DNA of 64,000 bases from Gracilariopsis chorda (Eukaryota; Rhodophyta; Florideophyceae; Gracilariales; Gracilariaceae), in contig NBIV01000038.1 of the NCBI GenBank assembly GCA_003194525.1, positions 62,001-126,000 on the forward strand, given 5' to 3'. Below the pieces are notes generated by a model. The model was not told the DNA's origin. It did no database searches and saw nothing but the letters and a program-made list of their open reading frames with translations. A program made the position numbers and the translations under genes. Every line of letters begins with the position of its first letter. The stretch's first letter is position 1. This document shows, in pieces, positions 1 to 64,000 of this stretch.

Positions 1-9
1 GCCCCCACC

Positions 10-1854
10 TTAGTGGTTATTTCCCTGGAGTCGGGCTATCAGAGCATCTCGCATCGCGGTGACATCGCCACTGGCCTCGTTACCTCCCAGCCCCACTTGG
101 CGGAGGAACTGAGAGATCACGGCAGCCTGACCCGCAGGGGCCACGTTCGCCTCACCTGGCGTAGAGGACCCACCAGTGGGAAGACCGACCAACGGATTGG
201 ACGGCTGACTCGCAGGGGCGACTCCAGGAGCATCCATACCATATGGTTCTCCCTCTGCCTCGGCGTGACCGGCACCTTCGTCGGGCTCGTTGTCGAACAT
301 CGGATCCTCACCGTCGTAGACGTTGTAGTACTCATCGGCGTCAACAAAACCGGTCGGATGCCCCTCGGGGATATATCTCGGTGCAAACCGGAGCTCGTTC
401 GCTTCCTCCGCGGAGATCTCATGCCTCTCCCAAGGGTTGAAATAGATGAAGTCACCCGCGAGCGGAGTTCGACGCCCTGGCGACAGGTCCTGCATCCGGC
501 TGCCGGCAGTACGCCCACTCTGCTCTAGGGGAACCGAAGCCCAGTCAACCTGGTCGATGAAATCGAGAAACCCCGCTACTTCGTCAGCGTTTGCCGCACC
601 ACCTAGTGGGATTCGTAAGTCGAGCGCTCGGATGGCGGCACGGACCCGCAACGGGATGAACCACAGTCTGTACTGGTCATAAACCTCCCAGAGGATGAAA
701 GCCGCTGTGCGGACCGCCCATTCGGTGACCACCACGGACCAGAGCCCAAACTGAGGATCCTCGATGAGGTATGAGCCGTAATACGTGATTAAGGGAGGCA
801 ATTCGATGTAGCAACCTCGGCACGCTTTGAGATGCGACCACCACGGTGGAATCGGAACGTACCGACCCCGTCGGTTGACCACGCGGAAGCGTTCGACTTC
901 TAAGTTCTGATACGGAATCAAATACCCGAATCGGGACCGTGCTCGCCGCTCAAAGCGTATCATCGACAAGAAGTTGGCCCTCGCTAAGCGACGCATATAG
1001 CGGAATTCAGCCCGAATGATCGGTCGTGTCCAGCACACCGCGTCTTGGCGCGCCGCGGGAATGCTTCTCCACAAGAGTGGTTCCAAACCCGCGAGGCGGT
1101 CGAGGTACCCCATTTCACCTTGGGTGCGATACAATCCGATGTCGGAGCCCATACCATCGGGGATGGGATACTCGAAGGGAGCCCGGCGAAGCCGTTGATG
1201 AGCGAGTAAGACCAACGCTGCGTGCGCGGAAGCTGCTGATTCCCGACCCCGTCGGATTACCGTGTGCACGGGTATCGCTATGCGATTGCGCCAATCCCAC
1301 GAAGTGGTCACGATTGCCGGAACGTCACCCGGGAGCATTCCGTTTCCATCGGTATACATTGCCAGAAGCGCATCATTGAACACCGCAGTCGGGTGGAACC
1401 ACGGCGCCAGCCGGAGAGTCATCCCATGTTGCGAAGGCTGCAGCCCGACCAGCATGTCGTACGACGGCCACGCTGCCATTAGATACCCTCCCGTGGGAGC
1501 TGCACTCGCAATTGCGCCTGTTTGTTGCGAAGGAGTCGAAAGACCGCTCTGCGGTAGAGGCACGGAATGAAATCCGGAGAAGTACTGTAACGGTGTGTTG
1601 CTGCTGGTGTTGCCGTTGTTGTTGTTGGCATTGGCGTTGCCGTTGTTGTTGGCGTTGTTGTTGTTCATCGTAGATGAAGGAAGCCGAGTAATCTGAGAAG
1701 AAGGCCGCGAAAGCGTACGTGTTGTTGGAAGAACCTCGGAAGAGTTGGTCGCAGATTCGCTGTTCGCAGGTAGGTGCTCGTTACCCAGAATGGGATGGAG
1801 TACCGGCGAACCGGACTTACATTTAAGGACCTTGCCCGGTGCTTCCGTCGCCAT
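10..1854 (-). CDS. Antisense ORF of element A, unknown function (614 aa)
   Basis: I do not recognise a domain. The protein has a low-complexity N-terminus with an Asn-rich run (residues 63-82), a conserved core (about 149-500) and an acidic, Gly/Pro-rich tail ending in a short helix-like segment. Core landmarks shared with the ORFs at 27900-29627 and 54126-56102 are APWFHP (150-155), RAEFRY (281-286), ERRxRSRxGYxxPYQ (302-316), GRYVPIP (330-336), an Arg-Gly-Cys-Tyr then ELPPxITY motif (346-358), an aromatic stretch TEWA...WEVYDQYRLW (377-398), and SPGRRTPLAGDF (458-469). The first ATG is 35 bp from the LTR; Met63 (position 1668), just before the Asn-rich run, is an alternative start that lines up with internal Met residues in both relatives. 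It runs convergent with the element's gag-pol. The opposite strand holds only short ORFs here, so it is not a shadow of pol. A Gag-like or accessory role is possible but unproven. Confidence 0.75.
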   Translation of the reverse strand: MATEAPGKVLKCKSGSPVLHPILGNEHLPANSESATNSSEVLPTTRTLSRPSSQITRLPSSTMNNNNANNNGNANANNNNGNTSSNTPLQYFSGFHSVPLPQSGLSTPSQQTGAIASAAPTGGYLMAAWPSYDMLVGLQPSQHGMTLRLAPWFHPTAVFNDALLAMYTDGNGMLPGDVPAIVTTSWDWRNRIAIPVHTVIRRGRESAASAHAALVLLAHQRLRRAPFEYPIPDGMGSDIGLYRTQGEMGYLDRLAGLEPLLWRSIPAARQDAVCWTRPIIRAEFRYMRRLARANFLSMIRFERRARSRFGYLIPYQNLEVERFRVVNRRGRYVPIPPWWSHLKACRGCYIELPPLITYYGSYLIEDPQFGLWSVVVTEWAVRTAAFILWEVYDQYRLWFIPLRVRAAIRALDLRIPLGGAANADEVAGFLDFIDQVDWASVPLEQSGRTAGSRMQDLSPGRRTPLAGDFIYFNPWERHEISAEEANELRFAPRYIPEGHPTGFVDADEYYNVYDGEDPMFDNEPDEGAGHAEAEGEPYGMDAPGVAPASQPSNPLVGLPTGGSSTPGEANVAPAGQAAVISQFLRQVGLGGNEASGDVTAMRDALIARLQGNNH

Positions 1855-1889
1855 CGTGGATGTCGTATTCGCACCTCAGGAGGGGGATA

Positions 1890-2769
1890 TGAGGTGCAAT
1901 CCTCAAGGAGGAAGACTCAGCGATGTCCTGCGGACTTGATGTTTTTGCCGCTTTCGCGTGTTTATGATTACTACCGCTATTAGCGGGTGTCTCAGCCCTC
2001 AGCGGATCCGCACTGTGTGCCAGGTGCACACCTGTGCATGCGCCGTGTGCCGCCCAAGGCGTGAGTGGACCACTTGTGACACGGATAGTCAAGAGGAGGT
2101 TGGCACCACGGTGTGGGCATTTAGTTAACTTATATTTATTATTTATTAATTACTACACTATATAGTGGCTCGGCGACCTCGCCCTGACACTGAGTAAACC
2201 TCCCCAACCAGGGTTCTTGGCTCTAAGCCTTTTCCGCTTTCGCAAGTCTTCTACAATCCTCGGAGGTAAAGCCGCGTTACTAACGGTAGACCTATCCACC
2301 CTGCGTCACTAGGAGTATCACCGCCTTGGGCACTTGTCACTTAATTCACCACCGCCGTGTTCTCGCCCCTGTATAGGGTTTCTTTGTACCGTTTTCCGTG
2401 GTCCCGTTGGCCCAAACCCCTGTCGCCCCCAGTCGGGCATCTCCCGTATTTCCCTTACCCCACTCTCGTGGTTCCTACCCCTTTGTGTGGTTGCTCGTCA
2501 CCGCTGACGCGTGTCTCTCGTGCCGGTATCCCGTGACGTCTTCCCCCCACTTACGTGGACTCGTACTCCTTGGAAGGGCTGTTTTCCCATTCGTGGTGAT
2601 CCTAATCCTACCGTTTCAACTCTCCCCGCTTGGCGTGAGGGTGAGCCTCGGCTTTACAAACCGACTTCGTCGTGCTCATCCGGAGAGGCTCCGTTCGCTG
2701 TGTTGCCCTCGTGAGAGGAAGATTTCGAACGTCTTCGTGTGTTGTCCCGCTTGCGGGTATTGCAATACA
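1890..2769 (+). repeat. 3' LTR of element A (880 bp)
   Basis: Starts TGAGGTGCAAT and ends ATTGCAATACA, so TG...CA with partly inverted termini. It follows a purine-rich tract ending GGGGGATA, the same arrangement as before the 3' LTR at 29686. The AT-rich block at about 2118-2162 corresponds to AT-rich blocks in the LTRs of elements B and C. The last 60 bp align with the terminus of the element C LTR. The 5' partner and target-site duplication are outside the window. Confidence 0.8.
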
Positions 2770-3299
2770 AACCTCTCACACAAGTTATTAGTTTTCGTTT
2801 TTAATCACACCATCTTTGGTGAGTTCTTTGTTGCTGTACTCGAATTATTCGAAGAGCACAAACAGACAGTTTTAAGTTTGTCACTCGCAGACTCATACAT
2901 CATATTAATTCATGAAAGAACAGGTAACCTGTCTAACAATGAAAACGAAGCATCAATTAATGCCAAGCACAATCCTAGTAGAGTAATTGACTTCACACTT
3001 ACTCCGGCTAAATATCGCAGCAAAACTCGAGAAGATGAGCCAAGTGACGATAAAATGCAGACGTTTTACCATGCAAGAATTTTGATCTTAGTAACAGGTC
3101 AAATGAGTTCATGGCGTTTGAAGCATACGTGAGCGAGTATGACTGGAAAATACCAGAAATCGCAGATAGAAAACTTGCACAAGGTGCTGAAACTGACATA
3201 TAGAACGGTATCAATCAACACAACCAAAAACAGTGTGGAGAAGAAAAGAAATGCCATGGAGGACTATTGATCCTGCTTGTTTATGAACCAACATGAGGA

Positions 3300-3783
3300 G
3301 CAGTTAATATAATCTGGGTATAAAATTGTAGAAGAGAACGGCAAAGAACTCTTGGAAAGCGAGCAACCGCGAAATTTGTAGCAGCACACAGAGCAACTTG
3401 CAGGATGGCAGTACGCGTCACCTTTCAATGATGTCCGTATAGAGGTTGAGAATGTTGATGGGGATCTCAACAAAAGGTTCTTAAACGAATGTAACCACGT
3501 TCTCGTGAATGTTGTTGAGGAGACTAGTGTTGTGGCTGCAGAGCATGGATTGGTGACAGATACAAAGCTATCGTGCGTTCATGCATTGCTAACATTTCTC
3601 ACTTACTCACTCTAGCAAAAACTGAAAACTGTCATCAACAGAGTGTTAAAGCAAAGGTACAAACCATTCAGCACTGTTATTGAGCTTAGAGCATCAATCA
3701 TCACCCATATCCTGACTGCCTCATACAATAGCAATGTAAGCACTATCCTATCACTAGCCAACAGTGAGTGCTTCTTCAGTACT
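3300..3783 (+). pseudogene. Left part of the transposase-like coding region
   Basis: Plus-strand coding-like sequence interrupted by in-frame stops. The frame covering about 3700-3788 (ILSLANSECFF) runs through the GTATT target site and continues at 11190, so the copia insertion lies inside what was once one reading frame. No catalytic motif is visible in this part. Its N-terminal boundary is unclear; sequence from 2770 to 3300 is coding-like only in patches. Confidence 0.35.
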
Positions 3784-3788
3784 GTATT

Positions 3789-4025
3789 TGTCAGATTGAT
3801 ACAGCGCACGCCTGTGGCGTGAACTCGCGCTGCTGGCGCAAGCTCGCGGAGGCCGCAACGGCGGGCTCGGAACAGAGAAGTAAAAGTTCCATGGTCCTCG
3901 CTACGAGGGCGTACGAAAACCAAGAGGGACATGGCTATCTTCGTCCCTGTTTTGTGTCGCACCCTGAGACTGACAGGATCTCTGCGCACCCGTTCGGCAC
4001 GCTTCCTCAAACGACCCCTACGAGA
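3789..4025 (+). repeat. 5' LTR of the copia element
   Basis: 237 bp copy, about 87% identical to 10941-11184. The 3' boundary is set by the shared sequence ...CCTACGAGA, by the GTATT duplication after the other copy, and by the primer site that follows directly. It ends in AGA rather than the usual CA, so the boundary could be off by one or two bases. Confidence 0.85.
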
Positions 4026-4038
4026 GTTATGGGCCCAG
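4026..4038 (+). promoter_or_regulatory. Primer binding site matching the initiator tRNA-Met anticodon arm
   Basis: GTTATGGGCCCAG is the reverse complement of CTGGGCCCATAAC, the anticodon stem-loop of eukaryotic initiator tRNA-Met (from memory of vertebrate and plant sequences). It abuts the 5' LTR with no gap. Priming by a tRNA-Met half-molecule is known for Drosophila copia. The same 13-mer occurs at 38283-38295. Confidence 0.7.
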
Positions 4039-4040
4039 AG

Positions 4041-7000
4041 CCTGCAAAGTCTACAATGTCTACATCTCATGATATTCCTCGATTTGAGCTCTACAAATAT
4101 GTAATGCAATGGCGTAAAGCAGTGTCTGAATGGGTCGAGACAATAGGGATTGCATCTGAGAAAGGCCCTGATAAACGCTACAAAACTATCTAAACGATTA
4201 TTGGACGTTTACTTGTCGAACATGGTCTACCCTTGGCTCAGAAGAGTATCGTTGAAGAAGCTCAAGCAAAAGGACGAATCGGTTTTCGTCAAGAAGACCA
4301 AACTCAGGCCGTGCAGTAAATCGTAAACTTGGTTGCAGTTGATCTTCCTATAGCAATGGTCAATCGTTTGATTACATCATTCAACAAAGTGTCAAATTGC
4401 AGGAGAAAGAAGAATGAAGATCTTGTCGCGTTTGTTGATCGTTTTCGAGGCCTAGCATCCGAGCACCTTATGCACACAGGATTTGAGTCGTCGACACACA
4501 TTGGTGAGGTTCTGGCTATTACCTTGATCAACAACGCCATGCTACCGGAGAGCACATTACATAACGCTGTGCTCCAATTGCTGACCCAATCTCAGTCCCG
4601 GAATTTGCAGGGTATGGTAACCGACGGAGGTTTGGTACCCTTTCCCGTAATGGATAAGATTCGCGAGTGTCAAGAAGAATTAGTGAAAGTAATGAATCCA
4701 ATTCAAATTCCTGAGTCTCAGGACGAAATGGTCACGACATTAGAAGATTCCCGAAAGGAAGTCTCGAATATCAAGAACAAGCTTGCTCTCCAAACTATAC
4801 GGCTCCCCGTGCAGAAAGGAGACAGCAAACCACCGAACATTAAGGCGATTGCGAACTCTTCCGAACCGAGGGTAGTACTTCACCTAGAGGACGCTGTCAC
4901 TGTGTTGTACTCTCTATCTTCTGCCACCAAGCAGTCCAGTTCAGATATGACCCGCAATGAAATTGAAGCCATGGTTCAGGAAAGGGTTCATAAGGCCCTT
5001 CTCGCCGTTGGTGTTACTTCTTCAATGAACAAGTCTAGTTTGCAACGGACCGGCCCCGCATCCGGTGGCATTCAGAAGTCCAAACAAAGCAACAAGAAGC
5101 GAGAATCCAAGAATTCTAATGGCAGTGGCTCTAAGAAGAACGAAGCCGGCAATGACCAGGCAAAAATTCGTTGGTTCTGCTTCAACTGTGGGGCAACCAA
5201 TCACTGCAAAGGTTCTAAAAAGTGTCCCTTTTGTGGCAGTGAACGTTTCCTGGATAAAATTAACCGCTTAGAACGGGAGAGCTCTAAGAAAAGGAAGCCT
5301 GGTGATAAGTTTTCCCAGCCAGGCTCCACTCCCTCGAACGACAAACAAGCATGATTTCCAGGCGTGGAGCCGCACAGCTACCATCTATTCAGGACGACCC
5401 GAACCAAGTAATGGACATCGGTTGTCCCAGAAACGTTGGTAGGGTTCAGTCACCTGCAAGGCTGGCTTCAGCACTTGGAATTCCTTTCAAGCTGCGTGAG
5501 CTGGACCGTGATCCGTTCTTCCATGGATACGGCACCGAATACTCTTATGCCCATTTGTTGTTCGCAATGTGGGATCTTCCCGTTGTCGATATTTTGGGTA
5601 ATGAAGCGTCCATACCATTCTACATCATTGACGGTGATGGGCTGCTTCTACTCGGAAATGAATTTGTTCACCGAGGAAATCTCCTTGGCCAAGAGTCCCT
5701 GCTAACAATCCCACCGGTTGTTGCAGGAAAAGTAGGTCTTGCTTTGCAGACATACAACTCTAGATTGCCAGGTGACTCAGAAGACTCCATTAGGACCCGA
5801 CTACTGGTTATACCATCCACCATCCACACTATTAAGTCCTACTTTGTTTCCTTTCGAGGTCTCTATGCATGAAAGTCATCACAGCAAATGAAGGAAAGGT
5901 TCCCGGACGGCAAGATATGCAAGAAGTTCGCTTCCAAGCTCCATGGTTCCACCCATATGCCACTACCGGACATGAAGGAGATTTGCAAACGAGCTGGAGT
6001 TTTTACGCCCGTTCTCAAACAGGTGTTGCAGAGCTCTTTCTCTAAACGCACGACTTATCGTTCCACCGGACGACCGTCATCTTCACGAGAGGTTTCCTTT
6101 CGGAGGCGTCTGGTACCGTTCAATGAACATGTACAAATCGACTTCATGTTCATCAGTGCGATGGAAAATATACCAATCATCCACATGGTGGATCTTTCTT
6201 CGGCTTTCTCGGTCACCGCGATGCTTGAGTCGAGGGAACTTGAGGAGGTCCGGTCGGCATTTGAACGAACCTGGATCAATGTTCATGGCCCCCCAAAATC
6301 AGTTTCTGGTGACGCCGAATTCGACAAGGGGGTCTTCACGAACTTTTTGGCGTCCCATTCCATTATTTATGAAACCTGAACAGCTTGGAGACACAATACA
6401 ATCGGCATGGTTGAGTCAAAACACACCATTGTGCGTGTAATTTCAACCCGACTGCTCCAGAATGCTGACTATTTTGCAGCCATACGCGTAATACGGAGTT
6501 TACTTTCACTGAAATCCTGTCAAGGGCTACGTTCCTCAGTAATGTGATGTACGGCGGGAAGAAATTGAGTAGCTTCGAAATTGCCAGGGGTTACACCCCT
6601 GAGATTATGGGGCACCCACAGAGTCAGATTTCGGAGGAGGTCTTCTGGGCCTATCAGAAACAGACCGCCCGACGTGCTATACAGACTCTAGCCGCTTCAA
6701 GGAACCCCCGAATCCCATCCGCAAATCACTTCAAGGAGGACATGCCTGTTTACTACTTCAAACGCGGTCCCAAGTTCGGTTCATGGCACGTTGCCTTCGT
6801 CCGTAAAGTGCAAGACCATTCTCTTTTCCTGTCTTCGAATGAACTTCATCAAGGTCCTTATATCCGAGCGGCCTATGAGAATGTCCGGTCAGTGCCAAAA
6901 TCACCGCTTCTTGTGCAGCTGGATCAAATGGGATTGGTCTCGCCGTTGTCTTAATCTGTAGTCGACAAGGAGTTAGAGCCACTTGATTCATCAGGTTCGC

Positions 7001-8880
7001 ACCTTTTGAAGGATAACAGACAAAAGCAGACCTCCTCCCATGACCATGAGCAACCCCAACGAGGAAGCATAGACTTACTACTCAATGAGAAAGTCGCTCT
7101 CTGGTCACAACATCCTAATATTTCGGCCTTTTTGGCCAAGGGAAAAGGCACAAGTGGTCAACAACCCATGAATGGACATTAGGTCGACTAGTGACCCACC
7201 TCGTCTGGAAAAGGATATTGGATCCACGAAAGTATCCCCTGTGAATACTCCTCAAAGGCTCATTTCCGCTGAAAAGGAAATCCTCCGCAAGGCAAAGATA
7301 GTTCTTGGGGTTGAGCATGTGCCTGAGCTCCGCCTTCAGTTTCTCCCTCGGTGGATTGTGTACGAGGGTTGTTACTCTCGGGTCGTCGGATCCTCGCTCC
7401 CAAAGGATGCCAGTATTGTGTCTTCATATCACTTCTTCCATATCAAAGAGGATGGGGAAAAGGGCCAGCTACGACTTAAATGCCGTCTTTTGCCTCATGG
7501 CAACCAAGATAAGTACAAATAACTGATTCGGAAAGATTCCTCATCTGCTCAGTTTCCCATCATTCGATCTGTTCTCTCTCTTTCTGCCATCCTCTCCTTC
7601 CCGTTAGCCACGATTGACATTAAGGTTGCCTATCCGCAAGGTAGATCTCTCAACAGAGATATATACATGATTTCTCCGAGGAGTTGGGAAAGAAGAGGCG
7701 TCGTCTGGAAAATCTTGGTTCCTACTTTTGGACTCGTAGAATCCGGACGCCTCTGACAGTTGACGATCGAAAAATGGCTGTTTAATTGTGGCTTTGAAGC
7801 CGTTCATGGACTTCCACAGCTTTTTGTCCTCCGCTCTGATCACAAGATCCAATTGGCGCTTGCGAAAGTTGTGAATGATTTGATCATAGCCGATCACACC
7901 CCCCACATTCGAGATTTCCATAATCGTCTTGCTCAACGGTTCAACGTCGGCAAATTCGAGTTGGCGGCCGACCTACTCTTCAATCGGCTTCGAATTAATC
8001 TTCATTCAAATGGCTCCATTTGCACCAATATGAGAGAGTATATGGCATCTATCTCACCACTGGATGTCTCGCGCCAACATCGGAAGCAGTTTGATAGCCC
8101 CTGCTCACCACAATAGAAGACAGCATTTTTAGGCCTCACAGGGGCCCTGAATTTTCTGGGTCATGGAGTCCTACCCCACGCCGTTTTTGTGGCCAGCTAT
8201 CTTCAGCAAAGAATCGGAAACCGGGTGGTCTCAGACCTCTTGTTGGCCAATGCATCCCTCCCTGAAATTCAGGCACTAACACCAGAGATCGTATACTTCA
8301 GCCAGAATCGCTGGACCTTCAACCTCGCTATTGGGCGTTCTCGGACGCTATCCAAAGAAAATGGTCGTATGGCCAGACAGGATACCTTTCAGGACTGTAC
8401 CTGCCAGCGGGGGAGGCATCAGAAAGAGTAGAAGCCATATACCATGTCCTTGACTGGTCTAGTTCCAAGCAAGGAAGGGTTTCCTTTAGTGCTATTCGCG
8501 CCGAAATTTTGGCAGCTGCGGTCTCTGCAGACAGAGGATCTCACTTGGCTTCATGCATAAAGGAGACGTATGGGACCAAGGCCTCACTCCCTTTTGTGCT
8601 CACTGTTGATTCCGATGGACTGCATTCCACGATCACGACACTCCATGAAGGTAAAGACTATCGTCTCCGACCGACGGTATCTAGGCTTCTCGATTCGTTT
8701 GAAGCAGGCGAAATTGATGTGTTGCAGTGGATACCAAGTTTGCAGAATCAGCCGACGCCCTAACGAAGCGCAATATTGTAATGTTCCGGAAGCTTAACTT
8801 TGTGATGCTTTCTGGCTTCCTAGGCCTTGAGACGCTTCGTAAAGCTAAGCGTACATCTCAAGTCTTATGAACTAAATAAT
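4041..8880 (+). mobile_element. Copia gag-pol region (broken)
   Basis: Gag begins near the first ATG after the primer site, with a short motif WRK-VS-WV near its N-terminus that recurs in the copia piece at 38.05-38.3 kb. A zinc-knuckle-like CFNC...H...C...CPFC lies at about 5175-5240. Integrase core features (HVQIDFMFI, MVDLSSAFS, HGPPKS) lie at about 6120-6360. The reverse transcriptase has DIK-AYPQG at about 7617-7645 and a palm motif near 7875-7895, and the RNase H region ends near 8770. The domain order is typical of Ty1/copia. The region is broken in many places. The reverse transcriptase motif resembles the red-algal copia group described as PyRE10G, by memory only. Confidence 0.75.
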
Positions 8881-9002
8881 TCTTTGTGGTCATGAGCTTC
8901 GTTATGCGTCTCTTCGCGCCACCACGGCGCTTGGTCCTCTTCTTTGGTGCACGCCAGGAAAGTTTTGGAACAGCTACGACCCTTTGTATTTCCATGATTC
9001 GC

Positions 9003-10345
9003 CTAAAGCAGGCGGGGGATCCCCGCACAGAACTTGAGTTCCAACTCTGATAATCGCAATGGACAGGGTTCCACAAGGTCCAAGATCTGTTTGGCATTGG
9101 CATCTACGCGAACCACGTGGTCAATATTGATCCCTTGAATGCGGATGAAGTACACCCCTTCGTCTTGTGCCAGCAACCAGTCCAACCATTATGAAGCGGA
9201 CACCTCGCATGTCGCAGGCATACTTCATTGGCGTTAGTCTGAAGCCACTCTGCTAAATCTCTGAAACAGAGAAATAGCGGAAGACTGTCTAAGAGGATCT
9301 TGTTTCGAGCATACATGTGCCCCAGCACTCGATCCACTGCATTAGCGAGAGCTGCATGTACGCAAAAATGCTTGATCTGCACAACAAGCATGCCGCAGTC
9401 TCGAATACGATAAGGCTTCGTGGCATCCGTGGTCTCCCGATGCCCTGGGCACGAGACGCGAATGGCCTCTCTTGGATGCCTGGAAGAGTACGTGTTAATT
9501 GCGTTAATGACGTGCACATTGCCCGTGGTCTTCATCGTAAAGCTGTCGCTCTGGCAGTTAAGCTCCAATACACAGTTGGTCCCCCCAGACCATATCTGCT
9601 GTTTGGACATGGCAAGCGACAGACCAGGACCTGATAAGGAGTTGAATTGTATTGGCCACCAACCCCACTTCGGCTCATCATGATTTCGGCCGTAATAATG
9701 TGGCCCAGCATACATCCTAACTCCATACTGGCCTGGAAGGACGCTGCGCCACGGGACAAACATGATCTCGTCTATGCACAAAGACTCGCCGTCACTTTGG
9801 TCGCGCAGCCCATATCGCATCGCGGTCGCGTGCCATAGGTTGACGTTCGGCCGCTCCTCGCACCACTACAGCAAGGCCCTACTGAAAACCTTCGTCGCTA
9901 TATTAGTTTTAACAGTCCTCTCCTCCCACCTGGTGTTCACAAGGCGGTACAGTTGACGGCCCTCACTTGCAGCCCTTGATATGCTGACTATCCCTCCTTC
10001 AACGAATGTCCGAACTTCGCTTCGCATTTGTGCGCCTTCTCTTCCTGGGAAATTACATAGCAATCGGAGGCACTGGTGCCCGGCCGGAGCAAGCATGGGT
10101 GGCCAAAATGGGGGAGCTGGACTCGCCGAGGAAGTATCTGTCAACCCCCTCTCATCACCATGCGTTAAAATGGTACTCGATAGTCGGAATAGTGGGCAGG
10201 TGCGTGGAAACGGTCTCTCCATATCACACGGCCACTGGTTCCTTTTCGGTTTCACCCACATGAATGTCACCTCACTCTGTCGCACTGCTTGGCTGCCTGG
10301 CGTCTGGTATCCTGTGTCCTGGTTACGGTGAAGGATGTATTCCAC
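9003..10345 (-). pseudogene. Antisense gene remnant in the copia element, cysteine-peptidase-like
   Basis: Minus-strand coding-like sequence between the end of pol and the 3' LTR, opposite to gag-pol. One stretch carries KHFCVHAALANAVDRVLG, which resembles the nucleophile helix of papain-fold or OTU/Josephin-like peptidases. A neighbouring stretch carries GVYFIRIQG, DHVVRVDA and ILDLVEP, the pattern expected around a catalytic His and Asp/Asn. These resemblances are judged by eye, so peptidase function is inference. The gene is broken, with about two or three breaks. It shares no visible similarity with the antisense ORFs of elements A, B and C. About 600 bp without a gene separate its 5' end from the 3' LTR and could hold its promoter. 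Confidence 0.5.
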
Positions 10346-10940
10346 TTCTTCGATCGCTTTTGGTCACAATCTACAAATCAAATCGTCAGCTTAACCTCTT
10401 CTGATACTTCCTGATGCAAGCAACGCCCAACACGCTTTAAGCCGTGGGGCATCGCCAACGCAACGGAGGAACTGAAGAAGGCAACAAAAACGCTCTGTGG
10501 ATCGCAAACGACGGCCTGCTTCGCGCCCTCGGGATCGCAAATGGTAGTCTGTTGTTAGCGCCCTTTGGGTTCCAAACAGCGGTTTGTTGCCGGCTGTGTG
10601 ACAGTGAAGAACTTGGGTGCAAACGTAGATCTAGATTTTTACGTTCACAGATGTTGGTCTGACGTTCGGGTACTCCGATTGTCCACCGGTTCTTGGCCAG
10701 CGGTGGCTGAGTACCAGGTCACCGTACTGGGATGAATCTGTTGGTTTACTTGCTATTTTATTTGTTTTGCTACTGGAGACCCCTGCGCCGTTGTTTGCGT
10801 TGTGGATGCTTCTGTTAGCCCAGCTTGTTTATCTCTTATGCATTAAGCTTTTCGAGCATCCCTTGTGTTCCAGGACATCATGACTACTTCTTTCGCTGAG
10901 TTTCGCGTTCTGGTTTCGAGTCGGCCGCGAACGGGGGGAG

Positions 10941-11184
10941 TGTCAGATTGGTACAAGTGGCAGCGCATGCCTGTGGCGTGAGCTCGCGCTGCTTGCGCGA
11001 GCTCGCGAAGGCAGCATCAGCGCGCTCGGAACAGACAATTAAAAGGGCTATGGTCTTAGTTATGAGGGCGTACGAGGACCAAGAGAGACACGGCCATCTT
11101 CGTCCCTGTTTTGTGTCGCACTCTGAGACTGGCGGGCTCTCTGCGCACCCGTCTGGCACGCTTCCTCAAATGACCCCTACGAGA
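10941..11184 (+). repeat. 3' LTR of the copia element
   Basis: 244 bp copy preceded by the purine tract ACGGGGGGAG and followed by the GTATT duplication. It differs from the 5' copy by about 31 substitutions and one short insertion. Confidence 0.85.
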
Positions 11185-11189
11185 GTATT

Positions 11190-12792
11190 ATCTGTCCAAC
11201 GCTGTAACGAGATGTGGTCTTTATTCAGTGGTACACGTCTAAAACGGCATAGAACGGAAGAATATGGCATAGGATGGTCCAACACACCTGTACTAGAAAA
11301 CCAACTCATTTCAGGACTTGAAGTCGAGGTCGCTGAAATGAATCGAAATCTGGTGTACATTTCTGGCGTCACCATGTTCAGTCTGAATGACAATGAACAG
11401 CGGCTGCGTTCTCGTGCAGTGTCACATCTTACTAGTCTCTCACAAGTTAACTACCCCAAAAAGGCTCATGTTCCAGTGAACAATGCGATGTGCTCCCCAT
11501 TCAAGTTATTATATTTAGCCAGCGAGTACATCAGCTTTGAAGAAAGATTGATTCACATATGGCAGATACTGGTGCAGATGCTGCAGGGTGCACTAACTAT
11601 CAGAGCACGTAATCCTATTACTGACGTTTTATTCCTTGCAGATCGAGGTTACATGGGAAAAGAACCTACGGAGTTCATACAAAGTTTGGGAGCAGTCAGA
11701 TTAGGTACGCACAAAAGATGCCTAGACTTTCCATTTGGTTTTGGAGATGGTCCAATTACTAGGAAGCATAAGGGAATGGTTGTAGCGGAAAAGGATGCCG
11801 TGCCGTGTACAGTGCAGTGAATAAATCCACCAAGCGAAGCGAAAAGCCAGTTGAAGCTGTCTTGTACGGCAAAAGCTTCTCAGGACGTATTGCTGCTATC
11901 TATCATAACGATACTGAGCGATATGGCTCTATTCTTTTTACATTAATTCTAAAACAAAGTTTCGGACGTCTAACGAGAGAGGCAGATGTCAGAGTGCTCC
12001 ATGAGGTATACCGTTCAGATGAAACCATGGCAAAGGGCATGAACAAGATTTGTCACTCTCAGAGAAAAGAAGTGTTCCTTCTGCCACTGCTCAAGGTAAA
12101 TCTTGCCCTAGGCGGTTCGTGGCAGTGGACCTTTCTGCAATCGGAGGACCCAGGGTGGTTTTTGGACGTGCGTTTCAATTACATCGCGCACAACTCATTG
12201 CTTTTTCACAACATTCTGCTCAGATTTTGAAAAGTTTCTGATCACATCATCCTATCTACTCAAGGATAAGCAAGTGGGACCACTATCAGAACATCCCTCA
12301 GCAGATATAGAAGAGAAAAAACGAATTCTGCAGGACAAATGGGAAGAAGTGATCCAGATTCTTGGTATGGAGAAGCGTTTTGTAACTGCCAAGCATATCT
12401 CAAACGAATCAATCGCGGACTTTATGGGCGTGACACTGGCCTCCGTTCCCACGTTAAGAAAGAAATATCTACTCTCATTGTTGGCTAATTTAGGGCACCG
12501 GAAGTCTGCTGCATGGTCAAAACAGCAACTCACTGACAAGAGTTTAGACATACAGAAGAGAGTGCAAGATGGTGACATCGAACTGCAAGCACAGATAGCG
12601 AACGAGGACTCAGAAATTGCGAAAGCCCAGAAAGCGGGTAAGAAGCTTTTTCACTGCCTTCTTGAGGCTCCATTATGCTCATGGTTTATGACACCACTCA
12701 CAGCCACTGCAGGCCTGAAGGAAGGGTGGTTCAATGAGAAAAACATCTTTCGCTCTTTGCCGGAGTTTTTTGACTCACATTATGCCAAGTAG
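11190..12792 (+). pseudogene. DDE-type transposase-like region (IS4/piggyBac-like?)
   Basis: Plus-strand coding in at least three overlapping frames. At about 11630-11740 the translation contains LADRGYMGKE, then SLGA-RLGTHKR and FPFGFGD, a pattern seen around the second catalytic Asp of IS4/piggyBac-type transposases (D-R-G-Y, then G-x-x-GT-x-KR). The first frame stops at 11818-11820 while the next frame, open from 11805, continues with AVLYGKSFSGRIAAIYHN; a further frame covers 12274-12792 with charged, helix-rich sequence ending at a TAG. The frame breaks mark a dead copy. The apparent start of the first frame lies inside the copia LTR and is an artefact; the true coding came from 3300-3783. 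The family call is tentative. Confidence 0.45.
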
Positions 12793-12861
12793 AAGGGCAT
12801 AAAACAAACAGAGAGCTTTGGAAATGAGGAAATGTACAGAGTTGGGTAAATTAGAACTGTT

Positions 12862-12990
12862 GGTTTAATTGGTTGTAAGACCGAATTTCGCTTGGCCGGT
12901 AGCCCTGATGGATTATTGGCATTTTCAGGCTCAAGTGGGAACGTGCAAATTGTGGCAATAAATATCAAGACAATTTCGGCGTCGGCTACT
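12862..12990 (+). pseudogene. YqaJ-like nuclease fragment, part before the Harbinger insertion
   Basis: The translation includes EFRLAGSPDGLLAF and, about 20 residues later, INIKT. Asp in SPDG followed by a (D/E/N)xK motif is the pattern of PD-(D/E)XK nucleases of the lambda-exonuclease/YqaJ type; here the expected Glu is Asn. The frame runs straight into the ACT target site of the Harbinger element and continues at 16008. Confidence 0.4.
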
Positions 12991-13005
12991 GGGTCGAACC
13001 TGAAA
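12991..13005 (+). repeat. Left terminal inverted repeat of Harbinger
   Basis: GGGTCGAACCTGAAA, a perfect 15 bp match to the reverse complement of 15993-16007, preceded by ACT. Confidence 0.88.
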
Positions 13006-13021
13006 CCCCTTTTACCATTTT

Positions 13022-13065
13022 GGGTGTAGCCAAAAACAGGTTATCATACCCTTTTGGGTACACCC
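13022..13065. repeat. Subterminal imperfect hairpin in Harbinger
   Basis: GGGTGTAGCCAAAA (13022-13035) and TTTTGGGTACACCC (13052-13065) are inverted copies with one mismatch, 16 bp apart. Subterminal repeats are common transposase or Myb-protein binding sites, but that role is inferred here. Confidence 0.55.
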
Positions 13066-13340
13066 AAACACCCGAAACCCTCTGACGTCCTCACCCCGTC
13101 GCAGAGGGAAAAAGGGGCCTCCCAAAAACAAAATTGCGAGCCAAATTCGAGAGGATGGGGCCTTTTTCTGCCGCCAAACGCGCGCAACGGATACAGGCAC
13201 AACTTGAGCGCGCGGCGGCCTCAACTGCAATGGCGGGACGCTCTTCGGCCACAGCGTCATCACCGACCGCTCTCATCCTGCCACAAACTCGTTAGCAGTC
13301 GGACGTTCCCAGTTCCCACACACAATGCCCAAAGTATTAG

Positions 13341-14621
13341 ATGGAACGAACTCCATCTGCAACGCGACCGAAGACACAGAGCACCCGATGCTCAATCGCC
13401 AACGAGGCACGCACCGATGTTCAGATACACCCAGCAAAAAGGCAGGAACCGACATCACCTTGTCAAGCGCGCTCAGATTTTGCCTTTCTTGACAGCTCCG
13501 CTTCTGTTTCCCCGGAGACCCCGCCTATCTTCTGTAGGGAAAGCTTCAGCCTTCCCGTGGATGGTCCCTCAGCTCCGACAGCCCCGACTGCGATTAGATC
13601 AGGGTATCGGCTGCCAGCACCCGCTCATCCGCGCCACCACATTACTCCTCCCATGCCTTCTGCTACTCCACCCGACCGAATGACGAACGCCGCCGCATGC
13701 AACAGCGCAAGAGACGATGTGGCCTGGCCTCCGGCCTCTGCATTGAACATGGAAAAGCCAGCCATCCATCTCCCTGCCGCTGGTACGCGTGGCAGCCCCG
13801 GATATGGGGGTTCATATGTCAGTGGACACTCGTCGTTGCGACTGACTCGCCCTCCAGACCCTGCTTGTGGTCGAATCGCAAAGAAAAAGAACAGCGAAAG
13901 CGGAAAAGCGCCAACGCGCGGCAGTGGCTTTTCGTCTGTCGAGACGGACACGATGCTTGACCTTATCGAAAAAATGCAGCCGCTGTGCAGGGATGAGCGG
14001 GACTTGCTTGCGCAGGAATATGGAAAGCATCACCCGGAAAAGCAACGAACGTCAGACAGTCTCAAGAAAAAATTCGCCACCTTGTATCGCAAGAAGATAC
14101 CGACTGGGGATCCCCGCATACCCGAAGACGTCAGAAGAGCCAAACATTTGAGGTATCGGCTCACGGAGCTGGCGGAAATTGGTGACAGTGAGCAGCCACG
14201 TGAGGTTGTTGATCAATTCCTGCCAGGTGTTGAAGAGAATTCTGCGTCGCTCGCATCTGACGACGAGCAGGATGCTCAATCTACCGGAAGGGACAGTTTG
14301 TCCGCTGCTCCGTCACGCGGCACTCCCCCAACGCTGCGGCCAATTGTAAACAGACGACCCCCCCGAATGGTCAGGGATGATGAATACTTGACGTCCGTCG
14401 TCAAAATGATGATGATGCAGGACCAGCATCGTCGCGAAGAAGAAGCACGCCTGAGAGAGGAGGAGAGGAAGGAGGATCGCTTAATACGGGAGGAGGAGAG
14501 GCGGAAAGAGGAAAACCGGAGACGCGAAGACTCTGAAAGGCACAAAAAATTTATGGAGATGATGCTAGTCATGATGACGAAATGTGTGAAGTATAATAGT
14601 AATCCTGCGTCGTCAAGATAA
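13341..14621 (+). CDS. Myb/SANT-like partner protein of the Harbinger transposase (426 aa)
   Basis: The N-terminal 190 residues are rich in Pro, Ser, Thr and Ala. A trihelix/Myb-like segment follows at about 195-285, beginning FSSVETDTMLDLIEKM, with SLKKKFATLYRKK and TGDPRIPEDVRRAK towards its end. The C-terminus (about 350-415) is a highly charged Glu/Arg coiled coil. In PIF/Harbinger elements such a protein binds the element ends and helps bring the transposase into the nucleus. It starts at the ATG at 13341, the first in this frame; later Met residues in the low-complexity part are possible. It ends 3 bp before the end of the opposing transposase gene. Its frame is intact, unlike the transposase. 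Confidence 0.72.
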   Translation: MERTPSATRPKTQSTRCSIANEARTDVQIHPAKRQEPTSPCQARSDFAFLDSSASVSPETPPIFCRESFSLPVDGPSAPTAPTAIRSGYRLPAPAHPRHHITPPMPSATPPDRMTNAAACNSARDDVAWPPASALNMEKPAIHLPAAGTRGSPGYGGSYVSGHSSLRLTRPPDPACGRIAKKKNSESGKAPTRGSGFSSVETDTMLDLIEKMQPLCRDERDLLAQEYGKHHPEKQRTSDSLKKKFATLYRKKIPTGDPRIPEDVRRAKHLRYRLTELAEIGDSEQPREVVDQFLPGVEENSASLASDDEQDAQSTGRDSLSAAPSRGTPPTLRPIVNRRPPRMVRDDEYLTSVVKMMMMQDQHRREEEARLREEERKEDRLIREEERRKEENRRREDSERHKKFMEMMLVMMTKCVKYNSNPASSR

Positions 14622-14624
14622 AAG

Positions 14625-15599
14625 TCAGAGCCTCATGTGGCTAATGAGATAGTTGGCTTCAACACTCATCTGCGGCATGTACGACGACAACAGTTGATTA
14701 ATGCCAACAAGTCTCGCTCTCACGTTGAACAAGTATACAGCACATAGTAAAACGAGTCTTCGCTCTCCGTTTTCTTCGTATAAAAACCGGTCCTTCATGC
14801 GTGGGAATGACCCTTGGAACGCTCTGATGCCCCATTCTGCCGCCTGCCGCGCAGAAGTTGCTTGGCGCAGCAATATGATTTCGGCCGACGAATTGGCCCT
14901 CGTTTCGTCCTGCGCCGATTTGATGAGGAACCGGTATTGCCCCCGTGCGAATGCAGAATCCACCACACAGCGGCCACCAAAAGCATCGAAGGCGGCCTCG
15001 AGTTTCTCATACACGCCTCCCCATTCAGATACGAGAGAATCGTGCATACTGCCGGGTGCATTCAAGGCGCATGCGATGATGACTCCACTGGGAGCAAACA
15101 CCAACACGTTTGTGACGTAATGATCGTGTTTCCAACCATTATGAAAACAGTTTTGAATAAATCAGTCTCCCGATTGTTCTAGGCAGAGTTTGAGTCCATC
15201 GGCAACTGCATAAACATCTTTTAGCGTAAAGTACTTTGCAGAAAACGCTAGCATGAACTGACGAGCTTCCTGTTCCGTTGGCATCCGAACTTGTGCTTGA
15301 CAGTCATAGGTGAAAACGCGAAGAATAATTCGCCTTGAGAAACGTAGAAACAACGAACACACAGAAGCCGTGATACCAAACAAAATGCACAAAGTCATAG
15401 TAGAACCATGCGTGCGATGCCAGGAGAGGATAAGTCCCAATGCGTTCCGTGCGGTAAGCAATCGCGGCCGACCCCGTCTGCGGTTCCTCACTCGTAGAAT
15501 GCGGATGCAGCCGTCCTTTGAGTAGGGTGTGTATCGTTCGTACAGTGGAGAAAATCGTTCAAGTAGATACGCAAAGGTGAGATGATCGAAACCGGTCAA
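14625..15599 (-). pseudogene. PIF/Harbinger transposase (DDE_Tnp_4 type), one in-frame stop
   Basis: The N-terminal part carries GRPRLLTARNALGLILSWHRT and FGIT, a helix-turn-helix-like region usual before the DDE domain. The C-terminal part carries NAPGSMHDS, VVDSAFARGQYRFL, SARQAAEWGIRAFQG and FPRMKDRF, the second catalytic Asp and the Glu region of DDE_Tnp_4. A TGA at 15162-15164 separates them; the frame is otherwise continuous, through a stretch including HNGWKHDHYVTN with the family's W-K-x-x-H motif. No ATG precedes the open part: a stop lies upstream and the frame begins with a TTG at 15599, so the 5' end or a first exon is missing. Neighbour: the Myb-like gene, tail to tail. Confidence 0.82.
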
Positions 15600-15992
15600 T
15601 GCTATCAGAGACTGGTCACATGTGGAGTTGAAAAATTGAACGAATGAAGAAGATCATGGATCGAGAAGGGAAACACGAGATATTCGTCGTGAGCGACGGT
15701 GGAGCCCACGAATTGAAAGTCGATCGCGAAACGTAATTGCAAGCCTTCGACGCCGACGGTCGAGGAGAAGAACCAGTAACATAGTAGACAAGGATTCCAT
15801 CACGCGGAAGTACTGCGAGCTGCTGAGAAGCAGAAGAGGAGGCAGAATTTTGCCTGATGTCGTACTGGCCTACACAAGGTTTGCTTGCCTCATACTCGTG
15901 TGGAAAAAGGTGCGGCTTTTCAGTGGCAGAAACACTGCTATCAAATTTGGGTTTTTACATTTTTGGCATTTATGCGTTGCACTCAAATTGAA

Positions 15993-16007
15993 TTTCAGGT
16001 TCGACCC
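15993..16007 (-). repeat. Right terminal inverted repeat of Harbinger
   Basis: TTTCAGGTTCGACCC, the reverse complement of the left end, followed by ACT. Confidence 0.88.
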
Positions 16008-16250
16008 ACTATTGACAAGGCGAGAAAAGATCGAAGAACACAAGGTGACATAATTACTGTTGTGGACATTGGTCTGGTGGGCTCATGAATGCCACTATTC
16101 CATCAAGTCGTTCCTAAGACTGCATATCCTGTACAGTTCCTACATCGCGCAGCAGTTTTTGGGGAGCGTAATGTGGTATTTTTGGTTGGGAAAGGCAGCA
16201 GATTGGGCGTAAGTGAAGTTATCTCTGCTGCCTGCTTGAATTTTTCCTGA
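16008..16250 (+). pseudogene. YqaJ-like nuclease fragment, part after the Harbinger insertion
   Basis: Continues the frame from 12990 with IDKARKDRR and DIITVVDIGLVG to a TGA at about 16086, then coding-like sequence with YPVQFLHRAAVFG and VVFLVG. The pattern Y-x-x-Q-x-x-H-x-A, then a hydrophobic strand, is that of the C-terminal half of YqaJ-type nucleases. The in-frame TGA marks decay. Confidence 0.4.
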
Positions 16251-16440
16251 AGTCCTTGCACAAAATATAAGTACTGTCTTGCGAAAACCCGTTACTGTGC
16301 GCTTGCGTGGCTCAAAAAGAGCGCTACTAACATACCAACACAAAGGCATACGACAAAACGTTGGGTCACACACATACCATTGACCTTTACTCTTATGCTT
16401 CACTTTATAATCCAATTGAAGCATACAAGAACGAGTCACT

Positions 16441-17950
16441 TAACACTGCAGCGACGAAGTTCAAACAAGAAGCATACAAATGCCTGTGGCTGAGTAACCA
16501 AGAGGCACATTCTCGTCTGAAAGCAAACCATTCCTATTGCTGTCTTTGCTCATATAATTATAGACTTCGGTATGGAGGAAAGCTCTTCACAAAAAAATGG
16601 GGTAAGAGAACTTCAGATTGGTGCTAAGTACGTCTTCAACCCATATTTTATCTCTTCTGGAGCATTTTGCACGAGGCAGAAGTTTTCCAGCGAACAGAGA
16701 TATCACAGCGAAAGATGGCAGTCTTGAAAGAAAAAGCACGCTGTGGGGATGACACATAAAGTCATTTGTTAGTTCGTTGCATTTGAAAGTTCAAAACCAG
16801 TCGCTGTTATAATTAAGTAAAAACAAATACGGACTGATGGTTGCTGTCACACTGAAAGCTATTCGAGATCGTAGACCCCCCCTCCCCCCTCACCTACCTT
16901 TTTCTTTCACGGAATTCAGCTATGACGCCCTTTAATTGTTCGGCGTTTGTTTGCCATATGCTTGTAAGGTTTGGTTTGGATCCATGTTAATCATTTCTTA
17001 CTTGAAGACCTTCGCCAGCTCACTACGTTCGTTCAGAATTAGGCTGCACGCTGTTTTCTAAGGCAACTAAAGGCACAGTTTGAACATAATGATTTTTGAA
17101 AACACCATTTGAATTTAGTACGAAGGTAAGATATTTAGAAAACCGCGCGAAGCATCAGCAAGCACCTCCATCCATCAATGAACTTGAAACATTTTCCCTG
17201 CCCCTCTCCGAACCCATGCATTTCCTTCACACATCCATACTCCCGGCCCTATCCATGGCAAAACTTCTACACACGGACGGGCCTCAACCGTTGATCTACT
17301 ACTACTACTACTTCCAGATTCCCCTAAGCATGACTTATTCCAAATTCCAGTTCCACGGTGGACTCATGACGAGACTGGACAATCACCCAAACCCCCAGCC
17401 CAATTTGGCAACGGAAAGTTGCAAAGCGATAGTTTATTGGTAGATACCGCCTCAAATCGATTGCTTTGTTGTAGGGGAAGGGCATTAAGGTTCATGTAAA
17501 GCTTTTGAGTAGCTACTCGCTCCGGGTCCAACCAAACTTACTCATATATGGGGTCATATCCAGAATTAACGTCCTCTTCCTCTACAGAACCCCCCGCATC
17601 GAAATAGCTGCGGCGGAAGGATTCCGCTCCGACCTCTTGCAAAAAATTGATAGCCAGCCATTGAACAGCGTTTCTCTCTCCTGACGTCGGATGATATGAG
17701 AAGACATTCCTGGCACTCAGGCAATCCAGCCCACCTACAAGCTTTTGCACAATATCCTCAAGCAGTCTCTGTTTTTAAGAGGCTGATTTCGTCGCTTACT
17801 TGCACACTCTGGGTACCTCATTGCATCACCAACTACCTACTGTAGTGGAAGCATATCCTGCTCGTCCGTCGTACCTCAGTGCACTATAAGTTGTTGCCTT
17901 TTCTAAAGTCACCTCAAGCCGTCTCCCTGTCTTCCGACAGGGCAGACCCG
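16441..17950. other. No supported gene
   Basis: Contains a C-rich pyrimidine run near 16877-16890 and a short (CTA)n repeat near 17299-17312. Reading frames are short and without family features. Possibly the decayed end of the old DNA transposon plus unassigned sequence. Confidence 0.5.
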
Positions 17951-18363
17951 TCCTATTTTGTCGAATCCGAGAGTTCTTTTCTCAATTTAGCCGACTTAAG
18001 CAATCGTCGTCGGTGAGTTTCGCTCACCAATTCATCCTGCTCTTCCTCCAATTCACGCGCCGCAGACCAGGTCCCGGTTCTTTCCGCCATAACTACAGCT
18101 CCCAGACGCCGGATTGCAAGCGCACCCGCAGGTTCGTCCTTCGCGCGCACAAAACCCAGAGAACTAATGATTCAGGTGATGATTTTCGCCAGTGTGGCCA
18201 CTTCGCACTTATTTCGATTTCCACTCAAATTCCCAGCTTCAGTCCAAGCGGAGACTGTCAGGTAGTTGGTCAAAGCTTTCCTCAACATGTCCTCTCCTTC
18301 CAGAGAGTCCACAAGAACTGCCTGATTCTGAAAACGCCGGTGCGCCATCTTCTTAAAGAATCG

Positions 18364-18786
18364 TTAGTTAGACTTTTTGGAAGTCGACGCAGAAGGTTTC
18401 GCGTTCGAAAAGTCTTCGTCGGAGTCTGAAGTTACACTTACTTCAAGGTCGTCGTTCCGTTCAACCTCTCCGCGTCTGGCTCGATTCAGCACCTTCATCA
18501 AATCCTTCTCTTTGCTAGCCTTCTTGGAATTCAACCTTTGAATATCTTTTCGAAGAGAAGCATGCTCTTTGCGTAGTTCATCACGATACCTTTTAAGGTC
18601 GCGTTGCATCTTCGCTAGCGCCTGCTTTACCAACGCCAAGTCAGTGTCTTCACGATGGAATGGCGCAAGAAATGATTCCGCCTCGCTTCCGTCATCACTA
18701 CTGCTCTCCGAAGAGGATTCCTCTTCATTTTCTTCCGCATTCTTTCCTTTTTCAGGGGTTTTCTCCTTACCTACTAAAGGATAGGT
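18364..18786 (-). CDS. Acidic coiled-coil protein fragment, unknown function
   Basis: An open minus-strand frame of about 140 residues. It starts with Lys/Glu-rich sequence, has the acidic Ser tract ENEEESSSESSSDDGSEAES, then a coiled coil (DLALVKQALAKMQRDLKRYR onward, about 60 residues), then a Ser/Asp-rich tail (SVTSDSDEDF) ending at a TAG. The first Met in the coiled coil is not a convincing start and a stop lies just upstream of the open frame, so this may be an exon or a truncated gene. Directly 3' on the same strand is a 59-codon ORF (about 18163-18342, MAHRRFQNQAV...) and another short open stretch at 17953-18150, which could be further pieces of the same gene. Function unknown. Confidence 0.35.
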   Translation of the reverse strand, partial: TYPLVGKEKTPEKGKNAEENEEESSSESSSDDGSEAESFLAPFHREDTDLALVKQALAKMQRDLKRYRDELRKEHASLRKDIQRLNSKKASKEKDLMKVLNRARRGEVERNDDLEVSVTSDSDEDFSNAKPSASTSKKSN

Positions 18787-19030
18787 TCAGACCTGGCGCT
18801 CTCTTGGAGCATTTTCCAGCCCTCGTACCCGGCAGGTCCCTGAGAAGAGCGCCACCATGCCTCAGTTACTACTGCTCGGGCCTTGCACCACAATGCCATG
18901 CTACCAACACCAGCTCCCTTAGAGAAGCCGGCACAGACGTTACACCCACGCCTGCTGACCCTCTCTCTAACTCTCTCTTGTATTCTCACAGTTCGAGGGT
19001 CACCGAATTCACTGATTAAAGACACTTGTT

Positions 19031-19906
19031 AGGCCACGCCAGTACGGAGATTTGAAGGACCAGAGGCGCGCATCGCGCCAAAACTAGACAGCGGTGGCTC
19101 ACAAGGAGATCCGCTGACGACACAATTAAGGACCGCCATATGCTGCTTCCAAGTACACTGCCTAGCTCTATAGCGCGATCCTCCCCAATTAGTGAGGACC
19201 ACCACCCCCGGAGCTTATATCCTTAGACAATTCGTTGAACCTATGCCTTGAGGCTTCCCTGATTGCCGAGACTCCAATCGAAAGAAAGAGAGCCCATCCA
19301 ACATCCGTCTTACCCTAAGCTGGGTGCATCGCAGGTTCACCGTTGCCGGGATCCATACACGGAACGCACTCGCATCCTGGCCCTTCGACTAGAGGAGTCA
19401 GGCCTTCTCTACTTGCCCCTTTGTACAACTTTCACTGCCCCGCCGACACGAACATGAAGGTAGGGACTCAGATTTACGTCTGCAGTAGTCAAAGCGTCAC
19501 AAGATACTCCACTCAGAAATAGCATTACCTACGTTTTCACTCGGTAATACAAACATTGTATCGCTTTTCCAATTGAAATTGGTAGCTTGCCGAATTGTGG
19601 CGTGTCTTGACGCACAGAGCCCGCACCACCGCTTTGCCGTGTCGATTGGCACTGGTTTGAATAGCGGGCAGCACAATACGCACAGCCATTTTGTGGGCGG
19701 CGGCGCCCTTCAATGGGGTACTCCAATACCTTGCAAAACAGATTTCTGGGGAGGTTCTACAAAGCACGCCGAGATCTGTGCAGGTGACGGCCAACAGACC
19801 ACCGTGAGCGACAGACTGCACCGCGCTTTCCAGGAACGGGGCGGCGCTACTAGATGGACAGTTGTTTCGAGCGCGCCATAAATTATTAGAATTTGTGTAG
19901 GATGGG
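19031..19906. other. No supported gene
   Basis: Short ORFs on both strands without family features or low-complexity signals. Left flank of element B. Confidence 0.5.
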
Positions 19907-19911
19907 GTAAC

Positions 19912-20398
19912 TGTGATGCAAGGAGTAACTCGGTCATCCGAGGTGCGGAAATCACCAAGTCGATACGCGACGGTTCATACGTGGATTTCCACTTTATTTG
20001 GGATGTGCACAGTAGGTGCTGGCCACGGGCCATCTACTTAGAATTATCTAGATATTTCTAATATTATTTACTGTAGCTAGTGCGGCACTCCGCAGTACTT
20101 AGTGACGGGAAGGGTCGCACCTCAGTAAACTGGAGGATCATCGGGCACGGAACCCAAGTTCCTAGTTCCTGGAGCCTTAACCGGACCTCCGGACTAGTTA
20201 TAACTTGCGGTCTCCCGCTAAGCTTCCACCCCACACGGATTCCCGTGCTACACCCGTGCTCATGCGACCGAACCCCGGTTACCCGGACAGAAGCACCCCT
20301 AGGCCTTGCCGCCGCAAGCGGCACCCCTATTATCAGGGTAATTCGTGGACATCCACATCGCTACCGAGTGGCCTCGCGCCCCTAGTGGATGTACCACA
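19912..20398 (+). repeat. 5' LTR of element B (487 bp)
   Basis: Begins TGTGATGCAAGG and ends GATGTACCACA. AT-rich block at about 20041-20070 (TTCTAATATTATTTACTG) may hold promoter or poly(A) signals. Short ORFs in it recur in the 3' LTR simply because it is the same sequence. Confidence 0.96.
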
Positions 20399-20403
20399 CG
20401 AAT

Positions 20404-20418
20404 TGGTCTCCCGACCTA
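20404..20418 (+). promoter_or_regulatory. Candidate primer binding site of element B
   Basis: TGGTCTCCCGACCTA starts 5-6 bp after the LTR; its complement would be a tRNA 3' end ...GGTCGGGAGACCA. The tRNA was not identified. Confidence 0.35.
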
Positions 20419-20612
20419 GAAGTGTGCTTCATCATTGTCTCGTGGATTGCCACGTTTGGAATCCGGTTACGGAAATACCGAGTCATCTCGAGTCTGACGG
20501 CTGAAAAGAGCCATAGCTCGATTTTCATACTTGTTCTCCGCCTGCCGGACTCTACACGGGACGTCCAGAAGACTGGGACAATATCGCAACAGGTTGCACA
20601 GAGGTACTGGAG

Positions 20613-22760
20613 ATGGTCCAGACTCGAAGTCAGTCGAGCTCCGGACAACCCGGTCCCTCTGCACAACCCCCGCCGACGCAGTGGCTTGGAACTTCGGTCG
20701 AAGCCGGGAACCGCCTTTATAGGCAAGCCGTACGATCAAGGGCCCGATCAACTGGCGCCATCCCAGCAGAGGCTGAAGTACCCGCTCCGGAAGCGAACAT
20801 GGCGGCTAACGCCGCAGGAACCTCCACTGAAAACAAGTTACGAACAGAAGTGCAACGACTCCAGAAGGAGTCCGACTCCCATCGAACCCGTCTCACGGAA
20901 ATGGAATTGCAGATTACTGCGTTGACTGGTGCCTTGGACCGCCTGCGTGTGGAACACCACGCCTTGGCGAGCCGAGCCCACGATCCGCAGATCACGGCTA
21001 CTGTTCGGACACTCCGAGAGGACCTCAATCAGGTCATGGAACGCCAAGGCAATGCCTCCGGGGTAATATCGGGACTACCCGTTGACGTCGAGGAAGTCCT
21101 CACCCGGGTCAACCCTCGCCTTGAGAGGCTGGAAGCAGCGGTACACACGCAGAGTGCTGCTAATATCCCGCTCGAGACGGAGGTGGAACGACCCACACCC
21201 GTGGAAAACCGTTCGAAGAAGTCGAAATCGAAACGTCGAAAGATGCGGAGGTCCGCCTTGAATTCAGATTCGGAAGATTCCGAGAAATCCGAGGAGAGCC
21301 GGTCAGGTTCAGAAGAATCTGAAGAGGAATCGTCAGAGGAATCTTCCTCTGACGATGACACTCGTAAATCGAGGAAGAAATGTAAGCACCGCGGAACATC
21401 CGCTTGGATACGCCGCAAGAGAGGCCCGGCAAAGAAGGGACTCAAGGTGCTACCTTGTACTAATCCGCTTTATCGGAGAATTATAGACTACCGTCTGTAT
21501 CGTTTGAAAATACGCAAACTCAAGCGAACGAGTCGCGAAACGGGAAGAGTTAAGGATCAGATCAAGAGACTGAAGATAGGAATGAGTGATCTCAAGTTCG
21601 ACGGGAAGGACCCGATCTTAATCTTTGATTTCCTTTACCGGTTTGTGACCGAGGCAGACATGCTTGGTATGAGCGAAGCGCAGGCTTTCGTGGCTCTACC
21701 ACATTTCTTGACAGGGTTTGCCCTACAACAGTATCGAGCAGTGAGCGGCTCGCTCACGGTCGACGAAGGTGGAGTCACCAACTGGCCTGAGGGCGTGCAA
21801 TATCTTCTGCGAAGTTACGCAACCTCCAATGCCATCCGCGAGGCTATCCTCACCCTTCGGGATGTTACCCAGAAGCCTGGAGAAAAGGAGGTAGAATACA
21901 GCTCAAGGCTGAATAACGCAGCCACCAGGTGCGGGAACGTGCAATCCACGGATGGGAAGATGACGCTATTCGTCGATGGGTTAGATCCAGTGATCAAATC
22001 GTTAGTGGCTCGTCAGCGAGAAAAGCATGCCAGCATGACCTTTTTGGAACTCGTCCAATATGCCCAAGCAGAAGGGGATGCGGTCCGTGCCCGCGGACAA
22101 CACCGCCGTACAACGGCATTCGTAACGCCCAAGGACTCGCCGGTTCGTTCGGCTAAACCAAAGGCCAGAGCCCTATATGCTGAGACCGTCGAGGATTCTC
22201 GGTCGTCATCCCTGATGCCACGGGACCAAAGCCACACGCTGGAAGAAGCGCTTCATTACCTGGATTATCCAGACACCTCAGTTCCGACGACGGAGTTGCC
22301 AACTACAGATACCCCTACGGAGGAGTCCGAGCTCCTCCTAGCTGATATCAGACGTCAGCGTCAGGCTGGAGTCGTTCCCCCACAAGGCGGGTTCACGCCC
22401 AGTAAGCCTGGATGGGTGGACCAACGCGGAAATTACCGCTCAGCAGCTGCATTTCGGCCCCGCCGAGAAGGGCTCATCTGCCACGTGTGCTACGGAAGGC
22501 ACCACTTAGCAGCGGAGTGTACTCTACCTGCTCGAGATTTGGAACGAGTTATCTCGAATTATGAGTCACTGACAGACGCTGAACGCAGCAGAGTACCGGC
22601 CACCATGTATTGGAAAGCCAATGCGTTCGTCGCCGGTGACCCGAACCGCGTGGGCGGAATTCCGAAGACCCAGAATGTGGAGCATTCTCAAGCCGGACAG
22701 ATTCGCGGCCCGCCCGCAGTGGCCGTAACGGCATATGCTCCGAATAAGTCGGAAAACTAA
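20613..22760 (+). mobile_element. Gag of element B
   Basis: An open frame of 715 residues starting at the first ATG about 215 bp after the LTR. A predicted coiled coil (about 75-130), an acidic Ser/Glu tract (EESEEESSEESSSDDD) followed by a basic Lys/Arg region, a capsid-like helical region (about 320-500) and a CCHC zinc knuckle CHVCYGRHHLAAEC near the C-terminus. Matches the gag of element C in order and in the motifs around PILIFDFLYRFVTEADMLGM. Gag packages the element RNA into virus-like particles. Confidence 0.88.
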
Positions 22761-22801
22761 CGGGGGGAGCCCCAAGGGAGTCGGCACAGTCCGATTCCAT
22801 T

Positions 22802-25800
22802 GTGCCGGCTGAGGGGGACCGACCTCCCCGCTCCCCGGTATGGAGGCCCAAGGTTCTCCTTAGGCCAGGAAAGTCCGGCTCGACCGGAAGTCAAACGCAG
22901 TTCGACTGCGGATTAAGTCGACCATGGCGACGATACCAGTGCCCTGGGAGACGAACAGACCCTATTATGGTTATGACTAAACGTAACTATAAAGTATACG
23001 CCGATATCGGCACAAATCGACACTTGTTCTCGCGACGTCTTGCGGTACTCGATACCGACGCAGGACCGAATTTTATCAGGGTATCTGAACTCAGCCCTCA
23101 TGATCGGACCCGCATTCGAAGCGGCCCTCTACCGGATGTCCGGGACGCAAACAAGAAGCCTCTAGAATGTCTAGGTACCATACGCCTCGTCGTCCGTTTG
23201 GGAAACCATGTCGTCATGTTGGATTTCATTGTCTGCTCGACGCTGGCTGCCCAAGTTGTTCTTGGATGTGACTACTGTGACCGCTATGTGGAAGCAATAA
23301 GACCCCGCCTTCGGGAAGTGGAGATGGATGACGGAAGCACCGTACCAATAGTGCGCAGACCCCTGCAACCGGCTGCCAATTCAGGGCCGTTGCCCCCATC
23401 CCAGAACGCTGGACCTAGTGGGAGAACCTCTCCAAAGATTAAGGTAGCGGAACAGGTGGAGCTTCCTCCAAAATCTCAGACGTGGGTCACCGTAACCACA
23501 CAACGCCACGGACTTATCGTGATTCAACCCTTATCACACACGTACGAACGTAATGGAATTACCGCCGCCAACGGCGTTGCCCAGGTACAACCTAACAGAC
23601 CTTTCCGATTGTTGATTAGCAACTTCACCAATCATCCTGTGAAGTTTCACAAGAATCAGATGGTTGCCGTGGCTTTACCACATCCCACGGTACTCATACC
23701 GACGCACATTTCCCTAGCGGAAGTATTAGGGATATCCCTGCCGGACGAGATCTCGCTGTCAACTTCCGCTGAACTGGAGCAAGTACCGACACCGGGAGAC
23801 CGGGAATTAGCTAAAGCGCTCCCGTCAGTTGACGAATTGGACCTCTCCCATGTACCGGAGGAGTACCGGGATCGCTTACGCAGATTACTGCAGAAATACT
23901 CGTCCATGTGGGATGGGAACCTCGGCCAAATCGCCACAACAGAGCATCATATTGATCTCGTCCCGGGTACAAGACCCATTGCACAGCATCCCTACAGAGC
24001 TGGACCCCGAACGCGAGAAATCGAACAACAGCATGTGGATGACATGCTTGAAAAGGGGGTCATTGAGCCCGCACAATCCGCTTGGGCCTCCCCAGTGGTG
24101 CTCGTCCCGAAGACGGATGGTTCATTACGCTTTTGCGTGGATAACAGGAAACTGAACGCAGTGACCGTAAGGGATACGTATCCCTTACCCCGAATGGATG
24201 GATGCATCGACAGCCTCGGTGATGCCACCGTATTTACTACGCTGGACGCTAATTCCGGGTACTGGCAGGTGCCCATCGCGGATGATGACCGCGACAAAAC
24301 GGCCTTCGTGTGCCACGCCGGTCTTTACCGATTCAAACGCATGCCATTTGGCCTCACTAATGCGCCAGCTACGTTCCAGCGTGCCCTGGACATCATCTTG
24401 TCATCCTACAAGTGGAAGACCTGCTTGGTATATCTCGATGATATCATCATTTTCAGTAAGAACATGGAGAACCATTTTGAAGACGTCTAGTTGATACTAA
24501 AAAAGCTCCAGTCAGCTGGGATTACTTTGAAGCTAAAGAAATGTGAATGTTTCACGGATAAAGTCAAGTACCTTGGTCATTTGAACAAACCAGGACAGCT
24601 GGAGATGGACAAAGTCGCAACCGCGGCTATCCGCAAAGCCACACCCCCGCAAACACAAACACAATTGCGTTCCTTTCTGGGGTTATGTAACGTCTATCGA
24701 CGATTTGTCCCGCGCTACTCACACATAGCCGCGCCGTTGAACGCATTATTGAAGAAAGGACAGCCCGTCCAACTCAAACAATTCGTTGAAGCCGAGACGG
24801 ATGCCTTCGAAACGCTCAAGAAGACGCTGATCACAGCACTCGTATTGGCCCTCCCAAAACTGGGACTCCCCTTTGTGGTCGACACTGACTCCAGTGAATA
24901 TCAAGTGGGCTGTGCCCTTTTCCAGGAATATCCTGACGGCGAACGCAAACCTATTGGTTATTGGTCCAGATCGCTGCAATCAGCGGAACAAAACTACTCG
25001 GTATCTGAAAAGGAATGCCTTGCGGTTGTCTGGGCTCTTAAGACCCTCCGACCATACCTTCAAGGGGTGCATTTTACCGTCAATACGGACCATTCATGCC
25101 TCAGATGGCTACTTTCTATATCCGAACCGTCGGGACGCTTAATGCGATGGCGATTACGCCTCTCGGAATTCGACTTCGAAGTCAAGTACAAAAAGGGGCG
25201 CTCCAACGTCCGTGCCGACGCCTTATCACGGCTCTTAACACTGGGAGAAACCCAAACTGAAATCGATGATGACATCCCTTGTCTCTTCGCTGAGGACTCA
25301 CCTCATCTCCAAGCCGATGCCGGCGCGCAACATTGCACGGATTACGACGATGACTTCACCCTCGACTTGCTAATTGCGCAAGCAACAGACACCGCACCGG
25401 CGGAACAACTCGAGCGTATCTCGTTAGAAGAGCTTCTACGTGAGCAACACGCAGATGCCTTCTGCACCTCCATACGCTCCCGTCTTAACGGGGGGAGGGG
25501 TTACCCTTTGGCCTTGACAAGCAAGGAGTGCTAGTTCGAACTGTCGAAGCACAGGACCAGATCTTAATTCCACACGTCTTGAAGAGCAGAGTACTGCATC
25601 TCGCACACTACTCCCAGTTATCTGGACATCCAGGTGGCACAAAGTTATACTGGACTCTCAGGAAAGACTTTTATTGGCCAACATTTGCAATGGACTGCCA
25701 CGCCACGGCGAAGTTGTGTACAACCTGCGCGAAGAATCACATTAAGCTGTGGAAACGGAAACGTCCCCTGAAGCTGTTCCCGGCGAAAGCGCCTTTAGAG

Positions 25801-27720
25801 TACGTCAGCATTGACATATTAGGGGAACTGATTCGCACAAAGCGAGGCTATAGATACCTTCTGGTAATCACGGATCGCTTCTCGAAGCTGACTCGGACAG
25901 TCCCGCTGAAGCGGATCACGGCCGCGGCAATCGCGCAAGCTTTCATCAGAGAGTGGTTCTACGTCTACGGACTACCGTTGAATCTATTATCAGATAATGG
26001 GAAGCAATTCGTTGCGAAGTTCTTTCAGGACGTATGCCACATTCTCGGCGTGAAGAACGTGTTTACCACGACGTACCATCCGCAGACAAACGGGCAGGTG
26101 GAGCGTTTCAATCGCACGCTACTCGCCGCTCTTCGGCATTACGTGACGGACCACCCCAAGGATTGGGACTTGTATACAGACACGCTGTGCTACGCGTACA
26201 ATACGCAAGTTCACTCGACGACGAGAATGGCACCCTTCGAACTGGTCTTGGCGCGCTGCCCGCCGGCTCTACCAGTCAGACTGGACCAAGACAGCGAGTT
26301 GGAGGCGCCGACACCGGCTTCACACCACCTCAAGTGGAGGGATGACCTGAGACGACGCGCGGAACAGGCCGCAAGAGAGCTAGCGAAGGCCCAAGCCCGT
26401 TATAAATGGAATTATGATGCCAAACTACGCCCCATTATTCCGGATATCCGGGTCGGAGGTCACGTGTTCGTGCGTATTGAGCGTCCGGACGCTACGACGC
26501 GAGAAGGAAGGAGTGAACTCCGGAGGCGACATAAGCTATCCCCAGTAGTATCTGGTCCATATGAAGTAGTCGAACTCGACTCAGAGACGGTGGTTATCCG
26601 CAAGGAAGATGATAACGTCGAACGAATTTCACGAGACCGTGTGGTAACAGCCCCTGACCCCGTGCGAGACGGAACGCCCGTACAAGCCGCCGCATCACGG
26701 CCAGTGGGGGCCACTCAAGGCGAATCGACGACAAGTGTCATCTCTCAGCCAATCAGCAGCCCGGAGTTGTCCGACGTTCCGCCTCCCGGTATATCCGGCG
26801 CACAACCGCCACCAAATGGTACTGTAAGTGTCACACCCCGCTGTATATCAGCGCGTGACGGTTATGTGAACCAAATCCTGCGCACAGTGGAAGCGTCACG
26901 TGACCACCCGTACCCCGTGGCAAAGCCCACATCTTGGAAGGCCTCTGATTGGCCGAACCAGAGTGTCACTCACACCAAACCGCCTCCAGACGGAAAGCAT
27001 CCGCCCCCACAGCAACCACGAATGCGTGAAGAAGACGACGATTCCGCTGACGACAGCAAGCAGAAAGAAGGCCCACCGAACCTGCCCCTACAACGGAGAA
27101 CATCTCCAAAGGAAAAGAGCGTAAGCGCTGACCCCACAACGGTGGAAGAGAGGAAGCCGCCTCCAGCGGACGGATCCGCCGTGACCCCGGCCCTTGCCGA
27201 CAAGGCTCTCCAGAGGAGTCACCCCGAGATTATCTCGACTCCAAGTCCCTCGCATAGCGAGGTACACCTCAGGCGTACAGCAGCAGAAGAGGCTGCGTCT
27301 TCGCTAAACCGTCTGGACCAGCCGGGAGTAACACGAACCGGGAATAGCCCGAAATCACTTAGCGGAGAACGAAAACCCGCACCGGCAAAAACAGCCAAGG
27401 AGCTGAAAAGTCCGGCTACTCCGCCGGAGGATAGTCGGGAATCCCCGGAGAACGGGAGCTCAGTAGAGCGAGACGAGCGCGGCTCTCCGCAAGAATACGT
27501 GATGGACCGAATCGCCGATCACGCGTATGATGAGGAGGACCTCAAGCCCCGTTATCGAATTCGATGGTACAATTACCCGCCTGAAGCGGACACATGGGAA
27601 CCGATGGAGAATATCCCCCGATCCCATGTCGTGCGGTATCACCGCTGGAGGAGATTGCCGTTACCGGCGAACTTGGGTGACGCTCTCGTCGGTATCATGG
27701 GGGACTCCCAAATTGTCTAG
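22802..27720 (+). mobile_element. Pol of element B: protease, RT, RNase H, integrase, chromodomain
   Basis: Parts in order: aspartic protease region near 23045-23075; reverse transcriptase at about 23980-24600 with RFCVDNRKLN, YPLPRMD, MPFGLTNAP and YLDDIIIFS; RNase H at about 24870-25230 with the tail RWRLRLSEFDFEV; integrase at about 25590-26420 with the HHCC zinc finger, SIDILGE, LLSDNG and HPQTNGQVERFN; a long Pro/Ser-rich linker; and a chromodomain at about 27490-27650 (RYRIRWYNYPPEADTWEP). Chromodomains steer integration to marked chromatin in chromoviruses. The region is in more than one open stretch, with about one to three breaks. Confidence 0.93.
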
Positions 27721-27899
27721 GGACCGTCACGTTAGCGTGGAAAAAAAAGAAGTGGAGACCCATGAATAAGGAAAGGCGAAGAAGCGCAGTCTAAGGCAGT
27801 ACAGTTCTAGTTAACTAGTTTATTGATTAGGGATCGCCCTATATACTTGTGCTAGGCCAGGACGCCACCGGTACATGTGCTATCACAATCGAATCACGT
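27721..27899. other. Gap between pol and the antisense ORF of element B
   Basis: 179 bp between two convergent stop codons, with A-rich and AT-rich strings (GGAAAAAAAAGAAG, TTTATTGATTAG, CTATATACTTG). It may hold 3' processing signals for both transcripts. Confidence 0.4.
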
Positions 27900-29627
27900 T
27901 TAAGCGCTCGGCTCATTCGGATCCTGACCGAAATTGGCACGGAGCAACCCCAGCAGATGCTGACGGTCCCCCTGAACGGAAGTTAAGGGAACCCCCGCCT
28001 CTTCGAGGAACCTCCTCAAGAGCTCGAGCTCAGACTCGTCATCCGCAGAACTCTGCTGAGGCTGCTGGTAGCCCAGGTTCACAGGTAACGGGTTGACCGT
28101 GGTGTCCTCTTCCGGAATCGGAGCTTCGGTATCCATCTCGTATGGCTCTTCGCTGTAATCAGCATCTCCATCCTCCGACATATAGTCCATCACGGCCGCA
28201 TCCGGCTCGAAAATATAGCCAGTTGGCTGGGTAGCCGGTTGAGCCCGCGGGTTTTGCCGCAAATACCGAGCCTGCTTGGATGTCAGATGCTGACGGGTCC
28301 ATGGATCATACCATACGAAGTCTCCGGCATCAGCCGTCCGACCGGGGGAATACTCGGGCTGTCGCGAACGATTACCTCGCGCTGCTTGATCAGCTGGTAC
28401 CAAGTCCCAGTTTATCTGGTCCATGACGTTCATAAGGTGACGGAAGTCTTCCTGGTTGGCGCGAGAGCCAAGCACAAGAGACAAATCGAGATTTCTCGCG
28501 TACTCCCGAGCCGTCGGACTCATGTACCACACCCGGTAGGTGTCGTACGCATCCCACAGGATGAAGACTGCCATTTTGGCAATGAATTCCGTGCATGCCA
28601 CGACCCAGAGCCCGCAATAGGGATCATTCACTAGGTGAGAGCCTAAGTAAGTAATAACCGGAGGAATCTCCACTGGGCAACCCCGAGGAGCCTCAATTGC
28701 AGCCCAGTGATCTGGAATTGGAACGTATCGGCCAAGCCGAGCAGAGGCCCGAACGCGATCAACCTCGACCATTTGATATGGAACGAGGTACCCCAGTCTT
28801 GACCTGGTTCGTCGCTCCCAACGAGCGAATTCCCAGAAAGGGATGTCGCGCTTGCGCAAGTAGCGGAACTCCGCGCGAAGAAGTGGTTGCTGGAAACAGA
28901 GCGCCTCCTGGCGAACGCCACGGATCCCTCGCCAACGTCGAGTGGGGAGATCCCCGAGTTGCTCTACGTAGGCGTAAGCCTCGCCGTTGGTTCTGGCCAC
29001 CCAGGTGTCGAATTCCCACGCATCGTCCAGAGGGACTGTTCCAATGATGCGTCGTATCCGCTGATACACCAGCTTGGTGAAGCGCACCCGCGCTTCGTGC
29101 ATACGCTCGTTGCCATACCGCGCTATCGCGTTGTCCGGGAGCGCGCAGTGCGCGAGCCAGTCGTCAGTATACACCGCATGAAGCGGGAGTCCATCGGAAA
29201 GACGCCCAGCGACCTGGTATTGATCGAGGAGACCCTCATCGCGCACCCCTTGTGGATGAAACCACGGAGCATTAGCAAACGCCTCGGGGCGGTTTAAGGG
29301 ATTAATGCCCACTAAATCCGCAGGGTGCGGGAATGACTGATGGATGCGTCGCTGAGGAGGGCGGATAACCGCGGTATTCGAGACATACGCCGGTATGTAC
29401 GGCAAAGGCTGAGGCTGAGGCAGTGGCACTGATGCCGTGGTCGGAACGGGTCCGGAGTTTGATGCAGAAGGGTGCGAAGGGGGTTGCTGGGGATTCTCAG
29501 ATGGTTGCATCGTTAGTTGGAATTCAGAAGCGCTGAGGTGGCCGGTATCAGTGTCGTGTTCGACGAGAGCTTGGTTTTCACAGGAGTGAGGGGGAGAAGC
29601 AGACCGAATGCTGCGATACCGCGACAT
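27900..29627 (-). CDS. Antisense ORF of element B, unknown function (575 aa)
   Basis: Homologue of the ORFs at 10-1854 and 54126-56102. Shared landmarks are APWFHP, RAEFRYLR, ERRTRSRLGYLVPYQ, GRYVPIP, EIPPVITYLGSHL, an aromatic stretch TEFIAKMAVFILWDAYDTYR, LDLSLVLG, MDQINWDLVP, SPGRTADAGDFVWYDP and PTGYIFEP. It is the most divergent of the three. The frame is open upstream into the LTR; the start at 29627 (MSRYRSIRS) lies 59 bp from the LTR, and Met at 29510 (MQPSENPQ) is an alternative. A TATATAA motif lies 11 bp upstream of the first, which favours the second if transcription starts about 30 bp after the TATA box. No domain recognised; the tail is acidic and ends in a helix-like segment (ELELLRRFLEEAG). 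The frame is fully open. Confidence 0.78.
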   Translation of the reverse strand: MSRYRSIRSASPPHSCENQALVEHDTDTGHLSASEFQLTMQPSENPQQPPSHPSASNSGPVPTTASVPLPQPQPLPYIPAYVSNTAVIRPPQRRIHQSFPHPADLVGINPLNRPEAFANAPWFHPQGVRDEGLLDQYQVAGRLSDGLPLHAVYTDDWLAHCALPDNAIARYGNERMHEARVRFTKLVYQRIRRIIGTVPLDDAWEFDTWVARTNGEAYAYVEQLGDLPTRRWRGIRGVRQEALCFQQPLLRAEFRYLRKRDIPFWEFARWERRTRSRLGYLVPYQMVEVDRVRASARLGRYVPIPDHWAAIEAPRGCPVEIPPVITYLGSHLVNDPYCGLWVVACTEFIAKMAVFILWDAYDTYRVWYMSPTAREYARNLDLSLVLGSRANQEDFRHLMNVMDQINWDLVPADQAARGNRSRQPEYSPGRTADAGDFVWYDPWTRQHLTSKQARYLRQNPRAQPATQPTGYIFEPDAAVMDYMSEDGDADYSEEPYEMDTEAPIPEEDTTVNPLPVNLGYQQPQQSSADDESELELLRRFLEEAGVPLTSVQGDRQHLLGLLRANFGQDPNEPSA

Positions 29628-29637
29628 TGTTCGCTCC

Positions 29638-29644
29638 TTATATA
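29638..29644 (-). promoter_or_regulatory. TATA-like box for the antisense ORF of element B
   Basis: Minus-strand TATATAA in the context CCTATATAAGGAGCG. It lies outside the LTR, in the short segment between the purine tract and the antisense ORF. Host genes in this window also have TATATAA or TATAAAA boxes upstream. Confidence 0.5.
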
Positions 29645-29672
29645 GGCGAATTCGCCGATATACTCCGCTCTT

Positions 29673-29685
29673 AACGGGGGGGATA
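29673..29685 (+). promoter_or_regulatory. Polypurine tract of element B
   Basis: AACGGGGGGGATA directly before the TG of the 3' LTR; element A has GGAGGGGGATA in the same place. It primes plus-strand DNA synthesis in LTR elements. Confidence 0.75.
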
Positions 29686-30172
29686 TGTGATGCAAGGAGT
29701 AACTCGGTCATCCGAGGTGCGGAAATCACCAAGTCGATACGCAACGGCTCATACGTGGATTTCCACTTTATTTGGGATGTGCACAGTAGGTGCTGGCCAC
29801 GGGCCATCTACTTAGAATTATCTAGATATTTCTAATATTATTTACTGTAGCTAGTGCGGCACTCCGCAGTACTTAGTGACGGGAAGGGTCGCACCTCAGT
29901 AAACTGGAGGATCATCGGGCACGGAACCCAAGTTCCTAGTTCCTGGAGCCTTAACCGGACCTCCGGACTAGTTATAACTTGCGGTCTCCCGCTAAGCTTC
30001 CACCCCACACGGATTCCCGTGCTACACCCGTGCTCACGCGACCGGACCCCGGTTACCCGGACAGAAGCACCCCTAGGCCTTGCCGCCGCAAGCGGCACCC
30101 CTATTATCAGGGTAATTCGTGGACATCCACATCGCTACCGAGTGGCCTCGCGCCCCTAGTGGATGTACCACA
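29686..30172 (+). repeat. 3' LTR of element B (487 bp)
   Basis: Same length as the 5' copy, four substitutions, followed by the GTAAC duplication. Confidence 0.96.
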
Positions 30173-30177
30173 GTAAC

Positions 30178-31300
30178 CTGTTGGAGGTTCAAACCATTGT
30201 GGTCAAACCTGCACAAAACAGTACTTTGGCGTGCATTGCACTCGACTAGAAGCGCATTGTTGCTCGTTGGCGTACTCTGCGTGAAGAGAAAGTGCGATCA
30301 CACACCTTGAACTCGTTGCACCTCCTGAGGTGTGCATTGCGCAGTTGCGGGGAGACATTACTCTCGCCTGTGGTGCAATGCACGCTGAAGTGCTCTTTGA
30401 AGTGCACGCCAGACACTCCAGGAGCATTAATCCTGTTTTTTCACGATTTTCGCTGCATGATTGAAAAATCGCACGCAACGTGCATGGGGCTACACTGTTG
30501 TTGGTTACAATCTATTGAACTTCGTGACTATCACGTTGGGTGGTTTTTATGCAATCACAAAAAGCGATTGCAGGCATGATTCCTTCTGTCTGCAACGCAA
30601 TTTCAATCACAATGTCTCAGTAAGGATGCATCTTCAGTCATGATAGCAAGGTGCCTGAGGACACGATTGCATTCATGACCGCAAATAGCTTGTAGACGTT
30701 TTCAAACTTTGAACTGAAAGCAAGATTCAAGCACTTCAAAGTATGTAGATATTCACAGTACAAATTCAAACGCTACAATGATATCCAAAATGATGCCTTC
30801 ATAGCTTCTTCGCATTAGAAAGAATGTTGTTCTTGCATGTAAGTGAAAGATTTTAGGACGTGAAGATGGACTCTCAAAGTCAGACGCAGTATACTTAAAA
30901 ATTTCTTGCTTCTTGTGAATGTTTCTGTATTTAAGCTGTCTGCTCATCATGATTGCGGTATCATACTAGATACATTGATAGACTTAGAACTTCCTTCGTA
31001 CCTCTTTATTGCGTCCATCAGTCCACCATTTCTCGATGTGCTTTCTTTCTACTGTAAGAACTCTCGTGTAAGTCTTGATTATTACTCTCAGAATTTCTTT
31101 TCTTTTTGGGTAAAGCGTCTTCTGCGGTTTTACAAAAATGGTCAAAATGAGCAAAATTATAATTTCATTATCATTAAATATATAATTCTTGCATTATTTG
31201 TAAGAAAGAAAGTCTGTCTCCTTTGTCTTCACGTTTTGTGCGCTCGTGGTTCTCGCTTATATCTACGTTTTCCACTGTGATGCTTATTGTCATCAGAAAA
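30178..31300. other. No supported gene; AT-rich from about 30650
   Basis: No family-like reading frame. The AT-rich part could hold the lost LTR of the copia fragment that begins at 31308 on the minus strand, but no LTR pair is visible. Confidence 0.5.
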
Positions 31301-31307
31301 ATGTAAA

Positions 31308-31640
31308 TCAGCAATAATTAGGGTGCCGATTGACAGTCCTCGGTTGCATCTTAACGTTTTGAAGGGGGTTTACGGTAACGCTCAACTTGTTTCGAAGTAT
31401 TGAAAAGCAGTTTCTATGTAATGGCTTGGTAACTCCGTCTGCTAGCTGGTTGCAAGTCGGTATCCTTTTCAAGGTAATGTGGTGGTGCTCGATACGCTGC
31501 TGAAGATAGTAGTGCCTGATATCAAGATACTTTTGCCGTTTAGTCAGTGCTCGTTTTGTGGCAAGAACTAAAGCGGAATGATTTTCTAAACATTGTGGTT
31601 TGAGTGATGGTTGATGAAATATAGCCCATTTAGGCATGTT
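31308..31640 (-). mobile_element. Ty1/copia RNase H fragment
   Basis: The minus-strand translation contains KYLDIRHYYLQQRI, HHITLKRIP and NQLADGVTKPL, the C-terminal end of copia RNase H (the ADxxTKPL motif). Only this end is recognisable; no LTR found. An old fragment. Confidence 0.75.
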
Positions 31641-31849
31641 CCAGATCCAATGTTTATGTTTCTTTGAGTAGGTGACAGCTATATTCTCCGTGCTTGTCGA
31701 ATCAAGGCCACTACATCATAAACTGATCGATTCGTACGACCATGAACAGCGTTTTATCGACCAGAGCAAGATGCAGCACGTTCCGAATGACCATAACTGG
31801 CACACCAATGGTCAAGTCCAAGTTCTGAGATGGAACTCTAGTAGGCACA

Positions 31850-34740
31850 TATTAATATGCAAACTCGGGAACGATAGTACTGACGATTTCGGACTGTAGG
31901 TTCTGTCCACGATCAGAGTGTACGTTCGTCACTGCCAGAAGATTGAAGCTCGTACTAGGCAACAGATCGAGCGCTGTCATATTGTGTTCGTCGACCAACT
32001 GGTTTGTAGATGCAATGGGCATTTTTCTGAGATCCACGTCTTCCTTGCATCCTGTTGTGAGCCACTTCCACAAGACCTGGTAAGCTTGCATCCGGCCGGT
32101 GGTTCCCAGTGGTAGTGGCGCGTCTTTGGATATGGTTTTCCGTGCAATGGAACTTAACAGCGACGCAAATCCAGGATCATCGGCTTGCCGTACTTGTTCG
32201 GTGAGGTACAGCACTTGAACCGAGCACTATGTGAACAGATCACTCTTCCGCGGTAGCTCGTTGAGAATTTCTGCCTACACTCGTCTCAAATTTCCAGTCG
32301 GCCGAGCCTCCATGTACACCTGTGGCACAACGGGAAGCAGCTGTGAGTAGTGGCTAGATAGAGTGATCGTTAAACCCCCAGACGGAGGCGGTTTTTCCAT
32401 TACTCTGCAGCGAAGATCTTTGAACAACGTATCCATTAGTTTAACTAGATTTCGTCAAAGCATGGACGCCTCATCCAAGACGAGCAGTTGTATTTCGCGT
32501 TGCAGTTCCGCACGTTGAGATCCGGGACCATACTTGGACAAAGTTGTGGTAGTGCTGATTTTGCTTTCTTTATCAGCTACATACAGCCCTAGGGGGCTGT
32601 TTAAAGTGCGCCCACGCCCACCGTCGTACAACGATGTTGCAATGCCCTTTGTAGCAGTCATTTCGGGTAGCATGCCGTCTGCATTATTGATATGGCAAAG
32701 TAGGTTTAGCACGCATGTCTTTCCAGTGCCTGCATATCCATGCACAAAGAACACCTTTCGTGGAGTGCTTGTCCGCTCTTGCAGCGCTTGTATTAGTTGC
32801 AATGCGGCAAGGAAGGTGTAAATGACTTTTCTTTGGCGAGGTTTTAAGGTCGCGTACATTGACTGCAACATTGACGTATTTCACACCACGCGTGCGTCTC
32901 AAGTTGTTGTAGATCGATGTTTCTCTGTCAGTGCTGTACAATCTTGCTGTATGTGCTGCGAGAAGAATCTGTAATTGTGTAGCAATTGTCCACTGTGCCA
33001 GTCTGAGATCTCCATCACACGCCGATACATGTATTGCTTTCGTTGCTGCTTATCGTTTGTATGTATGTCACTACATAGTGCCTCCGAGTTGTTGACGGCC
33101 ATTCTCTCTGCATCTATGCCCTGCTTGTACAATGTAACAAACAGACGTCATAGATCTGCGGGGGTGCTGTAGATCTGCACTGCTTCTTGGAACGTAATAT
33201 CAAACTCGGTTCCGTCCGCGAGCAGTAAGCCAGCCATTGCCTTTTCACGATATATTCAATACTGCTGTCCGTTGAGATTCATTGTGCCCTCGTAAAACCT
33301 CGAGCGATGATTCATAAGCAGCAAGCGAAGAGCAAAAATCTCAATGTCTAACGCCAACACATCTCTGATCCTTGCTACAGACTGCTCCTTTTCTGTGCGC
33401 TTTACCACGTAGATGGGCGGATTGCAGTCGTCTGTGGGCAACTGAGTGCTCTCTCCGTCGTTTTGGTAAGGAACACGGGCAGGACGCGTCCGACAAAAAC
33501 GCATCTCTTCAAAGTAAGAACGTTTGTCAAGGTTAGCATATGCTTCGTGGGTTGCAAAGCATCGCTCCAGCGTAGACGGCTGCGATGGGGAAAGGAGCTC
33601 GTTTGGACCTCTGAGCATAAACTTTCGCTCTCCTTCCAAGTGAATGGCCACTCGCTCTACTTTAGGTATGATTTGCATATGAAAAAACTCAAAAAGTATC
33701 TATACTGCGTTGACAGCGTCCACCACACGTGCACGCATGTATACACAAAGGTCTTTTTGCACCTGCAGCTCCCGTTACTGCACGTTCTCTGTGCCTGTCT
33801 CATTTGCTCTACTCACATGAGCACTACCTCCTGAGCGTTGGGCTGCTTAAAGGCGTACGTCATCAGATATGCCACTGCGCCCGCCCTTGCGTGCGTTCTA
33901 CGTTGATATGGGAGCGGTACTTCTTGGTCGGGGTTGGGTTCTACGGCAAACTCTTGAGGTTTTCAGCCGTTCTTCTGTTGTAGATCATGCAATTTGTGTC
34001 TTCTTCAATGTACGTCTCCGGCACACTCATGTTGCTGTCATATACAAACTTACACCGCCCAGTGCGATTCTGGCAGTAGAGGGGGTGGTGATGCCTGCGC
34101 ATGGAACGATTGAGGGCCCGTAACTCGTTTTGGTCAGCGGGGAAAGGGACGTCTGCATGAATCAGGCCATCGATTAAATCAACGTTTTCAGTCAGAGTAC
34201 CCTCTAGGCACAGAAGTATGTGGTGATGAGGCACATTGCGCTCTTGAAACTCGAGCTTTTATGCAAGCCCCAACCACTTCATTCCAAAGATGTGCTCCAC
34301 GTTAATCTCCACTTCCTTCATGATGTTATTGGAGTACTGATTGTACACCCCTGCAATCAGATCCGGTTAGTTAAACGGCCGAGGGCGGTTACTCAGTGGC
34401 GTAAATGTTCTACGATGGCTGGTGTCCATCCCGAGGCACTGGATGTCCTCTCGCTAGATGTTCGTGGTAATTGTAATGAAGAGAGAAGGCGGTGCCCTTG
34501 GCTTTACAATCCCCTTTACATCCATACGCCTGTTCATCCTGTACGCTGCTGAGTTGATCGATTCATCTGACAGAAAGATACGTCCCATTTGCGCGAACTG
34601 GGATAGTGAAACTTGCCAAATTTGCTGTTGTGTTTGCTGGATCTCTTGCTCTTGTACCATGCGCTCCTGTTGCTTTCTCTCCAGAAACGTCATTCTCATT
34701 TCCTCAATTTTTGTTGTTTGCGAAGCACCCACACGCTGTT
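31850..34740 (-). mobile_element. Helitron remnant (Rep and PIF1-type helicase)
   Basis: Minus-strand pieces in several frames, in the order expected for a RepHel protein. A Helitron_like_N end with PPSLFITITTN (about 34460-34490); the HUH nickase motif MPHHHILLCLEG (about 34200-34234) followed by LIDGLIHADVP; a middle region (33256-33678); a PIF1 helicase with Walker A GYAGTGKT (about 32715-32739) and the DEASML box near 32455; and the downstream helicase motif LTEQVRQADDPGF (about 32175-32214). Helitrons move by rolling-circle replication. Many frame breaks, so it is dead. Terminal TC, CTRR and hairpin ends were not found. Confidence 0.82.
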
Positions 34741-34776
34741 TTAAGACTGGTCCAACTGTTTGGTGTCACCACTAGA

Positions 34777-35117
34777 TCCGTACTGACTGGTTCCAACTAC
34801 CTACTTCGGCTGGTTTCGCTTCCCCATCAAGTGTTCAATCAAAGGCTCCGTTTGGTCCTCCAGCCACTTCGACCCAACCAACACAGACCCATTCAGTATA
34901 TCTCAATCGTCCTCCACGTATTCCGGTCACGCGAGGTTTTCCATCTGGTCAAGCTGGTCCCTCAACTGGTCCGTCTCCCATGGCTGGTACTACTCCAGGC
35001 GGTGGTTCCAGTACCACTGCAGCGGCCGGTCTTGGTCATGGATTGCACCATTCCGGGCCTATTTTACCTCTTGGTCGCGGAATCGGACGCAGTGGGTACG
35101 GATATCTTGCTCCGTAA
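34777..35117 (+). other. Open Pro/Gly/Ser-rich frame, possibly the tail of another antisense ORF
   Basis: A plus-strand open stretch of about 113 codons rich in Pro, Gly, Ser and Thr (for example GPSTGPSPMAGTTPGGGSS and ending GIGRSGYGYLAP), stop TAA at 35115-35117. There is no good start codon. It lies next to the 3' side of the minus-strand gypsy remnant at 35540-38046 and is convergent with it, exactly where elements A-C keep their antisense ORF. No core motif of that family is present, so the link is only positional and compositional. Confidence 0.3.
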
Positions 35118-35539
35118 GGTTCCTGTTCGTCCTGTTTTCTTCTTTTCACAACTTCTGAGTATGTTATGCGTAGACTTTGAGTACTTTTCGTTATTTTTAG
35201 TTCCTATTAGTGATGTACCTCTGTTGATTGGGCTCAGAGCAGCTCTCCCCCCTCTTGTTAGTCGCGCTACACCGTAGTGGTTTCAAGTGATCCAATTGGT
35301 GGGTTTTCGCCTCTTTTGCGTCAGTACTTTATGAGGACGTTACTAGTTATGTGGTGAGACGGCTCCATGGTTTCATGAAAAGCCATCTACCTATACCACC
35401 GTGCACGGTAACAAATCCCGAAGATGGCATGCTCATGATAGACTATTGAATCGATTACTCTTTCGCTGTACATAGATTTATTTCCTGGACGTGGTTGGCT
35501 TTCACCTGTCGGGCAGACCTCTAGGAGAAGGTTGGATCT

Positions 35540-38046
35540 ACAGTTAAGTCTTTGGTTCTAGCCTGCATGGTATGTTCCCGGTATGAGGGAGTGGGGGGGT
35601 GCCTCTCGTATTGGTGGTTGCTAGTAGTGGTGTTCCGTCTTGGTCTTGGCCTATTAGTGACGAAAGGGTCATTTGTGCGGTTGGTACCACTTGGGGTGTG
35701 GCTTGAGCGCGACCTTCTCTTACTACCCTGTCCACAGATACGGTATTCTCGAGTCCATTTTCCAACATAGTTACCGTCTGGTCGCTAAATCCAATCACTT
35801 TGAAGGGTCCCGAGGATTTGGACACCAGTTTCGACTGCATGCCCTCATCAACAAAGCGGTCATCCGACTCATCTTTCGGGGACGGACGAGCACCTTTCGT
35901 TGCTATGTCCACGAAGACGTAATCTCTCTGTCCTACTTTTGTCATCGCTCTCATCTTTTGGTCTTGGTGTTCCGTACATCTTTCCTGGGACTTTGTTAGT
36001 TTGCCGGCAGCTTTCCGTAAAAAGTTCTTCAACGAAATATCTTTCTCAACCTATAAATTCGATTTTGTCCCTGCAGCCCATTCATTGCTCGGGCCTTTCT
36101 GAACGATGATAAGTGGAGGGTGTTATGACAGAACCAAGTCAAAGGGGTTGGTTCAAATGAAGCTATGTACATGTAGGTTTTAAGCGTACATCCGGGGCTG
36201 TACAAACTCAGCCAATCCGAGTGATGTTCTTCCACATAGTGGCGTATACGTGCAACTAAGGTTTTGTTAAACATTACACTTGGCTAGCAGTTGGGAGAGG
36301 GTATGCAGTGGTGAAGTAGTGCTTCAACCCTAACATGGTGCAAAATGATTCGAAGAACATCGAGGCCCGGTTCGAACCATTATCGGTGAGTAGTTATAGT
36401 GGAGGACCGTACGGAAATGCCCAATGGTTGAAAAAGGCTTCGCCTAATACCCTAGACTTCGTGTGCTTGAGCGAGATGACTCCTGTGAGCGTGGTGGACC
36501 GATCGGAGACTACCATGACGTACTCCTATCCCTTATTGGTTTCATGAAGTAATCCCAATAGGTCAATAGCAATGAACTCCAATGGGCCGACTGCCGGGAA
36601 TAGCGTCATAAACGTACGATGTTTCGGAATACCAACACAGGTTTTGACGCACGAGGAGCATCTCGCCACTATTTAAAAACATCGTGAGCCAACCGGGGCC
36701 AGTAGAAGTCTCACCTCAGGGTTTAATATGTTCTTGTACCTCCTGGGTGACCTTTCAACCGTGTCTGGTGTGCCAAATGGAGAACTCTTCGGCAAAGCCA
36801 CTCCGGTACAACATTCGGGAGCAGGCCACTCAAAGTTCATCGCCTGACTATATACCCTTCGTGGTCCACCTCGAACTGCGTATCCTTTTGCCCAACAAGA
36901 TGTAGTAATGACTCGCAATTCCTATCGGTTGCCTGCTCTCGCAAGAATTCCTCTTTGGTAATCGGGGCATGCTCTTCCTCTTCCTCTGCGAACAGTGACT
37001 CTGGCAGATCATCTGCGACGATAACCTGATGGATCTCCTCCTCCTCATCCAAAGGTATCCATTTTGATTTCCTCTTCTTGTTAGCCCTTAGCCAACTGGA
37101 TAGTGAAGCACTGGATATCTTCCTTCACAGATGCTTCTTCTAAACCGCTGGTATTTAACCGTGACATCGTATCTGTCACATTGTGCTTCACACCCGGGCG
37201 GTATTGTACCTCGTACTCAACCCCCGGTAGTCTTAAGCTCCATCTGGCTAACCATCTGGAAGCGTCCGCGAGGCCCAATATCTACCGTAAGGCATTGTGG
37301 TCTGTCTGCAGGGTGAATGTCGTTTCATATAGGTAAGGACAGAGCATCAGCATGCTCTACACAACCACTATACATTCCTTCTGTCGCGGTGTAGTTCTGC
37401 TCCGTTTTCGTGAACGCCCTACTTCAGTAACGGATTATCCATTTGCTCCCATCAGCTTGGTCTTGCATTTCGCAACGTCCTACCTGAGCAGAGGATGCAT
37501 CCGTATCAAATTTGTAGTGATAACAAGACTTGGGTAAAGCCAATACTGATGGGGAGATCAGCGCGGATTTTTGCTTCTGGAACGCTTGAGTCTCGTCCTT
37601 CTCAAGGTATCCCAACCGATCTGGTTGTCCTTTCCGCAGTTTCTTGGTAAGGGGAGCTGCAATCTTAGCGAACCTTTTGATAAATCATCGGTATAAATTA
37701 CACGAACCAATAAAGGAATGTATATTCGTTTCAGCCCGTGGACATTTGGCTTCCTGAACTGCTCGGATATTCCTTTCCGCTACCTGCAGGCGTCCTGGGC
37801 TGACAATATGACCCATATACTCAACTGTTTGGTCAAAGAACACGCATTTTCGTATATTGAGCGTTATCAAGGCATCTTTCAGGAGCTGGAACACCGGTCA
37901 GATGTTCCCAAAGTGTTGTAAGACCGATTTGGAGTAGATAAATACGCCATCTATATACACCAGTGACATCTGCCATTTTATCTTCGATGGGCTTTTATCC
38001 AGAGCCCTGTGGAGCGTAGCGGGCGCAGTTCGCAAACCAAATAGCA
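35540..38046 (-). mobile_element. Ty3/gypsy pol remnant, badly broken
   Basis: Minus-strand pieces in gypsy order: reverse transcriptase (about 37685-38046, with FGLRTAPATLHRALD, a YIDG-type palm and YMGHIVSPGRL), RNase H (about 37081-37615, ending RWLARWSLRLPGVEYEVQYR), integrase (about 36030-36900, with MFNKTLVARIRHYVEE near the core end) and an integrase C-terminal GPY/F-like segment (about 35544-36032, SSGPFKVIGFS). RNase H before integrase shows Ty3/gypsy. No LTRs were identified. Broken in many places (more than six) and old. Confidence 0.78.
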
Positions 38047-38282
38047 TTCGCAAGAAGCGGAAGAGTCCGGCGTGGCAGGGGACGAGAAAATTGTGTCGAG
38101 TGAATTGAATAGAGTGAGTCCAAGTGCACTGAGAATGACCTTTGATTTCTTATCACCGCCCTTAGCGAATCTTTTAACGGTTGTAACCCATAGCGAAACT
38201 TGCTTGCGCCACTTATATTTGTCGGTCGTTGTGGTAAGCCTTTTCGGTAGAAGCATGTCGAAGCCTGGAGTAGGTGCCCTGC

Positions 38283-38295
38283 CTGGGCCCATAAC
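38283..38295 (-). promoter_or_regulatory. Primer binding site (initiator tRNA-Met half)
   Basis: The plus strand reads CTGGGCCCATAAC, so the minus strand is identical to the 13-mer at 4026-4038. It directly follows the candidate LTR end ...CTTCACA. Confidence 0.65.
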
Positions 38296-38432
38296 TGTGA
38301 AGAGATCGTAATTAGCCATTTGGTAGGACTGGATACAGTTGGCAGGAATCTAATCTACAGGCGAAATAAAGAGCACAGGTGCTCGCAGAGGTCACATCTT
38401 CTCTGCCCTCTTTTTTTGCTCTAGCTCCTCAA

Positions 38433-38441
38433 CTATTTATA
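38433..38441 (-). promoter_or_regulatory. TATA box in the copia LTR
   Basis: Minus-strand TATAAATAG, about 140 bp from the LTR end, a fitting place for the U3/R promoter. Confidence 0.5.
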
Positions 38442-38607
38442 CCTATCGCATCTAACTACGCGTCCTTTGCCGGTATGGATTCGACAAGCTATTGTGTTGC
38501 ATCTTCGGTTCGGGGTTCCGTCTATCCCGATTTGGTGTCGTGGATAGGCGGATGTCGCAGCGTAGCTATGCCTCACATTAGGTCGTCATGGAGCTTGTCG
38601 CTGATAA

Positions 38608-38740
38608 CGACTGGTGGTTGCGACGTGCTGGTGGTTGTGGCGTGCTGATGTTTGCGACGTGCTTATCATTGCGACGTGCTTATGGTTGCGGCTTGCTGAT
38701 GGTCGCGGTGTGCTGATGGTTGCGTTGTGCCGATGGTTGC
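38608..38740. repeat. Minisatellite, unit about 15-21 bp
   Basis: About seven imperfect repeats of the type GGTTGCGACGTGCTGAT, with varied spacer length, inside the candidate copia LTR. Confidence 0.7.
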
Positions 38741-38875
38741 AGACGTGTTTTCGCTGTGTTTGCTTTGCTATTGCTGAATGTCAATTGCTGAATTGCCTTT
38801 CTTTACTTTGTTCGCGTATTCGCTATTATCTGCTTATTAGCATCGCTTAAGCTATTTTAAACATTGTCACAACAG

Positions 38876-39552
38876 TACCATCCTTCATCCCATTCGACTG
38901 CTGCCTTCATGGCATTGTGGCCTTGGTCTTGGCCATACCGACCGAGCCGTTGCACTACAGTTCGAACCTTCCTTTCGGAAGTTCTTGGAGTAAATGGGTG
39001 GTGGCGCTCTCTGGGACTCGAGAGTGTCGTCTTTGGAGCACCGTCCTACTAAAATGTGACGCGTGAGATATGAAAGGTTAGACGAGAACGGTTGTCTTCA
39101 CCCCACTTTACGTCGGAAGGACAATCCAGACTTATATACTGTTCTAAAGACTTAACTATCATGCATACGTCACAGGAACTCTTAACAGTTCAATAGTACT
39201 TCGTGACTCAATTCAGGTTGTCCTCAATTCAGAAATCATTTCTATCTGTCAACAGAATAGGTAAGAATGTAAAATCTCTCAACAACAATTCATATCTCAT
39301 ATCATGAGAGATGCAGCGTTCCAGGTTCGTCCGGCAACGGAGATCTATGCTGCTGCAGAATGCCTATCTCAGCGAGTTGTTCTTCGGCTAACTGTTTCAT
39401 TGTTAGCCGCTTCTTACGGAATCTTGGCTTCACGAGAGCGTTTAAAGCAACCTCTAATAGCGTGAGAATGTGGTTGCGGATAGCCTTTTGGTAAAGGATC
39501 GCCGCTTTGTGTCGAGATATTTCGGCCTATGACCGCGTTGTGACGAGCTTTC
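38876..39552. other. No supported gene
   Basis: Contains TGTGACGCGTGAGATATGAA at 39055 and an inverted counterpart near 39290, LTR-like but without a target duplication. Otherwise featureless; it lies past the 3' end of the LINE on the minus strand. Confidence 0.4.
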
Positions 39553-41703
39553 CTAGGGATGCAATAGGAGATGATGACCAACACCCTGTTTGAATCCTAA
39601 CCGCTTAATTCCTTGCCCTCTCCAGCTTCTGCATCCCGTTTTGAGCTTCGTTTGGAATCGTTGTCCCAGCATCATGGAACGCGGTTGGTTCTGCGAACCC
39701 CTTCCTAAGGATTTCTGCAGTTTTCCAATCTGCACCCATGCTTTGGCAGAAAAAGCTCTCATTATCATGTTCCCCTTTTTGTATTTTGTCGCCGTGTTCT
39801 CTAAGTGTTTGAGAAACGTAAGCCTTGAGTCCAGCCATACTCCCAAAAACTTCCGCAGGCGCTCAGACCAACAATATGGCCTTCTATATCAAGGTTGTAC
39901 TCGCCTTTTCTGGTTTCCCACTGCTTGAGAGTGAAGGGTACAACGACAGTTTTTGTTGGGTTCATCGAAATTTCATTATCCCGACAGTACTCGGCGATTG
40001 TAATGAAGGCCTTTCGAAGCTTTCTTTGGCACTATTGGGTGGTGCTTTCTGAAACCCCGACAACTGTGTCGTCAGCGAAGATGTTGCGTTTTGCATTTTC
40101 TTTTACGATTTGCACGTGTTCCGGATGGTCATCCACGTATGCTATCCAAACTCCTTAGGACAGAGTCCCGCCTTTTGGCAGCCCTTGTGACACAATTCTG
40201 TCGGCTGTTGTATTGCTGCTTCAACGAATTTCTAATGCCGCTCCATCACAAAACTCTGTAGCCATCGCCACAGATGCGGGGGGCATCCACGACCTCCGAG
40301 CTTGATGATCTGGTTGTGATGGGCTACGCCGTCGTAGGTGTTATGATGAACATTCATGAATGTGGCGATCTCCTCTGGAAGGCCCAAATGCGCCCACAAA
40401 GCCCATGCACGATCCTAGCTGTTAGATGAAACGTGTGCATGCAGCAGTTTTTCATCTAAAATAAGCGATAAGCAGTTTAATTAGGACTATAGACTTTCCA
40501 GGCCCATCATCTCGGAGGTTTGCGAACAGGACAATCATGAGTATGGGTGGAGAGGAACTGCCAAAACGGATCACGGCCGAACAGGATAATATCATTTTGT
40601 TCCCGCAGTTTAGAGCACAAGATCTGACTATAAAAGTGGGATCGTAGGAACTAAGAAGTAAATGTGGTAGCTAACTCCTCTACAATCTTTTTCACTGAGT
40701 ATCCGCTTTGCCTCTCGTGCTAGCCGCTCTCGACCTATTTCTAAGTGTAGGCTTTCGAGAAGTCATAGAATACTGAAAGTGTCTCTCGCTTCTGATCCCG
40801 CCCGTTCCGGATACTTTGGCAGATTGCAGCTACGTGTTCGTCAGTACTTCTACCCATTCGAAACCCTACCTGGTTCGGTGGCAACTTTGGATAGAGCCAT
40901 CGCATGAAATTCTATTAACCATACGCTCCGCTCCCCGAGCTATAAGTAGTGTACGAAAAATGGGTCGGAATCGTCCTTTTGCGTCGGGATTTGGAATAGG
41001 CACAAGTGTTGCGAGCTTACATTTCAAGGGCGTTTTTTCGTCTTTGAACGTGCGATTGATTGGTTGGAGGAGTCTACTGAACCGCACCCCAGACATTTGT
41101 TACCGAAAGGCGATCTATACGTCGTCGGGTCCTCCCGCTTTTTTGTCGTCCATCTCTGCTATTGCGGAGCGGAGATGGAACTCTTTGAATTGGGCTGGCT
41201 GTGTTACACGCACCATCTCTTTGTATCGATCTAGTTTCCGTCTGTACTGCTTCGTTTTTACAGTTGCCTTCCCCTCTTCTTGGCCTTTCTCAGTTCTGTT
41301 CTTACAAACCACCTTGCTGTTCTCAGGACAGTCCATACTTCATAGTTCGGAGGACACATGAAGGAACTTGCCCTACGGTTATCGTCCATGGAGCGGAGTA
41401 TCGTCCACATCTTTCAGTCATTCGTATGCGGCTTCAATTCCGCTTATAGTTCTCTGCATGCCTCGCATTTGAGAATTTCTATAAATCTCCTTGCCTCGTG
41501 TCTTGCATCCCGCAACACTGCGCTTGTCTCTTCACGGGAGTTTGACCGCCACGTCTTCCACGCTTCGGCCCGGCCGCGTATTAAATCTGATGCTTCCGCG
41601 CACCAACATGGTGTGCGACGCCGCCTCCTACCTTTTGGAATAGCTTCGGTGGCAGCCCTTGTGATTGCTTTGACTAGTGTCAAGTTTTCTTCTTCTAGGC
41701 TCC

Positions 41704-41892
41704 TGTAACAGAACGATACTAGCTCCCCCGCCATGACCAATAGCTTTAGCATTATGAACGTTAGAAGTACAACGGTATCTTTATGATAGAAGGCCACCAC
41801 TACATAAAGGTCCTGTCCAATGGATCTGGCTGAGTCCAGCCAGACACTAAGAACGAATACGTTCGACTCTTCGTATCACACATTGCGTTACA
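41704..41892 (+). repeat. 5' LTR of the short gypsy element
   Basis: TGTAACAGAACG...GCGTTACA, 189 bp, preceded by GCTCC. Confidence 0.9.
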
Positions 41893-44800
41893 TTTGTTAG
41901 CATCTTTTCGCCGTTCCCACCGTGGAGAACGGCCTCAGTAACGCCAACTCAAAGACGATGCCCACTTCATCAGAGCATCTGATGGAGACCCGCTCCCGAG
42001 TGGCTAAGGCCGTGCCCCCGAGACCATCGTCACTGCCGCTGGCCTCATCATCGACAACGAATGTCGCTAAGCTTGCAAACAACGCCACGTTGTCGGATCG
42101 TACCACACGCCTCGTATCCGAAGAACAGTCGCCATCACAACCAGAACATCAGTACCTGCCTAAACAATCACCGTTGCAGGACGCAGGCCAGCCTTCCACG
42201 GCCGTTTTTCTCCAAATGCTGGAGAGACAACAAACGGCAATCGACGCCCTCACCCGACAATTGTCGGCTTTGAATTCACATGATCGCACAATACTCGAGC
42301 CACACCAGGTGGAATCCAGAGAAGATGTCGCCCCGCCGCCTGAGACTTCTGCCATGATGGATGATGTTCAACATTATCCTCCGCACACATGATCCAAGCC
42401 GCAACAAATGCCGCTCCAACTGCTAAAGTCATCCAACTTTCTTCCGTATTCTGGAAAAGAACATGAGAGAACGTCAAGTAAAGTTAGATCTTGCCGTGGG
42501 CTTACCGCAAAAGACGAAGTTGATGTCACCGTCTGTTTGTTACGTGACGCAGCCGATTTGTGGTACAATCGCTTGACTGCATCTGAATAGCACTTCCTTT
42601 CTCTCGAACAATTACAAGAAACAATGATCCGGGAATGCGTCCCAGCCAATGAACACGCAAATGCTCGCCTGTCACTGATCAAATTGCGCATGAATGGTCT
42701 TCTTGAGACCCATATCGCAACATGTCGAAACCTTACGGACATATGCACGACACCTCTCAGCGAGGCACTCACCTATTTCCAGCTGAGCCATCCAGCGCTC
42801 TTCCGTAAGACGTTTTCAGAAAGATATGTTTCTGGTCAACCTCCTTCCATGGCGGAGGTGTTCAAATTCGTACGTACTATATACATATCGGAACAATGAG
42901 ATGACACGCCGAAGTTGGGACACTCTTCGCAAACGCAAGGCTCTAGCAGCAGGGACACGGGCCGTCAACGATCCAACCGCAACCGAAGTTCGAAGTCCCT
43001 GAGTGCCGCTGCAATCAACAAGGATCCCAATGCCGAGACGTGGGGGCCGGCGGACTTCCAAAACAACTTGGAGCTCGATACCCCTATCGAATCCATGACC
43101 GATGTATAAAGTGCGGCATCAAGCCGTACAGCGACCCCAAACATCCTTGCCGTCTTACCGTCGCCACTGCTTCTAAGCAGCGACCACTGAAGGACAAGAC
43201 AAAAAACTAACCACGCCGCAACCAGGTGCGGCTCTTCCCGATCTTGAGACCCGTATCCCACAGCTTTCGGCGGTCAATGCAAACTATGCCGAGGATCTCT
43301 TCTACCACGCTTACATCTACGGTATCGAGGTGGCATTCCATCTTGATCCTGGTGCTTTGCATGCGTTCATGTCCCCGGAGGCCGCCAAGCGCTGCAACCT
43401 GATCCTCAAACCTTTCGCATGCACGAAAGCCCAGCTCGGTGACCACAGTATGGTGCCCGTGTTGTACGAAGCTTCCGCGCAAGTCAATCTTCATGATACC
43501 AAAGCCTCATTATCCGTATACGTCATTGGTATGAATCAGGAGCATGAAAATATTCCTCTCATAGCCGTCGGGCGTGAAAGGCTCAGCAAGCTAAACCCGC
43601 ATGTAGACTCGAAGACGCATACCATGACCATCGCGCGCGCAAACGGTTCGAAAGCTACTGTGTTTCCCCGTCAAAGTAATGTGATATCTCTCCGCTCGAA
43701 GCCGCCCGTCATCAAAACGATTACGTTCAAACGGATGCACAAGCTCGTCAAACAACGAGCATGTGAACTCTTTGCTCTCCGGATACAGCCTTCAACCGCA
43801 GTGGACTCTCACCCGGCACTTGCGGCAGTTGTTGATGAATTCAAAGACATCTTCAGGGAGGAGCTTCCGTACGAGCTTCCGCCACGCCAAGAACATGACT
43901 TCGAGATCAATCTCAAACAAGACAAGCCGCCCCCTGTCCGTTCGGTGATTCGCCTATCCAATGAGAAACTTCAACTGCTTCGAAATGCCTTGGATGAGCT
44001 TCTACGCAAGGGACTCATTCGGCCCTCTTCGTCTCCCTTCGGTACACCTCTGTTTATTGTGAGAAATAAGAGCGGTCAGCTACGAATGGTATGCGACTAC
44101 CGCGCCTTGAAACGCATTACCCTACCTGATTCAACACCGCTAACCCTCATTGACAAGGCCCTCGACCAGATAGCTGGTGCCAAGATCTTCTCCCAGATAG
44201 ACGTGGTGGGAGCATACCACCAGATGCAAAATTCGTGACGAAGATTTTCACAAAACCACAATACGGACGCGGTTTGGCTCTTTCGGATGGAAGGTTCTAT
44301 GCTTCTTTCCCACGAACGCTCCAGCCGCCTTCTCTCGCCTGATCACCTTGGCAGTGAAAGACCTAAACAGAGAATGTCTTGTGCTGTATAGAGACGATAT
44401 ATTGGTATACATTAAGTGGATATCTGAACACAAAGAGCATCTACGAAGAGTTTTCACCGCGTTAGGAAAGCACAAATTCTACACCAAGCTCAGCAACTGT
44501 GATTTTGATGTAAAGGAAGTAAACTTCTTAGGCTTCCATGTTTCGGATGAAGGCGTTTCTACGCAAGGGAAACTAACCGCTGCCATCAACGAATGGCCCA
44601 CTCCGACAAATATTCGTCATATACAGCAGTTCGAGGGACTCACCATCTTTTACCGTCGCTTTGTGAAGGATTATGCTCATATTCTCCAACCACTTACAGA
44701 CCTTCTTCGGTCTAGGGTATTCAAATGGACAGCTTCTCAGGACTCGGCATTCCAGTCTATCAAGGCTGCTCAAACTACTGCCTCCGTCCTGACACCTACC

Positions 44801-45302
44801 TCGCCAGACAGAAGTATTTTGCTGGCATGCGGAGACGAGACGTAGTATTCGAGAAGGACGATTTGGTGTTGCTTGAAGCCGATTCCCTTTCTTTAGCAAG
44901 ACGTGCAACTCTACCGAAAAAGTGGCAGCCTCGGTTTATTGATCCCTTCTAAATCCTACAGGTTCTTGGTCCTGTCATGTACCGCATTGAACTACCGCCT
45001 ACTATGAAGAAAGCGCATGACGTTGTACATGTTTCTAAATTGAAGCCATATCACGCAGGCTCTGCAGGAACTCTGGATATTGTCGTCAATAACGACGGCG
45101 AGGTCGAACAAGAAGTCGCTGAAATCCTTCAGAAGCGCAAGTTTCAACGCCGCGTCTATACTTGGTTCGTTTTACAAACGATTCTGCAGATGATGCGGTT
45201 TGGTTGCCCACTACAGCTTTGAAAAACTGTAAAGCTGCTGTGAAGGAATTCAACTATACCAGAAGCCTACTGGGAGAGTAGCCCATTCAAGGGAGTAGTG
45301 AG

Positions 45303-45511
45303 TGTAACAGAACGTTACTGTCTGCTGTAGAACGATACTAGCTCCCCCTCCATGACCAATAGCTTTAGCAGTATGAACGTTAGAAGTACAACGGTATCTT
45401 TATGATAGAAGGCCACCACTACATAAAGGTCCTGTCCAATGGATCTGGCTGAGTCCAGTCAGACTCCAAGGACGAACACGTTCAACTCTTCGTATCACTC
45501 ATTGTGTTACA
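45303..45511 (+). repeat. 3' LTR of the short gypsy element
   Basis: 209 bp, about 94% identical to the 5' copy outside a duplication of about 20 bp near its start (AGAACG repeated); followed by GCTCC. Confidence 0.9.
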
Positions 45512-46299
45512 GCTCCTGCATTCCAGAACGGGGTTTCTCTTGAGTTCCTGTGTTACAACTTCTCCATACCTTTCCCAATATGCCTTCTTGAGACTCCATC
45601 GAGGCTCTTTCCTCTGCTCGAATGGCGGTATGTTAATGCTGATGGAGCAAGCATGGTGGTCTTAGAAGGAGCTCTCGGCCGCTTCCCAGGTTGAATACAT
45701 TAGCCACTTGCTTGGGACGGCTGCTATATCAATTGCACTTTGTGTGCCTGTGGATATCTCTGTACGTGTTGGTATCCTTCTACGTTGAACAGGACTCGAT
45801 GTGTTTCTTCAAGGTACTTTTCGAAGTCCACCCCCTGCTGGTTCAGCCCTTGAGGGATATCAGGAACTGCAAGTGTTGCTGTCCGCAATAATTCCGTGTT
45901 CTTGGGGGTACCGTTTGTACCAGTTTGAGTATCGCAACGTGGGGCAGACATAGATGTTTGATATCGTCATTTACCCTTTCGTTGTTCTTACAGAAACTGT
46001 AACTGCCTCTATTCCTGTGGTCTTGCTGACGTCGTCTGAAAGGTCTGCACCGAATCCTCTACGTTGGTATACTGCCGATCTTCCTCCTCTTCCACCTGCG
46101 GGAGTCACATCATCCTCCCTGTCGCATCTTCCCAGCGCCTCGTCGCCTTCGTTTGTTGGCGATCTATCACTGTTCTTCAGGAACATTTCTTGCAGGCGGA
46201 TGAGGTCGACGTGACTGTCATGGCCCTGCTTCGAAAGCTCAGTGCCTTTGGCAGCGCCGAGAAGACCGCGGCAATTGAGCTGCAAGATGCGTATATTGT

Positions 46300-47086
46300 C
46301 TGCTTTTCCGATTTTGAACCTTTGACATCCGTCCTTGGCCTCCGTTGGAGATCCGTTTGCGTTCTCATTTCGCTCCGCCCCGAGGAAGAGGGATCGGAGT
46401 CAGGCACACCACGTGAAGGCAAGATGCACGTGCCCATCAATGTTACAAGTATTGTTTGTGTAGACGTAATTAATTCACTTTGCACCAGACATGCATCAAT
46501 CGACGAGACCATTTGCGCTGATCTTGCATTCATTCGGTATGAATATGAAGCGCATAATGTGAATTGCATGGTTTAGACTCTTGGAAATACCACCTATCGT
46601 AACCGTCTAAACGAGCATTTCAGTTCACTTTATGTGCCTCTTTAGTTGGTGATGTTTGCAGTTGAGCTGCCCCTAGAGTTTTTTGCAACCCAATCTCGCC
46701 AATTTGGACAGTTTTATGGATAGCTGTGCATTTAAAATCATCCAAGAGAGAAAAAGATGTGTATGCAGATTGTCTGAAGGTTGTCCCGCAACTTATTTTG
46801 CTGCATTCGATTTAAACCAAATCCGATTGCATCCGGCTGAACTCCTTTGGTTAATTGACTCAGCCGGGCTCTTGTGAATTCTGAGATGCTAATTTAGGAG
46901 TCAGCCTTATATAGAATGTTAGTTAGTAGGAGACTGTTGTTCCTCATCTAAAAATATCCTGTGTTTTTGACATAGGCTGAACGACAGACACAAGCTAATC
47001 TTTCAGTTCTGTTTTGAACTGCTCGTTGCCTCAAGCTACTCTGTCTGTTCGTTCAGATTCTGCTCCGAATCTTTCATAGTAGGATT
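46300..47086. other. No supported gene
   Basis: Nothing beyond possible 5' sequence of the LINE up to about 46570; the rest shows no family-like frame. Confidence 0.45.
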
Positions 47087-47353
47087 ATGAAGTTTGATAT
47101 CCGTCATTCAGACCGACTGTTTGTCCTGGAGCTGAGTATCAACCGTCGTCTACGTGCCACACGACTCTTATTGGAACGCACATTCATTGCAATTGAGACT
47201 GGGTCTGTTACCCCGCGATTGAACACGTGGGAGCGCATCGAACTTGTGCGAATGATGCAGAGTGATGTCAGAGGTGGATTCTTCCCTATCTCGATCTCTC
47301 GAAGCGCTTCTGGACCAGTCGAAAATGGCGAGATTATTCCGATTTCGGCTTAG
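47087..47353 (+). CDS. Small hypothetical ORF (88 aa)
   Basis: ATG to TAG frame MKFDIRHSDR... ending NGEIIPISA. Mixed charged and hydrophobic sequence without low complexity; no known domain, no signal peptide. It could be real or chance. It lies downstream of, and convergent with, the cyclin gene. Confidence 0.25.
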   Translation: MKFDIRHSDRLFVLELSINRRLRATRLLLERTFIAIETGSVTPRLNTWERIELVRMMQSDVRGGFFPISISRSASGPVENGEIIPISA

Positions 47354-47468
47354 GTCCGACGAGCGTGGGCTCGTCCAATGTTTTGATATAATTGTTCACT
47401 ACACACAGCAGTGTAAAATAAATGGTTAACTGCTAACAATTTACCTACTTTAACTTGGGTTTCTTTGA

Positions 47469-47634
47469 CAGTAAAAGGCTCGTTTCACAGTTTCGAGGCA
47501 TGAAGTTGCCGATAACCAACATAATAGAATGGAACGCCAATATCTAAAACAAACGAGCCTTTTACTGTTTCGAGGCATGAAGTTGCCGATAACCAACATA
47601 ATAGAATGGAAGGCCAATATCTAAAACAAACCAG
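47469..47634. repeat. 77 bp tandem duplication with an 18 bp inverted repeat, 3' of the cyclin gene
   Basis: TTTCGAGGCATGAAGTTGCC starts at 47491 and again at 47568, and the repeat continues to about 47634 with one visible mismatch. ACAGTAAAAGGCTCGTTT (47468-47485) is a perfect inverted copy of 47551-47568. The block lies about 90 bp past the cyclin stop codon, so it may sit in or near its 3' UTR. Confidence 0.75.
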
Positions 47635-47722
47635 TTATTGCAAGCTCACGGATCAATCTACCTTTGAATTCGAATACTAGTCGGATACATAATAAGTAGA
47701 ATAGAAACTTGGAAACATTAGT

Positions 47723-48736
47723 TTATATTTGTGTGCACATCAAAGTCGATGTAGCAGAGAATTTTCTATGGATAGCTGTGAACCGGCCGTTTTTAGGGTA
47801 CTTTGCCCCACAGACCAGCTCCTTGAGCTTCAAAGCACAGCTGTGTAGCTCACAACGTTGCCATCCAGAGTGGAAGCTTAGGCTCTCGCACCAGCTGATG
47901 GGCACATTCAGATGGTTGACGGCGAGGTGAACGGCTGCAGCAGCCAGCTGGCTCGGACGGTAGTTGAGATGAAGCCCGTCAACCATGGCTAGCTCTGCGA
48001 TGAACTGAGCAGTAGATGAGATTTTGTGGGCCACTAGAGGAGTGATTCCCTTTGCGAAGAGCGTTTTCTCGATGCGAGCAAAAAAGGTTAAAGTGTAAGG
48101 GGTAGTGACTTGGAATTGCAATGCATTCAAAATGTGCGCTTCCATGGTGAAGACGTCGGCCATTGTAAAAGCTCCAGCTGATAACACGCTCAAATCATTC
48201 GCATGCGGAGCATAAATTTCTTCATATTTGGCAGCAATGTACAGACACACACTACCGACCAGCTGCAACGTTTTCACAGTGGGCTGGTGTTTTTCGAGAT
48301 AGCGATCGAGAATATGGATACACAGGTGGAAGGTTTTGTCGCACAGCTTGAGAGTGACGCATACATCAGCAAGCCAGTCGACAAGAATGGATCGCATCTT
48401 GGGGGTGATGGTTTCGTGGGTTTTGATGTAGTTGCTGCATGGTATGTGTGTTCTTTCTGCGAGCAGATTATTGGTGTGAATTATTGCAGCAAAGTCACTT
48501 GCTTCTACGTGATTGGCCTTGTCGGCAGCGTCGATGTCAATGTAGTTTGGTTTTGTGATGGACTTCTGTACAACAGGGGTTTTGTGGACGCGAACTTTCT
48601 TGTTGGCGCTGAGAGGTTTGAAAGCGTGGTGTTGAGGAGCTGGTTTCTTCACGTGTTTGTTATTGATGGGGTTGGAGAGCGGACGGTTGGTGATGTCACC
48701 AAAGGGACGGCTTTTGTTAAAGAGGAGGGTGGACAT
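47723..48736 (-). CDS. Mitotic-type (A/B) cyclin (337 aa)
   Basis: Binds and activates a cyclin-dependent kinase and times mitosis, as known for A/B cyclins. The cyclin N box covers about residues 85-212, with MRSILVDWL (114-122), DRYLEKH (144-150) and AAKYEEIYAP (168-177). The C box covers about 214-330, beginning TTPYTLTFFARIEK. The N-terminus has RPFGDITNRP (10-19), like a destruction box but one residue short and lacking the usual Leu, and a basic stretch (28-53). At 337 residues it is shorter than many B cyclins (about 400), mostly in the N-terminus. Intronless. The start is the first ATG of the frame, with an A-rich leader just before (AACCAAAATG). A TATA box lies about 150 bp upstream. 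Whether A or B type is unsettled. Confidence 0.88.
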   Translation of the reverse strand: MSTLLFNKSRPFGDITNRPLSNPINNKHVKKPAPQHHAFKPLSANKKVRVHKTPVVQKSITKPNYIDIDAADKANHVEASDFAAIIHTNNLLAERTHIPCSNYIKTHETITPKMRSILVDWLADVCVTLKLCDKTFHLCIHILDRYLEKHQPTVKTLQLVGSVCLYIAAKYEEIYAPHANDLSVLSAGAFTMADVFTMEAHILNALQFQVTTPYTLTFFARIEKTLFAKGITPLVAHKISSTAQFIAELAMVDGLHLNYRPSQLAAAAVHLAVNHLNVPISWCESLSFHSGWQRCELHSCALKLKELVCGAKYPKNGRFTAIHRKFSATSTLMCTQI

Positions 48737-48883
48737 TTTGGTTATTTTCGGAAGAATTTGAAAGAAAAGGGAGGATGACTTTTTTGTGGGATAAGAGGGT
48801 GTGAGTTGGGGGGTTGTGTTGTTTAGATGAGCGGCTGCTGGTGCAGAGTGAAGAAGTTGGAGATTGGATGAAGGGAAGAGCGA

Positions 48884-48890
48884 TTATATA
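48884..48890 (-). promoter_or_regulatory. TATA box of the cyclin gene
   Basis: Minus-strand TATATAA in CTCCTATATAATCGC, about 148 bp before the ATG, followed by a C/T-rich leader. Confidence 0.6.
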
Positions 48891-48899
48891 GGAGCGACA

Positions 48900-49788
48900 A
48901 GATGCTGTAAAGAGCAACTCGGTAGAATAGAAGAGGTACAGAAAACGGAAACGCGTATGAAAACAGTTCTCTCCCTGAGAAGTTTCCTCTTTGGGAAACG
49001 TCGCCGCGGTCCAAAATGGGTTGTGGTGAATGCGAGTTTTATCAAAAGTAGTTTATTGCTTTGCTCATGGATGAAGCTAAACGGGAAAGACGTTGCGTAT
49101 ACCTCTCTACGATGCTTGTAGAATGTATCTAGTTTGAAATATAGTTTGGTCCCACAGGAAGAATGGAGTTCATGATGAAAACGAAAAGAGCAGGAGTCGG
49201 GAGCACGGAGCCCGAGAAGACAAGGGAGTGATGACATGGGCAGAGAGCCAAACTGGTGTGGCATGTACCACGTCAGCAGCAACATTTGAAAGGCAGCACG
49301 CCACTGGAAAGAGGGGAAACTGAAAACTGAAAAAGAGCTCGTTTTCTTTGAAAAAGAAGCACGGAAGCAACATGCACACGTGGACAGATGGGGAGAAGAA
49401 ATGGGGGCTTCGAGTGCGTAATTTAGAGTGCGATTGCAGTGTTACGCGTACAACAATGTTGCGGCATTTCGCGGTTGATAGAAAACTCGCAAGAGGTGCA
49501 GTATAAAGCTGCACTTGCTGCGCGGCGAAATGACGTACTTGCGGCGAGGACGTCGGCAGCGAGTCGTTGTTTTGCCTGATTTGCTTGGCTTGATGCGGAG
49601 GAGTATGAAGGCATCTTTGTCGGGTATGGAAGGGTGCAAAAGGGGGTCTGGAAAGAGAGCTAGCTAGAAGCGGTTATGTTTGTTTATTGTGAGAAAGCTT
49701 TGCAGACAATGGGTAGCTGCACACAATAATACTGCAGTATGAAAGCCCTCAGTCCCGAATCAAAACAAGAGCAAAGTCAGAGAAGAAC
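48900..49788. other. Intergenic region between the cyclin and germin-like genes
   Basis: Both genes are on the minus strand, so this holds the germin-like 3' UTR and the distal cyclin promoter. No supported gene; plus strand is purine-rich near 49300-49400. Confidence 0.5.
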
Positions 49789-50301
49789 TTAAAGATTGAC
49801 CGGTACCAATCCCGGGTCGGCGGTGTTGAAAACAGAAAGGAAAAGACAATCCGTCTTGCTGATACAAGTGGTGGCGTGGGGCAAACCCTGCGGGAAGACG
49901 GTGGAGTCTCCGGGGCGCAGAATGTTGGTCACGTTTCTGGGATTCAGTCCCTCGAACAGAAAAGACACCCTGAACACTCCGGCAAGCGCGTTGAGAGTTT
50001 CAGTTCCGCGCGGGTGATAGTGCGGAAGGAAGGGCTGACCGGCGCGAACGAGAACGCGCGCAACCTGAGACTGTACATCCTGTCCGCCCAACGCGGGGAA
50101 ATCGGCCACATTGGCGATCTGAACGACGAATTTTTCATTCTTGATGATCTGGCCCTTGCTGGGATTGATGCGGAAATCAGAGTCTTGGAGACCGGATCGA
50201 ATGGCCGCGGCGGTTTGGAGACCGAAACTGGGGATGGAGGCGGCGGCTTGGTTGACGAAAGCGGCGAGGGTTAAAGCGGCTAATGCGATGATACACTTCA
50301 T
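49789..50301 (-). CDS. Germin-like cupin protein, secreted (170 aa)
   Basis: Residues 1-21 form a signal peptide (MKCIIALAALTLAAFVNQAAA), so it is likely secreted or in the cell wall. One cupin domain follows. Motif 1 is G88 x5 HYH (94-96) x4 E101 x6 G108; motif 2 is GDSTVFPQGLPH with H142. H94, H96, E101 and H142 are the metal ligands of germins, usually manganese, with oxalate oxidase or superoxide dismutase activity in plant members; activity here cannot be told. It is shorter than plant germins (about 220 residues) and lacks their paired N-terminal cysteines. The frame is open 68 codons further upstream, but MKCI is preferred for its signal peptide. Intronless, with a TATA box 147 bp upstream. 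Confidence 0.87.
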   Translation of the reverse strand: MKCIIALAALTLAAFVNQAAASIPSFGLQTAAAIRSGLQDSDFRINPSKGQIIKNEKFVVQIANVADFPALGGQDVQSQVARVLVRAGQPFLPHYHPRGTETLNALAGVFRVSFLFEGLNPRNVTNILRPGDSTVFPQGLPHATTCISKTDCLFLSVFNTADPGLVPVNL

Positions 50302-50447
50302 TTTGTTCAGAGGGTTGGGGCTTCTTGATATGAGAACGGGTTGTGACAAATGGGTGCAATGGGCTGGAGGGTGGAAAAGGATGTTGAGAGCTGTTGACGA
50401 TGAGATGGGGTGGAAGTTCGGACAGTGACGACCGGATTGCAGCTCTG

Positions 50448-50454
50448 TTTTATA
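50448..50454 (-). promoter_or_regulatory. TATA box of the germin-like gene
   Basis: Minus-strand TATAAAA in GATATAAAACAGAG, about 147 bp before the ATG. Confidence 0.6.
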
Positions 50455-50509
50455 TCTCGTTTCGAACTGACCGATCGAGCCGGGACTGCGAATAGTCGTA
50501 GGCAAGGAG

Positions 50510-51535
50510 CTCGAGGACTAGGAATAAGTTTAGGGTTCCTGCGGTGTAAACTTGAACAAATTGGTGGGAGTTGGGGTAAAGGCTTCCGTCTCCCTCCATG
50601 TTGCACCACGAGTACGAAACGCAGAGTGGCGAGAGGGTTAGTGCCCCTGGTAGGCGGCGATGATCGTCCTCGCGTTGCAATGTGCGATGTGAATGGAGAT
50701 GAAGAGATAGAGAAATGCGCCGTGGAGGACGACTGCGCTTGTAAAGGTTAAGTCAAAATGGTGGTCCTTTTTATTTTGGCTGCAGCGAGGACGAACCGCT
50801 TGAGGGTTTTCGGAGTTTTCCTACACATCTCCGCTTTGCCGGAACATAAGTTATGTAATGCCGCTCCCATGTTCTTTTCAGAAACTGATGTTGTTCAGAA
50901 TACACCGGCGTCGAGTATGGCATGGGAGTTTCAACTTTGTTACATTGAAACAACAACTGCTGCTGCCAAGTCGAAGTAGCTCGTTTGGTTGGGAGCGTCA
51001 TGCAGCGAATCGCCGAAGAATACAGAACGGTTGCTGTCGTGGAATGAATGAGTGCATTCATTGTTGATGTGCCGCAAGGCGTTGGAAACAGAGAACTGGG
51101 TTGGCTTGTAATTCACTGGTCATGCGCATGTGGCTGTAAGAACCGCACGGCAGCGCGCCCAATCAGTTTCCTGCAACTTACGCTGCTCGCGTCGCTTCTT
51201 CGCACCTACCTCGAATGGAGGGACAGAAGGGGAGGAGACCTAACGGTAATAAAGAGGGACCACGGCTGGCCCAGAAAGAGACCGGTAGAGTTGGACATGG
51301 TTGCGCCGGAGGACTTTGCTCGGGAGGGCACAGACAGGGGAACCAGGAGCGATTGAATCTCTGGGCTTCTTCCCTTCGCTTCCACGGGCTGGTTCGGTCC
51401 CGGCCCAATTTATTGCATAGCAAAGTCAAATACTCGAAGTATCCTCCGTCAGCAGCGCGAGCAGCGCGCCGAGCTCTCTGAGCTACGTCCGAGTAATACG
51501 CAACTGTAGTAATAGGACGGCTTAATAGGGCAAGC
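50510..51535. other. No supported gene
   Basis: Upstream of the germin-like gene. Several short frames on both strands; none shows a family feature. Confidence 0.5.
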
Positions 51536-51785
51536 TGTTACACCTGTTGCTGGATTCAGCGGTAGCGGGGGAGTGGCGCGCGAAATGTAAAGTGTCTGTT
51601 GTATCAATGTGTCGGTATGTCTTACCAAGTTTATTGTTTAAGGAAGGAGAGACTGCTTGCCTCTATATAGTATCCGGTAGGTATCCGCTAGTCCGGAAAG
51701 GTCGGCTTCTACAGTAGGGATTATGCATCCGATTATTCGGAGCTCACGTGCACGCATTTGCGGGTCAGTGCAAACGGTAGTGACA
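51536..51785 (-). repeat. 3' LTR of the interrupted copia element (250 bp)
   Basis: On the minus strand it starts TGTCACTACCG and ends AGGTGTAACA. It contains TATATAGAGG and AACAATAAAC strings that could be promoter and poly(A) signals. It directly follows the purine tract. Confidence 0.72.
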
Positions 51786-51807
51786 TTCCCTTCTTTCTCT
51801 TCTTTAT
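51786..51807 (-). promoter_or_regulatory. Polypurine tract of the copia element
   Basis: Minus-strand AAAGAAGAGAAAGAAGGGAA immediately before the LTR. Confidence 0.7.
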
Positions 51808-53389
51808 CTTTTTGTGCAAAGTTCGTTGCAAAGGTTGATGACGCTTTCGTTATTGCGTTCAACCCACTGCTGAACCGTATGATTAGCCTTCCCAGATACC
51901 ATCATTCCTTGCAGCACGAACGACAGTTTTGGACGTGTTAGTCCGTCGGAAGGGTTATCCGTGCCGGCGATATGACCGATGTCAGTTATTTCCTCTTTCG
52001 CGTAGGCGTCGCGGGCAACGTTCAGATCGATCATAAGGCGTCGTTTGGAGGTCAGTTTTCCCTTCGTGATCGTGTCAAAGATGCTCTTTGAGTCAGTCAA
52101 TACGCAAAGTTTCACCTTTCTCATCAGTTCCTTCTCTAGATCCATTTTGATAGCATAGACAGCGTCACATTCATCCACAAATGCGTCAACTTCCGCAGCC
52201 AGTACACATCGAACAACGCGACGTGTTTTATAGCTTCTGTAGTGAATGATGTTTACATAGTTGTGCCTGTCGCACAACGTTACAATATATACGAGCTGTG
52301 AAGACCCATCACTGTTTCAATTGAACGAGGCATCGGTATATACACGCACATAAATAGAATTTCTGTCGAGCTGGTAAGTGTTCAGGCATACTTCCGGAGT
52401 CGTTCGTAGGTGAGTGATGATCATGTTGAGTTCGGACACATGCTTCGCGTTGAATGCTTTTTCGGTTACCTGGGCAAGTTGTGCTGTTGCACACATGATG
52501 TCCGGGCGAGTATGTACTACCCAGCTGGTCTTCATCAGTGTTGACTTGAATTCTTGATACTCTACGTCTGCATTGATAGTCGCAAGTCGTGGAATATGCT
52601 GATTCTCCGTTATGATAAACTTTCGCTCCCATAGATCAATATGGATGCCGTCAAATTCAAATCTACAAAACGTAGGATTCTTTGCATCGAATTGTTTTCC
52701 GATCTTGTTCGTTACTTCGATAAATTCGGATGTTCCGGCTTGAATCGTATCGTCAGTTTATACTCCCATAATTCCTACGAGTTGCTTCTTTTCGTTGTGA
52801 CGGAACAAGAAAGTGCGGTCGGACGTGAATGGTGTCATCTTGAGTTCCTCCGTGATATGGGACATAAAGGTGAAGCCCCAGAGATCTCCGGCTTCCGTCA
52901 TGCCGTAAATTGGGCGTTGGAGTTTCAACAATCGGCTGCCTGGTAGGCCAAGTTCGGGGACCGGTCGTAGGTACACGTGGCGTGTGAGAGGCACTTTAGA
53001 CTGGATATAAGCTTGTTTTATATCCATACTCCATAGTTGGAACCCATGAGCGTGTGCCAAAGAGACGATAAGTCGTATCGATTGCCTTTGTATAGTTCGT
53101 GCTTTGTGAACGATACGGTGCTTTTCTCCGGATCCTTATATCCTTGCGCTATCATCCTCGCCTTGAATATCGGGGTTTCACATTCCACGTTCTTCATGGT
53201 GAGTACCCATCTCGTGCCAAGGATACTGGGTGGTATCGCGCTACTTTCTATCTGTCGCTGGGTGTCTGCTTCGCTTATGATGTTCCACAGTTTCCTTTTC
53301 GTGGGTCCTTCCAGTTCCTTCCTTTTGGCTTCCTTCCACTGCGGCAGTTGCTGACGGGGATCTCCTGGTTTTAGTATCTCCGTGATATA

Positions 53390-54085
53390 TGTGGTGCAAT
53401 ACCCCAAGATGGGACAGACACACGAGGGTGTTCGACGTCCTCCTCAGCAGGGTAGCGCAGCGACAGAACCACCTGTGGTGAGTACACGGAGCCGGGGGTA
53501 AGACCGGGACTCACCGTCACGACTGGCGTACAGGTGTAGAGACAAAGACAGACCACGGAGTGGGAAAGCGGAAAATGCAGCGACACACGAGTGGTGGGCG
53601 ACGCGCAAGAACGGCACGGTGTCCACACGAGTGGGGCGGTGGCGAAAACAGCAACGGTAATCACCGGTAGTTGCTAGTGAAGCAACACCTGTATACGGGG
53701 CAAAGAATAACAATCGCTGTAAAAGCGTGCACAAAAACAAACACAATAGTGGTAAGAATGTGCTGAGCTCCACGAGGTGGGTAACTAGGCCTTCACAGGA
53801 TGGTGTCTCTCCAGACGGAGGTGGACACTCACCAGGGAACCTGAGTTAGAGCCAGACACTCGCTTGTTGCGTTTACTTTGACCCGGGCAGCCGGAGCTCA
53901 CACACATAAGTAGTGGTGGTCCGCGCCCTGACATTACAGTAGTAATTAACTAATAATAACTAATAATGTCCCTACGGGGGTGCAAAACACTACACACGTG
54001 TGGCACAAGCCAGCAATGCTGTGCACTACACTTGTCAACCAAATTGGGGCCCTTCCAACGGAAACAGATTACCGGTGTAACACTC
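53390..54085 (-). repeat. 3' LTR of element C (about 696 bp)
   Basis: The plus strand starts TGTGGTGCAATACC at the border with copia coding sequence, and its first 60 bp align with the reverse complement of the last 60 bp of the element A LTR. The inner end is set at ...GGTGTAACACTCA (TGAG on the minus strand) and is less certain, because the purine tract next to it is weak. An AT-rich block lies at about 53938-53970. Confidence 0.72.
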
Positions 54086-54125
54086 ATACTTCACGGCAAA
54101 GTGGTGAGCATCGCCAGAGCGGGAT

Positions 54126-56102
54126 ATGAGCGCACGACGTGCTGATACCGCTAGGAGCGTTGCACTTCATCTCCCCCTCCTTAAGGAGCAAGAACCACAT
54201 TCGGTGAGCGTTCGCCGCGACAGCGCGTTGTGCGTAAGTATATCCGCGTCAAGTGATGGTACCGTATCCGACTCGGGTTTTGTCTTCACTCAAGTGGATA
54301 TCCACCGAGAACAACTCGACTTCAGCAACTCTCCGCCTATCCCGCGACGTCCTGCTTTACCTTCCGCGCCTTCAGCGATGAATCCCAGCAACAACGATCC
54401 GCATGGCGGGAACAATCTTCCGCCATCGGGTTTCTTTTCCGGTTTTCCGACTGCACCGCTTCTGTCCTCTGCGGGTCATCCAAGCAACGCCTCGGGCGGT
54501 ACACCTGCCACTCCGAGTATGTCGGTTCCGTCGCCTGCGGCGAGCGCACTACCGTCGTACGACGAGCTGGTATCCGTTGATCCGGCCGAGCAGCCTTCTC
54601 GCTACAGCGGTGCGCCTTGGTTCCACCCAACGTTGGTGCAAAATGAAGATCTCATCGAGCAGTATGCTGATGGTAGCGGACTCCTTCTGGGCGATCTCCA
54701 CGTATGGATGACTCTCAGCTTCGACTGGCGTAATTGGGTCGCCGTGCCGACGCACTTCTTGGTCCACCGTCGTCGTGAGAGTGGGGCGCAAGCGCGTATC
54801 GCGATGACTCAGCTCGCGTATCAGCGGTTGTATCGGACTCCATCGGAATTCCCGGTCCCAGAAGAATATCAGTTTGATATTGCCTTCTACCGCACCCAGG
54901 GTGAAATGGGGTATGGGGACCGCTTAGCAGCGTTGGCTCCGTCCATCCCAGAGCGGGGTCCAGCGGCATCTGTTCACCAGAACTACCTGTGTTGGGCAAG
55001 GCCGATACTTCGTGCTGAGTTCCGTTATCTTCGCCATAATCCGCGGTCTAACTTCCTCCAGATGATCCGTTTTGAACGTCGTTCCCGGTCCCGTTTCGGG
55101 TACATGATACCGTATCAGAACGTTGAAGCTGAGCGCATCCGACCGCAGTACATGCGAGGCCGTTACGTTCCCCTACCGAGGATGTGGGCTGCCCACGAGG
55201 CTTGCAGGGGTTGCTACATCGAGCTTCCGCCATGCATCACCTACATCGGTAGTCGACTATGCAGCAATCCGTTCTCCGGGTGGTGGTCCGTTGTCCTCAC
55301 TGAGTGGGTCGCCCGCGCAGCGGCGTATCTCGTCTTCGAGGTTTACGACCAGTTCAGACTGTGGTATCTCCCTCCGCGAGTGCGTAGTGGCATCCGTTCA
55401 TTGGATCTCTCCCTCGTCCTCGGCGGTGCCGGCAACTATAATGAGGCTATCTTCCTGTTGGACGCGATGGACCAGGTTGACTGGAACAGTGTGCCCATCC
55501 AATGGAGTCGCCATCATCAAGGTACCAATCCAGCCGACCGGTCTCCGGGGCGCCGAACTCCGTTGGCGGGTGATTACGTCTACTACGATCCCGTAGAGCG
55601 TTGCTTCATCTCCGAGCCGGAGGCATTGGCACTCCGCGATCGCGAGCGAGTTGTTCCACCGGGTCATCCGACGGGCTACATCGTCACTGACGGATACTTC
55701 CAACCCTATGAGGAGGCCGATCCAATGATGGACAATGATCCTCCCGCGACTGGGGTGGGCGCAAACGGTGGCGGTGGCCTTCCCTCAGCTGAGGGCTTCA
55801 GGGTGCCGGCGTACTCTACTCCGGGTCCATCCGTGGCTCCTCCGGCTGGGCCGAGTCAGGTTCCGTCTTGGAACATTCCTCACGTCGGTGGTGGTCCCTT
55901 CCATACCGCTCCGGTTGGAAGTGGCACGCCATCGGCGAGTGTGACCGGTCAGGACCGTGCGGCCATCATTGCCCAATTCCTTGGCGAACTAGGAATGGAT
56001 ACCTCGGGAGCTTCCGGTGACATCGCGCAAATGCGGGCGGCCATGCTAGCGCTGCTGGCGCAGCCAGGCCATCCTCATCAGAGTGGTGGTCCATCCTCTT
56101 GA
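54126..56102 (+). CDS. Antisense ORF of element C, unknown function (658 aa)
   Basis: Same family as 10-1854, which it matches closely through the core: APWFHPT, SFDWRNWVAVPTH, YRTQGEMGYGDRLA, RPILRAEFRYLR, RFERRSRSRFGYMIPYQN, GRYVPLP, ACRGCYIELPPCITYIGS, VLTEWVARAAAYLVFEVYD, LDLSLVLGGAGN, MDQVDWNSVP, SPGRRTPLAGDYVYYDP and GHPTGYIV. The first ATG lies 40 bp from the inner LTR end; Met85 (54378, MNPSNNDPHGG) aligns with internal Met residues of both relatives and may be the true start, since the 84 residues before it are poorly conserved. The tail is Gly/Pro-rich and ends in a helix-like segment (AAIIAQFLGELGM...). It is convergent with pol, 380 bp between the stops. The frame is fully open. 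No domain recognised. Confidence 0.78.
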   Translation: MSARRADTARSVALHLPLLKEQEPHSVSVRRDSALCVSISASSDGTVSDSGFVFTQVDIHREQLDFSNSPPIPRRPALPSAPSAMNPSNNDPHGGNNLPPSGFFSGFPTAPLLSSAGHPSNASGGTPATPSMSVPSPAASALPSYDELVSVDPAEQPSRYSGAPWFHPTLVQNEDLIEQYADGSGLLLGDLHVWMTLSFDWRNWVAVPTHFLVHRRRESGAQARIAMTQLAYQRLYRTPSEFPVPEEYQFDIAFYRTQGEMGYGDRLAALAPSIPERGPAASVHQNYLCWARPILRAEFRYLRHNPRSNFLQMIRFERRSRSRFGYMIPYQNVEAERIRPQYMRGRYVPLPRMWAAHEACRGCYIELPPCITYIGSRLCSNPFSGWWSVVLTEWVARAAAYLVFEVYDQFRLWYLPPRVRSGIRSLDLSLVLGGAGNYNEAIFLLDAMDQVDWNSVPIQWSRHHQGTNPADRSPGRRTPLAGDYVYYDPVERCFISEPEALALRDRERVVPPGHPTGYIVTDGYFQPYEEADPMMDNDPPATGVGANGGGGLPSAEGFRVPAYSTPGPSVAPPAGPSQVPSWNIPHVGGGPFHTAPVGSGTPSASVTGQDRAAIIAQFLGELGMDTSGASGDIAQMRAAMLALLAQPGHPHQSGGPSS

Positions 56103-56482
56103 GGGAGCGAAGTGATGTTCCCACGGTTGGCGTCCACCATCCCTGATAGTTGGGGTCGTGGTAGTGGTAGGCGAGGGCAATTACGTGTTAACGAATAAAC
56201 GCTTAACTTCCCTCGTGGGGCTTGTGTCTTTTTCTTCTTTTTCTTCCTTGCTTCTTCCTATCCAGGGTCTTCTTCTTCTCTTCATGAGCCAGCTTCATCT
56301 TCTCTTCCATGAGGTTTCCATCTTCTCGCATTCTCAAGGCATCCATCTTCACACCGGAAAACCGGGCTCACGGCTCACCTGACCAAGTCAGTGGATTATC
56401 CAACGAGCGCTCGGTCAATCGTGCCTGGTATTCCCGTTCTGGTACGGTGGTGATACTGCACGATTTTCGATCGGGGCAAGTT
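56103..56482. other. Gap between the antisense ORF and pol of element C
   Basis: Holds a TC-rich stretch (TTTTTCTTCTTTTTCTTCCTT near 56228), no antisense-ORF sequence, and the far end of the chromodomain region on the minus strand. Confidence 0.5.
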
Positions 56483-59400
56483 CTATACCGGTTCGTCCGT
56501 GTTATGGGACGGCGGGTACCCATACCAGCGCACCTGGTACTGAATATATCCCTCTGGGTTGTAACTGTGCCCGACGATACGGTCGATAATGAACTCCTTC
56601 GAGTAAACGTCACGCTTCGCGGTTCCGGTTGCAGTCCGTACAACGGCTGTTTCCGACGGCAAAGCCGGTGATGAGTCCGTCCAACGGTTCGTGGTGTTCG
56701 CTTGCGGCGTTGACCATGTGATTTTCTGATGAGGGTCGACTGAATTCCTTGTTGAGGTTGACGCTACCCCATCGGATTCGGGAGATCGTACCGCTAGTCT
56801 GCGAAGGCTTCCTCGTCCCATTTCCAACGGTTGGTGACGGGGAGGCGGTTCATGTGCCACGGCGGGTGCGGGTTGGCGAGGCGTATCCAAATGGTTGGCT
56901 GTAGTCGTCCTGTACTGCAGAGCTGTGTCACCGTGAATGGTTGTGTGGTGCACATCTCGCAACACGTGGCGATCAGGCTCTCCTGCATATGCGGTGTGGG
57001 CCATCCCTGCTGGGGTTGACGCAATCAGTCTTTCAATACTGTGAGCTGAATTCAGATGATCTGAGCTGCTTGGTACAGTACCAGAGAGACTTCCTCTAAT
57101 GAGAGACGATTCAATTTCAGATAACCCATTTGTGGGACCTTGCGCATCCACTTGCGAGGGTGTCGAAGCGTCCTGTACATCAGGGTTCCATACACCGGGA
57201 TGTGCCGTGACTTGCTTAGTCTGCGCTGCAGCGGCGGGGGTTCTTACAACTTTCTCGACGGGAGCCGGTGAGTAGGGGGCCAACGGAGCGTCCGGGTTCC
57301 GAGCCAGGCTTCCTGTGTTCATTCCTCCAACGGGAGATGACAGCACAGTGTCTGTGTCCGGTTTTCTTTGCAGCGTCTCGCGAGTGCGGTTGGCAGTGTG
57401 CTCCCTTAACTGAGGTGACTGCGTAGCGTGCTCACGAGGCTTTCCATCGGCGGGGCCGGTCCTTCCAGTCTGCTGAGGTAGTTCCACGCGTGCGGCGGTA
57501 GCGTGCGGTGTCCCTACTTCAGGTTGCCGTGCCTCACGAGAGTTTACAGGAGCTCGCGACGGCGGTGTAGACTTCGCTGAAAAGCGGGATTGACTGGCCT
57601 CCTCCCCCTCCTGAGCCGGGGCGGCGACGGGGGCTGAAACAACGTCTGACGGTGGTTCGACACGCGGCGTAAAGCGCGAGCGAACGTGTACCGGAGATTC
57701 CGAAGATTGCTGCGACAGAATCGGTATGTCCGAGAGACCTCTCGATGGGCGCGCAACGCTAATTGCGCGGTGCGAGGAACCTGCTTCTGCAGTGGGCATC
57801 AGTCGAGCGTCCGGGATTCCGGGAGCCAGTACAACTTCCGAATGCGGGTTAGGGGCTTGTACGACGCGATCGCGGCTGAACCGTTCATGAGAATCGCCAA
57901 CTTCCAGTACAACTGTGTCTCGGCTCACTGAAATGACCTTGTAGGGGCCATCCGCAATGGGCGAGAGTTTGTGGCGTTTCTCCTTCTCAGGGTTGTAGTA
58001 TTCCTTCCTGACGAAGACGAACTGTCCTGCTTCCAGTGAGGGAAGGGGCCGACGGACTCGGGCATCGAAATTTCGTTGATACGCTCGTTGCGCTCGCGTC
58101 ATTGACGATTTCGCGACCGGGACCATCCGTGTGAGCCAACTCTTCCATCGAAGGTAATGATCAACCGTTGACGGGTACTTGTCCTGCGTTGGCTGCGACT
58201 CAATCGCCACAGGCGGTGGGGGACGTGAGAGCACCAGCTCGAAGGGTGATAAGCCAGTTACTCTGTGTACCTGCGTATTGTACGCGTACGTCACGGTGTC
58301 TGTGTACAAATCCCATGTACGGGGGTGCTCAACTGTATACGCACGTAAAGCGGACAACAACGTTCGGTTAAACCGTTCCACCTGCCCATTTGCTTGGGGA
58401 TGGTATGTCGTTGTAAACAGATTTCTGATGTCAAGTATTCTACAAACATCTTGGAAGAAACGCGCCGCGAACTGCGGTCCGTTATCGGATAAGAGATTAA
58501 CCGGTGGACCGTAGACGAGAACCCAGTGACGGACAAATGCTTCTGCCACGGATCGTGCGGTAATCTTCTTCAACGGTACAGTCCGGACGAGCTTCGAGAA
58601 CCTATCCGTTACTACGAGTAGAAACTTGTTACCACGTGCAGTGTGAAGGAACTCACCGAGTATATCGATGGCGACAAATTCTAGCGGAGCCCGTGCCGGG
58701 AACAGGGTCAATTTCTTCGCATAGCGGCGTAGCTTGACTTGCTCACGAGCACAATGGGTACAAGACCGAACAATCGCGTAGCAATCCAACGCAAGTGCGG
58801 GCCAGTAGAAATGCCGACGTAACGTCGCGTATAGCCTCCTTCCACCAGGGTGTGCAGCTAACTTCGAAAAGTGCGAGAGATGTAATACTCTCGACTGGAG
58901 GGAATGGGGAACCACTATTTGTGACGAAGAACACACAGTCCTTACCAATTAACCTTGTGAGTCGACTCCGAAAGGAATGTTAGCACCTCCATTGAGTTGG
59001 GCGCGTATCTTCGTACAAAACGGGTCTCCATACTGTTCGCGGATCATCTCTTCGGGAGTGATCGGTGCGAAGGATCCGGTATCCGGTTCGTCACCGTCAG
59101 CGACGAGCAGATCATCAGCAATATCATCTGAAACCAGATCATAACGTAACTTCTCTTCAAGAAGGAAACAAGGGATATCATCGTCATCGACGGAAAGGGT
59201 TTCCACTTCCGTTCCCAAACGAGACAAAGCATCAGCCTGTGTATTAAGGGAACCCTTTTTATAGGCGACTTCATAATCGAACTCAGCGAGGCGCAGTCTC
59301 CAACGCATCAAGCGGCCCGATGGTTCCGTGACGGACATTAACCAACGCAAAGCGGAGTGGTCCGTATTAACGGTGAAGCGTGTGCCTATCAGATATGGTC

Positions 59401-61621
59401 TGAGTGTTTGCAGAGCCCATACCATGGCGAGGCATTCCTTTTCAGGGACTGAGTAGTTCCGTTCGTGGACGTTGAGTGTTCTGGACCAAAAACCGATTGG
59501 TTTCCGTTCCCCATCGGGAGTCGTTTGGAATAACGCACAACCAATTTGGTAATCACTCGCATCCGTATCCACGGTATAAGGTAACCCGTCCTTAGGCAAC
59601 GATAATATCGGTGCAGAGGTGACAGCCTCCTTCAGAGAGTTGAAAGCTTCCACCTGTGCAGGGTTAAGGGGGCCCAGTTTTGGCGGTTGTCCTTTTCGAA
59701 GAAGATCATTAAGGGGTCCCGCAATCTTTGCGAAGCTTGGGATGAACCGTCTATACACGTTAAATAACCCTAGAAAGGAGCGGAGTTCTGTTTGAGTTCT
59801 CGGGTGCTTGGCCTCTTTGAGAGATTTGACCCGAGCTTCCTGTATCAGCAAGCGCCCAGGGCGAATAACGTGGCCCAGGTACTTAACCGATTCGGTAAAG
59901 AATTTGCACTTCCTCAGCTTGAGGGTTACTCCAGCATCACGTAACGTGGTCATGATTTCACGAACGTGTTCTAAATGATCATCCAAGGTGTTGGAGAAGA
60001 CTATGATATCGTCAAGGTAGACGAGGCACGATCGCCATTTGAAGCGGGCCAAGAGGATATCTAACGCACGCTGGAAAGTAGCGGGAGCGTTTGTTAACCC
60101 AAACGGCATACGCTTAAAGCGGTACAAACCTGAATGACAGACGAAAGCGGTCTTATCACGGTCTTCCGGTCTTACTGGTACTTGCCAGTATCCCCAGTTC
60201 GCATCCAATGTGGAGAAGACAGTCGCCTCACCGAGAGAGTCAATATACTCGTCCATTCGCGGTATGGGGTACACGTCTTTCACAGTGGCGGCATTAAAGC
60301 GACGGTAGTCGATGCAAAAACGCCAAGTCCCATCGGGTTTCGGAGCCAGTACCACTGGGGATGCCCACGGTGATTGAGCCGGTTTTATCACGCCTTCGCG
60401 GAGCATTTTATCCACATGGAACTGTTCTTCCTCCCTTGCTTTGGGACCTGCCCTATAGGGGTGTTGAGCAATCGGCCTGGTGTCCGGTAACAAGTCAATC
60501 CGGTGTTCCGTGGCCGACACCTCCCCGAGGGATCCATCCCACATTGAGGTGAACTCTCGCAACATTTTTCGCAACTTCTCGCGGTGTGAATCCGGTACAT
60601 GTCCGAGATCCAGATCTTCTAACTCCTTCACAGGGTCCAACTTATCGTAACTCGTAGGAACGGCCTTCTTTTCCGAATCTTTCGTGCTGAGCGACTCCAC
60701 AGAAGAGTGGGAACCCTCCCCCTCCTTAGCATGAGGCGTATCATCTGGTTCTTGAACTAATCCGAGTACATCGGCTGCGCACACCTTTGTAGGGACTAAA
60801 GCCGTTGGATGCGGAAGTACAGTACCAACTACTTGGTTCTTCGCCAGATATTGCGGCTTCTTGCCAAAGTTGGCTATCAAGATCTGAAAGGGGTGTTCAT
60901 TTGAAACCTGAACGACACCGTTAGCCAGGGCCAATTGATGCTTCTCGTACAGCGATGTGAGCGGTTGAACAACACGCAATCCTCTTGTAGCGGCAGTAAC
61001 CGATACCCACGCCTGTGATTCGGGCGGTATGGAGATTGGCCGTGCGACACGTAGCTTGGGCGACTCCTTTGGAGGTGACGAATACTGCAAGGGGGCCGGA
61101 AGAGGAACCAACTTGGATGAGGCACGCCGTAATGAACGACGAACTATCGGAATGATGGAGCCATCTTCTAGTTCAACTTCTCGCGCACGCGGACGAATTG
61201 ACTCTACGAAACGATCGCAGAAGTCACATCCCAAGATAACGGGGGCCGCTAGCGTCTTACAGACGATGAATTCGAGCTGCATCGAACAGTTACCAATCCT
61301 GATCATCAGAGAAACCGTACCAGCCGTCTTCAACGGGTTCTTATTGGCATCAGCAACGTCCATGACGGGTCCTTGTCTAACACGAGAACGCACTTCAGGC
61401 GGTAAGAGAGATTCGACAATGAAATTGGGGCCGGCACCTGTATCCAGAATAGACAGATGACGCACCATATACTGGGCGGAAAGGCCAAAGTCAGCGAAAA
61501 CTTTGTAGTTTCGCTTGGCCATAACCATGACTCTATCCGGTGACCGATGATTCTTACACCGTATCCACGGGCGACGTAACTCACCGAGGTGGGCCGAGTC
61601 CACGTCTGTGGTGGTCAACAA
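56483..61621 (-). mobile_element. Pol of element C: protease, RT, RNase H, integrase, chromodomain
   Basis: In minus-strand order: aspartic protease with LDTGAGPNFI (about 61430-61450), RT at about 59950-60520 (RFCIDYRRFN, YPIPRMDEYI, MPFGLTNAP, YLDDIIVFS), RNase H at about 59220-59600 (ending RWRLRLAEFDYEV), integrase at about 58000-58900 (HHCC finger, AIDILGEF, LLSDNGPQF, HPQANGQVERFN), a long Pro/Ser/Thr-rich linker and a chromodomain region (about 56480-56580, QYQVRWYGYPP). It is the close counterpart of pol in element B. The region is in more than one open stretch, about two breaks. Confidence 0.92.
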
Positions 61622-61716
61622 CTGCCTTGAAAGGATCTTGACCGGGGAGCGAGGCTTTGACGCCTCGGGCGCCGATGACCTCGACTCAGGCGCCTCTCTA
61701 AAAGAGACTCCCCCAC

Positions 61717-63810
61717 TCAGTTTTCCTGAGCGGCATCCGTTTTCACGGGAACAGTATTCCGCGGCAATGAAGCGGTTTGCGGAGCCGGTTGCCGAGAAAC
61801 AGAAACATCCGCCGAAGCGGCTTGATTCGCAGAAGCGGTGGCCAAGGAAGAACCAGTGCTGGGTACCGCTTCAGATTGACCTGGTGTAAACTTACGAGGA
61901 AACTCGGTCTTCGCACGCAAGTATGCGGTGACAGGCACTGATGCCTGTTCTTCCGTGGTCAGGGCTTCAAAGTTAACAACCACTTTGGGCATGTCCCTCA
62001 GAGTCATGATACACTGTGGGGCCGTGTGTCCATGGTCGTAACAAAGGTAGCAGATCAACTTCTGATGTCTCCCGATATTTCGGTTGTCCTGAAACTTCAC
62101 CTCTGACGCGCGCGCATCCACCCAACCAGGTCTCTGGTAACGATTACCGTTAGCATGCGGAACTTGTGGGCCGCGAACGCGTTGGCGATCTGCATACAGC
62201 ACTTGACTATCCAGTTCCACCGAAGGTTCCGTTGTGGACGGGAGCTCCGTTGTGGGTATGGAAACCAGATCATGCTCAGTAAAGTAAACATTGTCAACCT
62301 CACGTCGAGAGTATTCCTGGGGCAACAGTGAAACTGATGACGGGGCGGCCTCCATGTGTAGGGCCTGAGATCTGACTCGGCTTCCGGAGCGGGCACGTAG
62401 GGCATCTCCTTCCGCCTTCGCGTACTGTACCAATTCTAAGTAGGTAACTTTCCTCCTGTCTTCCCGACGTTGGGCAACAAGGGTGCGAATAGCCGGATCC
62501 AATCCGTCGACAAACATTGTACAACGCTCGCTAGCGGAATAAACATTGCCACATCGGTGGAAGGCCTTGTTCAGTCTGACTGAGTATTCTGTCTCCGTTT
62601 CCTTTGGGCGTTGCTTAGTATCGCGTAGGGCCAGGATAGCTTCCTGTATTGCGGTTCCTGTCGCGTACGAGCGGAGTAAATACTGAACGGCTTCGGGCCA
62701 ACAGGTGACCCCTCCTTCAGAGGCGCGAGACGAACCTCTTACAGAGTTGAATTGATCTTCAGCGATTCCACGTAGGAAATACGGTAAGGCGACGTAAGCC
62801 TGTCCTTCACTCATTCCGAGGATATCTGCCTCCGCTACAAAGCGTGAAAGAAAATCCAGAACGAGGATCGGATCCTCTCCAGTGAAATTCTGGTTACGAA
62901 ACGACAAAGCCATCCTCTTGATGCCGTCTTTTACCTTCCCAGTTCCACGGGGTGTACGATCCAAAGAGGAATCTTCCAAACGGTAATACCGATATGATAA
63001 AAGCTTCCTGTACAAAGGGTTAGTAGGCTTCAGTTCCTTCAAACCGGAGTGCTTTCTTCCCTTCTGTCGGGCTCTAATCTCACCATGGGTGACTGCTGAA
63101 CGACGCGAGTGCGATGAGCGAACGCGACGGTCACCGTCAGCAGACGAGTCTGACAAAGCGGATTCTGCAGAGCGGTTGGAATTCACCGATGACCGGGACG
63201 AATCCGAGTCATAGTCGTTGTCATTCCGTTTTCGGAGGCGGTTCTTCGTGCGAGCACAGTCACCATATCGATGAGAAACCACCGCTGGTGCGTCTGCGAC
63301 ATTGTCATCACCTCTGATGGTATTTTCCAACGTCTCAAGACGGGACAGAACCCGATGAAACTTCGAGTCAACATCCTTCACCATATCTGGGTAACCCCTC
63401 AAAACCTCCAAAAGGGAATTAACATCAGTCCGTAAAGTACGTAGATCTTCAGATACACCTCCGACGAGATCGGCATCAATCCTCATACGGAGTGCATCAA
63501 CCTCATTGACGAGGGCGGCGTGAGAGCTTTCAAGCACCGAGGTCTGGGCTTGAAGGTTCTGCACCTGAGCCTCCGACTCGACAAAGAGTGCGTCCTTCTC
63601 CGCAGCGGCGGGTACGAATCTCCTAAGCGGGGCATCCGATGAACCAGCAACTGGCGGTTGCGACGACTTGGTCGATAGCTTCCTGCTTCCAGATTTCCGG
63701 TTATCAACATCCGAACGTTCTGGGACCGACCGCGAGCGCGGGGGCAAGTCAGCACCGACTTGTCGCGACTTGGGCTGGCCCGAACCACGGGATCCATTTC
63801 CAGAACCCAT
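61717..63810 (-). mobile_element. Gag of element C
   Basis: Starts at the ATG at 63810 (MGSGNGSRGSGQ); the frame is open further upstream but without an ATG. About 697 residues: a basic Ser-rich N-terminus, coiled-coil-like region (about 80-170), basic region, capsid-like helices around ILVLDFLSRFVAEADILGM, and a CCHC knuckle CYLCYDHGHTAPQC near 62045. It ends about 95 bp before the start of pol, as separate frames, like element B. Confidence 0.87.
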
Positions 63811-64000
63811 TGTGGCAGACACTGAAACTGAAACAAAACAGGAAATAATCCAAACAACACACAAACAAGCAACAAAAAGAAGCAAACCTCCAATGAGCGA
63901 ACATCCACTCCTAAGAGGTACCACGCAACCACTTGTGGGAGACACACCCGAGCAATCGGCGATCTTCAACAACACGGTTGGTCACAACACAAATTCAACT

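Follow-up and report, generated by a model that had tools for sequence, protein, structure and literature searches.

The window, meaning the whole stretch of 64,000 nt of Gracilariopsis chorda DNA analysed here, holds three chromodomain-type Ty3/gypsy elements, A and B on the plus strand and C on the minus strand (Table 1). The LTRs of all three begin with TG and end with CA, the flanking 5-bp target duplications are perfect, and a purine-rich tract precedes each 3' LTR. Pfam scans of B and C revealed reverse transcriptase (RT), RNase H, integrase and a C-terminal chromodomain, in this order, in pol, the chromodomain with E values of 1e-8 (B) and 1e-6 (C), both above the Pfam cut-off, which places these two elements among the chromoviruses. 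The pol frames are interrupted in the window copies of B and C, and longer C-type frames occur elsewhere in the genome. Two direct repeats were also observed in the window, 41710-41892/45329-45511 (95% identical) and 3802-4027/10961-11186 (87% identical), either of which may be a further LTR pair or fragments.

Table 1. Features of the three gypsy elements and of the antisense frames discussed in the text (window positions unless a locus is named; TSD, target site duplication)
Feature	Position	Strand	Remark
Element A 5' LTR	-8248..-7369 (left of window)	+	gag-pol also left of window
Element A 3' LTR	1890..2769	+	98.1% identity to 5' copy; TSD AACCT
T1 ORF of element A, 614 aa	10..1854	-	from ORF list; full-length relatives in genome
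Element B 5' LTR	19912..20398	+	LTR pair 99.2%; TSD GTAAC
Element B gag-like ORF, 715 aa	20613..22760	+	assigned by position; no significant Pfam match
Element B pol, three pieces (RT, RNase H, integrase, chromodomain)	22802..27720	+	broken copy
AATAAA on antisense strand of B, 76 nt past T1 stop	27819..27824	-	consensus match only
T1 ORF of element B, 575 aa	27900..29627	-	frame open as far as 29807
Element B 3' LTR	29686..30172	+	LTR pair 99.2%; presumed site of an antisense promoter
Element C 3' LTR	53390..54169	-	LTR pair 99.0%; TSD ATATA
T1 ORF of element C, 658 aa	54126..56102	+	likelier start Met85 at 54378
T1 conserved core of copy C, residues 161-530	54606..55715	+	dN/dS 0.10
AATAAA, 92 nt past T1 stop of C	56194..56199	+	consensus match only
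Element C integrase and chromodomain frame	56483..58948	-	Pfam scan
Element C protease-like (sub-threshold), RT and RNase H frame	58949..61621	-	Pfam scan
Element C gag-like frame, from first ATG	61717..63810	-	assigned by position; no Pfam match
Element C 5' LTR	64091..64870 (right of window)	-	LTR pair 99.0%
T2 frame, 407 residues	L074:360-1580	antisense to pol	AATAAA after stop
Further antisense frame, 200 aa	L074:1807-2406	antisense to pol	AATAAA after stop

In A, B and C alike, the interval separating pol from the 3' LTR contains a long ORF (T1) on the other strand from gag-pol, which is the position of the aORF-3R class of antisense ORFs. A first-pass annotation of the window had reported these ORFs with 575-658 residues, and their exact positions and lengths were reproduced; the common core of about 350 residues that it described extends over about 370 in the alignment of the three proteins. 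No sense ORF of at least 200 aa in the window ORF list overlaps any of the three. The first ATGs fall between 44 bases inside the LTR edge and 58 bases outside it. The innermost belongs to copy C, for which Met85 appears the likelier start from the alignment. An AATAAA follows the T1 stop by 76-109 nt in A, B and C; in B and C it falls in the space separating T1 from the convergent pol, and in A it faces the final bases of the pol frame. Among 41 loci scanned, 25 carry AATAAA or ATTAAA within 200 nt of the stop. Close copies of B and C account for 20 of these, and only three of 12 more distant B relatives (L033-L044) have such a signal. A TATA-like site upstream of T1 was seen in B only, too near the first ATG.

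The T1 protein begins with a variable N-terminus rich in Pro, Ser and Asn. In the core that follows, about 370 residues long, Trp, Arg, Tyr, Gly and Pro are invariant at many positions; behind it come a more loosely conserved tail and a short C-terminal motif. Lysine is scarce: 38 genomic ORFs of 434-665 aa contain 1-10 each and three database relatives 2-5, compared with 18-75 in nine gag/pol frames; the sole lysine of copy C falls within the doubtful N-terminal extension. Composition predicts 9-19 lysines, and the observed number was lower in ten of ten proteins (P<0.05 in seven, the tests not being independent), so the low count is explained in part by composition. The core carries a net charge of -2 to -8 in the three window copies, and a nucleic-acid-binding core, raised by the roughly 40 arginines, was ranked second for this reason.

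The earlier statement that the core fits no known domain agrees with the searches, as T1 gave no significant match in Pfam, PDB (sequence search), PHROGs or viral contigs. Pfam-A on six T1 proteins returned nothing but one sub-threshold match to DUF6127 (E 0.11), with neither a TRP28 (PF04195) nor a bZIP domain. Kinship of T1 to gag, integrase or the second antisense family T2 described below was likewise rejected by profile comparison, the hhalign probability being about 0.1% for gag and integrase (0.1% against the gag frame profiles, in a set that also included two pol frames of A). A search of 5.8 billion proteins, scoring the best 8,000 candidates per search, yielded three T1 relatives among the matches listed. 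One named relative of the C protein was among the matches listed, BWQ96_10156 of Gracilariopsis chorda, copies of which in this genome are 97-99% identical over residues 88-565, with none at 100%. AlphaFold2 models of whole T1 and of the core (six sequences) were poor, with mean pLDDT of 38 and 42, and only about residues 8-104 of the core model were moderately confident; second looks at the models with VIA-align gave no match.

The family reaches well beyond the three carrier elements first noticed, all of which are real. Four protein searches of the genome (91.3 Mb, 1,081 contigs) returned at least 304 T1 rows, and the 243 used for the linkage list, with duplicates and fragments left out, correspond to at least 242 places, 213 of them longer than 1.2 kb. 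Sorting by identity gave at least six families (A-F). The T1 frame is open in seven of the eight full-length C copies and in eight of the 14 full-length B copies (both at >=96% identity).

Linkage to gypsy elements was assessed from the RT side with the C RT and the B RNase H region as queries, all 208 rows being used and giving 163 distinct places. T1 was found among the matches listed within 7 kb downstream of RT at 80 of these, antisense in all 80 and on the same strand in none, LTRs not being part of the count; at the other 83 no T1 was among the matches listed within 7 kb, a figure that should not be read as 83 absences. On contig C110 a T1 place is found upstream of an RT, and a B-type RT of its own flanks it on the opposite side. 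In the closest rows, T1 was linked to 16 of the 19 C-type RTs (>=84% identity) and to 17 of the 17 B-type RTs (>=94%), based on 61 of 91 and 37 of 117 RT rows, so that within these rows T1, like the plant aORFs, is conserved and present in most copies. Absence of the ORF from most related elements, the survey outcome named beforehand as counting against the gene, is not shown by these figures. Another sample, of 150 RNase H places, had T1 downstream in 17, antisense in each, and T2 in 10; neither was among the matches listed at 123, many of which are near-identical members of a 5.7-kb family. RNase H matches on the same strand were also observed at regular spacings of 5.68 kb or 6.35 kb on contigs C573, C509, C883, C1001 and others, which suggests either head-to-tail gypsy arrays sharing LTRs or assembly effects.

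RT identity to C is 60-92% for C9 (a second C-type copy, L064), A, D, F, E and B; with C these make seven carrier RTs, which fall into a single clade (100/100, midpoint root) apart from three non-carrier RTs. Within the carriers the RT tree resolves only C+C9 and D+E, and both pairs recur in the tree of the antisense proteins. In that tree B and its relatives branch furthest from the rest, and the RT tree is contradicted at no supported fork. Three gypsy families with RTs about 40% identical to that of C (the 5.7-kb family, a 6.3-kb family and one on contig C190) have no T1 in the 3.7-3.9 kb past RT or RNase H. The C190 family shows a 256-aa antisense frame after pol (L073:3401-4168); it overlaps two sense frames (267 and 235 aa), the sequence there has a low-complexity look, and the frame may be chance. 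Two database proteins, P0004 and P0005, are nested in T1 diversity next to F and E, suggesting that the T1 families are older than this genome if these proteins come from other species. Loss of T1 was also met: a 1.3-kb internal deletion, equivalent to about 48-1333 of the window, has removed most of T1 from an A-family copy (L084, contig C312). On contig C3 (100042-119087), a tandem of three A-type RTs has a spacing of about 8,812 bases as against 10,138 for the whole A unit, from which spacing alone we infer a unit shortened by 1.3 kb through a T1 deletion.

One measure of selection is the comparison of C with C9, a single pair for which dN/dS was calculated with 95% intervals from a bootstrap over codons. 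The ratio was 0.210 (0.154-0.276) for the whole T1 ORF, 0.174 from Met85 and 0.101 (0.065-0.151) for core residues 161-530, compared with 0.317 (0.224-0.448) for gag, 0.255 (0.178-0.358) for protease-RT-RNase H and 0.356 (0.273-0.477) for integrase. In this one pair the core has an interval lower than, and separate from, those of the three gag-pol regions, whereas that of the whole ORF overlaps them; the N-terminal 84 and C-terminal 128 residues gave 0.40 and 0.69. Stop codons are present in gag (two) and integrase (one), so decay has set in there in one copy at least. The T1 frame has no stop, while the other five frames have 17-39 codon positions with a stop in either or both copies (17-37 in the sense frames over T1). 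Third codon positions hold 135 of the 229 changes in T1, and synonymous and nonsynonymous changes gave a Fisher P of 5e-29. Divergence between C and C9 is itself uneven, dS being about twice as high in T1 (0.33) as in gag-pol (0.13-0.20) and nucleotide divergence peaking (17.6%) at the LTR-side end of T1; recombination between elements is a possible cause of the raised T1 divergence.

Comparisons in other families gave similar ratios, namely 0.15-0.18 for B copies against L034/L036 at a dS of about 2, near saturation, and 0.13-0.16 in three of four pairs of E copies against L062 at a dS of about 3, also near saturation, the fourth not being computable. Within families the T1 ratio scatters over about 0.3-1.5, and such values near 1 among young copies are expected, as insertions decay or drift after landing. 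The dN/dS test set in advance therefore came out in favour of the gene, with values near 1 only among young copies of one family and 0.1-0.2 between lineages. T1 is under strong purifying selection in replicating lineages. The first-pass proposal that selection acts on the antisense protein is borne out by these subfamily ratios, the third-position bias, the constant orientation and the compatible RT and ORF trees, and T1 is almost certainly a genuine selected accessory gene.

T1 is not the only antisense family in this genome. An element on contig C25 (L074) carries, antisense after pol, a 407-residue frame (T2) and a 200-residue frame. Relatives of T2 occupy 101 rows, many being fragmentary or weak matches, and at all ten places where it was linked to RNase H it is antisense (69 of the 101 rows used). 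Nine aligned members (L074 and relatives L075-L082) share an invariant Cys, His and two Asp (C265, H354, D359 and D367), a residue pattern from which T2 is possibly a peptidase; no Pfam or PDB match was found, and profile search gave one database relative. Two informative pairs gave dN/dS of 0.15 and 0.34, one young pair gave 1.0 and one was not computable. By sequence comparison T2 is unrelated to T1, and it sits in other gypsy families of the same genome.

Antisense ORFs of this placement have been described in flowering plants. The aORF-3R class includes maize Grande gene23, rice RIRE2, Silene Retand ORF4 and bean PvRetro13, and the passages available from two reviews describe such ORFs as lying between pol and the 3' LTR, occurring in most family copies, conserved and of unknown role (PMC7264820, PMC11963269). 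T1 resembles them in place and orientation and is set apart on their published description. Grande gene23 is described as having its own upstream promoter and a nuclear product (PMC7264820). Retand elements are given as non-chromoviruses confined to flowering plants, with a TRP28 domain encoded in 97% of clusters (PMC11963269); in contrast, T1 has no significant Pfam match and its host elements are of chromodomain type in a red alga. Outside plants, Boty of Botrytis cinerea is reported with an antisense ORF between pol and the 3' LTR (PMC7264820), a slot shared with T1, the likeness being one of description.

T1 and HBZ of HTLV-1 are both antisense accessory genes. HBZ is a bZIP protein that overlaps sense accessory genes, whereas T1 has no bZIP domain by Pfam, occupies its own interval and is presumably the larger of the two. 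HBZ is named as an antisense gene in one review (PMC11963269), and the antisense promoter of HTLV is placed inside the 3' LTR in the other (PMC7264820). Lysine-desert proteins of the ubiquitin system, described in two further sources as having long lysine-free stretches (PMC10169902, PMC10665810), are like T1 in composition only; Pfam found no ubiquitin-system domain in T1. The open-literature titles and abstracts listed contained no report of antisense or additional ORFs in LTR elements of red algae or Gracilariopsis. The T1 protein family and its host group are likely new, and the antisense ORF class itself is known from flowering plants and a fungus.

The anatomy of the locus suggests how T1 could be expressed. 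With the ATG so near the LTR edge, an antisense promoter would lie within the 3' LTR or the adjoining stretch, and the transcript would terminate close to where pol ends, at an AATAAA of its own, to give a separate mRNA, as for Grande gene23 and HTLV; antisense transcription from the 3' LTR region is accordingly placed among the probable features of the system on anatomical grounds. The product would be a trans-acting accessory protein with a regulatory or counter-defence function, binding proteins of the host or of the element and not forming part of the particle. An accessory role is suggested by the low-complexity, faster-evolving N-terminus, the conserved core without positive charge and the lysine poverty. 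A lysine-poor protein would resist ubiquitin tagging, and its composition suggests that T1 is long-lived or acts near ubiquitin ligases. The deletion in L084 and the shorter A-type array suggest that T1 can be dispensable in cis, as expected of a protein that could be supplied in trans. By analogy with Grande gene23 and HTLV, a trans-acting accessory protein is the most likely product. The regulatory or counter-defence role itself, drawn from composition and analogy, is put forward tentatively, at somewhat less than an even chance, and the first-pass annotation rightly kept possible roles as guesses. Taken whole, the explanation of T1 as an antisense accessory gene with a separate mRNA and a trans-acting regulatory or counter-defence product has a narrow balance of probability in its favour. 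Weighing against it are the A-type copies shortened in T1, by which the gene may not be needed in cis, the patchy AATAAA or ATTAAA signal and its place opposite pol in A, the TATA-like site seen in B only, the 83 RT places with no T1 among the matches listed, and the overlap of the whole-ORF dN/dS interval with those of gag and pol.

Several other readings were weighed against it. T1 might serve the structure or replication of the element, translated from an antisense mRNA of its own, for instance as an additional particle protein or as a chaperone for assembly or nuclear import. The core constraint above that of gag and pol in the one pair compared, together with the frequent presence of T1 among the closest RT rows (C, 16 of 19 at >=84%; B, 17 of 17 at >=94%), would suit an essential element protein; the lack of any hhalign similarity to gag or integrase frames (probability about 0.1%), the net negative core of the three window copies and the existence of an A copy with T1 deleted point away from it, leaving it unlikely, if worth keeping in mind. 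The slot between pol and the 3' LTR is the place of env, and an antisense gene for an envelope-like or cell-to-cell movement protein could be imagined there. It is highly improbable given the lack of a significant Pfam match, the lack of a convincing signal peptide or membrane segment on reading the sequence by eye, and the sense orientation of plant env-like aORFs in the review cited (PMC7264820).

Gene capture is described for other LTR elements (PMC7264820), and T1 could in principle be a captured host gene now carried as passive cargo. Such carriage is hard to call passive with dN/dS at 0.10-0.21 between C and C9 and at least 80 of 163 RT places linked to T1. Captured cargo is improbable, and a host copy of T1 outside the elements may exist. 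Long antisense frames can also arise opposite GC-rich coding sequence, so that T1 might be a chance frame or a mirror of sense coding, or the antisense RNA alone might be of importance. These readings have practically no probability left, since no sense ORF of at least 200 aa overlaps T1, the sense frames over copy C have 17-37 stop positions, and changes gather at third positions of the T1 frame with the Fisher P given above; a chance or mirror ORF was ruled out on these grounds.

The trans-acting accessory gene preferred here bears on a class of genes for which the passages available from the two reviews give no established function (PMC7264820, PMC11963269). T1 provides a high-copy family whose core, in the one pair compared, is more constrained than gag and pol, alongside other gypsy families of the same genome that are without T1 or carry an unrelated antisense gene. 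Such ORFs may drop out of annotation, as one named T1 relative was among the matches listed versus at least about 240 places in the genome. It is conceivable, if rather doubtful, that red-algal gypsy elements repeatedly built antisense modules, with the unrelated and selected T1 and T2 both serving as counter-defence against host silencing or degradation in a role likened to that of retroviral accessory proteins. T1 lets the question of antisense genes versus the host be tested in a lineage distant from plants, fungi and animals.
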